From an uncultured bacterium (GTDB taxonomy: Bacteria; Planctomycetota; UBA1135; GCA-002748355), in assembly GCA_937858895.1 (NCBI GenBank), contig CALLZN010000298.1, positions 1 through 47,695 of the forward strand: a stretch of 47,695 nucleotides of DNA, in the 5' to 3' direction. Every line of letters begins with the position of its first letter. The stretch's first letter is position 1. Below are positions 1 through 47,695 of the stretch, piece by piece. A program made the position numbers and the translations under genes. Under the pieces are notes generated by a model. It was not told the origin of the DNA and did no database searches. It worked only from the letters and a program-made list of their open reading frames with translations.

Positions 1-110
1 CTGGGAAGCGCCTCTCGCCTTGCGACACCTACCGCGCAGCGGTTTCGTTCAACGCTTCGCAAATCGCTGCCAGCCTAAGGCCCCCTATGGCGAGTCGGTC
101 AGCATACGGA

Positions 111-3100
111 TTACCTCCGCGGCCGCACACGCCACAGAATCGCGAGCGAGCTCACGTAGGGCGTCCGGATCGGAGTCACCGTCGTGTTGTTCACGAAGGT
201 CAAGCGGTAGTTGAGGTAACGAGGTGCAACCCCCCTCGCCGTATCGACGAGGTCGTCGATGTCCTGCACATACGTCGTCACACCGCGCGCGTCGACGCGG
301 CCCGAGGCCAGATAGCGGTACTGCTCGCAGGCGTAGTGCGGGTTCAACAAGTTGTTGCGCGACGCCGCGGTCTCGTTGTCCTCGAACGAATAGGGATCGG
401 CGGCGCGATCGAAGCGCTCTGCACCGCGATACTCGATGACGAGCTCCGTGCCGAGCGGCAAGTCCTCCGGCGCCGGGTCGACGAGGACTGCAAATTCATG
501 AGCCCCATACTCGGCGCCGAGCTTCTCGAGGTCGGGGAAGCCCTTCGGCGTCGGCGTCCAGCCCGCCGGCCCCTGCACTTCGTTGCGCCCAGGCAGCAAG
601 GTATCGAAGTAGCCCGACGTCACGACCGAGACGCGGCGTACGAAGTCGGCCTGCGCCCAGTAGACGACCGAGTCGCCCGGAGGCACGAGCACGCTGTTCC
701 CCGCGCCCCCGATCCAACCGCCGCGCGCCTGACGCTCATTGGTCGGGTCGACGAGGATCTCTTGGAGCTGACCGTCGATGCCACCCGTGCTGTGAACACG
801 CGCGTTCAGACCCAGCCCGATAACGCCCACCTGAAACAGGTTGTCCGCGATGCACTTGCCGTTCGCGACATCGTCCGGATGAATCGACAAGTCGACGAGC
901 AGGGGCAAGGCGAAGGGCGAGAGGTCCTGCCGGCGATTTCCCTTGTAGTCATCGTCCTGCCGCGCGTTGGCGCCATCGAGGTCGGGATCGACTTCGGGGA
1001 TGTGCGGGCTCGACACGTCGCGCGTGCGATCGGGCGCGGTGCCGTCGTCGGGACGCTGGCTGCCGCCAAGCCCCAGGATGGCGTCGTTCGCAGCGATCGA
1101 CATGAGACGGCGATCGCGCCACGTGAAGCTCTCACGGAAGCGCGGATACGAGATCATCGTCGACCCGGTCACGGCCGCAAAGGCGTTGTTGGGATCGATC
1201 GTGTAAGCCTGGTCCTTGACGACCTCCGCGCGCACGCCGTTGTCGAGGTAATTGGCCTCGAAGGTGGTCTCCAAGCCGCTGAGGCTGGCACCGAACTCGG
1301 GGAGACAGTTGGGAAGAACACGGATGTCTGGCCGCTTCTCGGAATGAGCGAGCGTCATCGAGATGCGATCGAAGAGGTCATAGGTGAGCTTGGCCGGAAC
1401 GCGGGCGACGAAGGGCGCCCAGTGCAGTTGCTCGACATCGATCTCGAGTTCGGCAGGATCCGTGTACGAGAGGTCGAAGTCGACTTCTCGGTAGGCCTGC
1501 TGCATGCGGCTTCCTTCGGAGACAAAGGGCTCGACGCGCCCCACATTCAAGAGCGGCGTGCTATAGAGAAACGACGGTCCTGATTCACAGCGCCGCGACA
1601 GATCGTTGCGCACAGCGCTCATGCGAACCGTGTCGAGCACTCGACTGAAGCGCTGGCCAACCGAGCCATACATGCGCCCGTTGCGCAGCTGGAACTGACC
1701 GAAGTGGTCCATGCTCGAAGAGGCCTCGCTCGTGCCGTTTTCGTCCACAGCGTTCATGCGCACGAGGTAGGACCCAACAAGGTTCGAAGGCGCCTTGGCG
1801 TCGAGGCGCAACGCCGCGCTGATCGCCGTGATACTGGCCTGGCCTTCGTTCAAGTCGAGCAGCTCACCCGAGCGCCCGCGTGGACCAAGTTCACCGTCGA
1901 AGAGATGCCAGTAGTAAGTCTCGCGCTCACCGACCTCATGAAAGAGACCGAGCGGCGTGTTCAGGCGCAGGGTCGTCCCATCGCGGTCGAGGTCCGTGAC
2001 CTGCGTCGGCACAATCGTCAACCCTCCGGTCTTCGGGTGCGTGATGAAGGCTGGCTCAGACCCAAGGTGGTTCGCGAGCACCATGTTGTCCTCGGTGCGC
2101 AGGGTCGTCGCGTCGATCGGCACGCTGAAGTGCACTGTCACCGAAGCCGCCGGATCGACGTCCTGACCGTTCGGCAGCGGCGTGCCATTCGCATCGAAGC
2201 GCGGCGGCGCCGGCACGATGGTCAAGAACTCCGCGACCCGCTCGCGATCGCCGACTTCGACCGACTGAGCGCCGACGAGCAGGGAAGAGCAGAAGTGCAC
2301 GACCGCCGTGCAGTCCTTACCTGCCCCTGCATCCTCGACTTCGAAGCTGAGCGCGTTGCCGGCGCTGTCGTAGCCGTGGACGCGATCGACGACGAGCTCG
2401 GCGATCTCTGCGGCCATGCCGGTGCCGAGCGCAGGATCACCTTCACGGGCTACGATCGCGCGGTTCTCGAGGATCTCGGCGCAGATCGCGACCGACTCGC
2501 CGGTGTGTGGTGACAGCACGGTCTGCCAGATCAAGTCACCCGACAGGAGTGGCCGCTCCTGCGGCACACGGCGCGGGCCGAGCGGGCGACCATCCTGCAA
2601 CGAGTAGGGACCATCGACGAAGGGCACGCGCGGACGAAGCACGAGGTCTGCCTTGCGCTTGTGGACGCGCAGCGTGCGAGCCAAGGGGTCCATGGAGAGC
2701 AGGCCCATGTCGCGGCGCGCCGTCAAACGCGGCGCCTCGAAAGACGGCAAGGACCCACGATTGGCATCCAGCGTCGACCCCGAGCGGAAGTCGCGGATCA
2801 CGGCGCTGACACCGCTCATGCCGCGGTCGTTGAACTGGGGCACGTTGTCGGCGCGCACACGAAAACGTTGCGCCAGCGGGCCCGAGGTCGGGAGCGCGAT
2901 GCGCGTGTTCGCAGTCACGGTGTCCAGAGCTTCGGGCAGGCCCGTCGGGTTCGCGACGCGCCCCTTCGCCTCGAGCCCGCTGACCTCGAGGTCGACGAGC
3001 AGGCTACGACCCGCGTCGGCAACGAGTACGCGCGCAGCGACCGGCGTGTAAGCGAGGGCTGTGCCGAGGACCTCGGGATCGCCGGCGAGCTCGAGCACTT

Positions 3101-3671
3101 GCACGAGGCCCGGCGTCGCATCGAAGTAGTCCTGGTCGAGGCCCAGCGGTCGATCGAAGCTCAGCCGCAACGTCGCGTCGCGCGGCACGACGGGCGCTGC
3201 CTTCGGCAAGCCCAGCGCGAAGGCGAAGTGCGGATCGACGAGCGGAAGCGCACTCGTCGCCGCCGCCAAGGCTGCGTCGAAGGGCACGGGCTCGAGCTCG
3301 GCGTCATAGAGGATGAGCAGTTGGCGATGCCCGATGCGCGGATCGTGCGGCAAGAAGCGAAAGCGAGCTCCTTCGAAGAGGTGCGGGTTCTCGCTGTTCA
3401 GGTTCGGATGAACGAGGACGTTGCGCCGGAAGAGCACCGGCCGCCGGCGCCGCGCATCGAGCCGATCGGCGTCACCCGCAGCAACGCGTTGCCACGTGTA
3501 AACATCGACGAGGCGACCGTACTCGACGCCGAGCAGGGCGGCACGAGCGCCGTCGATCGCCGCCTCGGCGCGGCGGTCCCCGCTCGCGCCGCCATTGCAA
3601 GCCGCCGTCGCCAAGAGGACGAGCAGCCAAGTGCCGATCGAATAGCCACACGAAGGGACTTTGGGTTGCAT
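111..3671 (-). CDS. Large secreted lipoprotein with bacterial Ig-like region
   Basis: This 1186-residue protein is predicted to be exported and lipid-anchored. The chosen ATG gives a short basic start, a hydrophobic stretch and the lipobox LLATAAC with the lipidated Cys at residue 25; the reading frame runs further upstream but that part does not look like a protein start. The mature part is rich in beta-strand-like, Asp/Gly/Pro-rich sequence. A stretch around the middle (PPRF-NGTPLPNGQDVDP---VTVHFS-PID) resembles the bacterial Ig-like fold seen in SbsA/Big_5 domains, and an earlier stretch (ATLRLSFDRPL) resembles another copy. No enzyme motif is visible. The neighbour on the other strand is a disrupted porin, so the 196-bp gap between them holds divergent promoters. 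The role is unknown; an outer-membrane or surface structural lipoprotein is an inference. Confidence 0.85.
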   Translation of the reverse strand: MQPKVPSCGYSIGTWLLVLLATAACNGGASGDRRAEAAIDGARAALLGVEYGRLVDVYTWQRVAAGDADRLDARRRRPVLFRRNVLVHPNLNSENPHLFEGARFRFLPHDPRIGHRQLLILYDAELEPVPFDAALAAATSALPLVDPHFAFALGLPKAAPVVPRDATLRLSFDRPLGLDQDYFDATPGLVQVLELAGDPEVLGTALAYTPVAARVLVADAGRSLLVDLEVSGLEAKGRVANPTGLPEALDTVTANTRIALPTSGPLAQRFRVRADNVPQFNDRGMSGVSAVIRDFRSGSTLDANRGSLPSFEAPRLTARRDMGLLSMDPLARTLRVHKRKADLVLRPRVPFVDGPYSLQDGRPLGPRRVPQERPLLSGDLIWQTVLSPHTGESVAICAEILENRAIVAREGDPALGTGMAAEIAELVVDRVHGYDSAGNALSFEVEDAGAGKDCTAVVHFCSSLLVGAQSVEVGDRERVAEFLTIVPAPPRFDANGTPLPNGQDVDPAASVTVHFSVPIDATTLRTEDNMVLANHLGSEPAFITHPKTGGLTIVPTQVTDLDRDGTTLRLNTPLGLFHEVGERETYYWHLFDGELGPRGRSGELLDLNEGQASITAISAALRLDAKAPSNLVGSYLVRMNAVDENGTSEASSSMDHFGQFQLRNGRMYGSVGQRFSRVLDTVRMSAVRNDLSRRCESGPSFLYSTPLLNVGRVEPFVSEGSRMQQAYREVDFDLSYTDPAELEIDVEQLHWAPFVARVPAKLTYDLFDRISMTLAHSEKRPDIRVLPNCLPEFGASLSGLETTFEANYLDNGVRAEVVKDQAYTIDPNNAFAAVTGSTMISYPRFRESFTWRDRRLMSIAANDAILGLGGSQRPDDGTAPDRTRDVSSPHIPEVDPDLDGANARQDDDYKGNRRQDLSPFALPLLVDLSIHPDDVANGKCIADNLFQVGVIGLGLNARVHSTGGIDGQLQEILVDPTNERQARGGWIGGAGNSVLVPPGDSVVYWAQADFVRRVSVVTSGYFDTLLPGRNEVQGPAGWTPTPKGFPDLEKLGAEYGAHEFAVLVDPAPEDLPLGTELVIEYRGAERFDRAADPYSFEDNETAASRNNLLNPHYACEQYRYLASGRVDARGVTTYVQDIDDLVDTARGVAPRYLNYRLTFVNNTTVTPIRTPYVSSLAILWRVRPRR

Positions 3672-3867
3672 GCTTCTAGAGCTCGGAATGGCTTCTCTCC
3701 CTCTCAGGGGTGTGGCGGACCGACGAAGTGCTGATAGTCCCGACAGGTTCACGAGGAACGCAGGCCAAGCCGGAACTGTCGACGCGCGCTTCAGCCCCGT
3801 GACCAGCGACTTCGAAAGCAAGCAGATCCGTTCGGCTCTCCTTGAACCGCATCGCTGGAGTTCTTGC

Positions 3868-5105
3868 GTGCGATACAGCTCAGTGCTTCGTGTAGGGATT
3901 TCTCTCATTTCTCTGGCAGCGATCGTCAACGCCCAGGCAGCCCAGGACAGCGTCGAGACCGAACGCGCCACGGTGACGGCCGCGCGCGAGTGGATCGGCG
4001 GACGGCCCTTCTCGGAGTGGACGAGAGTCAGCGGCGACTGGGGCGGCTACCGCACTCGGCTCGAAGAAATCGGTATCGAAGTCGCCGGCAGCTACACCGC
4101 GGACTGGGTGAGCCCGCTACACGGCGGGCAGCGTTCGCGCGACACCTACGTCTCCTTGACGGACGTCAACGTCGCCTTCGACCTCGACACGCTTCTCGGG
4201 CTCGAACGCTCGCTGCTCTATGTGGACGCCTACCAAATTCACGGGCGTCAACCATCGAACGACATCGGCGACGCACAAGGTGTGTCCAACATCCAAGGTC
4301 CGAACACCGAACAGGTCGCCGAGCTTTGGTTCGAGACTTGGGTCGGTGAACGACTGCGCTTCAAAGTCGGCAAGGTCGACTTCAACAGCGAGTTTGCGTT
4401 CAACGAGTTCGGTGGCGACTTCGTGCACTCGACAGTCGCCATCACGCCATCCATCGTCGCCTACCCGACCTATCCGAATCCAGCGGCCGCGTTCATCGCC
4501 TTCTGTCGCCTCGAAGAATCGAGCTACGTTTCGATCGGCGCCTTCGATGGAGCAGGCGCAGACGGCTTCAAGACCGGTAGGAAGGGCCTTGGTGGCCCGT
4601 TCGAGAGCACACAGTCGGACTCGTGGTTCTTTGCCTGCGAAGTCGGCACGGCCTGGGCTGGCGGGAACACATGGGGTTCTGGCCGCCTCGCCCTCGGCGC
4701 TTGGCACCACAGCGCGCAGTTCGCGCAGTTCAGCGGCGGGACGAGCGACGGCAGCTCTGGTGCGTGGTTCACCTTCGAGCAGGTCTTGCATCGCGAGAAC
4801 CCCGAGCAGCAGGGCGACGACCAAGGTCTGCGCGGCTTCGTCACGCTCGGCTTCGCGGACGACGATGTGACCCTCTTCGGACGCACGACGACGGTCGGAT
4901 GCTCGTGGGTCGGTCCGCTCGAGCGGCGTGACTCCGATGTCCTTGGCCTCGCGATGAACAACGCCGACCTCAGCGACCGCAGTGGTGCTGGCACACGCCG
5001 GCCTTCAGTGTCAAACCGGACCTTCAATACGTCGTCAATCCGGGTGGTCGCGCCGGCGTCGACGATGCCATCGTGTTTCTGCTGCGCTTGGAGGTCACCC
5101 TCTGA
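3868..5105 (+). pseudogene. OprB-type carbohydrate-selective porin, disrupted near the 3' end
   Basis: A GTG start at 3868 sits 7 bases after a GGAG site and opens a signal peptide ending near NAQA. The mature protein has the OprB hallmark GDWGGYRTRLEEIGIE near residue 50, then beta-barrel sequence with the typical KVDFNSEFAFNEFGGDF region. OprB porins let sugars diffuse across the outer membrane. The frame stays porin-like to about 4970 (LGLAMNNADLSD) and then degenerates. The conserved porin C-terminus reappears in a different frame from about 4995, with FSVKPDLQYVVNPGGRAGVD, ending LRLEVTL and TGA at 5103-5105. Roughly 20 expected residues before it are missing, so this looks like a small deletion plus frameshift. 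It is either a true pseudogene or an assembly error; the rest of the gene shows no other decay. Confidence 0.8.
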
Positions 5106-5118
5106 CAGAGGCGATGCA

Positions 5119-5135
5119 GCGGCGCGCGGCGCCGC
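5119..5135 (+). terminator. GC-rich hairpin after the porin gene
   Basis: A perfect 7-bp stem (GCGGCGC / GCGCCGC) with a 3-base loop lies 13 bases after the porin stop codon. There is no T-tract, so it is only a terminator-like structure. Confidence 0.3.
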
Positions 5136-5177
5136 AGTTCCGTGTTGTAAACTGAAGCGAGAGAGAGGCCCCCAACC

Positions 5178-5477
5178 ATGCTGTATTTCGCCCTTCCGAC
5201 CCTGATGACCCTGCTCGCGCTGCAGTCGCAGTCCGGGCGTAGCTTCCACCGTGTGAGCCGCTTGCCCGTGACCGAGCCTGCGACCCAGGTCGTCGAAGCC
5301 TCGACGCTGCGTCAAGAACGTCTCCCGCTCGTGCGCATGCGCTCAGGCCGCGCTTGGTCGCGCTTCCACCACAGTCGCCTGCCGCAGGCTGGAGCGCTGC
5401 GTCCCGAGGTCGACGTCGTCGACGCGAGCACGCCCCAAAGGTTCGAACGGCGCGGCTACTGGGGCCAACGCCGCTGA
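5178..5477 (+). CDS. Small hypothetical exported protein
   Basis: This 99-residue reading frame starts with ATG preceded by a purine-rich AGAGAGAGG about 9 bases upstream. It opens with a hydrophobic stretch (LYFALPTLMTLLAL) that could be a signal peptide or a membrane anchor. The rest is Arg- and Ser-rich with no family I recognise, including FHRVSRLPVTEPATQVVEAS and a C-terminal RRGYWGQRR. Codon use is GC-rich at third positions like its neighbours, which supports coding. It follows the broken porin on the same strand and ends 7 bases before the convergent glycosyltransferase stop. Function is unknown and the call rests on the start, the SD-like site and the composition only. Confidence 0.5.
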   Translation: MLYFALPTLMTLLALQSQSGRSFHRVSRLPVTEPATQVVEASTLRQERLPLVRMRSGRAWSRFHHSRLPQAGALRPEVDVVDASTPQRFERRGYWGQRR

Positions 5478-5484
5478 CGCTCCG

Positions 5485-6405
5485 TCAAGAGCTGCGTCGG
5501 CCGCGCACGAGGAGCTGGCCCGCTGCCTTCTTGACTTCACCAGCGAGCGCCGGCGCCATGCGCAAGAAGCGCTTCCGTAGGCGCGCGCGGACGCGGCGCC
5601 GCGCGCGAGCGTCGAGGTCTTGCTGCTCGAGCACGCGGCGCATCTCGCGCCAGAGATCCCACATCGGCATGACGACGCGGCGGCCGTGCTTGGGATCGAA
5701 CCAAGTCGCGAGGCGCTGCGGCGTCGCGGCCTTGATCATGGACGTCTCTGGATGCAGGCGGCGCACGAAGAGCGGCTCGTCGATCTCGCAGAACTTGCCC
5801 GCGAAGACCAGCTCGAAGAGCAGCGTCTGGTCCGAGGCGACGTGGGTCGCGATTCTCGGCGTCGCCGCGAGCGCCTTCGAACGGAAGACACCGAAGATCG
5901 ACATCCACACGTCGTCGCTTTGGTCGGCCAGGTCGAGCAGGCGCAACGCGCGGGTCGCCGCGTCGTCGTCGACGATGGAAAGGCCTGGGTTCGAGTCGCG
6001 CAGCAGTTGGTCGTCTTCATCGATGTAGCGCGTGCGCGGGAAGGCGACGACGCAGGCCTCGTCGGCTTCGAGGGCTGCGACACAACGCGAGAAGAAGCCC
6101 GGGGCGCAGAGGTCATCGTGGGCGGCCCACTTGAAGTACTTCCCCCGCGCGGCCTCGAAGACGAGGTTGTAGTTGCCGGCTCCACCGACATTGACATCGT
6201 TGCGCGCCACGGCGACGCGCGGGTCGTCGCGCGCCACGCGCTCGCAGATCGCCACCGTGTCGTCGTCGGAGGCGTTGTCGCGGACGAGCACTTCGATGTC
6301 CGTGAAATCCTGGTCGAGGATGGAGCGCAGCGCAGCTTCGATCCACCTGGCGCCGTTGCGCACCGGCACGCCGATACTGAGGGTCACACTCCGGACTGCC
6401 ACCAC
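5485..6405 (-). CDS. Family 2 glycosyltransferase
   Basis: This is a GT-A fold glycosyltransferase of about 306 residues that would transfer a sugar from a nucleotide-sugar donor at the cytoplasmic face. The N-terminus shows the GT2 core: LSIGVPVRNGARWIEAALRS, then DFTDIEVLVRDNASDDDT, and a DxD-like AAHDDL after GKYFKW. A Tyr/Phe-rich acceptor region follows (SDDVWMSIFGVFRS). The C-terminus is basic, with no clear membrane segment. The preferred start is GTG at 6405, with GAGG 5 bases upstream and 16 bases after the stop of the preceding large gene. A longer GTG start at 6441 would overlap that gene by 20 bases. It is the last gene of the TPR-ExbB-ExbD-cyclase-repeat run, so it may glycosylate an envelope component of that system; the substrate cannot be told. 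Confidence 0.9.
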   Translation of the reverse strand: MVAVRSVTLSIGVPVRNGARWIEAALRSILDQDFTDIEVLVRDNASDDDTVAICERVARDDPRVAVARNDVNVGGAGNYNLVFEAARGKYFKWAAHDDLCAPGFFSRCVAALEADEACVVAFPRTRYIDEDDQLLRDSNPGLSIVDDDAATRALRLLDLADQSDDVWMSIFGVFRSKALAATPRIATHVASDQTLLFELVFAGKFCEIDEPLFVRRLHPETSMIKAATPQRLATWFDPKHGRRVVMPMWDLWREMRRVLEQQDLDARARRRVRARLRKRFLRMAPALAGEVKKAAGQLLVRGRRSS

Positions 6406-6421
6406 CAAGGTCCTCGCTCTG

Positions 6422-9400
6422 TCACCGCAACTTGCCTTCACGCTTCTCGAGGAGCGGCGTGAAGTAGCGATAGTAGACCTCGAGGCTCAGCACACACATG
6501 GCCGTTGTATAGGAACGATCGCGGCGCGTGTCCTTCGCGTAGCGCGCATAGGCGCCGACCGGGGCGAAGCTGCCGTCTTCGCTCTGGCCACGCGGTAGCT
6601 CGACGCGCAGCTTTTCGTTCCAGAGTCGCCACGCTTCGCCGCCGCGGAAGAAGCACGCCAGGGTCCCGTAGTACCAGAAGTACGGATTCCCCGCCCCCCG
6701 CTGCACGAAGTCGTCGTCACTCGCGCGCGCATAGCGTTCGATGCGCCGATCGGTCGTGTAGCGCAGACCCGCCTCGACGCGCTCGTCTTCGGGATCCTGC
6801 CCCAGCAAGAGCAGGCAGAAGACCGACGCCGGCGTCGAGGCCGGCAGCGTGCGCCAGGTCATGCGCAGGCGCTGCGGCTCCTTCGTGTAGAGAAAGTAGC
6901 CGTAGCGGTCGTCGAACATGGAGAGCAAGAAGCCCTTGGCCAGTTCGAGCGAGCGCTCGGGCACGTCGATTCCGGAGCGTCGCGCCGACTCGAGGGCCAT
7001 GACCTGCCAGCTCGTGACCGAGGCACGCGCGTAGCGATCTTCGGGCCGTAGGAACGGGCTGTAGTAGCCCCAACCACCGAGGCTGTCCTTCGGCCCGGCG
7101 ACGTTCTGCTGCTCGACGATCCAGTCGACCGCGTGCTGCAGGGGCTTCGTCAACGAAGCGATCTTCGTGAGCGCGTAGCACTCTGCAAGCGCATACGTCG
7201 TGATGCCGTGGCTGTAGGCAGTCGAGCGCCCGAAGTGCCCGCTCTCTTCGTCTTGTGTCGACAACAGATAGCGCAGCGCGCGCGTGACGTTCGAAGCGTA
7301 GAGCCCCTTGCCCAGGTCGTCGTTGTTGGTCGTGCTCGGTGTGAGGTCCTGCGGCGGCAGGTTCCCCGCGCCGAGGAAGGCCAATAGACAAAGCGCCGTC
7401 TTGCCGACGCGCACCTCGCCGTACTTTTCATCGACGTCGTCGACATCGCCCCAACCGCCGTCCTCGCGTTGGATGCGCGCGAGGTAGCGCAGACCGCGCT
7501 GCACCGCGAGTTCGGTCTCTTGGGTGCCGCCGAAGCGTTCGAGGGCCTCGACCTTCTTCTGGCCGAAGCGGTTGGCGTAGAACGAGGGCTCGCTCGCCAC
7601 CTTCTCGCTGCGCGGGCGCCGGCCCGCCTGCCGCTGGGCTCGATCGACGGTGACGGACGGCGCCGGCACGCTGCCCACCGAGGCCGTCAGGCTCCTGCGA
7701 CGCGGCTCGTCGCGGCGCGGCGCAGCGACCTTGGCGGAGAGCTGTGCGATCGCTGGCATGGCCAGTGCCTCCGGCCGGCGATCCAGGGCCTCGCTCGATC
7801 GCGCGTGCGCATCGCGTGGCGCGCGCGGCGCAGCTGCGTCGTCGACCGCGACCGCGGCCGCGGCGACGCCCGGCGCGACTTTGGGTCCATCGCCTGTGAC
7901 GGCGGACCTTCGCCCAGTATCGAGCGGCGGAGAGAGCGCACCGCTGCGGCGCTCGAGACGGAAGCGCGGGGGCGGCAGCGTCGCCGCCGCAACGACGCCT
8001 TCTGCCCTGAGCGGCTCTCCGCTGCGCTGGGGCGCACCGAGCGCTGCCGTCGTAGCACGTTCGGTCTTCAGGCTGCGCGCTTCGATCGCGGACTCGCGCA
8101 GAGCGTCGCCCTCTCCACCCCGAAGTGCAGGAGAAGCCAACGGAGGCGCAGCGGCAGCTGTGCCGAGCTCGGGCGTCTTCACCGCGACGAGGGCCCCGGA
8201 CGTCACGGCAGTACTGCGACGCTCGGCGCTCGGTGGCGGCGCACGACGACGACGCGAGGTCGTGAGCGAAGGCGCGGGCGGCGCGATCGACGCCAAGTCA
8301 CGCTCGGCGTCGCCGAGCTCGGCCGAGACCGTGGCGAGCGCTGCCTCTCGCGCGCGGGCGACGTCCGTCGCGGCGGCGCGCAGCGCGGGCGCTGCCTCGC
8401 TCTTTGTCGCCGCCTTCGAGGCGAGTTCGGACGCGGGTCGCGTCGCGTCCCGCAAGGCCGGTGCGGCGACAGCCAGTTCACGCGGGGCGAGGTCGCTGTC
8501 GGCGCTCTTGGCTACGGGCGCTTGCGGCGCTGGCCGCACGAGGTCGCTTGCGATGGGCCTCGTCTCGGGCAGCATCGACGCCGCGGCCGCCGCGACGTCG
8601 TCGGCGCTGCGCTGTACGTCAGCCTTCTCGCGCAAAGCACGCGGGCTCGCCTCAAAACGCGAAGTCGCAGTCGAAACTGCCGTCGGCTCCGTGAGCGGCG
8701 CGTCGGCGGCGCGACCGCGCAGCGGCGCATCGGTGACGGCCTTCGCCGCGATGGCGTGCTTGGCCTCGACCGCGGCACTGGCCTCCGGCGCGGCGACGCT
8801 CGCGACTTGCGTCGCGCTCTCGGGACGCGTCGGCGGAGGAAGAGAGCGGGCCACGACCGACGACACGTCGGCCGCGACGACGTCCAACGCCTGCGGCGCG
8901 GCGACTTCGAGGTCGAAGGCCGCCGTGCTGCGCTCAGGACTCGGACTCGGGTTGACGAGCTTCTCGGTCGAGACCTCGACCGCCGCCGCTTTCGCCGTGC
9001 TATCGCGACCGTCCTTGACCTCGATCGCTTGCAAGTCCGACGTCACGTCTCGAGCCTCGACGCGCGGCCCATCGAGGGCGGCAGCCAAGGCTTGCTGCGC
9101 GCGCACGGTCGGCAGCGGCAGCGCCGTCGGAGTTGCGCGCTCGTCGCTCCGAGCGCTGAGCTCCGCGCTCGGCGCTTCGACACCGAGATCACGCTCGAAG
9201 CCCTTGAACTCGAGGCGCTGCCCGAGGTCGGAGGCCGCGCGCGCAGGCTCCGCGTCGGGCGCGCGATCGCCCTTCAGTTCGGCCGCGCTCAGAATGCGCA
9301 CCGTCGCCGTGTCGTCGCCGAGCTCGGGCACCGGCGGCAAGAAGGTGCGCACGATCTCGACGCGCATGAGCCAGAGCAAGAGCACGAGGTGCAGCAAGAG

Positions 9401-10561
9401 CGAAGCGAGCAGGCACTGCGTGATGAGGTCGAGCGCCGTCCAGCGTCCGCCGACCGCGAACAGCAAGAAGAGCAAGAAGGCGATTGCGGCGACGATGGCG
9501 AGCACCGCTTCGAGCTGGCCTTGCCCCGCCCACCACGGTCGCACGATGCGGGCCGAGGCCTGGTACTGGAGCGAGCTTTTCTCGTCGACGAGCAGGAGGC
9601 CACGCCCATCGTTCGACGGCCGCGGGCCGCGCAACGAACCGAGCGCCTCGAGCCCCGGCACCGCGAGCGGCGCCACGAAGGCGAGCCCCTCTTTCGAAGG
9701 CTCGACCCACGAGTGCAGCAGGCGACGGCGTCCGTCTTCGAAGCGCCGCACGAAGTAGAGGACCTCGCCCGCTGCGTCGAAGCAGGGATCCCGGTCGAAG
9801 AAGCTAGGATAGGGTCCCTCGTCGCCGGCATCGTCGAAGAGCTTGCGCGCAGGCTCCGTCCCTGACAGCGAAGCTACATGCAAGACAGCGTGCGCGCCGC
9901 GCGCGATCCACGGATCGCGCCGCGCGAAGACGACGCGCAGGCCGTCGCTGTGCGGCGCGGGATCGGTCTCGTCGAGCGGTCCGTTGATCGTCGGCGGCAA
10001 GGCGCGCAGGTCGTCGAAGCCGCGGCCGTTCCAACGCGCCGACCAGAGGTCGAAGCCGCCGCCCGGCCCTTCACGATCGGAGGCGAAGTAGAGCCGGCCA
10101 TCCACGCCGAAGGCCGGCGCCAAGTCGTGGGACGGCCCGTCGATGCTGACGAGGAGCTCGGGCTCGAGACGCGGCCGCTGCGGGTCGAAGAGCACGAGCT
10201 CGGTTTCGCGGCCCAGCGGTTGGCCACACTTGCGTGCGTAGACGAGGCGGCCATCGGGCAAGGCAGCGCTGCGGCCCCGCACGGGGCCCAGGAGCTCGAG
10301 GTCGGGCCGCGGCGCGTCGAAGACGAGCATCGACGCGTTGCGCAGGGCGTGGGCGCTCTTCGGCGCGGAGGCCGCGTTCGCTGCACCCGCAGCCGTATAG
10401 TAGATCGGTCGCCCCGAACGCAGGAGCACGAGACTCAGGAGGATGGCGACGAAGACGAAGAGCGAGAGCAGGGCAAACACGCGGCGGCGCATGCGCTTCG
10501 CTTCGCCCTTGCTGGCAGCGCTGCTGCTCGCCTTCGTGTCGTGCTCCTGTCCGGCTGCCAT
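6422..10561 (-). CDS. Giant membrane protein: PD40-like propeller, disordered spacer, squalene-cyclase-like barrel
   Basis: A 1379-residue protein starting at an ATG with GGAGGA 7 bases upstream and 13 bases after the exbD stop. Order of parts: a short basic cytoplasmic N-terminus; TM1 (residues 27-48); a TolB/PD40-like beta-propeller with LPDGRLVYA, VDGRLYFASDREG and SDGLRVVFA repeats (about 95-335); TM2 (351-371); TM3 (378-402); about 600 residues very rich in Ala, Arg, Ser and Val (about 410-1010), likely disordered; and a squalene-hopene-cyclase/prenyltransferase-like alpha-barrel (about 1015-1379) with QW-type motifs such as REDGGWGDV and LGGWGYY. The usual cyclase DxDDTA acid motif is not in its normal place, so the barrel is probably binding or structural rather than a terpene cyclase. 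With ExbB and ExbD just upstream, TM3 plus a long periplasmic spacer plus a folded C-terminal domain recalls TonB/TolA design. That role is an inference. Confidence 0.9.
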   Translation of the reverse strand: MAAGQEHDTKASSSAASKGEAKRMRRRVFALLSLFVFVAILLSLVLLRSGRPIYYTAAGAANAASAPKSAHALRNASMLVFDAPRPDLELLGPVRGRSAALPDGRLVYARKCGQPLGRETELVLFDPQRPRLEPELLVSIDGPSHDLAPAFGVDGRLYFASDREGPGGGFDLWSARWNGRGFDDLRALPPTINGPLDETDPAPHSDGLRVVFARRDPWIARGAHAVLHVASLSGTEPARKLFDDAGDEGPYPSFFDRDPCFDAAGEVLYFVRRFEDGRRRLLHSWVEPSKEGLAFVAPLAVPGLEALGSLRGPRPSNDGRGLLLVDEKSSLQYQASARIVRPWWAGQGQLEAVLAIVAAIAFLLFLLFAVGGRWTALDLITQCLLASLLLHLVLLLWLMRVEIVRTFLPPVPELGDDTATVRILSAAELKGDRAPDAEPARAASDLGQRLEFKGFERDLGVEAPSAELSARSDERATPTALPLPTVRAQQALAAALDGPRVEARDVTSDLQAIEVKDGRDSTAKAAAVEVSTEKLVNPSPSPERSTAAFDLEVAAPQALDVVAADVSSVVARSLPPPTRPESATQVASVAAPEASAAVEAKHAIAAKAVTDAPLRGRAADAPLTEPTAVSTATSRFEASPRALREKADVQRSADDVAAAAASMLPETRPIASDLVRPAPQAPVAKSADSDLAPRELAVAAPALRDATRPASELASKAATKSEAAPALRAAATDVARAREAALATVSAELGDAERDLASIAPPAPSLTTSRRRRAPPPSAERRSTAVTSGALVAVKTPELGTAAAAPPLASPALRGGEGDALRESAIEARSLKTERATTAALGAPQRSGEPLRAEGVVAAATLPPPRFRLERRSGALSPPLDTGRRSAVTGDGPKVAPGVAAAAVAVDDAAAPRAPRDAHARSSEALDRRPEALAMPAIAQLSAKVAAPRRDEPRRRSLTASVGSVPAPSVTVDRAQRQAGRRPRSEKVASEPSFYANRFGQKKVEALERFGGTQETELAVQRGLRYLARIQREDGGWGDVDDVDEKYGEVRVGKTALCLLAFLGAGNLPPQDLTPSTTNNDDLGKGLYASNVTRALRYLLSTQDEESGHFGRSTAYSHGITTYALAECYALTKIASLTKPLQHAVDWIVEQQNVAGPKDSLGGWGYYSPFLRPEDRYARASVTSWQVMALESARRSGIDVPERSLELAKGFLLSMFDDRYGYFLYTKEPQRLRMTWRTLPASTPASVFCLLLLGQDPEDERVEAGLRYTTDRRIERYARASDDDFVQRGAGNPYFWYYGTLACFFRGGEAWRLWNEKLRVELPRGQSEDGSFAPVGAYARYAKDTRRDRSYTTAMCVLSLEVYYRYFTPLLEKREGKLR

Positions 10562-10574
10562 CGAGTGGTCCTCC

Positions 10575-10991
10575 TCAGCGCCCCTTTTGCTGCGGCGTCG
10601 CCCCGATCGCGATCTGACGCAGCGGCGCCGCACGACAAAGGTCGAGGACGCGCGCGACGACGCCGAACTGCGTGTTCGTGTCCCCGCGGATCAAGACTTC
10701 TTGCTTGGCGTCGCGCTTGGCCGCGCTGCGCAGCATCTGCTCGAGCGTCGACATCGGCACGTCCTTGCCGTCGACGCTCAAGGCGCCGCTCGCGAGGACG
10801 TTGATGATGATGGGCCGGACCTCGCTGCGCGCGACGCCGGTCGTCGCGTCTGGCAAGCGCAGGTCCATCTCGACTTCTTCTTTGCGAAAGGTCGTCGCGA
10901 CGAGAAAGAACACGAGCAACAGAAAGACGATGTCGATCAGCGGCGTCAGGTTCGGCGTTGCGTCGACGTCGTCGCCGAGATCAAGCCGCAT
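10575..10991 (-). CDS. exbD: ExbD/TolR-family energy-transducing protein
   Basis: This 138-residue single-pass inner-membrane protein has the standard ExbD/TolR layout. There is a short cytoplasmic N-terminus, then the signature LTPLIDIVFLLLVFFLVATTF in which the Asp is the conserved proton-carrying residue, then a periplasmic domain (EVEMDLRLPDA, IIINVLASGALSVDGKDV, VLIRGDTNTQFGVVARVLDL). The length is normal for the family. In known systems ExbD sits inside an ExbB pentamer and converts proton flow into motion passed to TonB or TolA. Its start overlaps the end of the exbB gene by 11 bases, and the giant propeller/cyclase-repeat gene follows 13 bases after its stop, so the three are surely co-transcribed and translationally coupled. 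Confidence 0.95.
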   Translation of the reverse strand: MRLDLGDDVDATPNLTPLIDIVFLLLVFFLVATTFRKEEVEMDLRLPDATTGVARSEVRPIIINVLASGALSVDGKDVPMSTLEQMLRSAAKRDAKQEVLIRGDTNTQFGVVARVLDLCRAAPLRQIAIGATPQQKGR

Positions 10992-11649
10992 CGCGCTTCT
11001 CCGGAGGCGCCGCGAGGAGCTCGACGAAGGGCGCGAGGCGCTCGTCGCAAGCGAGCATCAAACGCCGCGCCTTGTTCGAGAAGTGCGAGGCCACGAGCAT
11101 GGTCGGGATCGCGACGCAGAGACCGGCGATCGTCGTCACGAGCGCGACCTCGATGCCGGAGGCGAGCATCTCGGGCTCGCCCATCTTGGTCTTCACGACG
11201 CGGTGGAAGGCCTCTTGGATGCCGAGCACCGTGCCGAGCAAACCGAGGAGCGGCGCGACGGCGGCGATCAGGTTGAGGGTGCGGACGTTCGCGCGGAGTT
11301 TCTCGAGCTCTTTGTGAGCCTGGTCCTCCATCGCGAGCTCGACTTCACGGAGGGCGCGGCCGCGGCGACGCAGCGCGGCGCCCAATATGCGCGTCGCGGG
11401 TGCATCGATGTCGCGGGCGAGCGCGGTCGCTCCCTCGATGTCGAGGGCTTCGATCTTCGCTTCGACCTCGCTGAGTCGAAGGGGCAAGACGCGCGAGCGA
11501 CTCAGCGCCCGCCAACGTTCGAGCGTCACCGCGACCGCGACCAAGGAGCAAAGCGCGATCGGGATCATGACGGGCCCGCCCGAACTCAAGAAGTCCCAGA
11601 CGGTCTGCACGCTCGTCTCGGTCTGCAGCATTGCCACACTTTGCATCAT
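10981..11649 (-). CDS. exbB: ExbB/TolQ/MotA-family proton channel protein
   Basis: About 222 residues with the three membrane segments of the MotA/TolQ/ExbB family. The first is in GGPVMIPIALCSLVAVAVTLE near the N-terminus; the others are LIAAVAPLLGLLGTVLGIQEAF and the segment around EVALVTTIAGLCVAIPTML, which hold the family's conserved Gly-Thr-Val-Gly-type and Thr/Ala/Gly motifs. It would form the inner-membrane ring that drives ExbD. The reading frame runs far upstream into the TPR gene, but homology begins near residue MMQSVAMLQTE. An ATG at 11649 or a GTG at 11658 (AGGA 5 bases upstream, 1 base after the TPR gene's stop) are both possible starts. The tight junctions on both sides place it in the TPR-exbB-exbD-giant operon. 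Confidence 0.92.
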   Translation of the reverse strand: MMQSVAMLQTETSVQTVWDFLSSGGPVMIPIALCSLVAVAVTLERWRALSRSRVLPLRLSEVEAKIEALDIEGATALARDIDAPATRILGAALRRRGRALREVELAMEDQAHKELEKLRANVRTLNLIAAVAPLLGLLGTVLGIQEAFHRVVKTKMGEPEMLASGIEVALVTTIAGLCVAIPTMLVASHFSNKARRLMLACDERLAPFVELLAAPPEKRDAA

Positions 11650-11659
11650 CACGGTCACG

Positions 11660-14600
11660 TCAATCCTGGCCGAGTTTGTCGAGAAGGGACTTTGCCTGGC
11701 GGGCTTCTTCGGACTCGGCGAAGCGCTCGACGACTTCGCCCAAGAGCTTCTTGGCCTTGGCAACTTGCTTGTCCTCGAGGTAGGTCTTGCCGGCCTCGAG
11801 CAGGCCCTTGCGGACCCACTCGGCGTGACCATAGAGGATCGTGAGCTTGAGCCAGGCATCGATCGCCGGGCCTCGCTGCTTGGCCTCGAGCCAGGCCTCG
11901 CCGATGCGGAACTGCGCTTCGGCGCCGATCGGACCGTCCGAGAGCTTGGTCGCGCTCTCGTAGCTCGCGACCGCTGCTGCATGGTCCTTGCGGGCTTGCC
12001 GCGCGCGACCGAGCCAGAGCGCAGCACGCGCGCGCTCGCCGACCGGCGCGTCGCTGTTCTTCTGCGTCCAGGCCTCGAGCGAGGCGATCGCCGCGGCGGC
12101 CCGCCCGTCTTCGAGGTCGCAGTGCCCCAAGTGCAGCCGCGCCATCGACGAGCGACGGCCGTCTGGGTCGCGCTTCAAGAGTTCGACGAAGGCGTCGCGG
12201 GCGCGCTGCCGATCCCCGCGGCGGTAGGCGCACTCGCCAGCGAAGAAGAGCGCCTCGTCGTAGAGCGACTGAGCGTCGTCGGCGCCGAGCGCGAGGATGC
12301 GCTCGAAGAGCGGCGCGGCCGCGTCGAAGGCACCGCGCTCGAAGCGCGCGAAGCCGAGACGGTAGAGAGCTTGGGCGCGGTAGCGACCTTCCGCCGCCAA
12401 CAGGAGACGTTCGGCGCTGGCATCGTCGACGCCGCCCTTGCCGGCATCGCTCGGGGCACCGAGCTTGCCGAGCTCGGCGACGCCGAGGTGGAGGCGCGCT
12501 TCGCCGGCGAGTTCTTTGTCCTTGCTCGCGTCGGCGACGCGCGCGAAGGCCGCGAGGGCCTCGGCCTCCTTGCCCAACTTGCGCAGGGTCCACGCGAGTT
12601 CATAGTCGAGGCGGTCGGGCCGCTCGAGTGCGGCACGGGCCTTCGCGTCACGGCTGAGCGCGGCGAAGACCTCGAGCGCCTCCGCGTGACGCTCGCGCCG
12701 CGCGAGCGCTACCCCCAAGGCGTAGCGCAGCTCGGGCGCGCGGGCGTGCTTGGGGAAGCGGTTCAAGAAGCTGCGCGCAGCGATTTCAGCCTCGTCGAAG
12801 CGGCCCGCGCGATGGTGCAAGGACGAGACCAACTCGAGCATGGACGCAGCACCGTCACCGATCGCCGGGTGCGCGAGAGCCGCTTCGACGCCCGTGGCGC
12901 AGGCCGCGTCGTCGCCGAGCTCGAAGGCGCACCAGGCGAGACCCTGCAGGGCCTTGGCGCCGACGTCGTCCTTGGCCTTGGCGATCTTGGCGTAACTGGC
13001 GCGAGCGGCTTCGTAGTCGCGGCGGCGGAAGGAGAACTCGGCGACCTGCAGCAGGTCGGCGTCGCGCTGGGCCACGTCTTTCTCGGCGGCAGCTGCGCGC
13101 GCGACGCGCGTCGCCGCCGCGTCGAGTTGGTCGCGCGCCGCGAGCACCTGGGCCGCGACGCGCTCGGTGCGGGCGAGGAAGGCACCGCCATCCTTGTAGC
13201 GCGCGTAGTAGCGGTCGGCGCCAACGAGCGCGCGATCGGCGTCCTTGGCTTGGTAGCTCGCGAGCACGGCCAGCGACAGGGCCTCTTCGGCGAAGGGCGA
13301 TTCGGACGCAGCGACGGCCTCGAAGCGCGTCGCGGCCTCGGCGGCGCGACCACCGAGGTAGGCGCACCAAGCGTGCTTGAAGCTCGCGCGTGCCTCGAGG
13401 TCGTGACCGGCCGGGAGCTTCGCGTAGTCGTCCTGCGCTGCGTCGAAGTTCTTCAGCGCGAAGAGCCCCTCGGCGCGGGCGAAGCGCGCCTCGATCGCGA
13501 GGCGATGCTTCGGCAGGGCATCGACGATGCGACCGGCCATCGTGACCGAGGCCTGGTGCTCGCCGAGTTCGTGCAAGGCGACGACGGCGCCGTAGAGAGC
13601 GTCACCCGTCAAGGCATCGTCCTTGACCCCCATCGCGGCGTTCGAAGCCAGGCCATAGGCATCGGCGGCTTCGCGCCAGAGCTCGAGTTCGCTCGTCGCT
13701 TCGCCGAGGTTGAAGGCGATGCGTGCCTTCGCAGCCGCGTCGATTTCACCCTGCAGTGCGCGTTGGAAGGTGAGGCGCGCATCCTTGGCCCGATCGGCGT
13801 CGAGTTGGGCGAGGCCGAGCACTTCGAGGGCGCGCGCCTTGTCAGCGGCTTCGAGGTTCTTGCGACCCAGGACGCCCTCGAGAGTCGTGATCGCCTCTTG
13901 GTGTTGGCCCAGCTGCCAGCGCAGCGACCCCGCCTCGAGGGCAGCCGGCACAGCGAGCTTGGTGTCGGCGTGGAGCTTGGCGAGCTCGGCGAAGGCCTTG
14001 GCGGCGTCCTCTTGGCGATCGAGGCGCAGCAAGGACCAAGCCCTGCCGTTGCGTGCCTCGGCGACGTGCGGGCCCGCGGCTTCGATCGCGGCCTCGTAGG
14101 TCGTCACCGCGCGAGCCCAGTCCTCGGCGGCGAAGCAGGCCTCGGCCGCGAGGTAGAGGCACTCGGCGCGCGCCTCGTGCTGCGGCCACTTCTTGGCTGC
14201 CTCAGCGAAGGTGTCGGCCGCCTCTCGATGCTGGCCGGATTTCGAGAGCACGAAGCCAGCGTGGTAAAGCGCCGGCATGCCGAAGGTCCCCTTGGCATCC
14301 TTGTCGCTGGCCCCGACTTGGCGGAAGACCTCGACGGCTCGCTTGCCTTCGCCAGCGTCGCGCAGACACTCGCCGAGCGCATAACCTGCCGGCAGTCGTA
14401 GGTAGTGCCCTTCTTCGACCTCGTCGACGAGGGCAGCGAGTTGCTGCGCCGCGTCCTTGAACTTCTTGCCTTCTTGCCAGAGCTTGCCGAGGCGGTAACG
14501 GCACTCCGGCCGGTAGAGCAGACCGCGGGCTTCGAGGGCCGCCACGTAAGCGTCGATGGCGCGGGCCTTGTTACCGAGCTTCTCCTCGCAGGCGCCTAGG

Positions 14601-14821
14601 CGGTACCGCGCCTCGGGCGCGAGCGGGTGCTTGGGCGCGTCGCGCAAGAAGCGCCCGAGTTGCTTGGCGGCGTCATCGAAGAGCTCGCGCTGGATGAGAC
14701 CGATGGCGACGTCGAAGCTCTCGCGCGACGGATCTTGGGCGAAGAGCGGCGCGGGCAGGGCGACGACGGGCAACGCGAGCACGAAGAGCGCGCAGCGCGA
14801 AGCCTGGTTGCGGGACGACAT
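11660..14821 (-). CDS. Periplasmic TPR-repeat protein
   Basis: A 1053-residue exported protein. The ATG at 14821 has a strong GGAGGA site 5 bases upstream and opens a clear signal peptide (CALFVLALPVVALPAPLFAQ). The mature part is one long array of alpha-helical tetratricopeptide-like repeats with the usual small-residue pattern, for example APEARYRLGACEEKLGNKA, AEARNGRAWSLLRLDRQEDA and ALYRLGFARFERGAFDAA. TPR arrays bind partner proteins or peptides, and similar repeats occur in YbgF/CpoB and BamD, which work with the Tol system and outer-membrane assembly. It is the first gene of the operon with exbB and exbD, so it is probably the periplasmic scaffold of that machine; this is inferred from position. 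A long open frame on the opposite strand is an artefact of GC-rich codon use. Confidence 0.92.
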   Translation of the reverse strand: MSSRNQASRCALFVLALPVVALPAPLFAQDPSRESFDVAIGLIQRELFDDAAKQLGRFLRDAPKHPLAPEARYRLGACEEKLGNKARAIDAYVAALEARGLLYRPECRYRLGKLWQEGKKFKDAAQQLAALVDEVEEGHYLRLPAGYALGECLRDAGEGKRAVEVFRQVGASDKDAKGTFGMPALYHAGFVLSKSGQHREAADTFAEAAKKWPQHEARAECLYLAAEACFAAEDWARAVTTYEAAIEAAGPHVAEARNGRAWSLLRLDRQEDAAKAFAELAKLHADTKLAVPAALEAGSLRWQLGQHQEAITTLEGVLGRKNLEAADKARALEVLGLAQLDADRAKDARLTFQRALQGEIDAAAKARIAFNLGEATSELELWREAADAYGLASNAAMGVKDDALTGDALYGAVVALHELGEHQASVTMAGRIVDALPKHRLAIEARFARAEGLFALKNFDAAQDDYAKLPAGHDLEARASFKHAWCAYLGGRAAEAATRFEAVAASESPFAEEALSLAVLASYQAKDADRALVGADRYYARYKDGGAFLARTERVAAQVLAARDQLDAAATRVARAAAAEKDVAQRDADLLQVAEFSFRRRDYEAARASYAKIAKAKDDVGAKALQGLAWCAFELGDDAACATGVEAALAHPAIGDGAASMLELVSSLHHRAGRFDEAEIAARSFLNRFPKHARAPELRYALGVALARRERHAEALEVFAALSRDAKARAALERPDRLDYELAWTLRKLGKEAEALAAFARVADASKDKELAGEARLHLGVAELGKLGAPSDAGKGGVDDASAERLLLAAEGRYRAQALYRLGFARFERGAFDAAAPLFERILALGADDAQSLYDEALFFAGECAYRRGDRQRARDAFVELLKRDPDGRRSSMARLHLGHCDLEDGRAAAAIASLEAWTQKNSDAPVGERARAALWLGRARQARKDHAAAVASYESATKLSDGPIGAEAQFRIGEAWLEAKQRGPAIDAWLKLTILYGHAEWVRKGLLEAGKTYLEDKQVAKAKKLLGEVVERFAESEEARQAKSLLDKLGQD

Positions 14822-15070
14822 ACCTTTCCTCCGATGAGCCTCGGCGGCTTCCACTCTCGTGCGGACCGTGTTTGCTGCAGCTTCAGCCCCGGTTCGACTG
14901 GCTGGGCGACAGTCGCTTCTTACCCGGGGATGAAGGATTCTACGCCGCCAGCGAGCGCGCGCGACCGAAGGGCGCGGCTTGCGCGACTTCTTGCCGAAGA
15001 TTCCGATCCCAGCGGGAAATGCAGGCAGGGGTTGTAAGCGGCGGGCTTCGGACCTTGAGTAGTCAGCATC

Positions 15071-16675
15071 ATGTGGACAACGCTCTTCAGGATCGTCGTC
15101 GCAGCGACGGTGCTCACGCTCTGCGCTTGGGCTTCGCTGACGCTCACTTCGATGACGGCAGGCGCCGCGTCTGTTCGTGGCCGTTCATCGGCGGCCGAAA
15201 GGCTGACCCGCGACGACGGCGGAGGCGGCACGATCTTCACCGACTTCGGGATGTTCGCAGACGATGACCAGGACGGCGCCGACCAAGGCGGCGCGAGCAG
15301 CGGCGAGCGACCGAACGACCGGCAAGACGCGCTCACCAGCAGCGGCAAGAACAACGCGGTCGACAGCATCCGCGTCACCCCCGTCGTGCGCGCGGTCCAG
15401 AAGGCCGGGCCCTCGGTCCTCAACATCCAAGTCGGCGACATCGTCCGCACACCCCAGGGACCGGCCTTTCGCAAACTCGGTGAAGGCTCCGGGGTCATCG
15501 TCAGTGAAGAAGGCCTCGTCCTCACGAACTGGCACGTCGTCCGCTTCAAGGAACAGCTCCGAGACGCCTTCCAGTGCCGCGTCAAGCTGCGAGACGAACG
15601 CCAGTTCCCGGCGCGCGTCATCAACACTTCGCGGGCCAATGACCTCGCGCTCTTGCTCATCACGCCGGAGAACGATTCGACCCAGCGCTTCCCGCCGATC
15701 GAGATGGGCGACTCCGAATCGCTGATGATCGGCGAGACCGTCATCGCCATCGGCAACCCGCGGGGACAAGTGAACAGTGTCACGACCGGTGTGCTCTCGG
15801 CCGTCGGCCGTTCGCTCGCCGTGAAGCCGCCGGGCGAACGACAGCCGATCCACTTCGACACCTTGCTCCAGCACGATGCCGCGATCAACCCGGGCAACTC
15901 GGGCGGCGGTCTGCTCGACCTCACGGGCAAGCTCATCGGCATCAACACGCTGATGCAGGTCGAGTCACAGAACATCAACTTCGCCATCCCGGTCGACCAT
16001 GTGCGCAAGGTCTTCGACCAGGACCTCTTGAATGTGTCCCGGCTTGCGGTCTGGTTCGGCATCGACACTGCTGAGCGCGGTGGTCGCTTCGTCGTGACGC
16101 GTGTCGTGCCCGGCAGTCCAGCGGCGCGGGCTGGCCTCCAAGTAGGCGACGCGATCGATCAGGTCGGGGAACGCAAGACCCTGGATTCCAAGTCCTACGC
16201 GAAAGCCCTCGTGACCTACCGCGTGGGACAGCGCGTGCCCTTGCTCATCCAACGTGGCGAGGCTTCGGAGTGGAAGTCGATCGACGCCTGGAGCCGCAGC
16301 AAAGGCACCATCCTCGAAGCTGGCGGCCTCGTCGTCGAACTCGTCGATGTTGTCAAAGAACGAAACATCTACCGCAGCGTGCTCGGTGACTTGCTCGAGG
16401 CCTATCGCTTCACGGGCGGCAACTTCGATGTCCTGCGCGTCATCGAAGTCGAGGAGAACGGCCCTGCGGCCAAGTTCGGCTTGCGCGAAGGCGACTTCAT
16501 CGTCGGCTACATCGTGAGCCACGACGACTTCGAATCGTGGCTCCCGCTCACCGGCGACATCGCCCAGCTCGCATCGCTCTTGCAGGTCAGCGAAGAAGGT
16601 CGCTCTCCCCGCCTCTCGGTGTGGCGCGCCACGGACGGTCTGCTCTCGGGTCGGATGCGGGTGCGCAAACGCTGA
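15071..16675 (+). CDS. HtrA/DegP-like serine protease with two PDZ domains
   Basis: This 534-residue protease starts with a hydrophobic signal or anchor (FRIVVAATVLTLCAWASLTL), then an acidic, low-complexity linker (about 45-95). The trypsin-like domain keeps the full catalytic triad: His155 (LTNWHVV), Asp191 (ANDLALL) and Ser277 (PGNSGGGLLD). A first PDZ domain (WFGIDTAERGGRF, SPAARAGLQVGD) follows, then a second C-terminal one (EENGPAAKFGLREGDFIVGY). Such proteins degrade or hold misfolded envelope proteins in the periplasm. The start at 15071 has no good Shine-Dalgarno site. It is divergent from the TPR operon across 249 bp, so the two could share regulation. Its last 89 bases overlap the end of the convergent gene on the other strand. 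Confidence 0.93.
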   Translation: MWTTLFRIVVAATVLTLCAWASLTLTSMTAGAASVRGRSSAAERLTRDDGGGGTIFTDFGMFADDDQDGADQGGASSGERPNDRQDALTSSGKNNAVDSIRVTPVVRAVQKAGPSVLNIQVGDIVRTPQGPAFRKLGEGSGVIVSEEGLVLTNWHVVRFKEQLRDAFQCRVKLRDERQFPARVINTSRANDLALLLITPENDSTQRFPPIEMGDSESLMIGETVIAIGNPRGQVNSVTTGVLSAVGRSLAVKPPGERQPIHFDTLLQHDAAINPGNSGGGLLDLTGKLIGINTLMQVESQNINFAIPVDHVRKVFDQDLLNVSRLAVWFGIDTAERGGRFVVTRVVPGSPAARAGLQVGDAIDQVGERKTLDSKSYAKALVTYRVGQRVPLLIQRGEASEWKSIDAWSRSKGTILEAGGLVVELVDVVKERNIYRSVLGDLLEAYRFTGGNFDVLRVIEVEENGPAAKFGLREGDFIVGYIVSHDDFESWLPLTGDIAQLASLLQVSEEGRSPRLSVWRATDGLLSGRMRVRKR

Positions 16676-18497
16676 GTGCAGGACTGAGCCAAGCGAGGCG
16701 TGCGCAGAGCGTGAAGACCGTCGGCGCATCCCAAGCCGTGCCCGTGCCGCTGTCGCACACGGCGACGAGGTCACGCGCGACTCTCTTTGACCAGCGTTTG
16801 GCATGACGTGCGAGAGCGGGGACCTGCGCGAAGCCCTCGATGAGGCAGCACGTTGCCACGATGTCGGTTCCCGCAGCTCGCGCCGCGCGGGCATTGTCGG
16901 TCGTTACGAAGAGGGTCGGAGCCGGTCCGAGCGAGGCCCATGGAAGCTCCTGCCACGCCGCGACGAGCGTCTCCAGCAAACGGCGCGCGGCCGCACTCCT
17001 GTCCCTCGCTGCAAGGCCGAGCGTCGGAAAGAGAACGCCAGCGATGAACCAGGCCTCGACCCGGCGCGTGTGCAGACTACTGCGGTTTTCGGGCCAGTCT
17101 GGCCAAGCCCCGCTGACGAAGGACACAGCGATGCGCTGCACGCAGCGGTCGCGAGCCACGCGACTCGAGGCGCGACCAAGAAGGATGGCCGCGACTGTGA
17201 AGTTGCGGAGCGGCCAGGCCACGTCTCGCAACGCGACGGCACTCGCGTCGTCGACCGCGACCGACTCGAGTGTGTCGATCACCTTGGCTATGCAATCGAG
17301 CTCGAGGCGCCGCGCCGTCGCGAGCGCGAAGAGCAGCGCCCCTTCGACGAAGACGTGGCCGAAGTCGATGCGGCCTTCGCCAGGCACAGGGCCATGCTGG
17401 ACCGGTAAGCGAATCCGCCCCCTTGCGAGGTTGCGCTCGATCAGGTGCAACGTCGCGGCTTCGGCGACGGACAAGGCGTGCCGCGCCGCATCCACCGCAA
17501 CTTTGGTCCTCGAACCAGCGCGTACTGCCCGCTGCATCCAGGCCAAGACGCTGTCGAACTCGCCATGCGTGTAGCGCAGGCGCGGCCCATCGATCCCCGA
17601 AACGAGGTCGCGCACGAAGTCCCCATCGGCGAGCTCGTCGCGTGGACGCTCGGCGTCGATGCGCGCCGCAAGACGAGCGAAGGCCAAGCCGAGATCTTTG
17701 TCGTGGTCGAGAACGACGCGTGGCGCGACGGTCACGAGGTCGAGCAGTTGCGGCAAGGGTTGCGCTGCTCGACTCGGGTCGACTCGGACTTGGTCGCTCC
17801 CGATCACGATGTGCAGCGCGTCTTGAAAACGAAGACGACCACCGCGCAGCGTGAGCCGCACGCGCCACGTAGAGCTCGCGACCTTCGTCGTCGCGATGCC
17901 GACGCCACGCGCCAGGAGCGGGTGCCAGAGCTGACGGTCGCTCTCGAAGTCGATGTCGATGTCGCGCTGGACCGCTTCGGCGGTCAGAGGCTCGATGCGC
18001 AACCGGACCTCGAGGCCGTGGTCGGGCCACACGAACCACTCGGCGCGACAGTCGAAATCGGGTTGTCGCTCAGCGTCCCGACGACGCGGCACGCTGACCC
18101 CGTCGATGGAAGCAGGTTCTCGGCGTCCAAAGAAGCGAAAGCTCGAGCCCGCGAAGCGCGCGCGGTCAGCGCCAACACGCGCTTGGCGACGCAGCACACA
18201 AGCACCAACGACCTCGACGACGGCGCGGAGCTCGACGACCGCTGGGCTCAGGGCGACGAGCTCGCCGTGCCCAACGACGACCGAGCCTTGCACGAGTTCG
18301 ACGAAGCCCGGCACTTCGAGTCGCCCAACCACGGCGAGGGGCAAGCCCATGCGCAGCGGGCCGGGAGCGAAGACGTGGATGCACTTTGGCCGCTCGCCTT
18401 CGGGGCGCGGCGCGGCAGCGAGGCCAGCAGCCAGCAAAAGGGCGGCGAGGGCAGCGGTCGCGAACGACCTCGAGAGCATGGAGCAGCGACCGGTCAT
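16587..18497 (-). CDS. Hypothetical exported protein
   Basis: A 636-residue protein with a signal peptide (RSFATAALAALLLAAGLAAA, Ala-x-Ala end near residue 28). I do not recognise the family. The N-terminal third has beta-rich sequence (LRMGLPLAVVGRLEVPGFVE, HGLEVRLRIEPL). The C-terminal half is helical (RHALSVAEAATLHLIERNLA, EAWFIAGVLFPTLGLAARD), which hints at a two-domain fold such as a helical toroid. The start is unclear: ATG at 18497 has AAGGAG too close and ATG at 18479 has none well placed. The frame ends inside the 3' end of the HtrA gene, an 89-base tail-to-tail overlap. It diverges from the DJ-1 gene across 100 bp. Confidence 0.8.
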   Translation of the reverse strand: MTGRCSMLSRSFATAALAALLLAAGLAAAPRPEGERPKCIHVFAPGPLRMGLPLAVVGRLEVPGFVELVQGSVVVGHGELVALSPAVVELRAVVEVVGACVLRRQARVGADRARFAGSSFRFFGRREPASIDGVSVPRRRDAERQPDFDCRAEWFVWPDHGLEVRLRIEPLTAEAVQRDIDIDFESDRQLWHPLLARGVGIATTKVASSTWRVRLTLRGGRLRFQDALHIVIGSDQVRVDPSRAAQPLPQLLDLVTVAPRVVLDHDKDLGLAFARLAARIDAERPRDELADGDFVRDLVSGIDGPRLRYTHGEFDSVLAWMQRAVRAGSRTKVAVDAARHALSVAEAATLHLIERNLARGRIRLPVQHGPVPGEGRIDFGHVFVEGALLFALATARRLELDCIAKVIDTLESVAVDDASAVALRDVAWPLRNFTVAAILLGRASSRVARDRCVQRIAVSFVSGAWPDWPENRSSLHTRRVEAWFIAGVLFPTLGLAARDRSAAARRLLETLVAAWQELPWASLGPAPTLFVTTDNARAARAAGTDIVATCCLIEGFAQVPALARHAKRWSKRVARDLVAVCDSGTGTAWDAPTVFTLCARLAWLSPALSVCAPASDPRADRPWRATPRGGESDLLR

Positions 18498-18597
18498 ACT
18501 CCTTCATGTCTCGACGCGAGCGGTGGTTTCGCCGCGCTGCCGATAAACTCGCGATCACCTGAGACGAGCTCCGGGCGACCCGGGGCAAGGAGCGAGC

Positions 18598-19161
18598 ATG
18601 ACGTCTGTACGTGTCCTGATTCCTTTGGCCGACGGCTTCGAAGAGATCGAGGTCGTCACCGTCGCTGACATTCTCGTGCGTGCAGGCGCCACGGTCAGCC
18701 TTGCGGCGATCGGTGGCGAGCGCACGGTGCGTGGCAGCCGCGGGCTTCATTTGGTCGCCGACCACGACTTCGTCGGCGACGAGGAGGCCGACCTCGTCTA
18801 CTTACCGGGCGGTGCCGAAGGCGCACGCCGGCTCGGCGAGGACGAACGGGTCCTCGCGCTGCTGCGGCGCTTCGAGGCTTCCGAGGCTTGGATCGCGGCC
18901 ATCTGTGCGGCGCCAACCGTCCTCGCCAAGGCCGGCGTCGGCGGCGATCGGCGCATGACCTCGCACCCGACCGTCGCCGACGAGGTCCGGGCCCACGCTG
19001 CCGAGTATGCCGAGGAGAGTATCGTATTCGACGGCAAGCTCGTCACCGGGCGCGGCCCCGGCGTCGCCCTCGACTTCGCGCTCGACCTCGTCGGGCTGCT
19101 CTTCGGCGCCGAACACGCCGCCGAAGTGCGCGGCCCGCTCATGTGCGAAGTCGTGCACTGA
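18598..19161 (+). CDS. DJ-1/PfpI family protein (YajL/ThiJ-like)
   Basis: A 187-residue member of the DJ-1 branch of the class I glutamine amidotransferase-like superfamily, of normal length for the family. It has the N-terminal VLIPLADGFEEIEVVT with the conserved Glu, LVYLPGG, and the nucleophile elbow AAICAAPTVLA carrying Cys103, followed by RMTSHPTV and VFDGKLVTGRGPGVALDFAL. Relatives act as chaperones, glyoxalase III-like enzymes or oxidative-stress proteins; which applies cannot be told from sequence. The start is well supported by AAGGAG 5 bases before the ATG. It is a single gene, 171 bases before the next co-directional gene. Confidence 0.93.
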   Translation: MTSVRVLIPLADGFEEIEVVTVADILVRAGATVSLAAIGGERTVRGSRGLHLVADHDFVGDEEADLVYLPGGAEGARRLGEDERVLALLRRFEASEAWIAAICAAPTVLAKAGVGGDRRMTSHPTVADEVRAHAAEYAEESIVFDGKLVTGRGPGVALDFALDLVGLLFGAEHAAEVRGPLMCEVVH

Positions 19162-19332
19162 GGGCCCGGCGCCCAGCAAGGGACCAGGACAGAGCGCCAC
19201 ACGGCGTCTTCACGTCTTGGCCCCACCGATCTTCATCTTTCGAGGCATGATGTCAGGCCGTCCAAGCCGTCCGGGGAGCCTCTCGGACCGGCTTGCCTGT
19301 CAGCCCTCAATGCCTGTAGCTCCTCGAGAACC

Positions 19333-20472
19333 ATGAAGACGACTCTCTATACCCTCGCCGCCGCGACCCTCGTCGGCGGCCTCGCCAGCGCCCAGTTCAC
19401 GCTCAGCGAGATCCTCATCAACCCCCCCGGCGCTGACGACGGCTACGAAGCCATCGAAGTCCGCGGTCCGGCCAGCACGGCACTCACGGGATACTACATC
19501 CTCGCGATCGACGGGGACGGCGGAGCCGCTGGCACCGTCGACACGGTCATCAACCTCGGCGCGCACAGCACCGGCGCGAATGGCCTTCTTTTGATGCGTG
19601 ACGACGGGACCATCGTCCTCAAGCCGGCACCGGCGGCGGCGACCGTCGTGGCGGTCGACAGCGCCGCCTTCACGCCCGACATCGAGAACGGCACGATCAC
19701 GATCATCCTCGGTCGTGGCATGGCGCCGACGGTGTCCCAGGACCTCGACGCGAACAACGACGGCGTCCTCGACAACGGTATCCCTGGCTTCACGGTCGTC
19801 GATGCCGTCGCCTGGACCGACGGCGGCGCGAGCGACTTCATGTATGCAGGCGCGCTCGGCGGCTACGACCAGCCGAACACGGGCAAGTTCACGCCCGACG
19901 CGGCCTACCGCCTCTACGACCAGAATGGCGCTGCTTGGTGCTGGACCTTCGCGGACGTGCTGACGACCGCGACCGCGCCGGACGGGCCCTTCGTCTTCGA
20001 CTTCGTTGGCAATGACTTCGCCGGTGGTCTCGCCGAGAGCTTCGGCCCCCAGCAGCTCGACCTCGGCAATAGCAACGGTCGCCTCCAGTTCTGCGCCGAG
20101 GGCTACGGCATCAACGCAGCCAACGGCGGTAGCCAAAAACTGCTGGTCGACGCGGGTAGCCTCAATGCGAACGGCTTCGCCCTGATCGTCGGTAGCCTCT
20201 CGGGCACCAAGCCCGGCATCGCGCTCGGGTCCTTGACGATCCCGGTCAACTTCGATGCCTACACCTCGCTGCTGCTCAGCGCGCCGAACACCGTGCTCAA
20301 TCCGTCGGTCGGCCTCCTCGATGCCACGGGTCGCCTGACCAGCAGCTTTGCTCTGCCGCCGGCGTCGCCGGTCACGGTCGGCATGGTCTTCAACCACGCG
20401 GCCGTCATCCTCGACCGGACCTTCTCGAGTTTCGTCGCGGTCACGAACCCGACGACTCTGTTCATCCAATAA
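19333..20472 (+). CDS. Secreted protein with lamin-tail-like N-terminal domain
   Basis: A 379-residue exported protein. The signal peptide (LYTLAAATLVGGLASAQ) ends Ala-x-Ala. The mature N-terminus FTLSEILINPPGADDGYEAI, then GYYILAIDGDGG and LLLMRDDG, matches the pattern of lamin-tail-type beta-sandwich domains found in bacterial surface proteins. The C-terminal part has an LVDAGSLNANGFALIVGSLSG stretch and an end (TVGMVFNHAAVILD, TNPTTLFIQ) loosely like the C-terminal module of the other secreted proteins in this window. No catalytic residues are visible. It is followed by two hairpins and then the ATP-grasp operon. Role unknown; likely cell-surface or extracellular. Confidence 0.85.
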   Translation: MKTTLYTLAAATLVGGLASAQFTLSEILINPPGADDGYEAIEVRGPASTALTGYYILAIDGDGGAAGTVDTVINLGAHSTGANGLLLMRDDGTIVLKPAPAAATVVAVDSAAFTPDIENGTITIILGRGMAPTVSQDLDANNDGVLDNGIPGFTVVDAVAWTDGGASDFMYAGALGGYDQPNTGKFTPDAAYRLYDQNGAAWCWTFADVLTTATAPDGPFVFDFVGNDFAGGLAESFGPQQLDLGNSNGRLQFCAEGYGINAANGGSQKLLVDAGSLNANGFALIVGSLSGTKPGIALGSLTIPVNFDAYTSLLLSAPNTVLNPSVGLLDATGRLTSSFALPPASPVTVGMVFNHAAVILDRTFSSFVAVTNPTTLFIQ

Positions 20473-20501
20473 GTCGCGGCGGAAGGGTCGCTCGTGGTTG
20501 A

Positions 20502-20527
20502 TGCCCTTGTCTCCGATGCAAGGGGCA
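20502..20527 (+). terminator. Possible hairpin after the lamin-tail gene
   Basis: TGCCCTTG and CAAGGGGCA form a stem with one bulged G and a 9-base loop, 29 bases after the stop codon. No T-tract follows, so termination is uncertain. Confidence 0.3.
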
Positions 20528-20549
20528 CCTAGCCTCGCCTCGGAGATCG

Positions 20550-20578
20550 CTCGTGGGATCTGCTCTACATCCCACGAG
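20550..20578 (+). promoter_or_regulatory. Perfect 10-bp inverted repeat just before the ATP-grasp start
   Basis: CTCGTGGGAT and ATCCCACGAG flank a 9-base loop. The 3' arm ends 8 bases before the ATG of the ATP-grasp gene and covers the place where a ribosome site would lie. It could be a leader hairpin, an operator, or a terminator for the upstream gene. Confidence 0.5.
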
Positions 20579-20586
20579 TCACGAGG

Positions 20587-22050
20587 ATGCACAACAACAT
20601 CACGGCCGACCAACTGACGGCGCTTTTTGCGAGCGAGGTCCAACCTGGCAGCTTCACACCCGAGCTGCACTTCTACCCGCGCGCGCGTAACGCGCAGTTG
20701 CATGCGCTCGTCGGCTTCTTTCTGAGGCTCTCGAACGAGCGCATCATCAGCCGCTACTGCCACCTCAATCCGCGCGTCGATCCCAAGCGTCTCAGCGAGC
20801 TGCTCGCCACTGGTGCGCGGCACCTACGCTGGTCCGGCGCCGATCTCTTCCACGTGACGACGGTCGACGGCGTGCGACGCATGGTCGTCATCGAGACCAA
20901 CTCGTGCCCGTCGGGCAACAAGTCGATGCCCCAGCTCTTCGAGGACCAAGAGCAAGGTGGCTACCGAAGTCTGATGGAGCTGGCCTTCCTGCCGACGCTC
21001 GGCAGGCGCGGCTTGCCACGCGGTGCGCTGGCGGTGCTCTTCGACAAGAACCACACGGAGTGCTCCGGCTATGCGGCAGCCCTCGCCGACCTCAGCGGTG
21101 AAGCGGTCTGGCTCGTGCCCTGGCCCGAGGAGCGCACCGACGCCCCGGCGCGCTTCACCGACGGCGTCCTCGAAGTGCTCGACGCTGGAGGCGCCTGGCA
21201 TCCGATCCGAGCGGCCTTCCGTTACGTCACGCAGCGGCCGTGGACGCGCATCCCGATCCAGACCAAGACGCTGATCTTCAACCCGATCATCGCCTGCCTC
21301 GCCGGCGGTCGAAACAAGCTCGTCGCTTCGAAGGCCTACGACTTCTTCAACACTTCGCTCGAAGAGAGTGGACTCGAGATCCGCACACCCGACACGATTC
21401 GCGACGCCGCCAAGGGCGAGGTGCCATTCTGGGTGCAGCGCTTCGGCGGCCACGCCGTCGTGAAAGTACCGTATTCGAATGCAGGCCAAGGCGTCTTCAC
21501 GATCACCGGTGAAGCCGAGCTGGCGGCCTTCATGGCGACGGATTTTCCCTATGACAAGTTCGTCGTGCAGAGCTTGATAGGGGACCGCCACTGGAGTTCG
21601 CTCGGACGTCGCAGCCGCCTCTATCAAGTCGGTACGATGCCCAATCAAAACGGCGACATCTACGTCGCCGACGTCCGCATGATGATCGCTTCCACCGAGC
21701 GGGGCTTTTGTCCGATCGCCATCTACGGCCGCAGGGCGCGCCAGCCTTTGACGGCCAAAATCGAGGACGGGAGTTCTTGGGACGTGCTCGGCACGAACCT
21801 CTCGTCGAAGCGCGCCGATGGCGGCTGGGACAGCGACGACTCGCGATTGATGCTGATGGATCGCAAGGACTTCAACCAATTGGGTCTCGGCATCGACGAG
21901 CTCATCGACGGCTTCATCCAAACGGCCTTGTCGACGATCGCGATCGACCGCCTCGCGGACCTGCTCTTGACCCAGAAGGGCCGCTTGCGGAGCCGCTTGT
22001 TCCGGTCACTCGATGACGACCCTGCCCTCCTCGCTGAAATCCTGCACTGA
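20587..22050 (+). CDS. ATP-grasp-like ligase
   Basis: A 487-residue protein I place in the ATP-grasp superfamily by motif order, not by close family. An N-terminal substrate domain contains VIETNSCPSGNKSMP (about 102-115). The ATP-grasp part shows a lysine-bearing strand and glycine loop (VVKVPYSNAGQGVFTI, Lys293), a second nucleotide-binding strand (YDKFVVQSLIGD, about 322-333), then ADVRMMIAS (Asp362, Arg364), IAIYGRRAR (about 378-385) and LGTNLS (Asn404), as expected for metal and phosphate ligands. Such enzymes join a carboxylate to an amine or thiol through an acyl-phosphate. No signal peptide is present, so it acts in the cytoplasm. The next gene starts 7 bases downstream and encodes a desuccinylase-type hydrolase. 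GAGG lies directly against the ATG, so the start is not well defined. Confidence 0.75.
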   Translation: MHNNITADQLTALFASEVQPGSFTPELHFYPRARNAQLHALVGFFLRLSNERIISRYCHLNPRVDPKRLSELLATGARHLRWSGADLFHVTTVDGVRRMVVIETNSCPSGNKSMPQLFEDQEQGGYRSLMELAFLPTLGRRGLPRGALAVLFDKNHTECSGYAAALADLSGEAVWLVPWPEERTDAPARFTDGVLEVLDAGGAWHPIRAAFRYVTQRPWTRIPIQTKTLIFNPIIACLAGGRNKLVASKAYDFFNTSLEESGLEIRTPDTIRDAAKGEVPFWVQRFGGHAVVKVPYSNAGQGVFTITGEAELAAFMATDFPYDKFVVQSLIGDRHWSSLGRRSRLYQVGTMPNQNGDIYVADVRMMIASTERGFCPIAIYGRRARQPLTAKIEDGSSWDVLGTNLSSKRADGGWDSDDSRLMLMDRKDFNQLGLGIDELIDGFIQTALSTIAIDRLADLLLTQKGRLRSRLFRSLDDDPALLAEILH

Positions 22051-22056
22051 TCATTC

Positions 22057-23049
22057 ATGGACGAGTTCCCAATGTCGTCGATCCCTACCGTCGAAGCCCT
22101 CGATCTCGAGAACCTCACGCGGGGTCGTAGCCACCGCTTCTGGGTCACGCTCGGCGAGAACGGGCTCGGTCGACCGATCGTCGTGCCCGTCCTCGTCGCC
22201 CATGGCCGCCGGCCGGGCCCAGTCGTCGGCGTAACAGCGGCCTTGCACGGCAACGAGCTCAACGGGATCCCGACCATCCATCGACTCTTCCAGACACTCG
22301 ACCCCGATGAGATCAAGGGCTCGGTCGTCGGCGTTCCCGTTGTCAATTCGCCGGGCTATCTGCTGCACCAGCGACAGTTCAACGATGACGCGGACCTCAA
22401 TCGGCAATTTCCAGGGCGCGCAGGTGGCAACACGAGCCAGGTTTATGCACACAGGTTTTTGCACCGCATCGCCACGCGTTTTCAATATTTGATCGACCTG
22501 CACACGGCCAGCTTCGGGCGTGTCAATAGCCTCTACGTCCGGGCTGACATGACCAACCACGTCACGGCCAAGATGGCGCGGCTCGTCAACCCACGCATCA
22601 TTGTTCACAACAAGGGTGGTGACGGCACGCTGCGCAGCGCGGCCGAAGAGCATGGCATCCATGCGATCACGATCGAGATCGGGGACCCGCAGCTCTTCCA
22701 GCAGAGCCTCATCCGCTCGTCGCGACGCGGCATCCTCGCGGTCCTCGACCACCTAGATGTCTTCGATGACGAAGCCCTCGAGGCGGTCGAAGAACCGATC
22801 GAGTGTGTCAGCTCGCGTTGGATCTATGCCGACCATGGAGGCGTCTTGACCGTGCATCCCCAAGTCGGGAAACGCATCGAGCGCGGGGCGATGATCGCGA
22901 CGCTGTCGAACGTCTTCGGTGACGTCATCTGCTCTTATACGGCGCCCGAAGACGGAGTCGTGATCGGCAAGAGCACGAACCCAGTCGCACAAACCGGCGC
23001 GCGCATCCTCCACTTCGGCCGCGTCGGCAGCATCGAGGCCACGCACTGA
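22057..23049 (+). CDS. Succinylglutamate desuccinylase/aspartoacylase family hydrolase
   Basis: A 330-residue zinc hydrolase of the AstE/AspA (M14-like) family that removes acyl groups from amino acids or peptides. The zinc and substrate motifs are intact: HGNELNG supplies His and Glu, DADLNRQFPG is the family Asn-Arg substrate motif, LIDLHTASFG supplies the second His, and ITIEIGD the general-base Glu. The C-terminal part (GVLTVHPQVGKRIERG through APEDGVVIGKS) is a lipoyl-like beta-barrel typical of the family. The gene starts 7 bases after the ATP-grasp stop and ends 20 bases before the PPTase gene, so the three form one operon. A ligase and a deacylase in one operon suggest building and trimming of the same amino-acid conjugate, which is an inference. 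Confidence 0.92.
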   Translation: MDEFPMSSIPTVEALDLENLTRGRSHRFWVTLGENGLGRPIVVPVLVAHGRRPGPVVGVTAALHGNELNGIPTIHRLFQTLDPDEIKGSVVGVPVVNSPGYLLHQRQFNDDADLNRQFPGRAGGNTSQVYAHRFLHRIATRFQYLIDLHTASFGRVNSLYVRADMTNHVTAKMARLVNPRIIVHNKGGDGTLRSAAEEHGIHAITIEIGDPQLFQQSLIRSSRRGILAVLDHLDVFDDEALEAVEEPIECVSSRWIYADHGGVLTVHPQVGKRIERGAMIATLSNVFGDVICSYTAPEDGVVIGKSTNPVAQTGARILHFGRVGSIEATH

Positions 23050-23069
23050 GTCTGCGGGAGACTGCGGCG

Positions 23070-23702
23070 ATGCGCAGGTTGAACGAGATCTTGCCAGCGT
23101 CCTGCATCGCCATGGAGCTCGCGATCGACACGCAGGTTGCGCGCGAGGCGAGTACCGCTGGGCGAAGCCTCGCTCGTCACGCGCTGGCCTTGCTCGGCTC
23201 CAGCGACGCCGCCTCGATCATCGGCCGCGATCCGCGCGGCGCGCCGCTCTGGCCGCCGAACTGCGTCGGCTCGATCTCTCATACCAAGAAGCGCGTCATC
23301 GTCGCGGTCGCCCACGCGCAGGACTACAGCTCGCTTGGCATCGACGTCGAGGAAGACGGACGGGCCTTGCCGCTGCGCCTGGCGCAGCGCATCGCGACCG
23401 ACAGTGAGCGCGCTTGGATCATGGACTGCGACGACGAAGTCCTCGAGTCAGTGCGGCTGCGCTTGTTGGCCTTGGCCTCCGCGAAGGAGTCGATCTTCAA
23501 GGCGCTCTGGCCACTCCACCACGTCGAACTCGGCTTCACGGATGCGCGACTGACACGCGTGCCAGGTGGCTTTTCGGCGACGATCACGAACGACAAAGTC
23601 GTGACTGGTAACTCCGAGCACGCGACGCTCGAGATCACGTTGCTGCGCAGCCGCAGCGCGCTCTACACAGCAACCAGGATCCGAGCTCTTCAGATCCCGT
23701 AG
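23070..23702 (+). CDS. 4'-phosphopantetheinyl transferase, EntD/Sfp-like
   Basis: A 210-residue enzyme that moves phosphopantetheine from coenzyme A to a serine on a carrier protein. The three family motifs are present: VGSISHTKKRVIVAVAH, SLGIDVEEDGR (metal-binding Asp and Glu) and ASAKESIFKALWP. Size and motif order fit the EntD branch. An SD-like GGGAG lies about 9 bases before the ATG. It is the third gene of the ATP-grasp operon; no acyl or peptidyl carrier protein is visible in the window, so its target lies elsewhere or is an unrecognised protein. Its last 13 bases overlap the end of the convergent gene. Confidence 0.9.
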   Translation: MRRLNEILPASCIAMELAIDTQVAREASTAGRSLARHALALLGSSDAASIIGRDPRGAPLWPPNCVGSISHTKKRVIVAVAHAQDYSSLGIDVEEDGRALPLRLAQRIATDSERAWIMDCDDEVLESVRLRLLALASAKESIFKALWPLHHVELGFTDARLTRVPGGFSATITNDKVVTGNSEHATLEITLLRSRSALYTATRIRALQIP

Positions 23703-24748
23703 ACCGTCGGACAGCCGCTGATCGAAGGGCCGGTCCCGCTCGTCCCGCTCGGCGTCGTGCTGTAGATGCGCTTGACGGTGACCACTTGCGTGCTCGCCGC
23801 CTGGGGCGCGCCAACCAATTGTCCGTTCGACAACACGAGCGGCTTGGCAGGGTTGGCAGCGTCGAGCGAGAGCACCTGGGTGTAGAGCGAAATCGACGTG
23901 TAGCTCGCCTGGAAGGGTGCCCGCAAAGCGACCGTAGTCGGCATGTAGCCGCTCGCGTCGGTCGCGCCGAGCCCGAAGAGGAAGATCGGGTTCACGTGCA
24001 GCACGCCGCAGGCATTCGGAAGACTCAGGTTGGGATCACTCGCTCCGACGAGGAGAACGAGCGGAGCGCTCGACGGGCCACGCGCGACCCGGATCGCGAC
24101 TTCGATGTTGGTCGCGTCGGCGCGGAAGCCCGTGTCGCAGCGCATGACACCATTGGCCGTCGTGCAGGCGCCACCGAGCTGCGTCGGATAGGCACCATAG
24201 GTATGGGCAAGGTTCACGCTCTGCCAGTCCTGTGGCATCGCCGCCAGCGTGTTCGCCGAATTGATGACATCCCAGACGATCGCGTCCTGCCGGTTGTAGA
24301 GCCACGGCACGTCGAGCTTGACCTGGAGGTCGAAGTCCTGAGGCGCGACGGGCTTCGCCGCGGTCCAATCGGGCAGGTTCACGGACTTCTTGGTGAAGAC
24401 CGTGCGTGGTGCGTCCTTGTAGTTGCTTGCCCAGACGTTCGAGACCGTCGCATAGTCGCTGTGCGCCATGACGATCTCGAGGGTCACGACCTTGTTGGCC
24501 GTGCCCGCACCGGCGCCATCACGCCGCCAGGCCAGGAAGCGAATCGCCGGCAACGCGACGCCGACGAGGCTGTTGTCGACCTGCTGAACGCGCGTGTCAG
24601 CCGCGTAGTTGCCGAGCATGATGTTCGAAGAGCTGTTGCCTTCGAAGAACTCGATGCCTCGCGGCGTCGCGAACTCGATGCCTTGTGCTGTCAGCGAAGC
24701 AGCAATGAGGAGGGCTGGAAGACAGAAGCGCAGAGAAGATGGCGTCAT
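23690..24748 (-). CDS. Secreted protein, paralogue of the 25.1-kb gene
   Basis: A 352-residue exported protein with a signal peptide (RFCLPALLIAASLTAQG). I know no named family. The mature part has RVQQVDNSLVG, KVVTLEIVMAHSDYATVSN, TKKSVNLPDW and DVPWLYNRQDAIVWDV, a pattern repeated in the gene at 25064-26050. The end carries the module shared with other secreted proteins here: CGVLHVNPIFLFGLGATDAS, then SISLYTQVLSLDAANPAKPL and VLSNGQLVG. The start could also be the ATG at 24769; neither has a Shine-Dalgarno site. It is convergent with the PPTase gene and divergent from the tRNA and its paralogue. Likely a surface or extracellular protein of unknown role. Confidence 0.85.
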   Translation of the reverse strand: MTPSSLRFCLPALLIAASLTAQGIEFATPRGIEFFEGNSSSNIMLGNYAADTRVQQVDNSLVGVALPAIRFLAWRRDGAGAGTANKVVTLEIVMAHSDYATVSNVWASNYKDAPRTVFTKKSVNLPDWTAAKPVAPQDFDLQVKLDVPWLYNRQDAIVWDVINSANTLAAMPQDWQSVNLAHTYGAYPTQLGGACTTANGVMRCDTGFRADATNIEVAIRVARGPSSAPLVLLVGASDPNLSLPNACGVLHVNPIFLFGLGATDASGYMPTTVALRAPFQASYTSISLYTQVLSLDAANPAKPLVLSNGQLVGAPQAASTQVVTVKRIYSTTPSGTSGTGPSISGCPTVYGI

Positions 24749-24931
24749 GGTCACGATCGGAGCTTGCATCCGTGATGGCAGGTAGTGGAACGAGCAAGCG
24801 CCCTACTTTGCCAGGACCATGGCCGGCGGCAAGAGCCCACCAAATGGTCGGTGGCGCCCGCGTCGCGGCGAGCGAGACACAGCCTCGATGTCGTCGGAAC
24901 ATCCTGTAGGCTATCCAGGTCATGCGCCGAG

Positions 24932-25018
24932 GCGAGAGTGGCGGAATCGGCAGACGCGGCGGACTTAAAATCCGCTCCCGCTATCGGGGTCCGGGTTCGA
25001 GTCCCGGCTCTCGCACCA
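24932..25018 (+). tRNA. tRNA-Leu(UAA)
   Basis: Acceptor arms GCGAGAG (24932-24938) and CTCTCGC (25008-25014) pair perfectly, followed by A and an encoded CCA. The anticodon stem GCGGA/TCCGC holds the loop CTTAAAA with anticodon TAA at 24966-24968, reading UUA leucine codons. A long variable arm and a T-loop TTCGAGT on a CCGGG/CCCGG stem confirm a class II leucine tRNA. Confidence 0.97.
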
Positions 25019-25063
25019 TGCGCTGTGACACGAAGCACGGCGTCGGCTTATATTGGGCCGATC

Positions 25064-26050
25064 ATGAAAGCTCTCATCTCCATCGCCATCTCTTGCCTGG
25101 TCGTTACGAGTGCGGCCGCGGCGCAACAGACGATCCCGAGTGACTTCCTCACGACGCCAGGCGCGTCTTACACGAACTATCCCTTTGGCCTCGCCAACGC
25201 GCGCGTTCAGTACCTCTATGACACATCGGTGATCACGCCGCCCGTGTTGCCGATCAACCAGCTCGATGTTCGCGGCCAAGAGAACATCGTCGGCAACGCC
25301 AAGACCGCGACGATCGAGATCCGCCTCTCGACATCGGCCGCAGTCTGGAACGCGGCGTCGACGACCTTCACCAGCAACGTCGGTCCCGACGAGTCCGTCT
25401 GCTTTTCGCCGAAGGCGGTCAACCTCCCGGGCTACGCGTCCTCCGCCTCGCCAGGCTTCCCGACCAGCTTCAAGCTCGACAAGGCCTTCGTTTACTTGCG
25501 CGCGAGGGGCAACCTCTTGATCGACTACTTCGTGACGGGAGGCAGCAGCACTGCATATCCATCCAACTGCGCTTACGGCCGTGCTGTCGCGTCGAGCACG
25601 ATCGGCACGTCGTGCCAAGCCGCGAGTCAGAGCTTCACGGGCGGCTCCTCGCTCACGGCGACGTCGACGCTCGCCTTCAACCTGAGCGCTGGTCCTGCGA
25701 ACGGCGCCGCGGTGCAGATCCTCGGCTTCCAGAAGTTGCCGCAGGCGGTCCCCCTGCCCAACGGCAACTGTCCCCTCCACATCGTGCCCCTCCTCCTCGT
25801 CGGCGCAGCCACGAGCGCGACGGGCACGGCGACGGTCACCTACCCGATCCCCGTCGGCACCCGCGCGCTGGTCGGGCCAGTCGTCTACAGCCAGTGGGTC
25901 GCGCTCGGCGCGATCTGGGATTCGAGTCCCGCGATCGAGGTCTCGATCGGTGGCTACCTGCCCTGCGTCCGCATCTACAACCTCTCGAGCTCGACCGCGA
26001 CCACTGGCTCGACGCAGCTCGGCGTCGGTGTCGTGCATCGCGTCCAGTGA
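25064..26050 (+). CDS. Secreted protein, paralogue of the 23.7-kb gene
   Basis: A 328-residue exported protein starting 45 bases after the tRNA. The signal peptide (LISIAISCLVVTSAAAAQ) ends Ala-x-Ala. It shares order and spacing of motifs with the gene at 23690-24748: NARVQYLYDTS, QENIVGNAKTATIEIRLSTS, SPKAVNLPGY and FVYLRARGNLLIDY. Its C-terminal module has NCPLHIVPLLLVGAATSATG and VVYSQWVALGAIWDSS. Four cysteines in the middle (VCFSP, SNCAY, TSCQA, GNCPL) may form disulphides. A TTATATT at 25048-25054 could be a -10 box or part of a leader; no SD site is present. Function unknown, probably extracellular. Confidence 0.85.
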   Translation: MKALISIAISCLVVTSAAAAQQTIPSDFLTTPGASYTNYPFGLANARVQYLYDTSVITPPVLPINQLDVRGQENIVGNAKTATIEIRLSTSAAVWNAASTTFTSNVGPDESVCFSPKAVNLPGYASSASPGFPTSFKLDKAFVYLRARGNLLIDYFVTGGSSTAYPSNCAYGRAVASSTIGTSCQAASQSFTGGSSLTATSTLAFNLSAGPANGAAVQILGFQKLPQAVPLPNGNCPLHIVPLLLVGAATSATGTATVTYPIPVGTRALVGPVVYSQWVALGAIWDSSPAIEVSIGGYLPCVRIYNLSSSTATTGSTQLGVGVVHRVQ

Positions 26051-26059
26051 GCGTGGTTG

Positions 26060-27190
26060 TCAGAGAGCGCTGCGCTTCTTCCCGAGCCAGCCGAGCCGTC
26101 TAAAGAAGATCAACATGACGACGGCGATCAGCAGGATGACGACCCAGAAGACTACGTAGGCATAGGGCAGCTCGAGCTCGGGCATGTTGCCGGCCTTGCT
26201 CGTGTCGAAGTTCATGCCGTAGACGCCAGTCAAGAACATCATCGGCAGGAAGATCATCGAGATGACCGTCAGCACGCGCATGGTCTCGTTCATGCCGTGA
26301 CTGAGCGTCGAGAGGTAGAGGTCCATGAGCGACGAGACGATTTCGCGATACCCTTCGATCAAGTCGAGGACTTGGATGATGTGGTCGTGGACGTCGCGCA
26401 AGTAGATCTTCGTCGACTCTTCGAAGCTCTCGTCCTCGCTGCGGACCAGAGCCTGCAGCATCTCTCGCATCGGCCAGCACGAGCGACGCAGCTGCGTCAG
26501 CTCGCGCTTCATGCGCAGGATCGCGACGGCATGCTTGCGCTCGACGCCTTTGAGGACCGCATCCTCTAATTGCTCGAGGGTCTCGCCATAAGTCTCGAGC
26601 ACGGGGAAGTAGGCGTCGACGCACGCGTCGAGTAGCGAGTAGACGAGATAGTCAGGTCCGGAGCGCTTGAGGCGACCGCGGCCCGATCGGATCCGAGCGC
26701 GGACTGGCTCGAACACGTCTCCTTCGCGTTCTTGAAAGGTGATCACGACCCGTCGGCCCAACCAAATTCCGAGTTGCTCGGTCTCGATGCCCGTCGTGCA
26801 TGGACGCAGCATGCGGCAGACGAGGAAGCGACCTTCGTCGTACTCCTCGGTCTTGGCGCGTTGTCCGGTGTGGACGACGTCTTCGAGGGCGAGCGCGTGG
26901 ATGCCTGCCCTTGTACCGAGATCCTCGAGCAAGGCTCCATCGCCAAGGCCGGACACGTCGATCCAAAGCACGCCTGCGCCATCGACCGGCGGTAGGTCCG
27001 CGAGGCTCGTCGCGCCATCCTTGCTCTCGACCGCACCATGCTCGTCGAAGCGCATCCAACGCAGGGTCGTCGCTTCGGCGCCCTCGTCGACCGCGATCGT
27101 GCCCGGCATGCTTCCCGGAGCCGGGCGCCGCCCGCGACCGAAGAGACGCGAGAGGGATGACGTCCGAGAACTACGTGAGGTCGGTGGCAT
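26060..27190 (-). CDS. corA: CorA-family magnesium/divalent cation transporter
   Basis: A 376-residue inner-membrane channel of the CorA/2-TM-GxN family. A cytoplasmic funnel domain contains LWIDVSGLGD, HALALEDVVHTGQRAKTEEY and a long stalk helix (DAVLKGVERKHAVAILRMKR). The C-terminus has two membrane helices; the signature GMN is in FLTGVYGMNFDTS between TM1 (VISMIFLPMMFLTGVYG) and TM2 (YAYVVFWVVILLIAVVMLIF). A basic tail FFRRLGWLGKKRS follows TM2. The chosen ATG has GAGG 3 bases upstream; a further in-frame ATG lies 27 codons downstream. It is convergent with the secreted gene at 25 kb (9-base gap) and 29 bases after the fbp stop on the same strand. Confidence 0.95.
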   Translation of the reverse strand: MPPTSRSSRTSSLSRLFGRGRRPAPGSMPGTIAVDEGAEATTLRWMRFDEHGAVESKDGATSLADLPPVDGAGVLWIDVSGLGDGALLEDLGTRAGIHALALEDVVHTGQRAKTEEYDEGRFLVCRMLRPCTTGIETEQLGIWLGRRVVITFQEREGDVFEPVRARIRSGRGRLKRSGPDYLVYSLLDACVDAYFPVLETYGETLEQLEDAVLKGVERKHAVAILRMKRELTQLRRSCWPMREMLQALVRSEDESFEESTKIYLRDVHDHIIQVLDLIEGYREIVSSLMDLYLSTLSHGMNETMRVLTVISMIFLPMMFLTGVYGMNFDTSKAGNMPELELPYAYVVFWVVILLIAVVMLIFFRRLGWLGKKRSAL

Positions 27191-27219
27191 GCGCCTCGTG
27201 AAACGTAAAACGGCGAGGC

Positions 27220-28215
27220 TTAGCGCAGGCTCTCCACGGCATATTCGACGTCGCCGCGGGAACCGACGAAGAGCGGGCAACGCTCGTGAAGCTCAGTGGG
27301 CTCGAGTTCGAGCGTGCGCCTGCTGCCGTCGCTCGCCGCGCCACCCGCCCGCTCGGCGATCTTCGCGAGCGGGGCCGCCTCGTAGAGGTAGCGCAGCTTG
27401 CCGCGCGGTCGATCTACGAGACCGGGATAGAGGAAGATGCCTCCCTGGAGGAGGGTGCGGTGGAAGTCCGCGACCAAGGCGCCGGTGTAGCGCGCGGCGC
27501 GCTTGCCGACCGGAGCACGGCCTTGGCGGAAGGACGCGACCAACTCCTTGGTCTTTTCATCCCACTGGCCCTCGTTCGATTCGTTGACGCTGTAGGCACC
27601 CCCACCGGCTGGCATCTGGATGTCCGCGTGCGTGAGGAAGAACTCGCCGATCGATCGATCGAGCGTGAAGCCATTGACGGGGCCGTCATCACCTGCCGTG
27701 TAAACGAAGACCGTCGACGGCCCGTAGAGGATGTAGCCCGCCGCGACCTGGGCATCGCCGCGCTGCAGGAAGTCCGCTTCGCTCACGGGGCGCTCGACGT
27801 CCATGCGCTGGTGCACGGAGAAGATCGAACCGAGCGACCCATTGATGTCGATGTTCCCAGAACCATCGAGCGGGTCGAAGAGCACGCAGTACTTGCCCGC
27901 CTTCGACTCGTCGTCATCGAAGGCGTGGATCTTCGCCCGTTCCTCGGAGGCGACAGCGCAGACCGACCCGAGCGACTCGAAGACCCGCACGAAGGTCGCA
28001 TCCGCGAGTTCGTCGAGCTTCTGCACGCGTTCGCCTTGGACGTTGACGATGCCCGTCTCGCCATGTTCACCGAGGAAGCCCGCGTTGAGCAGGCGCTGGG
28101 CGATCATGCGGCCGGCGAGGCTCAGCCGCGCGAGGATGCGCGACAACTCGCCGGTCGCCCCTGGATGCAAGCGCTCGGTCGTGCGGATGTGCTCGATCAA
28201 GGTCGGTCGTGTCAT
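27220..28215 (-). CDS. fbp: Fructose-1,6-bisphosphatase class I
   Basis: A 331-residue cytoplasmic enzyme that converts fructose-1,6-bisphosphate to fructose-6-phosphate in gluconeogenesis. The metal-binding motif CVLFDPLDGSGNIDINGS is intact, as are ASEERAKI (a conserved Glu), TGALVADFHRTLLQGGIFLY and GKLRYLYEAAPLAKIAERAGG, which bind the sugar phosphate. The start is an ATG that overlaps the stop of the upstream M28 peptidase gene (ATGA, 4 bases), with GGAGG 7 bases upstream, so translation is coupled. The pairing with a peptidase makes sense if amino acids feed gluconeogenesis, though this is inferred from position only. Confidence 0.97.
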   Translation of the reverse strand: MTRPTLIEHIRTTERLHPGATGELSRILARLSLAGRMIAQRLLNAGFLGEHGETGIVNVQGERVQKLDELADATFVRVFESLGSVCAVASEERAKIHAFDDDESKAGKYCVLFDPLDGSGNIDINGSLGSIFSVHQRMDVERPVSEADFLQRGDAQVAAGYILYGPSTVFVYTAGDDGPVNGFTLDRSIGEFFLTHADIQMPAGGGAYSVNESNEGQWDEKTKELVASFRQGRAPVGKRAARYTGALVADFHRTLLQGGIFLYPGLVDRPRGKLRYLYEAAPLAKIAERAGGAASDGSRRTLELEPTELHERCPLFVGSRGDVEYAVESLR

Positions 28216-29897
28216 CGCCCGCCCTCCGTGAACCAATCGTCCTGCTTGCCGAGACGCTTGGGGCGACGATCGTCGGACGCGACCTCGTGGCCGATCGTGA
28301 AGGCGAGGCGCGCGATGCGCTCGATCTTCTCGAACTCGAGCTTGTCGGCCGTGTCGCTCGGCATGTGGTAGTCGGCGTGTTCGTCGTCACAGAAGAAGAC
28401 GACCGGGATACCCTCCTTCGCGAAGTTCCAGTGGTCGCTGCGCTGGTAGAACTTGTCGCCGTTCGTCATGCGCAGTCCGAAGTCGGCTCCGAGCTGCGCG
28501 GCCCGCAGCGCGAGCGTCGAGTAGTCGTTGTTCTTGAAGGTCGGCGTCAAAGCGACGGCGTCGCTCGGGACCTTGTCGGTGCTGCGACCGAGCATGTCCA
28601 TGTTGATGTTGGCGACGATCTTTTCGATCGGCCAAGTCGGATGGTCCGCGAAGTGCGCTGATCCCCAGAGCCCCAGTTCTTCACCCGACACCGCGAGGAA
28701 CATGACGCTGCGCCGCGGCCGCGCGTCGCCTTCGAGCTTGGAGAAGGCCTCGGCGATCGCGAGCACGGTCGAGCAACCACTCGCGTTGTCGTCGGCTCCA
28801 TTGAACACGCCGCCATTGGCGGTCAAGCCGAGGTGGTCCATGTGACAGGAGAAAACGACGACCTCATCCTTCTGCTGCGGATCGCGGCCTTCCATGACGC
28901 CAATGATGTTGCTCGCGTCGACCTTTTCGCTGTAGGGCTTGGCCTGGATCTTGACTTGCCCCTTGGACTTCTTGCCGACGAGGGCTTCGTCGGACCACGT
29001 GGCGTTGGCGTCGATCTCGAGCAAAGCGAGAACGGCTGCGGCGTCCTTACCGTCGACCACGATGGTCGGCACCTTCGGCGGGAGACCTTCGAACATGTTG
29101 CGCTCGCGGCCGCGCGTCACGACGGGCTTGCCCGGATAGGACGTCTGCATGTTCGCAGCCGAAAGGAAGCTCACGCTGAGTTCAGGCGCGACCACGATGC
29201 AGGCGCGCGCCCCACCGGCTTGTGCGTTCTTCGCGAGCGTGCGAATCTCGCCCATGAGCCGGAAGCCCTCGCCCATCGCGGCCATCGTGCTCGTCGGCGC
29301 GCGCTCGCTCTCTTTGATGAGGCAGACCGCAATCATGCCGTCGAGCGCGAGCTCACGTGGGTTGGTCGTGCCGCACCAGAAGAGCCGCCCCTGACGCTTG
29401 ACCTCCTGCTTCTTGCGCGCGTCGACGAACCAAGCGCCGTGCTCGCAGAGCTTCTTGCCATCAGGACCGAAGATCCCTGTCTTGTCGGCGACCAAGCCGC
29501 TGTGCTGAACCTCGTAGAGCTGCTCCCAGCCGCGCTTGCCTTGCTTGCTGTCTCCCCAGGGCTGCAAGCCGAACTTCTCGAAGTGCGTGCGGAAGTACTC
29601 GGCGGCCTTTTGCTGCCCCGCTGTGCCCGTCAGGCGTCCTTCGAAGGCGTCGGATGCCAGCGTCGTTCCGTGACCTTCGAGGAGCTTGGCCGTGATCGTC
29701 GCGCGCGCGCGCGCCATGGGCGACCCTTCGTCGGCGCTCGTGGTGGCGGCTGGCTTCGCGGCGGGCTTCGCATCTGGCTTCTCGGGCGCCTCGACCTGGG
29801 CCATCGAAGGGCTCGCCAACAGCAGGGCGAAGCCGCAGGCGCTGAGGCACGAGATGAGAGTCCTGGGACTCAGGCACGTATAGAACGGAATCTTCAT
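28212..29897 (-). CDS. M28-family zinc metallopeptidase with PA insert
   Basis: A 561-residue exported aminopeptidase. The signal peptide ends near LLLASPSMAQ, followed by a Pro/Ala/Lys linker (VEAPEKPDAKPAAKPAAT). A PA-type inserted domain (IAVCLIKESER, AGGARACIVVAPELS) precedes the catalytic domain. The di-zinc site is complete: His352 (SCHMDHLG), Asp near 369 (NGADDNASG), Glu near 406 (VSGEELGLWGS), Asp434 (NMDMLGRS) and His511 (DYHMPSDT). Such enzymes cut N-terminal residues from peptides in the periplasm or outside. The start ATG has GGAG 9 bases upstream. Its stop overlaps the fbp start. The upstream gap to the secreted gene is 186 bp. Confidence 0.95.
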   Translation of the reverse strand: MKIPFYTCLSPRTLISCLSACGFALLLASPSMAQVEAPEKPDAKPAAKPAATTSADEGSPMARARATITAKLLEGHGTTLASDAFEGRLTGTAGQQKAAEYFRTHFEKFGLQPWGDSKQGKRGWEQLYEVQHSGLVADKTGIFGPDGKKLCEHGAWFVDARKKQEVKRQGRLFWCGTTNPRELALDGMIAVCLIKESERAPTSTMAAMGEGFRLMGEIRTLAKNAQAGGARACIVVAPELSVSFLSAANMQTSYPGKPVVTRGRERNMFEGLPPKVPTIVVDGKDAAAVLALLEIDANATWSDEALVGKKSKGQVKIQAKPYSEKVDASNIIGVMEGRDPQQKDEVVVFSCHMDHLGLTANGGVFNGADDNASGCSTVLAIAEAFSKLEGDARPRRSVMFLAVSGEELGLWGSAHFADHPTWPIEKIVANINMDMLGRSTDKVPSDAVALTPTFKNNDYSTLALRAAQLGADFGLRMTNGDKFYQRSDHWNFAKEGIPVVFFCDDEHADYHMPSDTADKLEFEKIERIARLAFTIGHEVASDDRRPKRLGKQDDWFTEGGR

Positions 29898-30083
29898 GTC
29901 CGTGGCTCCGCTGGTTGATCGAACTGAGGTCACGCTGTGGTCACGCTGTGGTCGCGCTCGCGAGATGGCCAAAGACGATACGTGTAGTCTGAGGCGAACG
30001 CCATGGACCAGCCCCGGCTTCGATCGATGCCAGCTTACCGCGCTTGGGAAGCCACCTTGGGAGCGAGCGCAGGCCCAGCCGCC

Positions 30084-31439
30084 TCAGTTATCGATGATTG
30101 CTTCGGCGACTTCACTCGTCACGAAGCCGATCTGATTGGCGCTGGCGTCGAGCACGAGGACTTGCTCGAACCAGGTCGCGCCGAGCAGGGCCGAGTCCGT
30201 CGGCACGACGAAGCTGCGCTTGGCGACGTTCGCCGTCGCGGGTAGGCCGATGGTCAGGAGCGGCAAGGTGTAGAGCGTGCAGCCGGGTGCGCCGGCAGCG
30301 GTCAAATCGACAGTGACCTTCTGCGCGCCGATCATCGAAACCGCGATGCTCGGCACGCCGCTCACTTCGATCGTGAAGGCCTCACCGAGCTGCGGCACGT
30401 CACCTGTCAAGTGGACGTCACCGACCGTCGACTTGCACGAGGTCCCCGAGACGTCGAAGGCACCGCGACGCAACAAGAAGCTGTCGAGCTTGTAGCCGAG
30501 CTTCGAGCCCGTGGCGATGTTGCGAAAAATGAAGCGCAGCCCCGTGTTCGCTTGTGTGACGCGGAACGACACGTTGGGAGTGAGCTGCCACTGCGAGGTC
30601 TTCTGTTCGGCGATGGCCCAAGTACGCGTCACGAAACCAGCAGAATTGATGTTGTGCATGATGTCGAGCGCCCACAAGCCCGTGGCCGGTACGTAGACAC
30701 GGTGGTTCATCGTGTAGACGCCCGGCTGGAGGACGAGGTCGTGCGCTGGATCCGTCGCGCTCCACCCATAGAAGCTCTTGTGCTCGAGCCAATTGACACC
30801 AATCGGTTCTGCGACCTCGCCAAAGGCCGAAGAGGCCTCGGGCACGTGGTTCATGAACCAAGTCGCGTTGCCGAGCCAAGCCCCGCTCCACGGCGCGTAG
30901 TCATAGTCGAGGCTCTGGTACTCGATGGCCTTCACCGCGGTCTGACCGATCTTGAACCAGTCGAAGTAGTAGTTCTGCTTCGTCTTCGTCGTGTCTGAAT
31001 TGAAGAGCCGAAACAACACAGGCGCGTTGTCGGCCGGCACCGAGAAGGCGACCGACTGGCAGTAGACCCAGCGGTCGGTGAACTGCGAGTGCGCGATGGT
31101 CACGCTCGTCTTGCGCTGACCGCTCGAGAAGACCTCGAAGTCGATCGGCGCTACCCCGACGTTGTCCATGAACTTCATCATGCGTACCGTCGCGACGTAG
31201 TGGCCCTTCTTGAGCGTCGTCAGCGTACGCGTGTAAGTAAAACTCGTCACCGAGTCGAGGCGGTCGACCTTGCCGCCCTTCGAGCCGGCCAAGGTGAAGT
31301 CGTCCGTGAAACCCGCAACAGGACTATGGGCCCACTGCGTCATCGCCTCTTCGAAGACCACTTGGGCGAAGCAGACGCACACAGACAAACGAGACCGTGC
31401 GGGAGAATCGAGAGATGTCGTGCCTTCATGGTGCTTCAT
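30084..31439 (-). CDS. Secreted-type hypothetical protein; 5' end possibly frameshifted
   Basis: A 451-residue protein of no known family. The middle has carbohydrate-binding-like beta sequence (TLKKGHYVATVRMMKF, YCQSVAFSVPADNAPVLFRL, GVYTMNHRVYVPATGLWALD). The end carries the shared module of the other secreted proteins here: GCTLYTLPLLTIGLPATA, ATWFEQVLVLDASANQIGFV. The N-terminus in this frame lacks a signal peptide and reads RSRLSVCVCFAQVVFEEA. In the next frame an ATG at 31429 starts MKARHLSILPHGLVCLC, which looks like a signal peptide, and would join this frame if 1-2 bases changed in the repetitive stretch at 31371-31390. So either a frameshift or a base-calling error hides the true start. 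Confidence 0.7.
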   Translation of the reverse strand: MKHHEGTTSLDSPARSRLSVCVCFAQVVFEEAMTQWAHSPVAGFTDDFTLAGSKGGKVDRLDSVTSFTYTRTLTTLKKGHYVATVRMMKFMDNVGVAPIDFEVFSSGQRKTSVTIAHSQFTDRWVYCQSVAFSVPADNAPVLFRLFNSDTTKTKQNYYFDWFKIGQTAVKAIEYQSLDYDYAPWSGAWLGNATWFMNHVPEASSAFGEVAEPIGVNWLEHKSFYGWSATDPAHDLVLQPGVYTMNHRVYVPATGLWALDIMHNINSAGFVTRTWAIAEQKTSQWQLTPNVSFRVTQANTGLRFIFRNIATGSKLGYKLDSFLLRRGAFDVSGTSCKSTVGDVHLTGDVPQLGEAFTIEVSGVPSIAVSMIGAQKVTVDLTAAGAPGCTLYTLPLLTIGLPATANVAKRSFVVPTDSALLGATWFEQVLVLDASANQIGFVTSEVAEAIIDN

Positions 31440-31498
31440 CGAAGCGCTTGCGGGCGTCGACGGGTCTCACAAATGCAAAGAAACTCGCAGCCCGGTGC

Positions 31499-34400
31499 TC
31501 AGGCCGAGGCCTCCTCGAAGCTCTCGCCCTTGACGCCCCGCTCGCGACCCTTCTCGCGGCTCGCGCCGCCTGCGGGCTGACGACTGGCGGCCTCGACACT
31601 GCGGATGCCCGCCACGTGCGGCACCGCCGCCCCATCCTCGAGGACATCGTCGACGGCCCCACGCGCGACATCGTCCAAGCTCACGCTCATGCGGGTCGAG
31701 ATGCCCTTGCGTGGCATCGTCACACCATAGAGCACGCGGCAGTCGGCCATCGTCCGCTTATGGTGGGTCACGACGAGGAACTGCGTGTCGGCCGTGAAGT
31801 CATGCAAGACGCGCAAGAAGCGCTCGACGTTGGCCTCGTCGAGGGCGGCGTCGACTTCGTCGAGGATGCAGAACGGCGACGGCTTGATCTGGAAGACCGC
31901 GAAGAGGATCGCGAGCGCGGTCATCGAGCGTTCGCCGCCCGACAGGAGTCGGATCGAGCGCAGCTCCTTGCCCGGTGGCCGCGCGAAGATCTCGATTCCC
32001 GCGTCGAGCGGGTCCTCGGTTTCGACGAGCTCGATGTCGGCCTTTCCGCCTTGGAAGAGCTTGCGGAAGATGTCTTGGAAGTTCTTGCGCGCGAGCTCGA
32101 AGGTCTCTTCGAAGAGCCGGCGCGATTCGAGGTTGATCTTGTGGATCGCGTCGATGAGTTCCTTCTTCGCCTTCTCGAGGTCGACGCAGTCGCGCTCGAG
32201 CTGGTCGAACTGCCCTTCGGCGTCGGCGAGCTCGCGTTCGGCGTCGAGGTTGACGGCGCCCATGCGCTGCATGCGCACGCGCAGAATGCCGGTCTCCTTG
32301 CGGGCCTCGTCACGCTCGAAGTCGTCTTGTTCCCAGAGCCGCTCGAGCTCGAGCTCACGACGCCAGTAGTCCGGCGGCAGCTCGGGACCTTGGAGCGAGG
32401 TCGCGACGATGCGCTCGAAGACCGGTCCAGACGGCGGCACTTCGGGGCCGAGGATCTCACGTTCGGACCAGAAGCCCCGGCCCTCGATCTCACCGCGCAA
32501 GCGCGCAACCTCGATGCCGCAGTCGTCGAAGACCTCGGCGTCGAGGCGTTCGAGGCGCATCGAAGTCTCTTGGTTGCGGAGCCACACGGACGACCGCGCT
32601 TCGCGCGCGCTCTCGAAGTCGCGTTCGAGGTCCTCGACGCGCCGTCGCTGCACGTCGCGCGCGCGCTCGAGCTCCGTGAGGTTCTCGCTCGCCTGTGTGA
32701 CAATGTCCTCGACGCTGCGGAGGCGACAAGCGAAGTCGACGACTTCGATCGACAGGCGTTCGAGGCTCGAGGCGAGCTCGTCATGCTCGCGGGCGGTTGC
32801 GACGCGACGACGGTCGAGGTCGAGACCCCGTTTTTCGAGGTCCTCGATGGCCGTCGTCAGCAAGGTCCGCTGCTGGAGCACCCCACGCACCTCGGCCTGG
32901 AGACCCGCGAGTCGCGATTGCGACTCGGCGAGCAGGTCCTGCGAGTCGTGAACCGAGCGATCTAGGTCCGACATCTGGGTACGGACCACGCGCTGCTCGG
33001 CCTCGATGGCCCGTTCCCGCTTGTCCAAGAGGACGAGGTTCATGATCGGCCGCATCCGCGCGCCGAGAGAAGCGATGGCACGATCCTCGAGCCGCAAGAG
33101 CTCGCGCTCGAGCAGAGCGATCTCTTCGAGCGTCTCGCCTTCTCGTGCTTCGCGCGTCTGTTGCGCATGGCGGGCGGACGCGAGGTTCTTGTCGAGCGAC
33201 TCGATCAGGGCCTCCATACGGCGCCGCGACGCGACGTGCTCCTGGAGCACCGTGTCGAGGCTCGCTTCGGCCTCGCGAATCGACTCGAGCTCGAGGTCGA
33301 CCGCTTGCAAACAGGCGTGGAGGTGCTCGAGTTGGCTGCGGCGTTGCAGCGGACTCGCGGCGACCTCGGCGCGACCGGCCTGGATCCACGGGCCGTCGAC
33401 GAGCTCACCGCGGAGGGTCACGCAGCGGACGGCAGCGCCCGCGCGCGAGAGCTCGTAGGCAGCCTCGAGGTCAGGAACGAGGAGCACGCCGGCGAGGGCG
33501 TCCTCGAGCAGTTCACGCACGGGCTCTTGGAAGCGACAGAAGTCGCTCAAGGGCAGGCCTGCTCGTGGCAGGTCGCCTGGCACTGTCACCGGGGCGTCCG
33601 GCTCGCTGGTGGCCGACGACGCATGGCTCTGCGTCAAGCGACTCGCGTCGACGAGCGAAAGCCGCGCGCCCTTGGCTTCTTCGAGCTGGGCGAGGGCGGC
33701 TTCGATGCCGTGGCGATCCTCGACGACGAGCGCTTGCACGCGCGAGCCGAGCACGGCCTCGAGCGCCGGGCCGAGCTCGATCGGGAAGTCGACGCAAAGC
33801 GCGATGCGCGTGAGGATGCCATTCGCGCGGCCTTCGTCCTCGCCGAGCAGGGCGCGCGCTGCTTCGTCGAGCCCCGTGTAGGAAGCCTCGAGGTCGCGGA
33901 GCAGGTCGATGCTCGAGACCAGCGACGAGCGCTCGCGTGCGTGGGCGTGGCTCTTCTCGACGATGGCGTCCTTGTCGGCGGCGTGCGCCTTGATGACCTC
34001 GATCTTGGCTTCGAGTTGGGCGCGCGCTCGGTCGTAGCGTTCCTGGAGGTCGTCACACTCGCGGTCGCCGTGCACGCGTTCGCGACGGCTCGCGGCGAGG
34101 CGCTGTTCGAGCACTTGGACCTGCTCGCGCAGCGACTCCGCCCGCACGCGCAGAGCACCGCCGTCGATCTCTTCTTGACGAACGACGTTGCGCGCGCGCG
34201 TCTTGTCGTGCATCAACTCGAGCATGCGCTGACGCAAGCGCTCTTCGACGCGCTGTTGCTCGCGGAAGGCATCCCGCGCCGCCTTGGCGGCTTCGGCCCG
34301 CTCCGGCAGGTCCTCTTCGGCGGCTTCGAGTCGACGGCGCAAGTCGGCTTCGCCAGCGAAGCACTCTTCGAGCTCGAGGCGCCGCGCGTCGAGGAGGCGC

Positions 34401-35395
34401 GTCGTTTCATCGGCGCTGACGGCGTCGCGCGCTTGGAGGTCGGCGAGCTCGGCGAGGCGCTTTTCGGCGGTCGCCTTCGCTTCGCGGCGGCTGCGCTCTT
34501 CGCCGCGCAGCTTGGCGGCGAGGTCGCGGAGCTCGGAGTGCCGCGCGGCGAGCGCGCGCGCATCGGCGTCGACCTCTTCGAGTTCGCTGCGGGCCTCCGC
34601 GCGCCCGGTCTCGGCGGCGGCAATTCGCTGCTCGAGTTGCTCGAGTTCGATGTCGACCGAATCGAGCTTGGCCCGCAGCTCGATCGAATCGAGGACCGCG
34701 ACCGCGACGCGCAGCGCCATGAGCCGCTCGTGGGCTTCGCGCCAGGACCGCGCCTTGCTTGCTTGAATCTTGAGCGATCGAACGCGGCTGGCCTTTTCTT
34801 GGCGCAGGTCATGGACGCGCGCGAGGTTGAGCTCGACGCGGTCTAGGCGGCGCAGGGCTTCCTTGCGCCGGACCTTGTAGCGGCTGATGCCGGCGGCCTC
34901 GTCGAAGATGCTGCGACGCTCGTCAGGATTGGCCGAGAGGACCGCATCGATGCGCCCTTGCTCCATCACGGAGTAGCCGCCGACGCCGAGGCCGGTGTCG
35001 AGCAAGGCCTCCTTGATGTCTTTGAGCCGCACGACGTTGTTGTCGATCAGGTACTCGCTCTCGCCGCTGCGGTAGAGGCGGCGCGCCACAGCCATCTCGA
35101 CTGGCTTGGGGGCGAGGCCGTCTTGATCACCCGCTTCGCGCTCGAGGACGAGGGTGACCTGCGCACAGCCCATGGCCGGTCGCCCCTCGGCGCCGTGGAA
35201 GACGACGTCGAGCATCTCCTTGCCACGCTGGCTCGAGGGCCGCTGGTCACCGAGGACCCACTTCATCGCGTCGACGACGTTCGACTTGCCGCAACCGTTC
35301 GGCCCGATGATGCCCGTCAGGCCATCGCCAAACTCGAAGTCCGTCTTGTCGGCGAAGGACTTGAAGCCGTGCAAGGTGAGACGCTTGAGCCTCAT
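31499..35395 (-). CDS. smc: Chromosome partition protein SMC
   Basis: A 1298-residue structural-maintenance-of-chromosomes ATPase that organises and helps segregate the chromosome. The N-terminal head has LKRLTLHGFKSFADKT and the Walker A GPNGCGKSN (residues 31-39). Long coiled coils with heptad-rich Glu/Arg/Leu flank a central hinge (about 510-670: FPIELGPALEAVLGSRVQAL, LVPDLEAAYELSRAGAAVRC). The C-terminal head has the ABC signature LLSGGERSMTALAILFAVFQ and Walker B ILDEVDAALDEANVERF. An extra tail of about 70 residues after the ATPase is rich in Arg, Gly, Glu and Ala. Length is slightly above the usual 1150-1200. It follows nrdR on the same strand by 99 bp. Confidence 0.97.
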   Translation of the reverse strand: MRLKRLTLHGFKSFADKTDFEFGDGLTGIIGPNGCGKSNVVDAMKWVLGDQRPSSQRGKEMLDVVFHGAEGRPAMGCAQVTLVLEREAGDQDGLAPKPVEMAVARRLYRSGESEYLIDNNVVRLKDIKEALLDTGLGVGGYSVMEQGRIDAVLSANPDERRSIFDEAAGISRYKVRRKEALRRLDRVELNLARVHDLRQEKASRVRSLKIQASKARSWREAHERLMALRVAVAVLDSIELRAKLDSVDIELEQLEQRIAAAETGRAEARSELEEVDADARALAARHSELRDLAAKLRGEERSRREAKATAEKRLAELADLQARDAVSADETTRLLDARRLELEECFAGEADLRRRLEAAEEDLPERAEAAKAARDAFREQQRVEERLRQRMLELMHDKTRARNVVRQEEIDGGALRVRAESLREQVQVLEQRLAASRRERVHGDRECDDLQERYDRARAQLEAKIEVIKAHAADKDAIVEKSHAHARERSSLVSSIDLLRDLEASYTGLDEAARALLGEDEGRANGILTRIALCVDFPIELGPALEAVLGSRVQALVVEDRHGIEAALAQLEEAKGARLSLVDASRLTQSHASSATSEPDAPVTVPGDLPRAGLPLSDFCRFQEPVRELLEDALAGVLLVPDLEAAYELSRAGAAVRCVTLRGELVDGPWIQAGRAEVAASPLQRRSQLEHLHACLQAVDLELESIREAEASLDTVLQEHVASRRRMEALIESLDKNLASARHAQQTREAREGETLEEIALLERELLRLEDRAIASLGARMRPIMNLVLLDKRERAIEAEQRVVRTQMSDLDRSVHDSQDLLAESQSRLAGLQAEVRGVLQQRTLLTTAIEDLEKRGLDLDRRRVATAREHDELASSLERLSIEVVDFACRLRSVEDIVTQASENLTELERARDVQRRRVEDLERDFESAREARSSVWLRNQETSMRLERLDAEVFDDCGIEVARLRGEIEGRGFWSEREILGPEVPPSGPVFERIVATSLQGPELPPDYWRRELELERLWEQDDFERDEARKETGILRVRMQRMGAVNLDAERELADAEGQFDQLERDCVDLEKAKKELIDAIHKINLESRRLFEETFELARKNFQDIFRKLFQGGKADIELVETEDPLDAGIEIFARPPGKELRSIRLLSGGERSMTALAILFAVFQIKPSPFCILDEVDAALDEANVERFLRVLHDFTADTQFLVVTHHKRTMADCRVLYGVTMPRKGISTRMSVSLDDVARGAVDDVLEDGAAVPHVAGIRSVEAASRQPAGGASREKGRERGVKGESFEEASA

Positions 35396-35494
35396 CGCCA
35401 CGCCCCCGTCGCTGGACGGACCTGCTCCCATTCATTCGTGCTCATCGAATCCCCTCCCACAGGTATCTGGCACCCAAGCTCACCCTACTGCGGA

Positions 35495-35980
35495 TCACTG
35501 CGACTGCGCTTCCTCGGCCTCGCCGCCCTTCTTCTCGATCAAGGGTCGCAGCTCCTCGAGGAACTGGGACGCGTCCTTGAACTCGCGATAGACCGACGCG
35601 AAGCGCACGTAGGCAACCTGGTCGAGGTTGCGCAGCTCGAGCATGACGAGGTTGCCGATCATCGAGGTCGGCACTTCGTTGTCGAAGGCCTCCGAGCACT
35701 GGCGCTCGACGCGGTCGACGATGGTCTCGATCTGCTCCTTGCTGACCGGGCGCTTCTCGCAGGCCTTGAGGAGGCCGTGGCGGATCTTGTCCCGGTCGAA
35801 GGGCAGGCGCATGCCGTCCTTTTTGACGACGCGCATCGGTGTCGACTCGACGCGTTCGTAGGTCGTGAAGCGCCTCGTGCACCCGAGACACTGCCGTCGC
35901 CGACGGATGGACAATCCGTCGGACGAGGAACGCGAGTCGATGACCCGGTCGTTGTCCGTCTTGCAATACGGGCAGCGCAT
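35495..35980 (-). CDS. nrdR: Transcriptional repressor NrdR
   Basis: A 161-residue regulator of ribonucleotide reductase genes, of normal length. The N-terminal zinc ribbon has Cys3, Cys6, Cys31 and Cys34 (MRCPYCK and [14 protein letters not shown]). The ATP-cone domain follows ([59 protein letters not shown]), which senses ATP or dATP. The tail is Glu- and Gln-rich. No Shine-Dalgarno site is visible at the ATG. It binds NrdR boxes upstream of nrd genes in other bacteria; none is in this window. The 218-bp gap upstream to mnmE holds no gene I can support. Confidence 0.97.
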
Positions 35981-36198
35981 GTCGCATCGTGCAAACGTTG
36001 ATCGAAGCTCGTTTCACGTCCCGAGTTTCCTCGAGGGTCCTGCCGAAGGAACGGAACCGCCCAACCCTCCGCCGCTAACGAAGCCTCCGCGGGTTGAGCT
36101 TAGCAGGATCTCGCACGTAAGCTCCTACTTCTTGGTGCGTTAGGTGAAGCGCGGACCGCGGCCTGGCGAATCACCTGCTGCGTGTCACGCGTTGCCAG

Positions 36199-37581
36199 TC
36201 ACTTGCCGAGGCAGAAGCTCGCGAAGATGCGATCGAGCAGCTCTTCGGGCACAGCGGCTGCATCGCTCGGCGCCAGCGACGCAATGGCGTTCGCGAGTTC
36301 GGCGACCACGACCTCGTCGCCCAAGTCACGGACCTCGATGGCGCGAAGCACGCACTGCAGAGCAGCACGCGCTCGGGCTTCGAGGAGGGCCGTGCCAAGG
36401 CGCGAGTGCGGCCGCGCGCCGAGGCGCTGCAGCGCGTCCAGGACAGCTTCCAGCCCTTGACCAGTCTTGGCCGAGCACGCGATGGCGGACTCCGGGATTT
36501 CTGCGCTGGGGTCGAGGTCGCGCTGCGAGACGACGCACAGCGCCGGCGGCCCCAGAGCGTCGCGCGGCTCACCAAGTGAAGCGACGCGAGTCACGGGCAC
36601 GACCAGGATGTAGCCATCGGCTTCTTGGAGCTCGTGGCGCAGGATCGCGCCTTCGTCGTCATCGGTGCTCGACGCATCGCGTCCTGGCGCATCGCGTCCT
36701 GGCGCATCGCCGAGCCGTATGGAGGACAAGCGTGCCCAGCGCACGTCGCGGGTCGTACCTGCGAGCGGCGAAACGAGCCCGTCGTCGACGCTGGCTACCT
36801 TGTCAGCGATGTCGGACCGGTCGGCGTCGGCGGTCATGCAGCGCAGGGCATTCCACAAGCTCGTCTTGCCGGCGTTCGGCGGGCCAACGAGGACGAAAGA
36901 AGGCAGGCCGGCGCGGCTCCGCGGCCGCGCCTCCCCGACGAAGTCCTCGATGCGCGCGGCGATGCGAAGGAGGCCAGGCAGCCAGAGCTCGACTTCGACC
37001 GACCCGGTCTCGGCTTCCTCGAAGTCGAGGCCGCTCTCGAGCAGCGCGAGGATGTCAACGAGTTCGCTGCGCCAGGCATCGGCCTCGTCGTCGTTGCCGC
37101 TGCGCAGCCGCCGCGTGGCCCTCGCGATGGCGTCATCGTCCTCGGCGCGAATCAGCGCGAGGACGGCCTCGGCCTGGTCGAGGGCCAGCTTGCCGTTCTC
37201 GAAGGCGCGGCGTGTGAACTCGCCGGCCCCTGCCGCACGCAGCCCCATGGACTCGAAGACTTCCTCGACGAGTTCGACGATCGACGGGGAGACCATCGTG
37301 TGGACCTCGACGACGTCTTCGCCGGTGTAGCTCTTCGGCCCACGGAAGAAGAGGACGCGCGCCGGCAACACGACGTGCGAGGCCCACTTGCCAGGCAAGT
37401 GGAGGTCGACGTCCACGACCCGGCGCTCCTTGTCGAACGAGAGCTGCGCGAGCGCTGCCGCGACTTCGAAGGCGCGCGGACCCGAGATGCGGAAGACACC
37501 ACGCTCGGCAGCGATGGGCGCGCTCGCTAGCGCGTAAATCGTGTCGCTCGTCGCTGCCTGGTGCACTTCAAAGACGGCCAT
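36199..37581 (-). CDS. mnmE: tRNA modification GTPase MnmE (TrmE)
   Basis: A 460-residue protein that, with MnmG, modifies U34 in several tRNAs. N-terminal tetrahydrofolate-binding domain (DTIYALASAPIAAERGVFRI; GAGEFTRRAFENGKLALDQA). G domain: P-loop GPPNAGKT (233-240), G2 AGTTRD (274-279), C-terminal FCLGK with the conserved Cys457. Unusual points: G3, normally DTAG, reads DAPGR and is present twice in tandem (292-301) because of a 15-bp repeat; G4, normally NKxD, reads SQRD (352-355). GTP binding or switch II may therefore differ from the norm. It starts 13 bases after the anti-sigma-like gene stop and so is the third gene of the sigma operon. Confidence 0.93.
   Translation of the reverse strand: MAVFEVHQAATSDTIYALASAPIAAERGVFRISGPRAFEVAAALAQLSFDKERRVVDVDLHLPGKWASHVVLPARVLFFRGPKSYTGEDVVEVHTMVSPSIVELVEEVFESMGLRAAGAGEFTRRAFENGKLALDQAEAVLALIRAEDDDAIARATRRLRSGNDDEADAWRSELVDILALLESGLDFEEAETGSVEVELWLPGLLRIAARIEDFVGEARPRSRAGLPSFVLVGPPNAGKTSLWNALRCMTADADRSDIADKVASVDDGLVSPLAGTTRDVRWARLSSIRLGDAPGRDAPGRDASSTDDDEGAILRHELQEADGYILVVPVTRVASLGEPRDALGPPALCVVSQRDLDPSAEIPESAIACSAKTGQGLEAVLDALQRLGARPHSRLGTALLEARARAALQCVLRAIEVRDLGDEVVVAELANAIASLAPSDAAAVPEELLDRIFASFCLGK
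36673..36710 (-). repeat. 15-bp tandem repeat inside mnmE
   Basis: Two full copies and a partial third of a 15-bp unit (coding-strand GATGCGCCAGGACGC) encode Asp-Ala-Pro-Gly-Arg twice. The repeat is in frame and duplicates the G3 motif. Confidence 0.9.
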
Positions 37582-37593
37582 CCATGACTGGCC

Positions 37594-40308
37594 TCAACGA
37601 CCGTCGGAACTCGTGGTGCTGCGCCACGCATCGATGTCCGGAAGCGATCCATCAGCGCCGACCACGACCATACGACCATCGATCTCGATGCGCAGAGTGC
37701 CAGGCGGCAGGTCCTCTGCGCGCACGATGCCGTCGGGGCCGACGCGCACGTTCGTCTCGAAGCCTTCGAAGCTGCCATCGAGGACGCCGATGCGCGCGAG
37801 ACTGGAGCCGAGCGTCGGCGGCGCCTGGGTCGTGATGCGACGCAAGGGCTGCAGCGCCACGTGGTGCGCGACGCTCGCTTCATCGACGACGTAGCGACCA
37901 CCACCGACCGCGACCTCCTGGTCGCCGAGCATGGCGAGCACTTGGACGGCCGCACCTTGGGGTAGGTCACGCACAACGATGCGTCCATCGAGGTCCGTCC
38001 AACCCGCGAACCAAGACAGGCCAGCGCCGACTCGCACGTAGATGCTTGCCGACTCGACTGGCGCGACCGAGTCCGCTCCGAAGACGCGCAGCTCGAGCTT
38101 CGCGCTCACGCCATCGTCCGCAGCGCGGCTCGAGGCCGGCCGTGGCGCGTCGCGATCGAAGGCAGTCACGGTCCCGAAGAAGCGCAGGCCCGCCTGCTCG
38201 GCAGCGAGGAAGCTCGCGCTCATGAGGGCTGCGCCGGCCTTCCAGGGTTCGGGCGGCGCCGCGAGCAGGGCCAAGCTTCCCTTCGTGGACGGACGCGGAC
38301 TTCCGATGTGGGCACGTTGCGGCGAGCCGCTGCCCCCATCTTCCCACCAACACAAGTCGGAGCCCGGCACGAGGCGGACATGGACCGCGCTGCGACCCGC
38401 GGCCGGCAAGTCGATGCGCTCGACTCGGGCCACGAACTGCGACGCGACTCCAACGGGCCGCTTCTCGACCCACAAGACTCGGGTGGCCGGATCCTGGATC
38501 GGCAACTCGACGAGAACTCCGTCGTCGACGTGGATCACGAGCGGGGCAGCACCACGATCGGCAACACCCGAGCCCATGCCGAAGGCGTCGAGGACTCCAT
38601 ACTCGACATGCGGCGGCAGCCCAGCAGCGACGGGCTCGATGACCCAAGCCGTGGTTTCCCCCGCGCGCTCGGGTGTTAGACCGTCGACGACGAAACGGCC
38701 AGCGTCGTCGCTGACGGCCTCGCCATCGAGCAAGCGAGCGGCGCCGACGAAGCTGTCGATGCGCAAGGCACGAACTCGGGCGCCGACCAAGGCCGCGCCG
38801 TCGGCGCCGACGAGGCGCCCGGAGCGCTGGCCGAGCGTCGCCAGGCTCACGTCTTCGCGAACCCACGCGCCAGGAACAGACTTGGACAGCGGCACATCCC
38901 GCAGCTTGCGGAAGGGAACAGCGGCCAGGTCACCCCGGGTCGCGGGCGCAGCAACCGACAACCAAACTTCGTCCGCCGAGGCGTCACCGAGGGGCAGGCT
39001 CACTTCGTAGGAGCCGTCGTCCGAAGTCAGAGCCACGGCGCTCTTGCTGCCCGCGTGCACGGTAACGGCCGCGCCAGCCACGACCTCGCCTTGACTCACA
39101 CCCAATGCGCCCTGGGTCCCGCGCGGCGCACCGCGCACGAAGCCGCGCACGACGAAGTCGGCACGCGCCGCCGGCGCCGTGGACGGACCATTCCGCAACT
39201 CGGGCTCGACGACGAGCGCGAGCGCGTCTGCCGACGGGAGCTCGTGGATGACCAAGGGACGCAAGGGCTCGAGCAGCGCGAGCGTTCCGCTCGCGAGCGG
39301 GACTTCGAGCCCGCCCGTGCGCAAGCCCGCCGAGCCTTCGAGGACGCGAACCGTGATGCGGTCGAGCCGGGCCGTCGCGAAGCTGAGCTCACGACCTTCG
39401 ACGCCTTCGACGCTCACCTCGTAGCGGCCAGCAGCGAGCTCGACCTGCGTCGCGCCCGGCAAGTCGACCGCCAAGGTCGACGCGCTGCGCGCCTCCGACC
39501 AGGCGACCAACTCACCCTGATCGAGCGCGATGCGATCGTGCGAGAGGACCGTGAAGCGGCCGCTCCCTTCGAAGCCGATGCGCCAACCCGGCCGGTCAAC
39601 CGCGCCGCTCGAGCCGTCATCGGAAGCGAGCGTGCGCGACGCATTCTCGAGGACAATGCGACCGTTGCGGAGTTCACCCGTGAAGGGAAGCGTCAGCGTC
39701 GAGCCCATCTGGGGCAAGCCCACCTGCGGGTCAGCCTCGCCGGCAGCACCAAAGATCCCGCTCGCTTCGACAACGACCCAAGACGCACCACTCGTGAGCG
39801 GAGCGACCTCTTTGCTGAAGAAGTACGGCAAGAGGAGCGCAACAAAGAGAACAGCCGCCGCCAAGGCTCCGGCCAAGACCCGCGTCCGCGCCCGGCGCAC
39901 GAAGCGCTGCGGACCGAGACCGCGCCGAGGCGCGAGACCAGGGCTATCGATGGCGTCTTCGAAGTCGCTCTCTCCTTGGAGATCGCCGCGCACCCGGTCG
40001 AGGACACGCGATGTGAAGCCGCGGCCGCGCATGCTGGCAGGCGCGTCGACCGTCGCATCGAGCGCGATCTCCTCCCGCACCCGGTCCATGACCGTGTCCG
40101 TGAAATGCACCGACGGCTCCATCGGCACGAGGGCTTCGCGCAGGCGCAGCGTCTCGAGTTCGATGCGCGAGAGCGCGATGCCGCAGCGCTTGCAAGCGAC
40201 GACGTGCTCATCGACCCACTCGCGCAGACGCGCATCGAGTTCGCGGTCGCAGTAGCCAACGAGCAGCGAATCGCACTTGCGGCAGTCGTTCGAGCGTGCG
40301 GGCATCAT
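37594..40308 (-). CDS. Zinc-finger anti-sigma-like protein with large periplasmic part
   Basis: A 904-residue single-pass membrane protein. The cytoplasmic N-terminus is an anti-sigma zinc-finger: CRKCDSLLVGYCDRELD and EHVVACKRCG, with the HxxxCxxC pattern. A membrane segment (LAGALAAAVLFVALLLPYFF) lies near residue 160. The outer part has a FecR-like stretch (FTVLSHDRIALDQGELVAWS, GATQVELAAGRYEVSVEG), then carboxypeptidase-regulatory-like beta-sandwich sequence (AAVTVHAGSKSAVALTSDDG, RVRALRIDSFVG), and a long Gly/Val-rich tail. It overlaps the sigma-factor stop by 4 bases (ATG 40308; a second ATG at 40305 also fits GGAGGA). It likely holds the sigma factor until an outside signal arrives. 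The large outer part, about 740 residues, is unusual for an anti-sigma protein. Confidence 0.85.
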   Translation of the reverse strand: MMPARSNDCRKCDSLLVGYCDRELDARLREWVDEHVVACKRCGIALSRIELETLRLREALVPMEPSVHFTDTVMDRVREEIALDATVDAPASMRGRGFTSRVLDRVRGDLQGESDFEDAIDSPGLAPRRGLGPQRFVRRARTRVLAGALAAAVLFVALLLPYFFSKEVAPLTSGASWVVVEASGIFGAAGEADPQVGLPQMGSTLTLPFTGELRNGRIVLENASRTLASDDGSSGAVDRPGWRIGFEGSGRFTVLSHDRIALDQGELVAWSEARSASTLAVDLPGATQVELAAGRYEVSVEGVEGRELSFATARLDRITVRVLEGSAGLRTGGLEVPLASGTLALLEPLRPLVIHELPSADALALVVEPELRNGPSTAPAARADFVVRGFVRGAPRGTQGALGVSQGEVVAGAAVTVHAGSKSAVALTSDDGSYEVSLPLGDASADEVWLSVAAPATRGDLAAVPFRKLRDVPLSKSVPGAWVREDVSLATLGQRSGRLVGADGAALVGARVRALRIDSFVGAARLLDGEAVSDDAGRFVVDGLTPERAGETTAWVIEPVAAGLPPHVEYGVLDAFGMGSGVADRGAAPLVIHVDDGVLVELPIQDPATRVLWVEKRPVGVASQFVARVERIDLPAAGRSAVHVRLVPGSDLCWWEDGGSGSPQRAHIGSPRPSTKGSLALLAAPPEPWKAGAALMSASFLAAEQAGLRFFGTVTAFDRDAPRPASSRAADDGVSAKLELRVFGADSVAPVESASIYVRVGAGLSWFAGWTDLDGRIVVRDLPQGAAVQVLAMLGDQEVAVGGGRYVVDEASVAHHVALQPLRRITTQAPPTLGSSLARIGVLDGSFEGFETNVRVGPDGIVRAEDLPPGTLRIEIDGRMVVVGADGSLPDIDAWRSTTSSDGR

Positions 40309-40898
40309 TCCTCCCACCGCTTCCACAGCCGGGCATGAAGGAGTTCACGCGCACGGCTGAGGCGAACCTTGAGGCTCGACAGGGACACACCGATCGTGTC
40401 GGCGATCTCCTGATTGGTCAGCCCATGCAGGTACTTGAGAACGATGGGCGTCCGGTACTGCTCGCTCAGGTCTCCGAGGGCACGGTGCACCTCCTCGTTG
40501 TCGAGGCGGTGGACGCCGTCGCCGTCCGGGTTGAGGTTGGAGACCTGGTCCGGCTCGACGGCCAGGATGTCGCTGTTGACAAGCGTCCGCGTCTGACGCT
40601 TGCGCAAGATGTCGCGCGCGGCGTTACTCGCGATGCGCAAAAGCCAGGGCGAGACCTTGCGCTCCTCGTCGTAGGTCTCGCGCGCGCGGAAGGCCTTGAC
40701 GAAGGTGTCCTGACTCGCCTCTTCTGCGTCTTCGCGTGAGCGCAGGATCTGGTAGCAGAGGCTGAAGACTCCGACCTTGAAGCGCTCGATGAGGCGCTCG
40801 AAGGCGGCGAGGTCCCCCTCGCGCACGCGACTCATGAGTTCCTCGTCGGTCGCACGGGCGAGGGACCGAGGCGTCGAGGACTTATCCTTGTCGGACAT
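40305..40898 (-). CDS. ECF-type RNA polymerase sigma factor
   Basis: A 197-residue sigma-70-family factor with regions 2 and 4 only. Region 2: MSRVREGDLAAFERLIERFK, LRSREDAEEASQDTFVKAFR, PWLLRIASNAARDILRKR. A short linker follows (LAVEPDQVSNLNPDGDGVHR), then region 4: LGDLSEQYRTPIVLKYLHGL and the helix-turn-helix EIADTIGVSLSSLKVRLSRA. It is followed with a 4-base overlap by the anti-sigma-like gene. The ATG at 40898 has AAGG 6 bases upstream; that AAGG lies in a tandem copy of the start region, which also makes a short out-of-frame upstream reading frame of 11 codons. The subgroup cannot be named from sequence alone. Confidence 0.93.
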   Translation of the reverse strand: MSDKDKSSTPRSLARATDEELMSRVREGDLAAFERLIERFKVGVFSLCYQILRSREDAEEASQDTFVKAFRARETYDEERKVSPWLLRIASNAARDILRKRQTRTLVNSDILAVEPDQVSNLNPDGDGVHRLDNEEVHRALGDLSEQYRTPIVLKYLHGLTNQEIADTIGVSLSSLKVRLSRARELLHARLWKRWEE

Positions 40899-40922
40899 TG
40901 CGAGCCTTGTCGGACATTGCGA
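40886..40922. repeat. 19-bp tandem duplication at the sigma-factor start
   Basis: An 18-base unit beginning ccttgtcggacattg occurs at 40886-40903 and again at 40905-40922. The first copy is the real sigma start. The second gives an ATG in another frame and the AAGG ribosome site used for the real start. Confidence 0.9.
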
Positions 40923-41225
40923 TTTCGCGGCAGCGTGGCCGCCGAAGGTGGTCGTGGTGGATGTCGAGGCTGCGCGCGCTGCAATCGGAGCCAGGATATG
41001 GACGCCCTACGTCCTCGGCCGCGACGGAAGCCAGGATATCCTCTAGCTTTGCGACGTTTTCCACAGAACGAGAAGCGATCCACTCGAGCAGGGAATTATT
41101 CCCAGCGACTCAAGGCTAGGCCACGGCCGTCCGATGCGAGGGCAAGCCCGTAAGCCGCGACGCCATCGACGTCATCACGGCGGCGGGAACCGACATCGCT
41201 TGCCCCGCAACCCCCGACGACCACG
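40899..41225. other. 327-base gene-free gap between sigma factor and HAD gene
   Basis: This divergent gap carries the 19-bp duplication next to the sigma start, two copies of AGCCAGGATAT 40 bases apart (40989-40999 and 41029-41039), the 10-base palindrome AGGATATCCT around 41033-41042, and the perfect inverted repeat GGGAAT-T-ATTCCC at 41091-41103. An AT-rich patch at 41091-41103 stands out in GC-rich DNA. Promoters for both flanking genes should lie here. A 60-codon minus-strand frame also runs through but has no support. Confidence 0.6.
41091..41103. promoter_or_regulatory. Perfect AT-rich palindrome in divergent gap
   Basis: GGGAAT-T-ATTCCC is a perfect inverted repeat with a single centre base, about 120 bases before the HAD gene and 190 before the sigma gene. 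It could be an operator; no known regulator motif is recognised. Confidence 0.35.
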
Positions 41226-41807
41226 ATGGCCAAGAACGGAACCCGCCAAGCCCTCTTTTTCGACCTCCACGGCATCCTCGTGCGGCCCTGGACCGATCGA
41301 GCGGACTACTGCAACCCGACGTTCTACGAGGGTGCGCTCGACGCGCTCAAGCGCGTCGACCCGGCGCGGATGGACATCTTCGTCGCAACGAACCAGAGCG
41401 CCGTCGCCGAAGGCATCCTGCGCGAGCGTGACTTCAAGCGCTTTCAGGAAGCCGTCTGCCAGCGCTTCGAGATCGAGGGGATCCCGCTGCGCAAGTTCTA
41501 CGCTTGCCTTTACGACCCGAAGGGGAAGGGCCGCTGGCGCAAGGAGTCCGTCTTCCGCAAGCCCAACACCGGCATGTTCCGCATGGCCGAACAGGAGTTC
41601 GACCTCAACCTGCGGCGCTGCTGGCTCGTCGGCGACACGAGCACGGACATCCTTGCCGGCAGTCGTGCGAACCTAGGCACCATCCTCGTGCGCACTGGCG
41701 CAGCCGGGCGGGACAACGGCTTTCAGATCCAGCCGAACTTCATCGAGGACGACTTCGCGTCTGCGATTCGCCGCCTCAACTACTACGAGCTCTCGCTGAC
41801 ACGCTGA
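41226..41807 (+). CDS. HAD-superfamily phosphatase homologue with altered DxD motif
   Basis: A 193-residue HAD-type protein closest in layout to the histidinol-phosphate/heptose-bisphosphate phosphatases (HisB-N, GmhB). Motif I reads FFDLHGIL: the nucleophile Asp13 is present but the general acid/base Asp is His15. Motif II is VATNQSAVAEG (Thr55), motif III is RKPNTGMF (Lys112) and motif IV is GDTSTDILAG (Asp137, Asp141). The Cys/His zinc cluster that GmhB carries just before motif III is not seen (YDPKGKGRWRKESVFRKP). So the core is intact except for one catalytic residue, which may reduce or change the phosphatase reaction. It is convergent with the rhomboid-like gene. Confidence 0.88.
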   Translation: MAKNGTRQALFFDLHGILVRPWTDRADYCNPTFYEGALDALKRVDPARMDIFVATNQSAVAEGILRERDFKRFQEAVCQRFEIEGIPLRKFYACLYDPKGKGRWRKESVFRKPNTGMFRMAEQEFDLNLRRCWLVGDTSTDILAGSRANLGTILVRTGAAGRDNGFQIQPNFIEDDFASAIRRLNYYELSLTR

Positions 41808-41822
41808 CCGCTGAGGCGAAGG

Positions 41823-42518
41823 TCAGCGCTTCGCCGGCTGCGGGGCGCGACGCCCCAACAGCAGCAGCGGCGTCAGAACGACGCCGGCGACGAGGCTCGC
41901 TCCGTGGGCACGAACGTCGATGCCGTCGAGCAGCCCCACCCAGCCCAAGGCCTGCTGGACGGGCCGCAGCTGCAGCACGAAGAAGGCGACGAAGGCAAGC
42001 CAGCACGGCGCTTCGACGAGACCCAACACGCGCACGTGGGCGCGGCGAAAGAGGACGAGGTAGGCACCAAGAACGCCCGCGATCGCCCCTGTCGCGCCGA
42101 CGACCGGATGCACGCCGCCACGGTGCAGGTAGACATGAACCCACGCGGCCACGAGCGCCGCTGCAAGCCAGAGGATGACGAAGCGCACGACGCCGAGCCG
42201 CGCCTCGACGTTGTCGCCGAAGATCCACAAGAAGAAGACCGCCGTCGCGAGGTGCAGCGGCCCAGCGACCAGAACGGAGGCGCCGAGCGCTGGCACGAGC
42301 AGGCGACGGACGAGCCAAGGCGCATCCGAGAGGAGGCGCAAAGGCTCGCGTTGCAGCGCCTGCCAAGCGCTGTTCCACTCCTGGGGCACGAAGGCGAAGC
42401 GCCGCGGCAGCGTCTCGATCTCGAGCCGCATCACGAAGTAGAGCGCGACGATCCCCAAGGCGAGGAGCGGCACGAGGACGGCCCAGCGGTGCTGAGGAGC
42501 GGTGTCGGTGAGCGGCAT
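41823..42518 (-). CDS. Rhomboid-family membrane protein, probably inactive
   Basis: A 231-residue integral membrane protein with six or more hydrophobic segments in the rhomboid order. TM2 has HLATAVFFLWIFGDNVEARL, where the oxyanion Asn of HxxxN is replaced by Ala93. The catalytic GxSG motif reads GATGAIAGVLGAY, with Thr143 where Ser is required. The catalytic His region is retained as DVRAHGAS (His205). Two of the three key features are therefore altered, which suggests a rhomboid pseudoprotease that binds rather than cuts membrane proteins. A longer start at 42551 is possible. The gene is convergent with the HAD gene (15-base gap). Confidence 0.85.
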   Translation of the reverse strand: MPLTDTAPQHRWAVLVPLLALGIVALYFVMRLEIETLPRRFAFVPQEWNSAWQALQREPLRLLSDAPWLVRRLLVPALGASVLVAGPLHLATAVFFLWIFGDNVEARLGVVRFVILWLAAALVAAWVHVYLHRGGVHPVVGATGAIAGVLGAYLVLFRRAHVRVLGLVEAPCWLAFVAFFVLQLRPVQQALGWVGLLDGIDVRAHGASLVAGVVLTPLLLLGRRAPQPAKR

Positions 42519-42596
42519 GCCACGGCACTTTGCCGCCGCCCACCAAGACATCCAAGCGCTCGCTCCGAAGCGCTACGCGGCGCCGCGAGCGCCCCG

Positions 42597-44054
42597 TCAG
42601 CGAACGCCGCAGTAGGCGCCGAGCAGCCCCACGTCGCCGAACGCCGCGCGCGGCACCTGAACAGCTCGATAGGCCATGCGTATGCGCGTGCCCTTTTCGA
42701 TCTCGAGGTTCCAGACGACCTTGTCCGATGGACTGACCTCGAAGATGCGACCCGACACTCCAGCCGTCACGAGGATGTTGCCATTTTCCAGCATGTCCGC
42801 GTCGCCGAGGCTGTCGTCGTAGAAGGCCGGGTCGGGGACCCAGCGCCGCAGCACTTCGACCGCGGGCGTCGCGGCATCGATGCGCATGTGCAACACCGTG
42901 CTCAGCCTTGGATCGAGCGTATTGCCGTTGTCGAACAACAAGATAGAGCCGTCCGCTTGGACTTCGGGAGCGTGCGGATGGCTGAGCAGGTCCTTACCCA
43001 TCGTGCCGTGCTTGCCGATGCTGTAGGCGATGCGGCCCGACGGATACTCAACACCCAGCAGCAGGTCGAAGTTGCGCACGCAGACCCAGATGACACGACG
43101 CGCCTCGTCCCAGACGACCGCATTGGCGTGACTCCAGTCCTGCCCCTTGAAGGAGCGGCCGATGGTCTTCGATTCGGGCACCTGCAAAGTCGCCGGATCG
43201 AAGTGGTCGAAGATGTTCCAGCGCCACAGCACCTTACCTGAGACGGCATCGACGACCTCGATGCCATCCCCTTCGTAGCTGATCGAGTCGACGGTCTTGA
43301 AGACCCAGGTCAGAAGCATGCGATGACCGTCCGGTCCGAAGCCGGCGTCGTGATGCACGAGGGTCGACGGGTCACTCGCCCAGATCTCTTGCCCCGTAAA
43401 GCTGCGCTCGACCGCGCGCGACGTCACCTGGAACGAGTCATCGACCGTGCGCTCGATGACGATCGGGTTGCCAGCGGGTGACAGGCCAGCCAGGAGCATG
43501 TCGGTGATGCCTTGCCGCTCGACCCACCACACGATTTCGCCAGCGTCGTTCACGAGGACGAGGCTCGCGACCCGTCCGGAGCTCGCCGGCGTCTGCAAGT
43601 CGAGGAGGTTGAAGAGCCGGTAACCGCCAAAGGCGCCCGCCTCCGACTTGGTCAAGCGCAGGGTCGGCATCCAGTCCGGCACTGGCCGGACGCGGAAGCG
43701 TCGTGCGTCGCGGCCGACGTCGCGGCCTTGCGCGTCGATCGCGCGGACCGTGAGGTCGACATCGGCTTCGTTCGGCACATCGACAGCGATGTGCGCCTCC
43801 GTGCCCGTGACCGTGACCGGCAAGCTCGTCGAGTTGTAGCGAGCTTCGACCTCGTAGCGCTGGGCGCCGGCGACGGCCTTCCAGCGCACCGCGGGTCGGC
43901 GGGCGTTGGCGACACCGAAACGACTCGGAACGTCGACAAAGTTATCGTTGATGACGACGACGTTCGAGCGGCCTCCCCCGCCGCAGGCAACCAAGGCCAG
44001 AAGATTCGTCAACGCTAGGCTCAGTAGCAGCGCATCCGTGCGGGAACGCTCCAT
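42597..44054 (-). CDS. Arylsulfotransferase-family (ASST-like) lipoprotein
   Basis: A 485-residue exported lipoprotein: signal and lipobox LLALVAC with Cys24, then GGGG. An N-terminal beta domain (about 40-125, PAVRWKAVAGAQRYEVEARY) resembles fibronectin-like folds. The rest is a beta-propeller of the arylsulfotransferase type, which moves sulfate between phenolic compounds in the periplasm. Typical motifs are HHDAGFGPDGHRMLLTW, DWSHANAVVWDEARR, LSHPHAPEVQADGSILLFDN and DADMLENGNILVTAG; the His of WSHAN is the usual sulfated residue. GAGGG lies about 9 bases before the chosen ATG; the frame extends 26 codons upstream without support. Substrates are unknown. Confidence 0.88.
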   Translation of the reverse strand: MERSRTDALLLSLALTNLLALVACGGGGRSNVVVINDNFVDVPSRFGVANARRPAVRWKAVAGAQRYEVEARYNSTSLPVTVTGTEAHIAVDVPNEADVDLTVRAIDAQGRDVGRDARRFRVRPVPDWMPTLRLTKSEAGAFGGYRLFNLLDLQTPASSGRVASLVLVNDAGEIVWWVERQGITDMLLAGLSPAGNPIVIERTVDDSFQVTSRAVERSFTGQEIWASDPSTLVHHDAGFGPDGHRMLLTWVFKTVDSISYEGDGIEVVDAVSGKVLWRWNIFDHFDPATLQVPESKTIGRSFKGQDWSHANAVVWDEARRVIWVCVRNFDLLLGVEYPSGRIAYSIGKHGTMGKDLLSHPHAPEVQADGSILLFDNGNTLDPRLSTVLHMRIDAATPAVEVLRRWVPDPAFYDDSLGDADMLENGNILVTAGVSGRIFEVSPSDKVVWNLEIEKGTRIRMAYRAVQVPRAAFGDVGLLGAYCGVR

Positions 44055-44156
44055 TGGAGTTCGCCCTCTCTCGGCGATCCGTGGTTCAGCGGCCCGTCGA
44101 CACCCTCGAACGAGCCACGCGCGGTTGTGCAAGCTCAGTGCCGCAAGCCCCGCGCG

Positions 44157-44176
44157 GATGAAGTATGTCCTTCATC
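44157..44176. promoter_or_regulatory. 7-bp inverted repeat between ASST and spoVR genes
   Basis: GATGAAG and CTTCATC are separated by 6 bases, about 80 bases after the spoVR stop and 100 bases upstream of the ASST start. It may be a terminator-like hairpin or an operator for the ASST gene. Confidence 0.3.
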
Positions 44177-44253
44177 TGCCGACAAGATCGCGCGAAGTTC
44201 CGAACGGACTCTGAAGCCAGTCACGAAGTCTCGCTCGCAAGCCAAGGAGTCGC

Positions 44254-45819
44254 TCAGGCCGGGCCGTAACCGATGACGTCAGCAGCCGGGGCGGAGTTGG
44301 TCATCGCTTTGAACTCGAAGCTCTTGCCGTCGAAGGTCAAGAGCCGGCCCTCGCCGTCTTCGCGCGTCTCGAGATGGACCGGGCGCGACCAGAGCGTGAA
44401 GAGGGACTGCATCGTGAGCTTGGCCTGCTCGAACTGCAGATCGACTCCGTTCCAATCATGGAAGAGGTAGAGCTCACCTCGGTTCGCGTGGTTGCCGTCG
44501 ACGATCGAGATCCGCGGCTGACCGAAGTTGGTCAAGGACCAGAGCAACTGGGCCTTCACCTTGGTCCAGTCGCGATCGAGGATCTCGTACTGCCCGCTGC
44601 GTTGATTGAAGCCATAGACGTAGAGCTTCTGCGCCTCGGCGAACTCTTCGCCCAGGAAGTTGTCGATGAAGGTGACGTCGTTGTGGTCGCGACGCACTTC
44701 GAAGATCTTCTGACGCCCGAGACCTACGCCAGCGTCGAAGCTGCGTCGTTCGTCGATGTCGAGGTTCTGCCAAGCAAGCCCGAACTTGCCGCGATTCCAG
44801 CGCTCCTCGATGTCGCGGAAGAGTTCGACGCCGAGCTTGTAGGGATTGATGCGACCCGGTTGGGTCGCGAGCGTGCCCGAATGGTGGTCGCAGTAGGTCA
44901 CGATCTCGGCCGGCTCGACGAGGTGCTCGCACATGAGCTTGCTGTGCCAGTACACGGCCCAGCCCTCGTTCATGATCTTCGTCATCATCTGCGGCACGAA
45001 GTAGTACGCCTCGTCCCGCAGCATCGCGAGGACATCCTGCTGCCAGCGTTCGAGCGGCGCGTACTGTTGCAAGAAGAGCAGGACATCGCGCGAAGGCTCG
45101 GCTGGAAAGCGCCGCGCCTTCTTGGCCTCTTCCTCGCGCTTGCGCCGCTCTGCAGCGAGCACTTCGGGCGGGTTGATGTAGCGATCCATGTAGTCCTTGG
45201 CGCGGATGCGCGGCTCTTCGTAAGCCGCGGCATCGCTCGAATCGTCATCGCTGACGTTGCGAGACTCGGACCTCGGTCGCCGCTCGATGAAAGGACTGTG
45301 CGGATCGATCAAGTTGTCCAGCGCGTGGACACAGTCGATGAAGTCTTCGACGACGCCAACCCCATAGCGATCCATGTAGCCGCGAATGCGCGTCCCATGG
45401 TTCGCCATGACGTCCATCATCTTGCGATTGGTCTTGCTGAACCAATAGTTGTTCTTGAAGAAGTCACAGTGCCCATACACGTGCGCCATGACGAGCTTTT
45501 GGTCCGTCGTGCTGTTGGCGCGCATCAAGTAGGCGTAGCACGGGTCATTGTTGATCACGAGCTCGTAGATCTTGGACAGCCCGTAGGTGTAGCTCTTGCT
45601 GAGTTGCTCGTAGTCCATGCCGAAGCGCCAATGCGGATAGCGCGTCGGGAAGCCACCGTAGGCGGCGATCATGTTCATCTCGTCGTGGTCGACCATCTCG
45701 AAGACGATCTCGTACGTGTCGAGCCCGTAGCTCTTGGCGAGCTCCTTGATCTCTGCGTGGTAGCGCTGCAGTTCGGCGGGAAGCGACGTGTTCGGCGACG
45801 TGTTCGGTAACGGCAGCAT
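44254..45819 (-). CDS. spoVR: SpoVR family protein
   Basis: A 521-residue soluble protein of the SpoVR/YcgB family, normal length. Family sequence starts at LPAELQRYHAEIKELAKSYG and covers VFEMVDHDEMNMIAAYGGFP, MAHVYGHCDFFKNN, MMTKIMNEGWAVYWHSKLM, INPYKLGVELFRDIEERWNR and TFIDNFLGEEFAEAQKLYVY. A charged insert (residues about 185-235, rich in Glu, Arg, Asp, Ser) separates the two halves. In Bacillus it is needed for spore cortex; in non-spore-formers its role with the VWA partner is not settled. Its ATG overlaps the VWA stop by one base (TGATG), with AAGGGG just upstream, so the two are coupled. Confidence 0.97.
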   Translation of the reverse strand: MLPLPNTSPNTSLPAELQRYHAEIKELAKSYGLDTYEIVFEMVDHDEMNMIAAYGGFPTRYPHWRFGMDYEQLSKSYTYGLSKIYELVINNDPCYAYLMRANSTTDQKLVMAHVYGHCDFFKNNYWFSKTNRKMMDVMANHGTRIRGYMDRYGVGVVEDFIDCVHALDNLIDPHSPFIERRPRSESRNVSDDDSSDAAAYEEPRIRAKDYMDRYINPPEVLAAERRKREEEAKKARRFPAEPSRDVLLFLQQYAPLERWQQDVLAMLRDEAYYFVPQMMTKIMNEGWAVYWHSKLMCEHLVEPAEIVTYCDHHSGTLATQPGRINPYKLGVELFRDIEERWNRGKFGLAWQNLDIDERRSFDAGVGLGRQKIFEVRRDHNDVTFIDNFLGEEFAEAQKLYVYGFNQRSGQYEILDRDWTKVKAQLLWSLTNFGQPRISIVDGNHANRGELYLFHDWNGVDLQFEQAKLTMQSLFTLWSRPVHLETREDGEGRLLTFDGKSFEFKAMTNSAPAADVIGYGPA

Positions 45820-46922
45820 CAGCGCCCCTTCTTCAAGAACGTCTGGATCGAGCCCAAGATACCGTCTCGATCGAGGATGTCGGAGGTCACGAGCCGCGCT
45901 TCGTCAGGCAGCGCTGCGTCGAGGTCCTTCTTGAACTGGCCCGAGCCATAAGCGCTCTTGACCTGTCCGTAGCTGAACTGGTTGCAGATCGGCAAGATCT
46001 CGTTCTTCAAGAGCTGGACGCAGTGCTCGGTGTCGCGCGTCGACCAGTTGTCACCATCACTGAAGTGGAACGGGTAGATGTTCCACTCACTCGGCGGATA
46101 GCGATCGCGGATCTCGCGCAAGCAGAGTTCATAGGCCGAGCTGATCTTCGTGCCGCCCGACTCCCGAAGGTGAAAGAACGTGTGCTGGTCGACCACGTGC
46201 GCGACGGCATCGTGCACGATGTAAACCACCTCGAGGTTGTCGTATTGACTGCGCAACCAAGTGTCGAGCCAGAAGGCCTCGATGCGCACGATCTCCTTTT
46301 GCTCGCGCCCCATCGAGCCGCTGACGTCCATCATGTAGACGATCACGGCGTTGGCCTGCGGTTCGCGGATGACCTTGCGCGACTTGTAGCGGCGGTCGTT
46401 CTTGATCGGGATGATCGCAGGGTTTTCGGGGTCGTAGATCCCCGCCGCGATCTGACGCTTGAGCGCTTCGGTGTAGGTGCGCTTGAAGTGCCGCAGACTC
46501 TCTGGCCCGGTCCGCCGGATGCTACGCCAGGCCCCGCCCTCGGTCTCGAGCTGCTTGTTGCCCTTGGGCTCGATGCGCGGCAGGCCGAGCTCTTCGCCGA
46601 GGATCTGCGCGAGCTCGTCGAGGCCCACCTCGACCTCGATCGAGTGTTGGCCTTCGTCCTCGCCGGCTTGCCCGGGTCCGCCCTGCTGCTGGCCGTCGAC
46701 CGGCTCACCGCCGTCGCCCTCGCCTTGGCCGACGCCACCCTTCTCGTTCTTGCCGAAGCGGAAGCGAGGCAAGTTGATCTGCGGAATCGGGATCGACACG
46801 TAGCGCCCACCCTGCTTGCCGATCATCTCGCCCGAACTCACGAAGCGCTTGAGGTCTCGCTTGATGCGACCCCTCACGATCTCGCGGAAGCGCGGCAGGT
46901 CTCTGCCGATCTTGCGAACCAT
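45819..46922 (-). CDS. yeaH: YeaH/YhbH-family (DUF444) VWA-type protein
   Basis: A 367-residue protein of the DUF444 family. The N-terminal part ([40 protein letters not shown]) is followed by a Gly/Gln/Glu-rich linker ([20 protein letters not shown]), then a VWA-like domain with the metal-site motif [18 protein letters not shown] and [13 protein letters not shown]. It works with SpoVR and the PrkA kinase in enterobacteria; no prkA is upstream here. The frame is open to 47216; the chosen start at 46922 matches the usual family N-terminus. GAGG lies close before it. Upstream codons translate four repeats. Confidence 0.93.
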
Positions 46923-46935
46923 GGTCCTCGCCGTT

Positions 46936-46994
46936 CGGTCTGTGGCACCTCTGACTCTGGCACCCCTGTGTCGGACACCGCTGTGCCTGACACC
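46936..46994 (-). repeat. Four 15-bp imperfect direct repeats before the VWA start
   Basis: Units at about 46936, 46951, 46966 and 46981, with the forward pattern CTGTGTCGGACACC varying at a few sites. Because the period is 15, they read as pentapeptides ([15 protein letters not shown]) in the frame continuous with the gene. Confidence 0.8.
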
Positions 46995-47024
46995 GAGGAG
47001 AAGGCACCAACTCGGATCTTCGGT

Positions 47025-47041
47025 GTTCCATTTAGTGGAAC
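47025..47041. promoter_or_regulatory. 6-bp inverted repeat upstream of the VWA/spoVR operon
   Basis: GTTCCA and TGGAAC flank TTTAG, and another GGTTCCA follows at 47051-47057. It lies about 100 bases before the VWA start and could be an operator or part of the promoter. Confidence 0.3.
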
Positions 47042-47112
47042 TTGATGCAAGGTTCCATAGCGACGTCGTCTCTGGCGGCAACGGATGCGCCGCAGTTGTT
47101 CGCAGCAGCGGC

Positions 47113-47695
47113 TCAAAGGCCTCGCAGCACATGGTCGAGGTGGAAGGTCGCTTCCTCGACGCTGTCCAGATCTTTGACATGGAGCACGAGCTGCGCGCCG
47201 TCGCCACTTCGGCCATCGCTGGGCTCGAGGACCAGGCCCGAAACCTCGACCCAGGTGACGGTCGTCATCGATCGCGGCTTGGCGCGCGGCGCCGAGATGA
47301 GGCGCAAGAAGCTGATCAACATGCCGAGCGGCCCGAGCAGCGCGAGAAGGCAACCACTGCCGAGTTCCGAGCTCTGCTCGGTCTTGATGACGGGTAGCTC
47401 GGCGCGTCCCGGCACGAAGCGCATGCCATCGAAGCTCGAACGTCGCTTCTGTAAAGGAAGGTAGAAGAAGCAGTTTGTGACCGTGCACGTCGCGGTATCA
47501 GCGTCGACGACCGCACGCAGTTGCCAAGGGAGCCAGCGTAAGACGAGCAAGGCCGCGATGACGGTCACCAGGACCTCGACGATCGTGCGCGTCGGAGGAG
47601 GGATCGCGCTGTTGCCATCTACGAAGCCATAGATCGCCATGGCCGCCGCGACGACGAGCAGACTCAAAGCCCAAGCAGCATGGCGTCGCTCATAG
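47113..47695 (-). CDS. Membrane protein, 5' end cut by the window edge
   Basis: The 3' part of a gene whose frame is still open at the window edge, so its start lies outside; a TTG at 47667 is only an internal candidate. It has one hydrophobic segment near [15 protein letters not shown] and another at [20 protein letters not shown], and a later one ([20 protein letters not shown]). Between them is a soluble stretch ([20 protein letters not shown]). The C-terminus has [20 protein letters not shown] do not recognise the family. It is upstream of the VWA gene across 190 bp and on the same strand. Confidence 0.7.

Follow-up and report, generated by a model that had tools for sequence, protein, structure and literature searches.

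The operon described here raises the question of what an ExbBD-type motor drives when the gene directly behind it encodes a membrane protein ending in a squalene-cyclase-type barrel. It lies in the window (the whole stretch of 47,695 nucleotides that was analysed), and its fourth gene encodes a protein of 1379 residues, referred to below as the giant. We consider that the operon probably encodes an ExbBD/TolQR-type motor together with a trans-periplasmic force transducer that carries a toroid at its tip, and we put the probability of this reading at roughly three in four.

A conserved four-gene core

Read 5' to 3' on the minus strand, the genes for a TPR protein, ExbB, ExbD, the giant and a GT2 glycosyltransferase follow one another, each overlapping the next or separated from it by no more than 16 bases, and the tight packing described in the first-pass annotation is thus present for all five. 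The TPR gene (11660..14821) has a ribosome site, GGAGGAAAGG, upstream of its ATG at 14821 and its stop at 11660; the product of 1053 residues, with TPR_16 (3e-32) and TPR_6 (5e-32) matches, is predicted from its Sec-type signal peptide to be periplasmic. The ExbB/TolQ-type motor subunit (10981..11658; 225 residues, three membrane helices) starts with GTG at 11658, ends at 10981 and matches the Pfam family MotA_ExbB at 7.7e-30, and the ExbD/TolR-type subunit (10575..10991; 138 residues, with the pore Asp20) starts with ATG at 10991, in an 11-base overlap with ExbB, and matches the Pfam family ExbD at 1.8e-28. Thirteen bases downstream of ExbD, the gene for the giant (6422..10561) starts with ATG at 10561, and the Pfam matches of its product are PD40 and SQHop_cyclase_C. 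The GT2 gene (5485..6405; Pfam 9.9e-27) starts with GTG at 6405, 16 bases past the giant. Pfam agrees with the family calls that had been made from motifs for ExbB, ExbD, the TPRs, GT2 and the two domains of the giant, and NCBIfam is also supportive. On the plus strand, the operon is flanked by genes for an OprB-type carbohydrate porin (3661-5205) and a DegP-type protease with PDZ domains (15071-16675).

With the barrel as query, matches were obtained in all of 41 related genomes, and 15 of these formed a separate top group (E < 1e-108). Fourteen loci came from genomes other than that of the window, and the order TPR, ExbB, ExbD, giant was found in all 13 that had enough flanking sequence. When about 85,000 species were scanned, 79 loci emerged; they belong to Planctomycetota wherever the record title gives the phylum and include the isolates Pla163, Pla86 and Poly30. 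All 61 loci holding the four genes keep this order, 60 of them strictly and one (L116) with a split TPR frame; the remaining 18 are incomplete through contig ends or a broken frame. The four-gene loci are spread over many genera and families of Planctomycetota. Among 392 Planctomycetota genomes drawn, the giant group scores at least 429 bits, with the next score at 240, and the 40 giants tested in a tree form a single clade with a support of 100/100.

The gene order is therefore conserved in relatives for the first four genes, and the proposed five-gene operon is reduced to a core of TPR, ExbB, ExbD and giant. The glycosyltransferase lies outside the conserved unit and is ruled out as a member of the system, because it adjoins the giant at one of the 79 loci only (L066), in the same genus as the window. 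No further conserved partner gene was found: of the 65 loci examined, about 12 share the commonest neighbour cluster.

The giant from its membrane helices to its toroid

The N-terminal half of the giant (residues 1-407) was predicted by AF2 from 64 sequences with a mean pLDDT of 87.1, and the model places TM1 at residues 10-49, a propeller at about 79-339 (9545..10327), TM2 at 347-371 and TM3 at 379-399 (9365..9427). The PD40-like propeller of the first-pass annotation is thus present, and it can now be placed between TM1 and TM2 and refined to a TolB-like type. TolB was the best PDB match in a profile search (3e-8), and the top six Foldseek matches were all TolB, the best at E 1.1e-10, although TM-scores were modest, at about 0.4.

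Outside the window's genus, the N-halves are only about 21-44% identical to that of the window giant, and the alignment of 64 N-halves contains just four invariant columns, one of which is His391 of TM3; Ser387 is kept in at least 90%. TonB and TolA dock on ExbB and TolQ via a Ser-x3-His motif (PMC12215075; PMC12204202), and the predicted TM3 bears, as Ser387-x3-His391, the Ser-x3-His part of the TonB/TolA SHLS motif. By simple hydropathy, a TM could be detected in 58 giants, 52 of which have Ser-x3-His in a TM helix; the same holds for 30 of 50 other toroid proteins, against a background of 11 among 2767 other TM segments of the same loci (0.4%). The TonB-like membrane helix proposed earlier is upheld by this histidine, which is invariant in 64/64.

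The D-box peptide of E. coli TonB comprises residues 43-54 (PMC10907165) and the histidine is at position 20, so that its strand starts about 25 residues past the histidine. Just past TM3 of the giant, 28 residues from His391 and thus at near-TonB spacing, is a putative D-box-like strand, ATVRILS (9302..9322; giant residues ~414-425). A hydrophobic-polar pattern of the D-box type occurs in 37 of 64 giants, mostly at His+26 to His+28, as against 6.0 in shuffled sequences, and it occurs in 8 of 256 (3%) later windows of the linker. The strict pattern was also sought in short toroid paralogues, where it was ruled out (1 of 37, under the shuffled 2.3).

The stretch of about 600 residues noted previously between helix and barrel corresponds to a linker that measures about 587 residues from TM3 to the barrel, is rich in Ala, Arg, Pro and Ser and is predicted to be disordered because of this composition (unstructured part at 7595..9300). 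Linkers of the relatives span 326-659 residues (median 468) and are unconserved in sequence; Ala, Pro, Ser and Arg are again abundant, and aromatic residues make up 1.4%. Unlike this freely varying linker, the C-terminal domain of 390 residues (6425..7594; SQHop_cyclase_C 8.2e-14) is about 50-60% identical between genera. AF2 confidently predicts it to be an alpha/alpha toroid (pLDDT 92.7, pTM 0.93), in agreement with the folded cyclase-type barrel recognised at first reading. This fold means that the giant is not TonB or TolA; TonB_C and VWA domains likewise had no Pfam match in the giant. The Foldseek neighbours of the toroid are type II terpene cyclases (MstE), GH76 mannanases, AprG and squalene-hopene cyclase.

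Since MstE, GH76 and squalene-hopene cyclase are enzymes, the toroid might itself be a membrane-tethered enzyme of the terpene cyclase, polysaccharide lyase or glycosidase type, with ExbBD just an operon neighbour. Pec_lyase matches in 14 of 63 family members would fit, as would an invariant polar ring at the N-termini of the inner helices (K59, Y60, H131, D188, R192, S255, Y307, Y310 and D357). The residue types of the ring are Lys, Tyr, His, Asp, Arg, Ser and Thr, and conserved positions favour the inner helices (p=0.03 against random placement, with helix positions taken from DSSP). However, as regards the first-pass question of whether the barrel keeps a cyclase active-site pocket, the catalytic DXDD motif is present in 12 of 63 toroids and is not a conserved column, and squalene/hopene cyclase activity is accordingly unsupported. 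Although the giant shares the alpha/alpha toroid fold with squalene-hopene cyclase and SQHop_cyclase_C, it has a single toroid against two in squalene-hopene cyclase, its conserved ring is polar rather than hydrophobic, and it is tethered to the membrane by a long linker. A tethered enzyme would also leave the invariant TM3 histidine and the strict linkage to ExbBD unexplained, and we regard it as quite improbable. The complement-type thioester CGEQ was found in 0 of 63 toroids, which further weakens the enzyme reading and rules out a complement-type thioester protein. The invariant polar ring argues against a terpene cyclase and suggests that the ligand may be polar, e.g., a glycan or peptide; we infer that the giant transfers force, with the toroid as a tip that binds rather than catalyses.

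Motor, mechanism and relation to known systems

In NCBIfam, ExbB matches TolQ best (75 bits) and ExbD matches TolR best (62 bits), which places both closer to the Tol subunits than to the ExbB and ExbD of TonB systems; among solved structures, TolQ chains are the best relatives of ExbB. In TolQ, Ser28 and Trp32 contact the transducer, two threonines form a threonine ring and a proline lies in TM3 (PMC12215075). ExbB S38, T143, T175/T176 and P185 are invariant in 63/63, as is the pore residue D20 of ExbD. T143, T175/T176 and P185 are the equivalents of the threonine ring and the TM3 proline, and S38 that of Ser28, with TM1 aligned by eye on the Ser-to-Arg spacing. The Trp32 equivalent is Val or Leu and thus not conserved, which counts against the transducer reading, as does the finding of the strict D-box pattern in no more than 37 of 64 giants. 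The TPR protein has a hydrophobic leader and CpoB/YbgF-type repeats, and it matches tol_pal_ybgF with 189.7 bits against a cut-off of 90.1, which is weak as an identification because TPR is generic.

Gene order, the TM3 histidine, the D-box-like strand, the motor residues and the toroid fold all agree with the first-pass proposal of an ExbBD-driven transducer that combines a TonB/TolA-like helix with a cyclase-fold tip. The operon would then encode a proton-motive-force machine of the Ton/Tol class, in which ExbB and ExbD form the inner-membrane motor and the giant acts as the transducer. Judging from motif conservation, TM3 would dock on ExbB through Ser-x3-His, and the D-box-like strand may be captured by the periplasmic ExbD dimer, as the TonB D-box is. 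The flexible linker of ~590 residues would let the toroid span the periplasm to a partner, most likely peptidoglycan or an outer-membrane component, so that the motor could pull on the target held by the toroid. With TM1 before it and TM2 after it, the TolB-like propeller would stay anchored to the inner membrane, and the TPR protein may act alongside in the periplasm, like CpoB in Tol-Pal.

A narrower form of the force-transducer explanation is that the operon is a Tol-Pal equivalent serving outer-membrane tethering and constriction, with TolQ, TolR, a fused TolB and TolA and a CpoB-like TPR protein, the toroid replacing TolA domain III. Like E. coli Tol-Pal, it has a TolQ/TolR-like motor by best score, a TolA-type Ser-x3-His helix, a propeller for which profile and fold both give TolB as the best solved relative, and a CpoB-like TPR gene above the YbgF cut-off. 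In addition, the TolB N-terminal domain (TolB_N) is absent by Pfam from the giant and from 41/41 related genomes, the controls E. coli, Caulobacter and Bacteroides all being positive, and OmpA/Pal-type domains are present in 41/41. However, the giant is found in only 15 of the 41 genomes, although all are without TolB_N, which rules it out as a general substitute for TolB. The operon is without pal, and no extra gene recurs beside the four core genes, the OmpA domains being encoded elsewhere in the genomes. Moreover, the propeller is fused into the giant at the inner membrane rather than being a soluble protein, the linker is disordered whereas that of TolA is helical, and both TPR and PD40, the families matched, are broad repeat families. 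Without the TolB N-terminal domain and with no Pal in the operon, the system is not Tol-Pal as such, and we hold its equivalence to Tol-Pal to be possible but rather doubtful.

Alternatively, the toroid may open an outer-membrane receptor for nutrient uptake, making the system a TonB-type importer. It shares with E. coli TonB-ExbBD an ExbBD-type motor, the Ser-x3-His helix, a D-box-like strand at near-equal distance and a Pro-rich linker; TonB-dependent receptor plugs occur in 41/41 relatives, and orphan toroid paralogues are TonB-like in their N-terminus and Pro/Glu-rich linker. On the other hand, the giant has three TM helices and a toroid tip, and no receptor gene is conserved beside the operon in the 65 loci. 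Of the 41 genomes, 37 already have ordinary TonB C-terminal domains, so that most of them hold a separate, ordinary TonB. We consider an importer very unlikely, and the coexistence of ordinary TonB, receptors and OmpA-type domains in the relatives' genomes indicates that the toroid system is an additional one. In the genome of the window, a 7 kb contig (L057; G000:C47) carries two ExbB-type frames, ExbD and a TonB-dependent receptor plug, and probably represents its ordinary Ton system.

The closest precedent for a toroid-tipped force transducer is provided by the vWA-tipped SHLS transducers of the PVC group, which are encoded downstream of TPR, tolQ-like and tolR-like genes (Williams-Jones et al. 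2025, PMC12204202). Both have an SHLS-type TM helix with a conserved histidine, a disordered linker, a tip unlike those of TonB and TolA, and TPR, tolQ-like and tolR-like genes upstream. They differ in that the tip is a vWA domain there and an alpha/alpha toroid in the giant, a tolR-like pair is replaced here by one tolR-like gene, the linker of the giant is several times longer, and a TolB-like propeller and two extra TM helices precede its SHLS helix. The genome of the window also has a second motor set (L058:801-4877, minus strand; G000:C285), in which TPR, ExbB and three ExbD-type genes resemble the vWA transducer layout; the contig ends before the next gene is complete.

Toroid proteins across Planctomycetota

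Since 30 of the 50 related toroid proteins carry Ser-x3-His, compared with a background of 0.4%, the toroid-tipped transducers look like a family. Ser-x3-His is found in most of the toroid clade and is absent from its sampled basal members. Distant loci with the same four-gene order, a Ser-x3-His helix and a toroid giant either have a propeller (L155, L159) or have none (L158, L160), and at L156 and L165-L167 at least ExbD is directly upstream of the giant. Short toroid paralogues, composed of one Ser-x3-His helix, a linker of ~100 residues and the toroid, are found in tandem. Such pairs or triplets, at L053:4967-8544, L055:8872-12257, L050 and L162-L164, combine Pro-Trp, the Ser-x3-His helix, a Pro/Glu-rich linker and the toroid, with no recognisable motor genes alongside; those of L055 come after mfd and a SurA-type chaperone gene, and those of L053 after mfd and an unassigned gene. 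Separately, L161:2695-11247 contains a reading frame of 2850 residues, for which roughly twelve membrane segments are predicted and which has a toroid close to its C-terminal end.

Shape changes are a noted trait of Saltatorellus clade members (PMC11481906), and S. ferox Poly30 carries the four-gene operon; a tie between the operon and cell shape in this isolate would be speculation. A still broader reading, which we consider unlikely, is that toroid-tipped transducers constitute, next to TonB/TolA and the vWA type, a third and broad class of force machines spanning the envelope in Planctomycetota, with the propeller-bearing giant taking over outer-membrane tethering or envelope remodelling in TolB-less lineages, including the shape-changing Saltatorellus clade.

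No literature linking squalene-cyclase-type domains with ExbBD in Planctomycetota was found in a search that left most subscription papers and preprints outside its reach. In the literature found, the tips described for motor-driven transducers are those of TonB and TolA, joined by vWA since 2025 only. The operon suggests an uncharacterised route by which force reaches the outer parts of the cell, and His391 offers a concrete, mutable residue for testing the transducer role. If the toroid tip is true, this class of transducers exchanges its tips freely, and a function would be gained for a large set of proteins from planctomycetes that currently bear the label squalene cyclase or prenyltransferase repeat.
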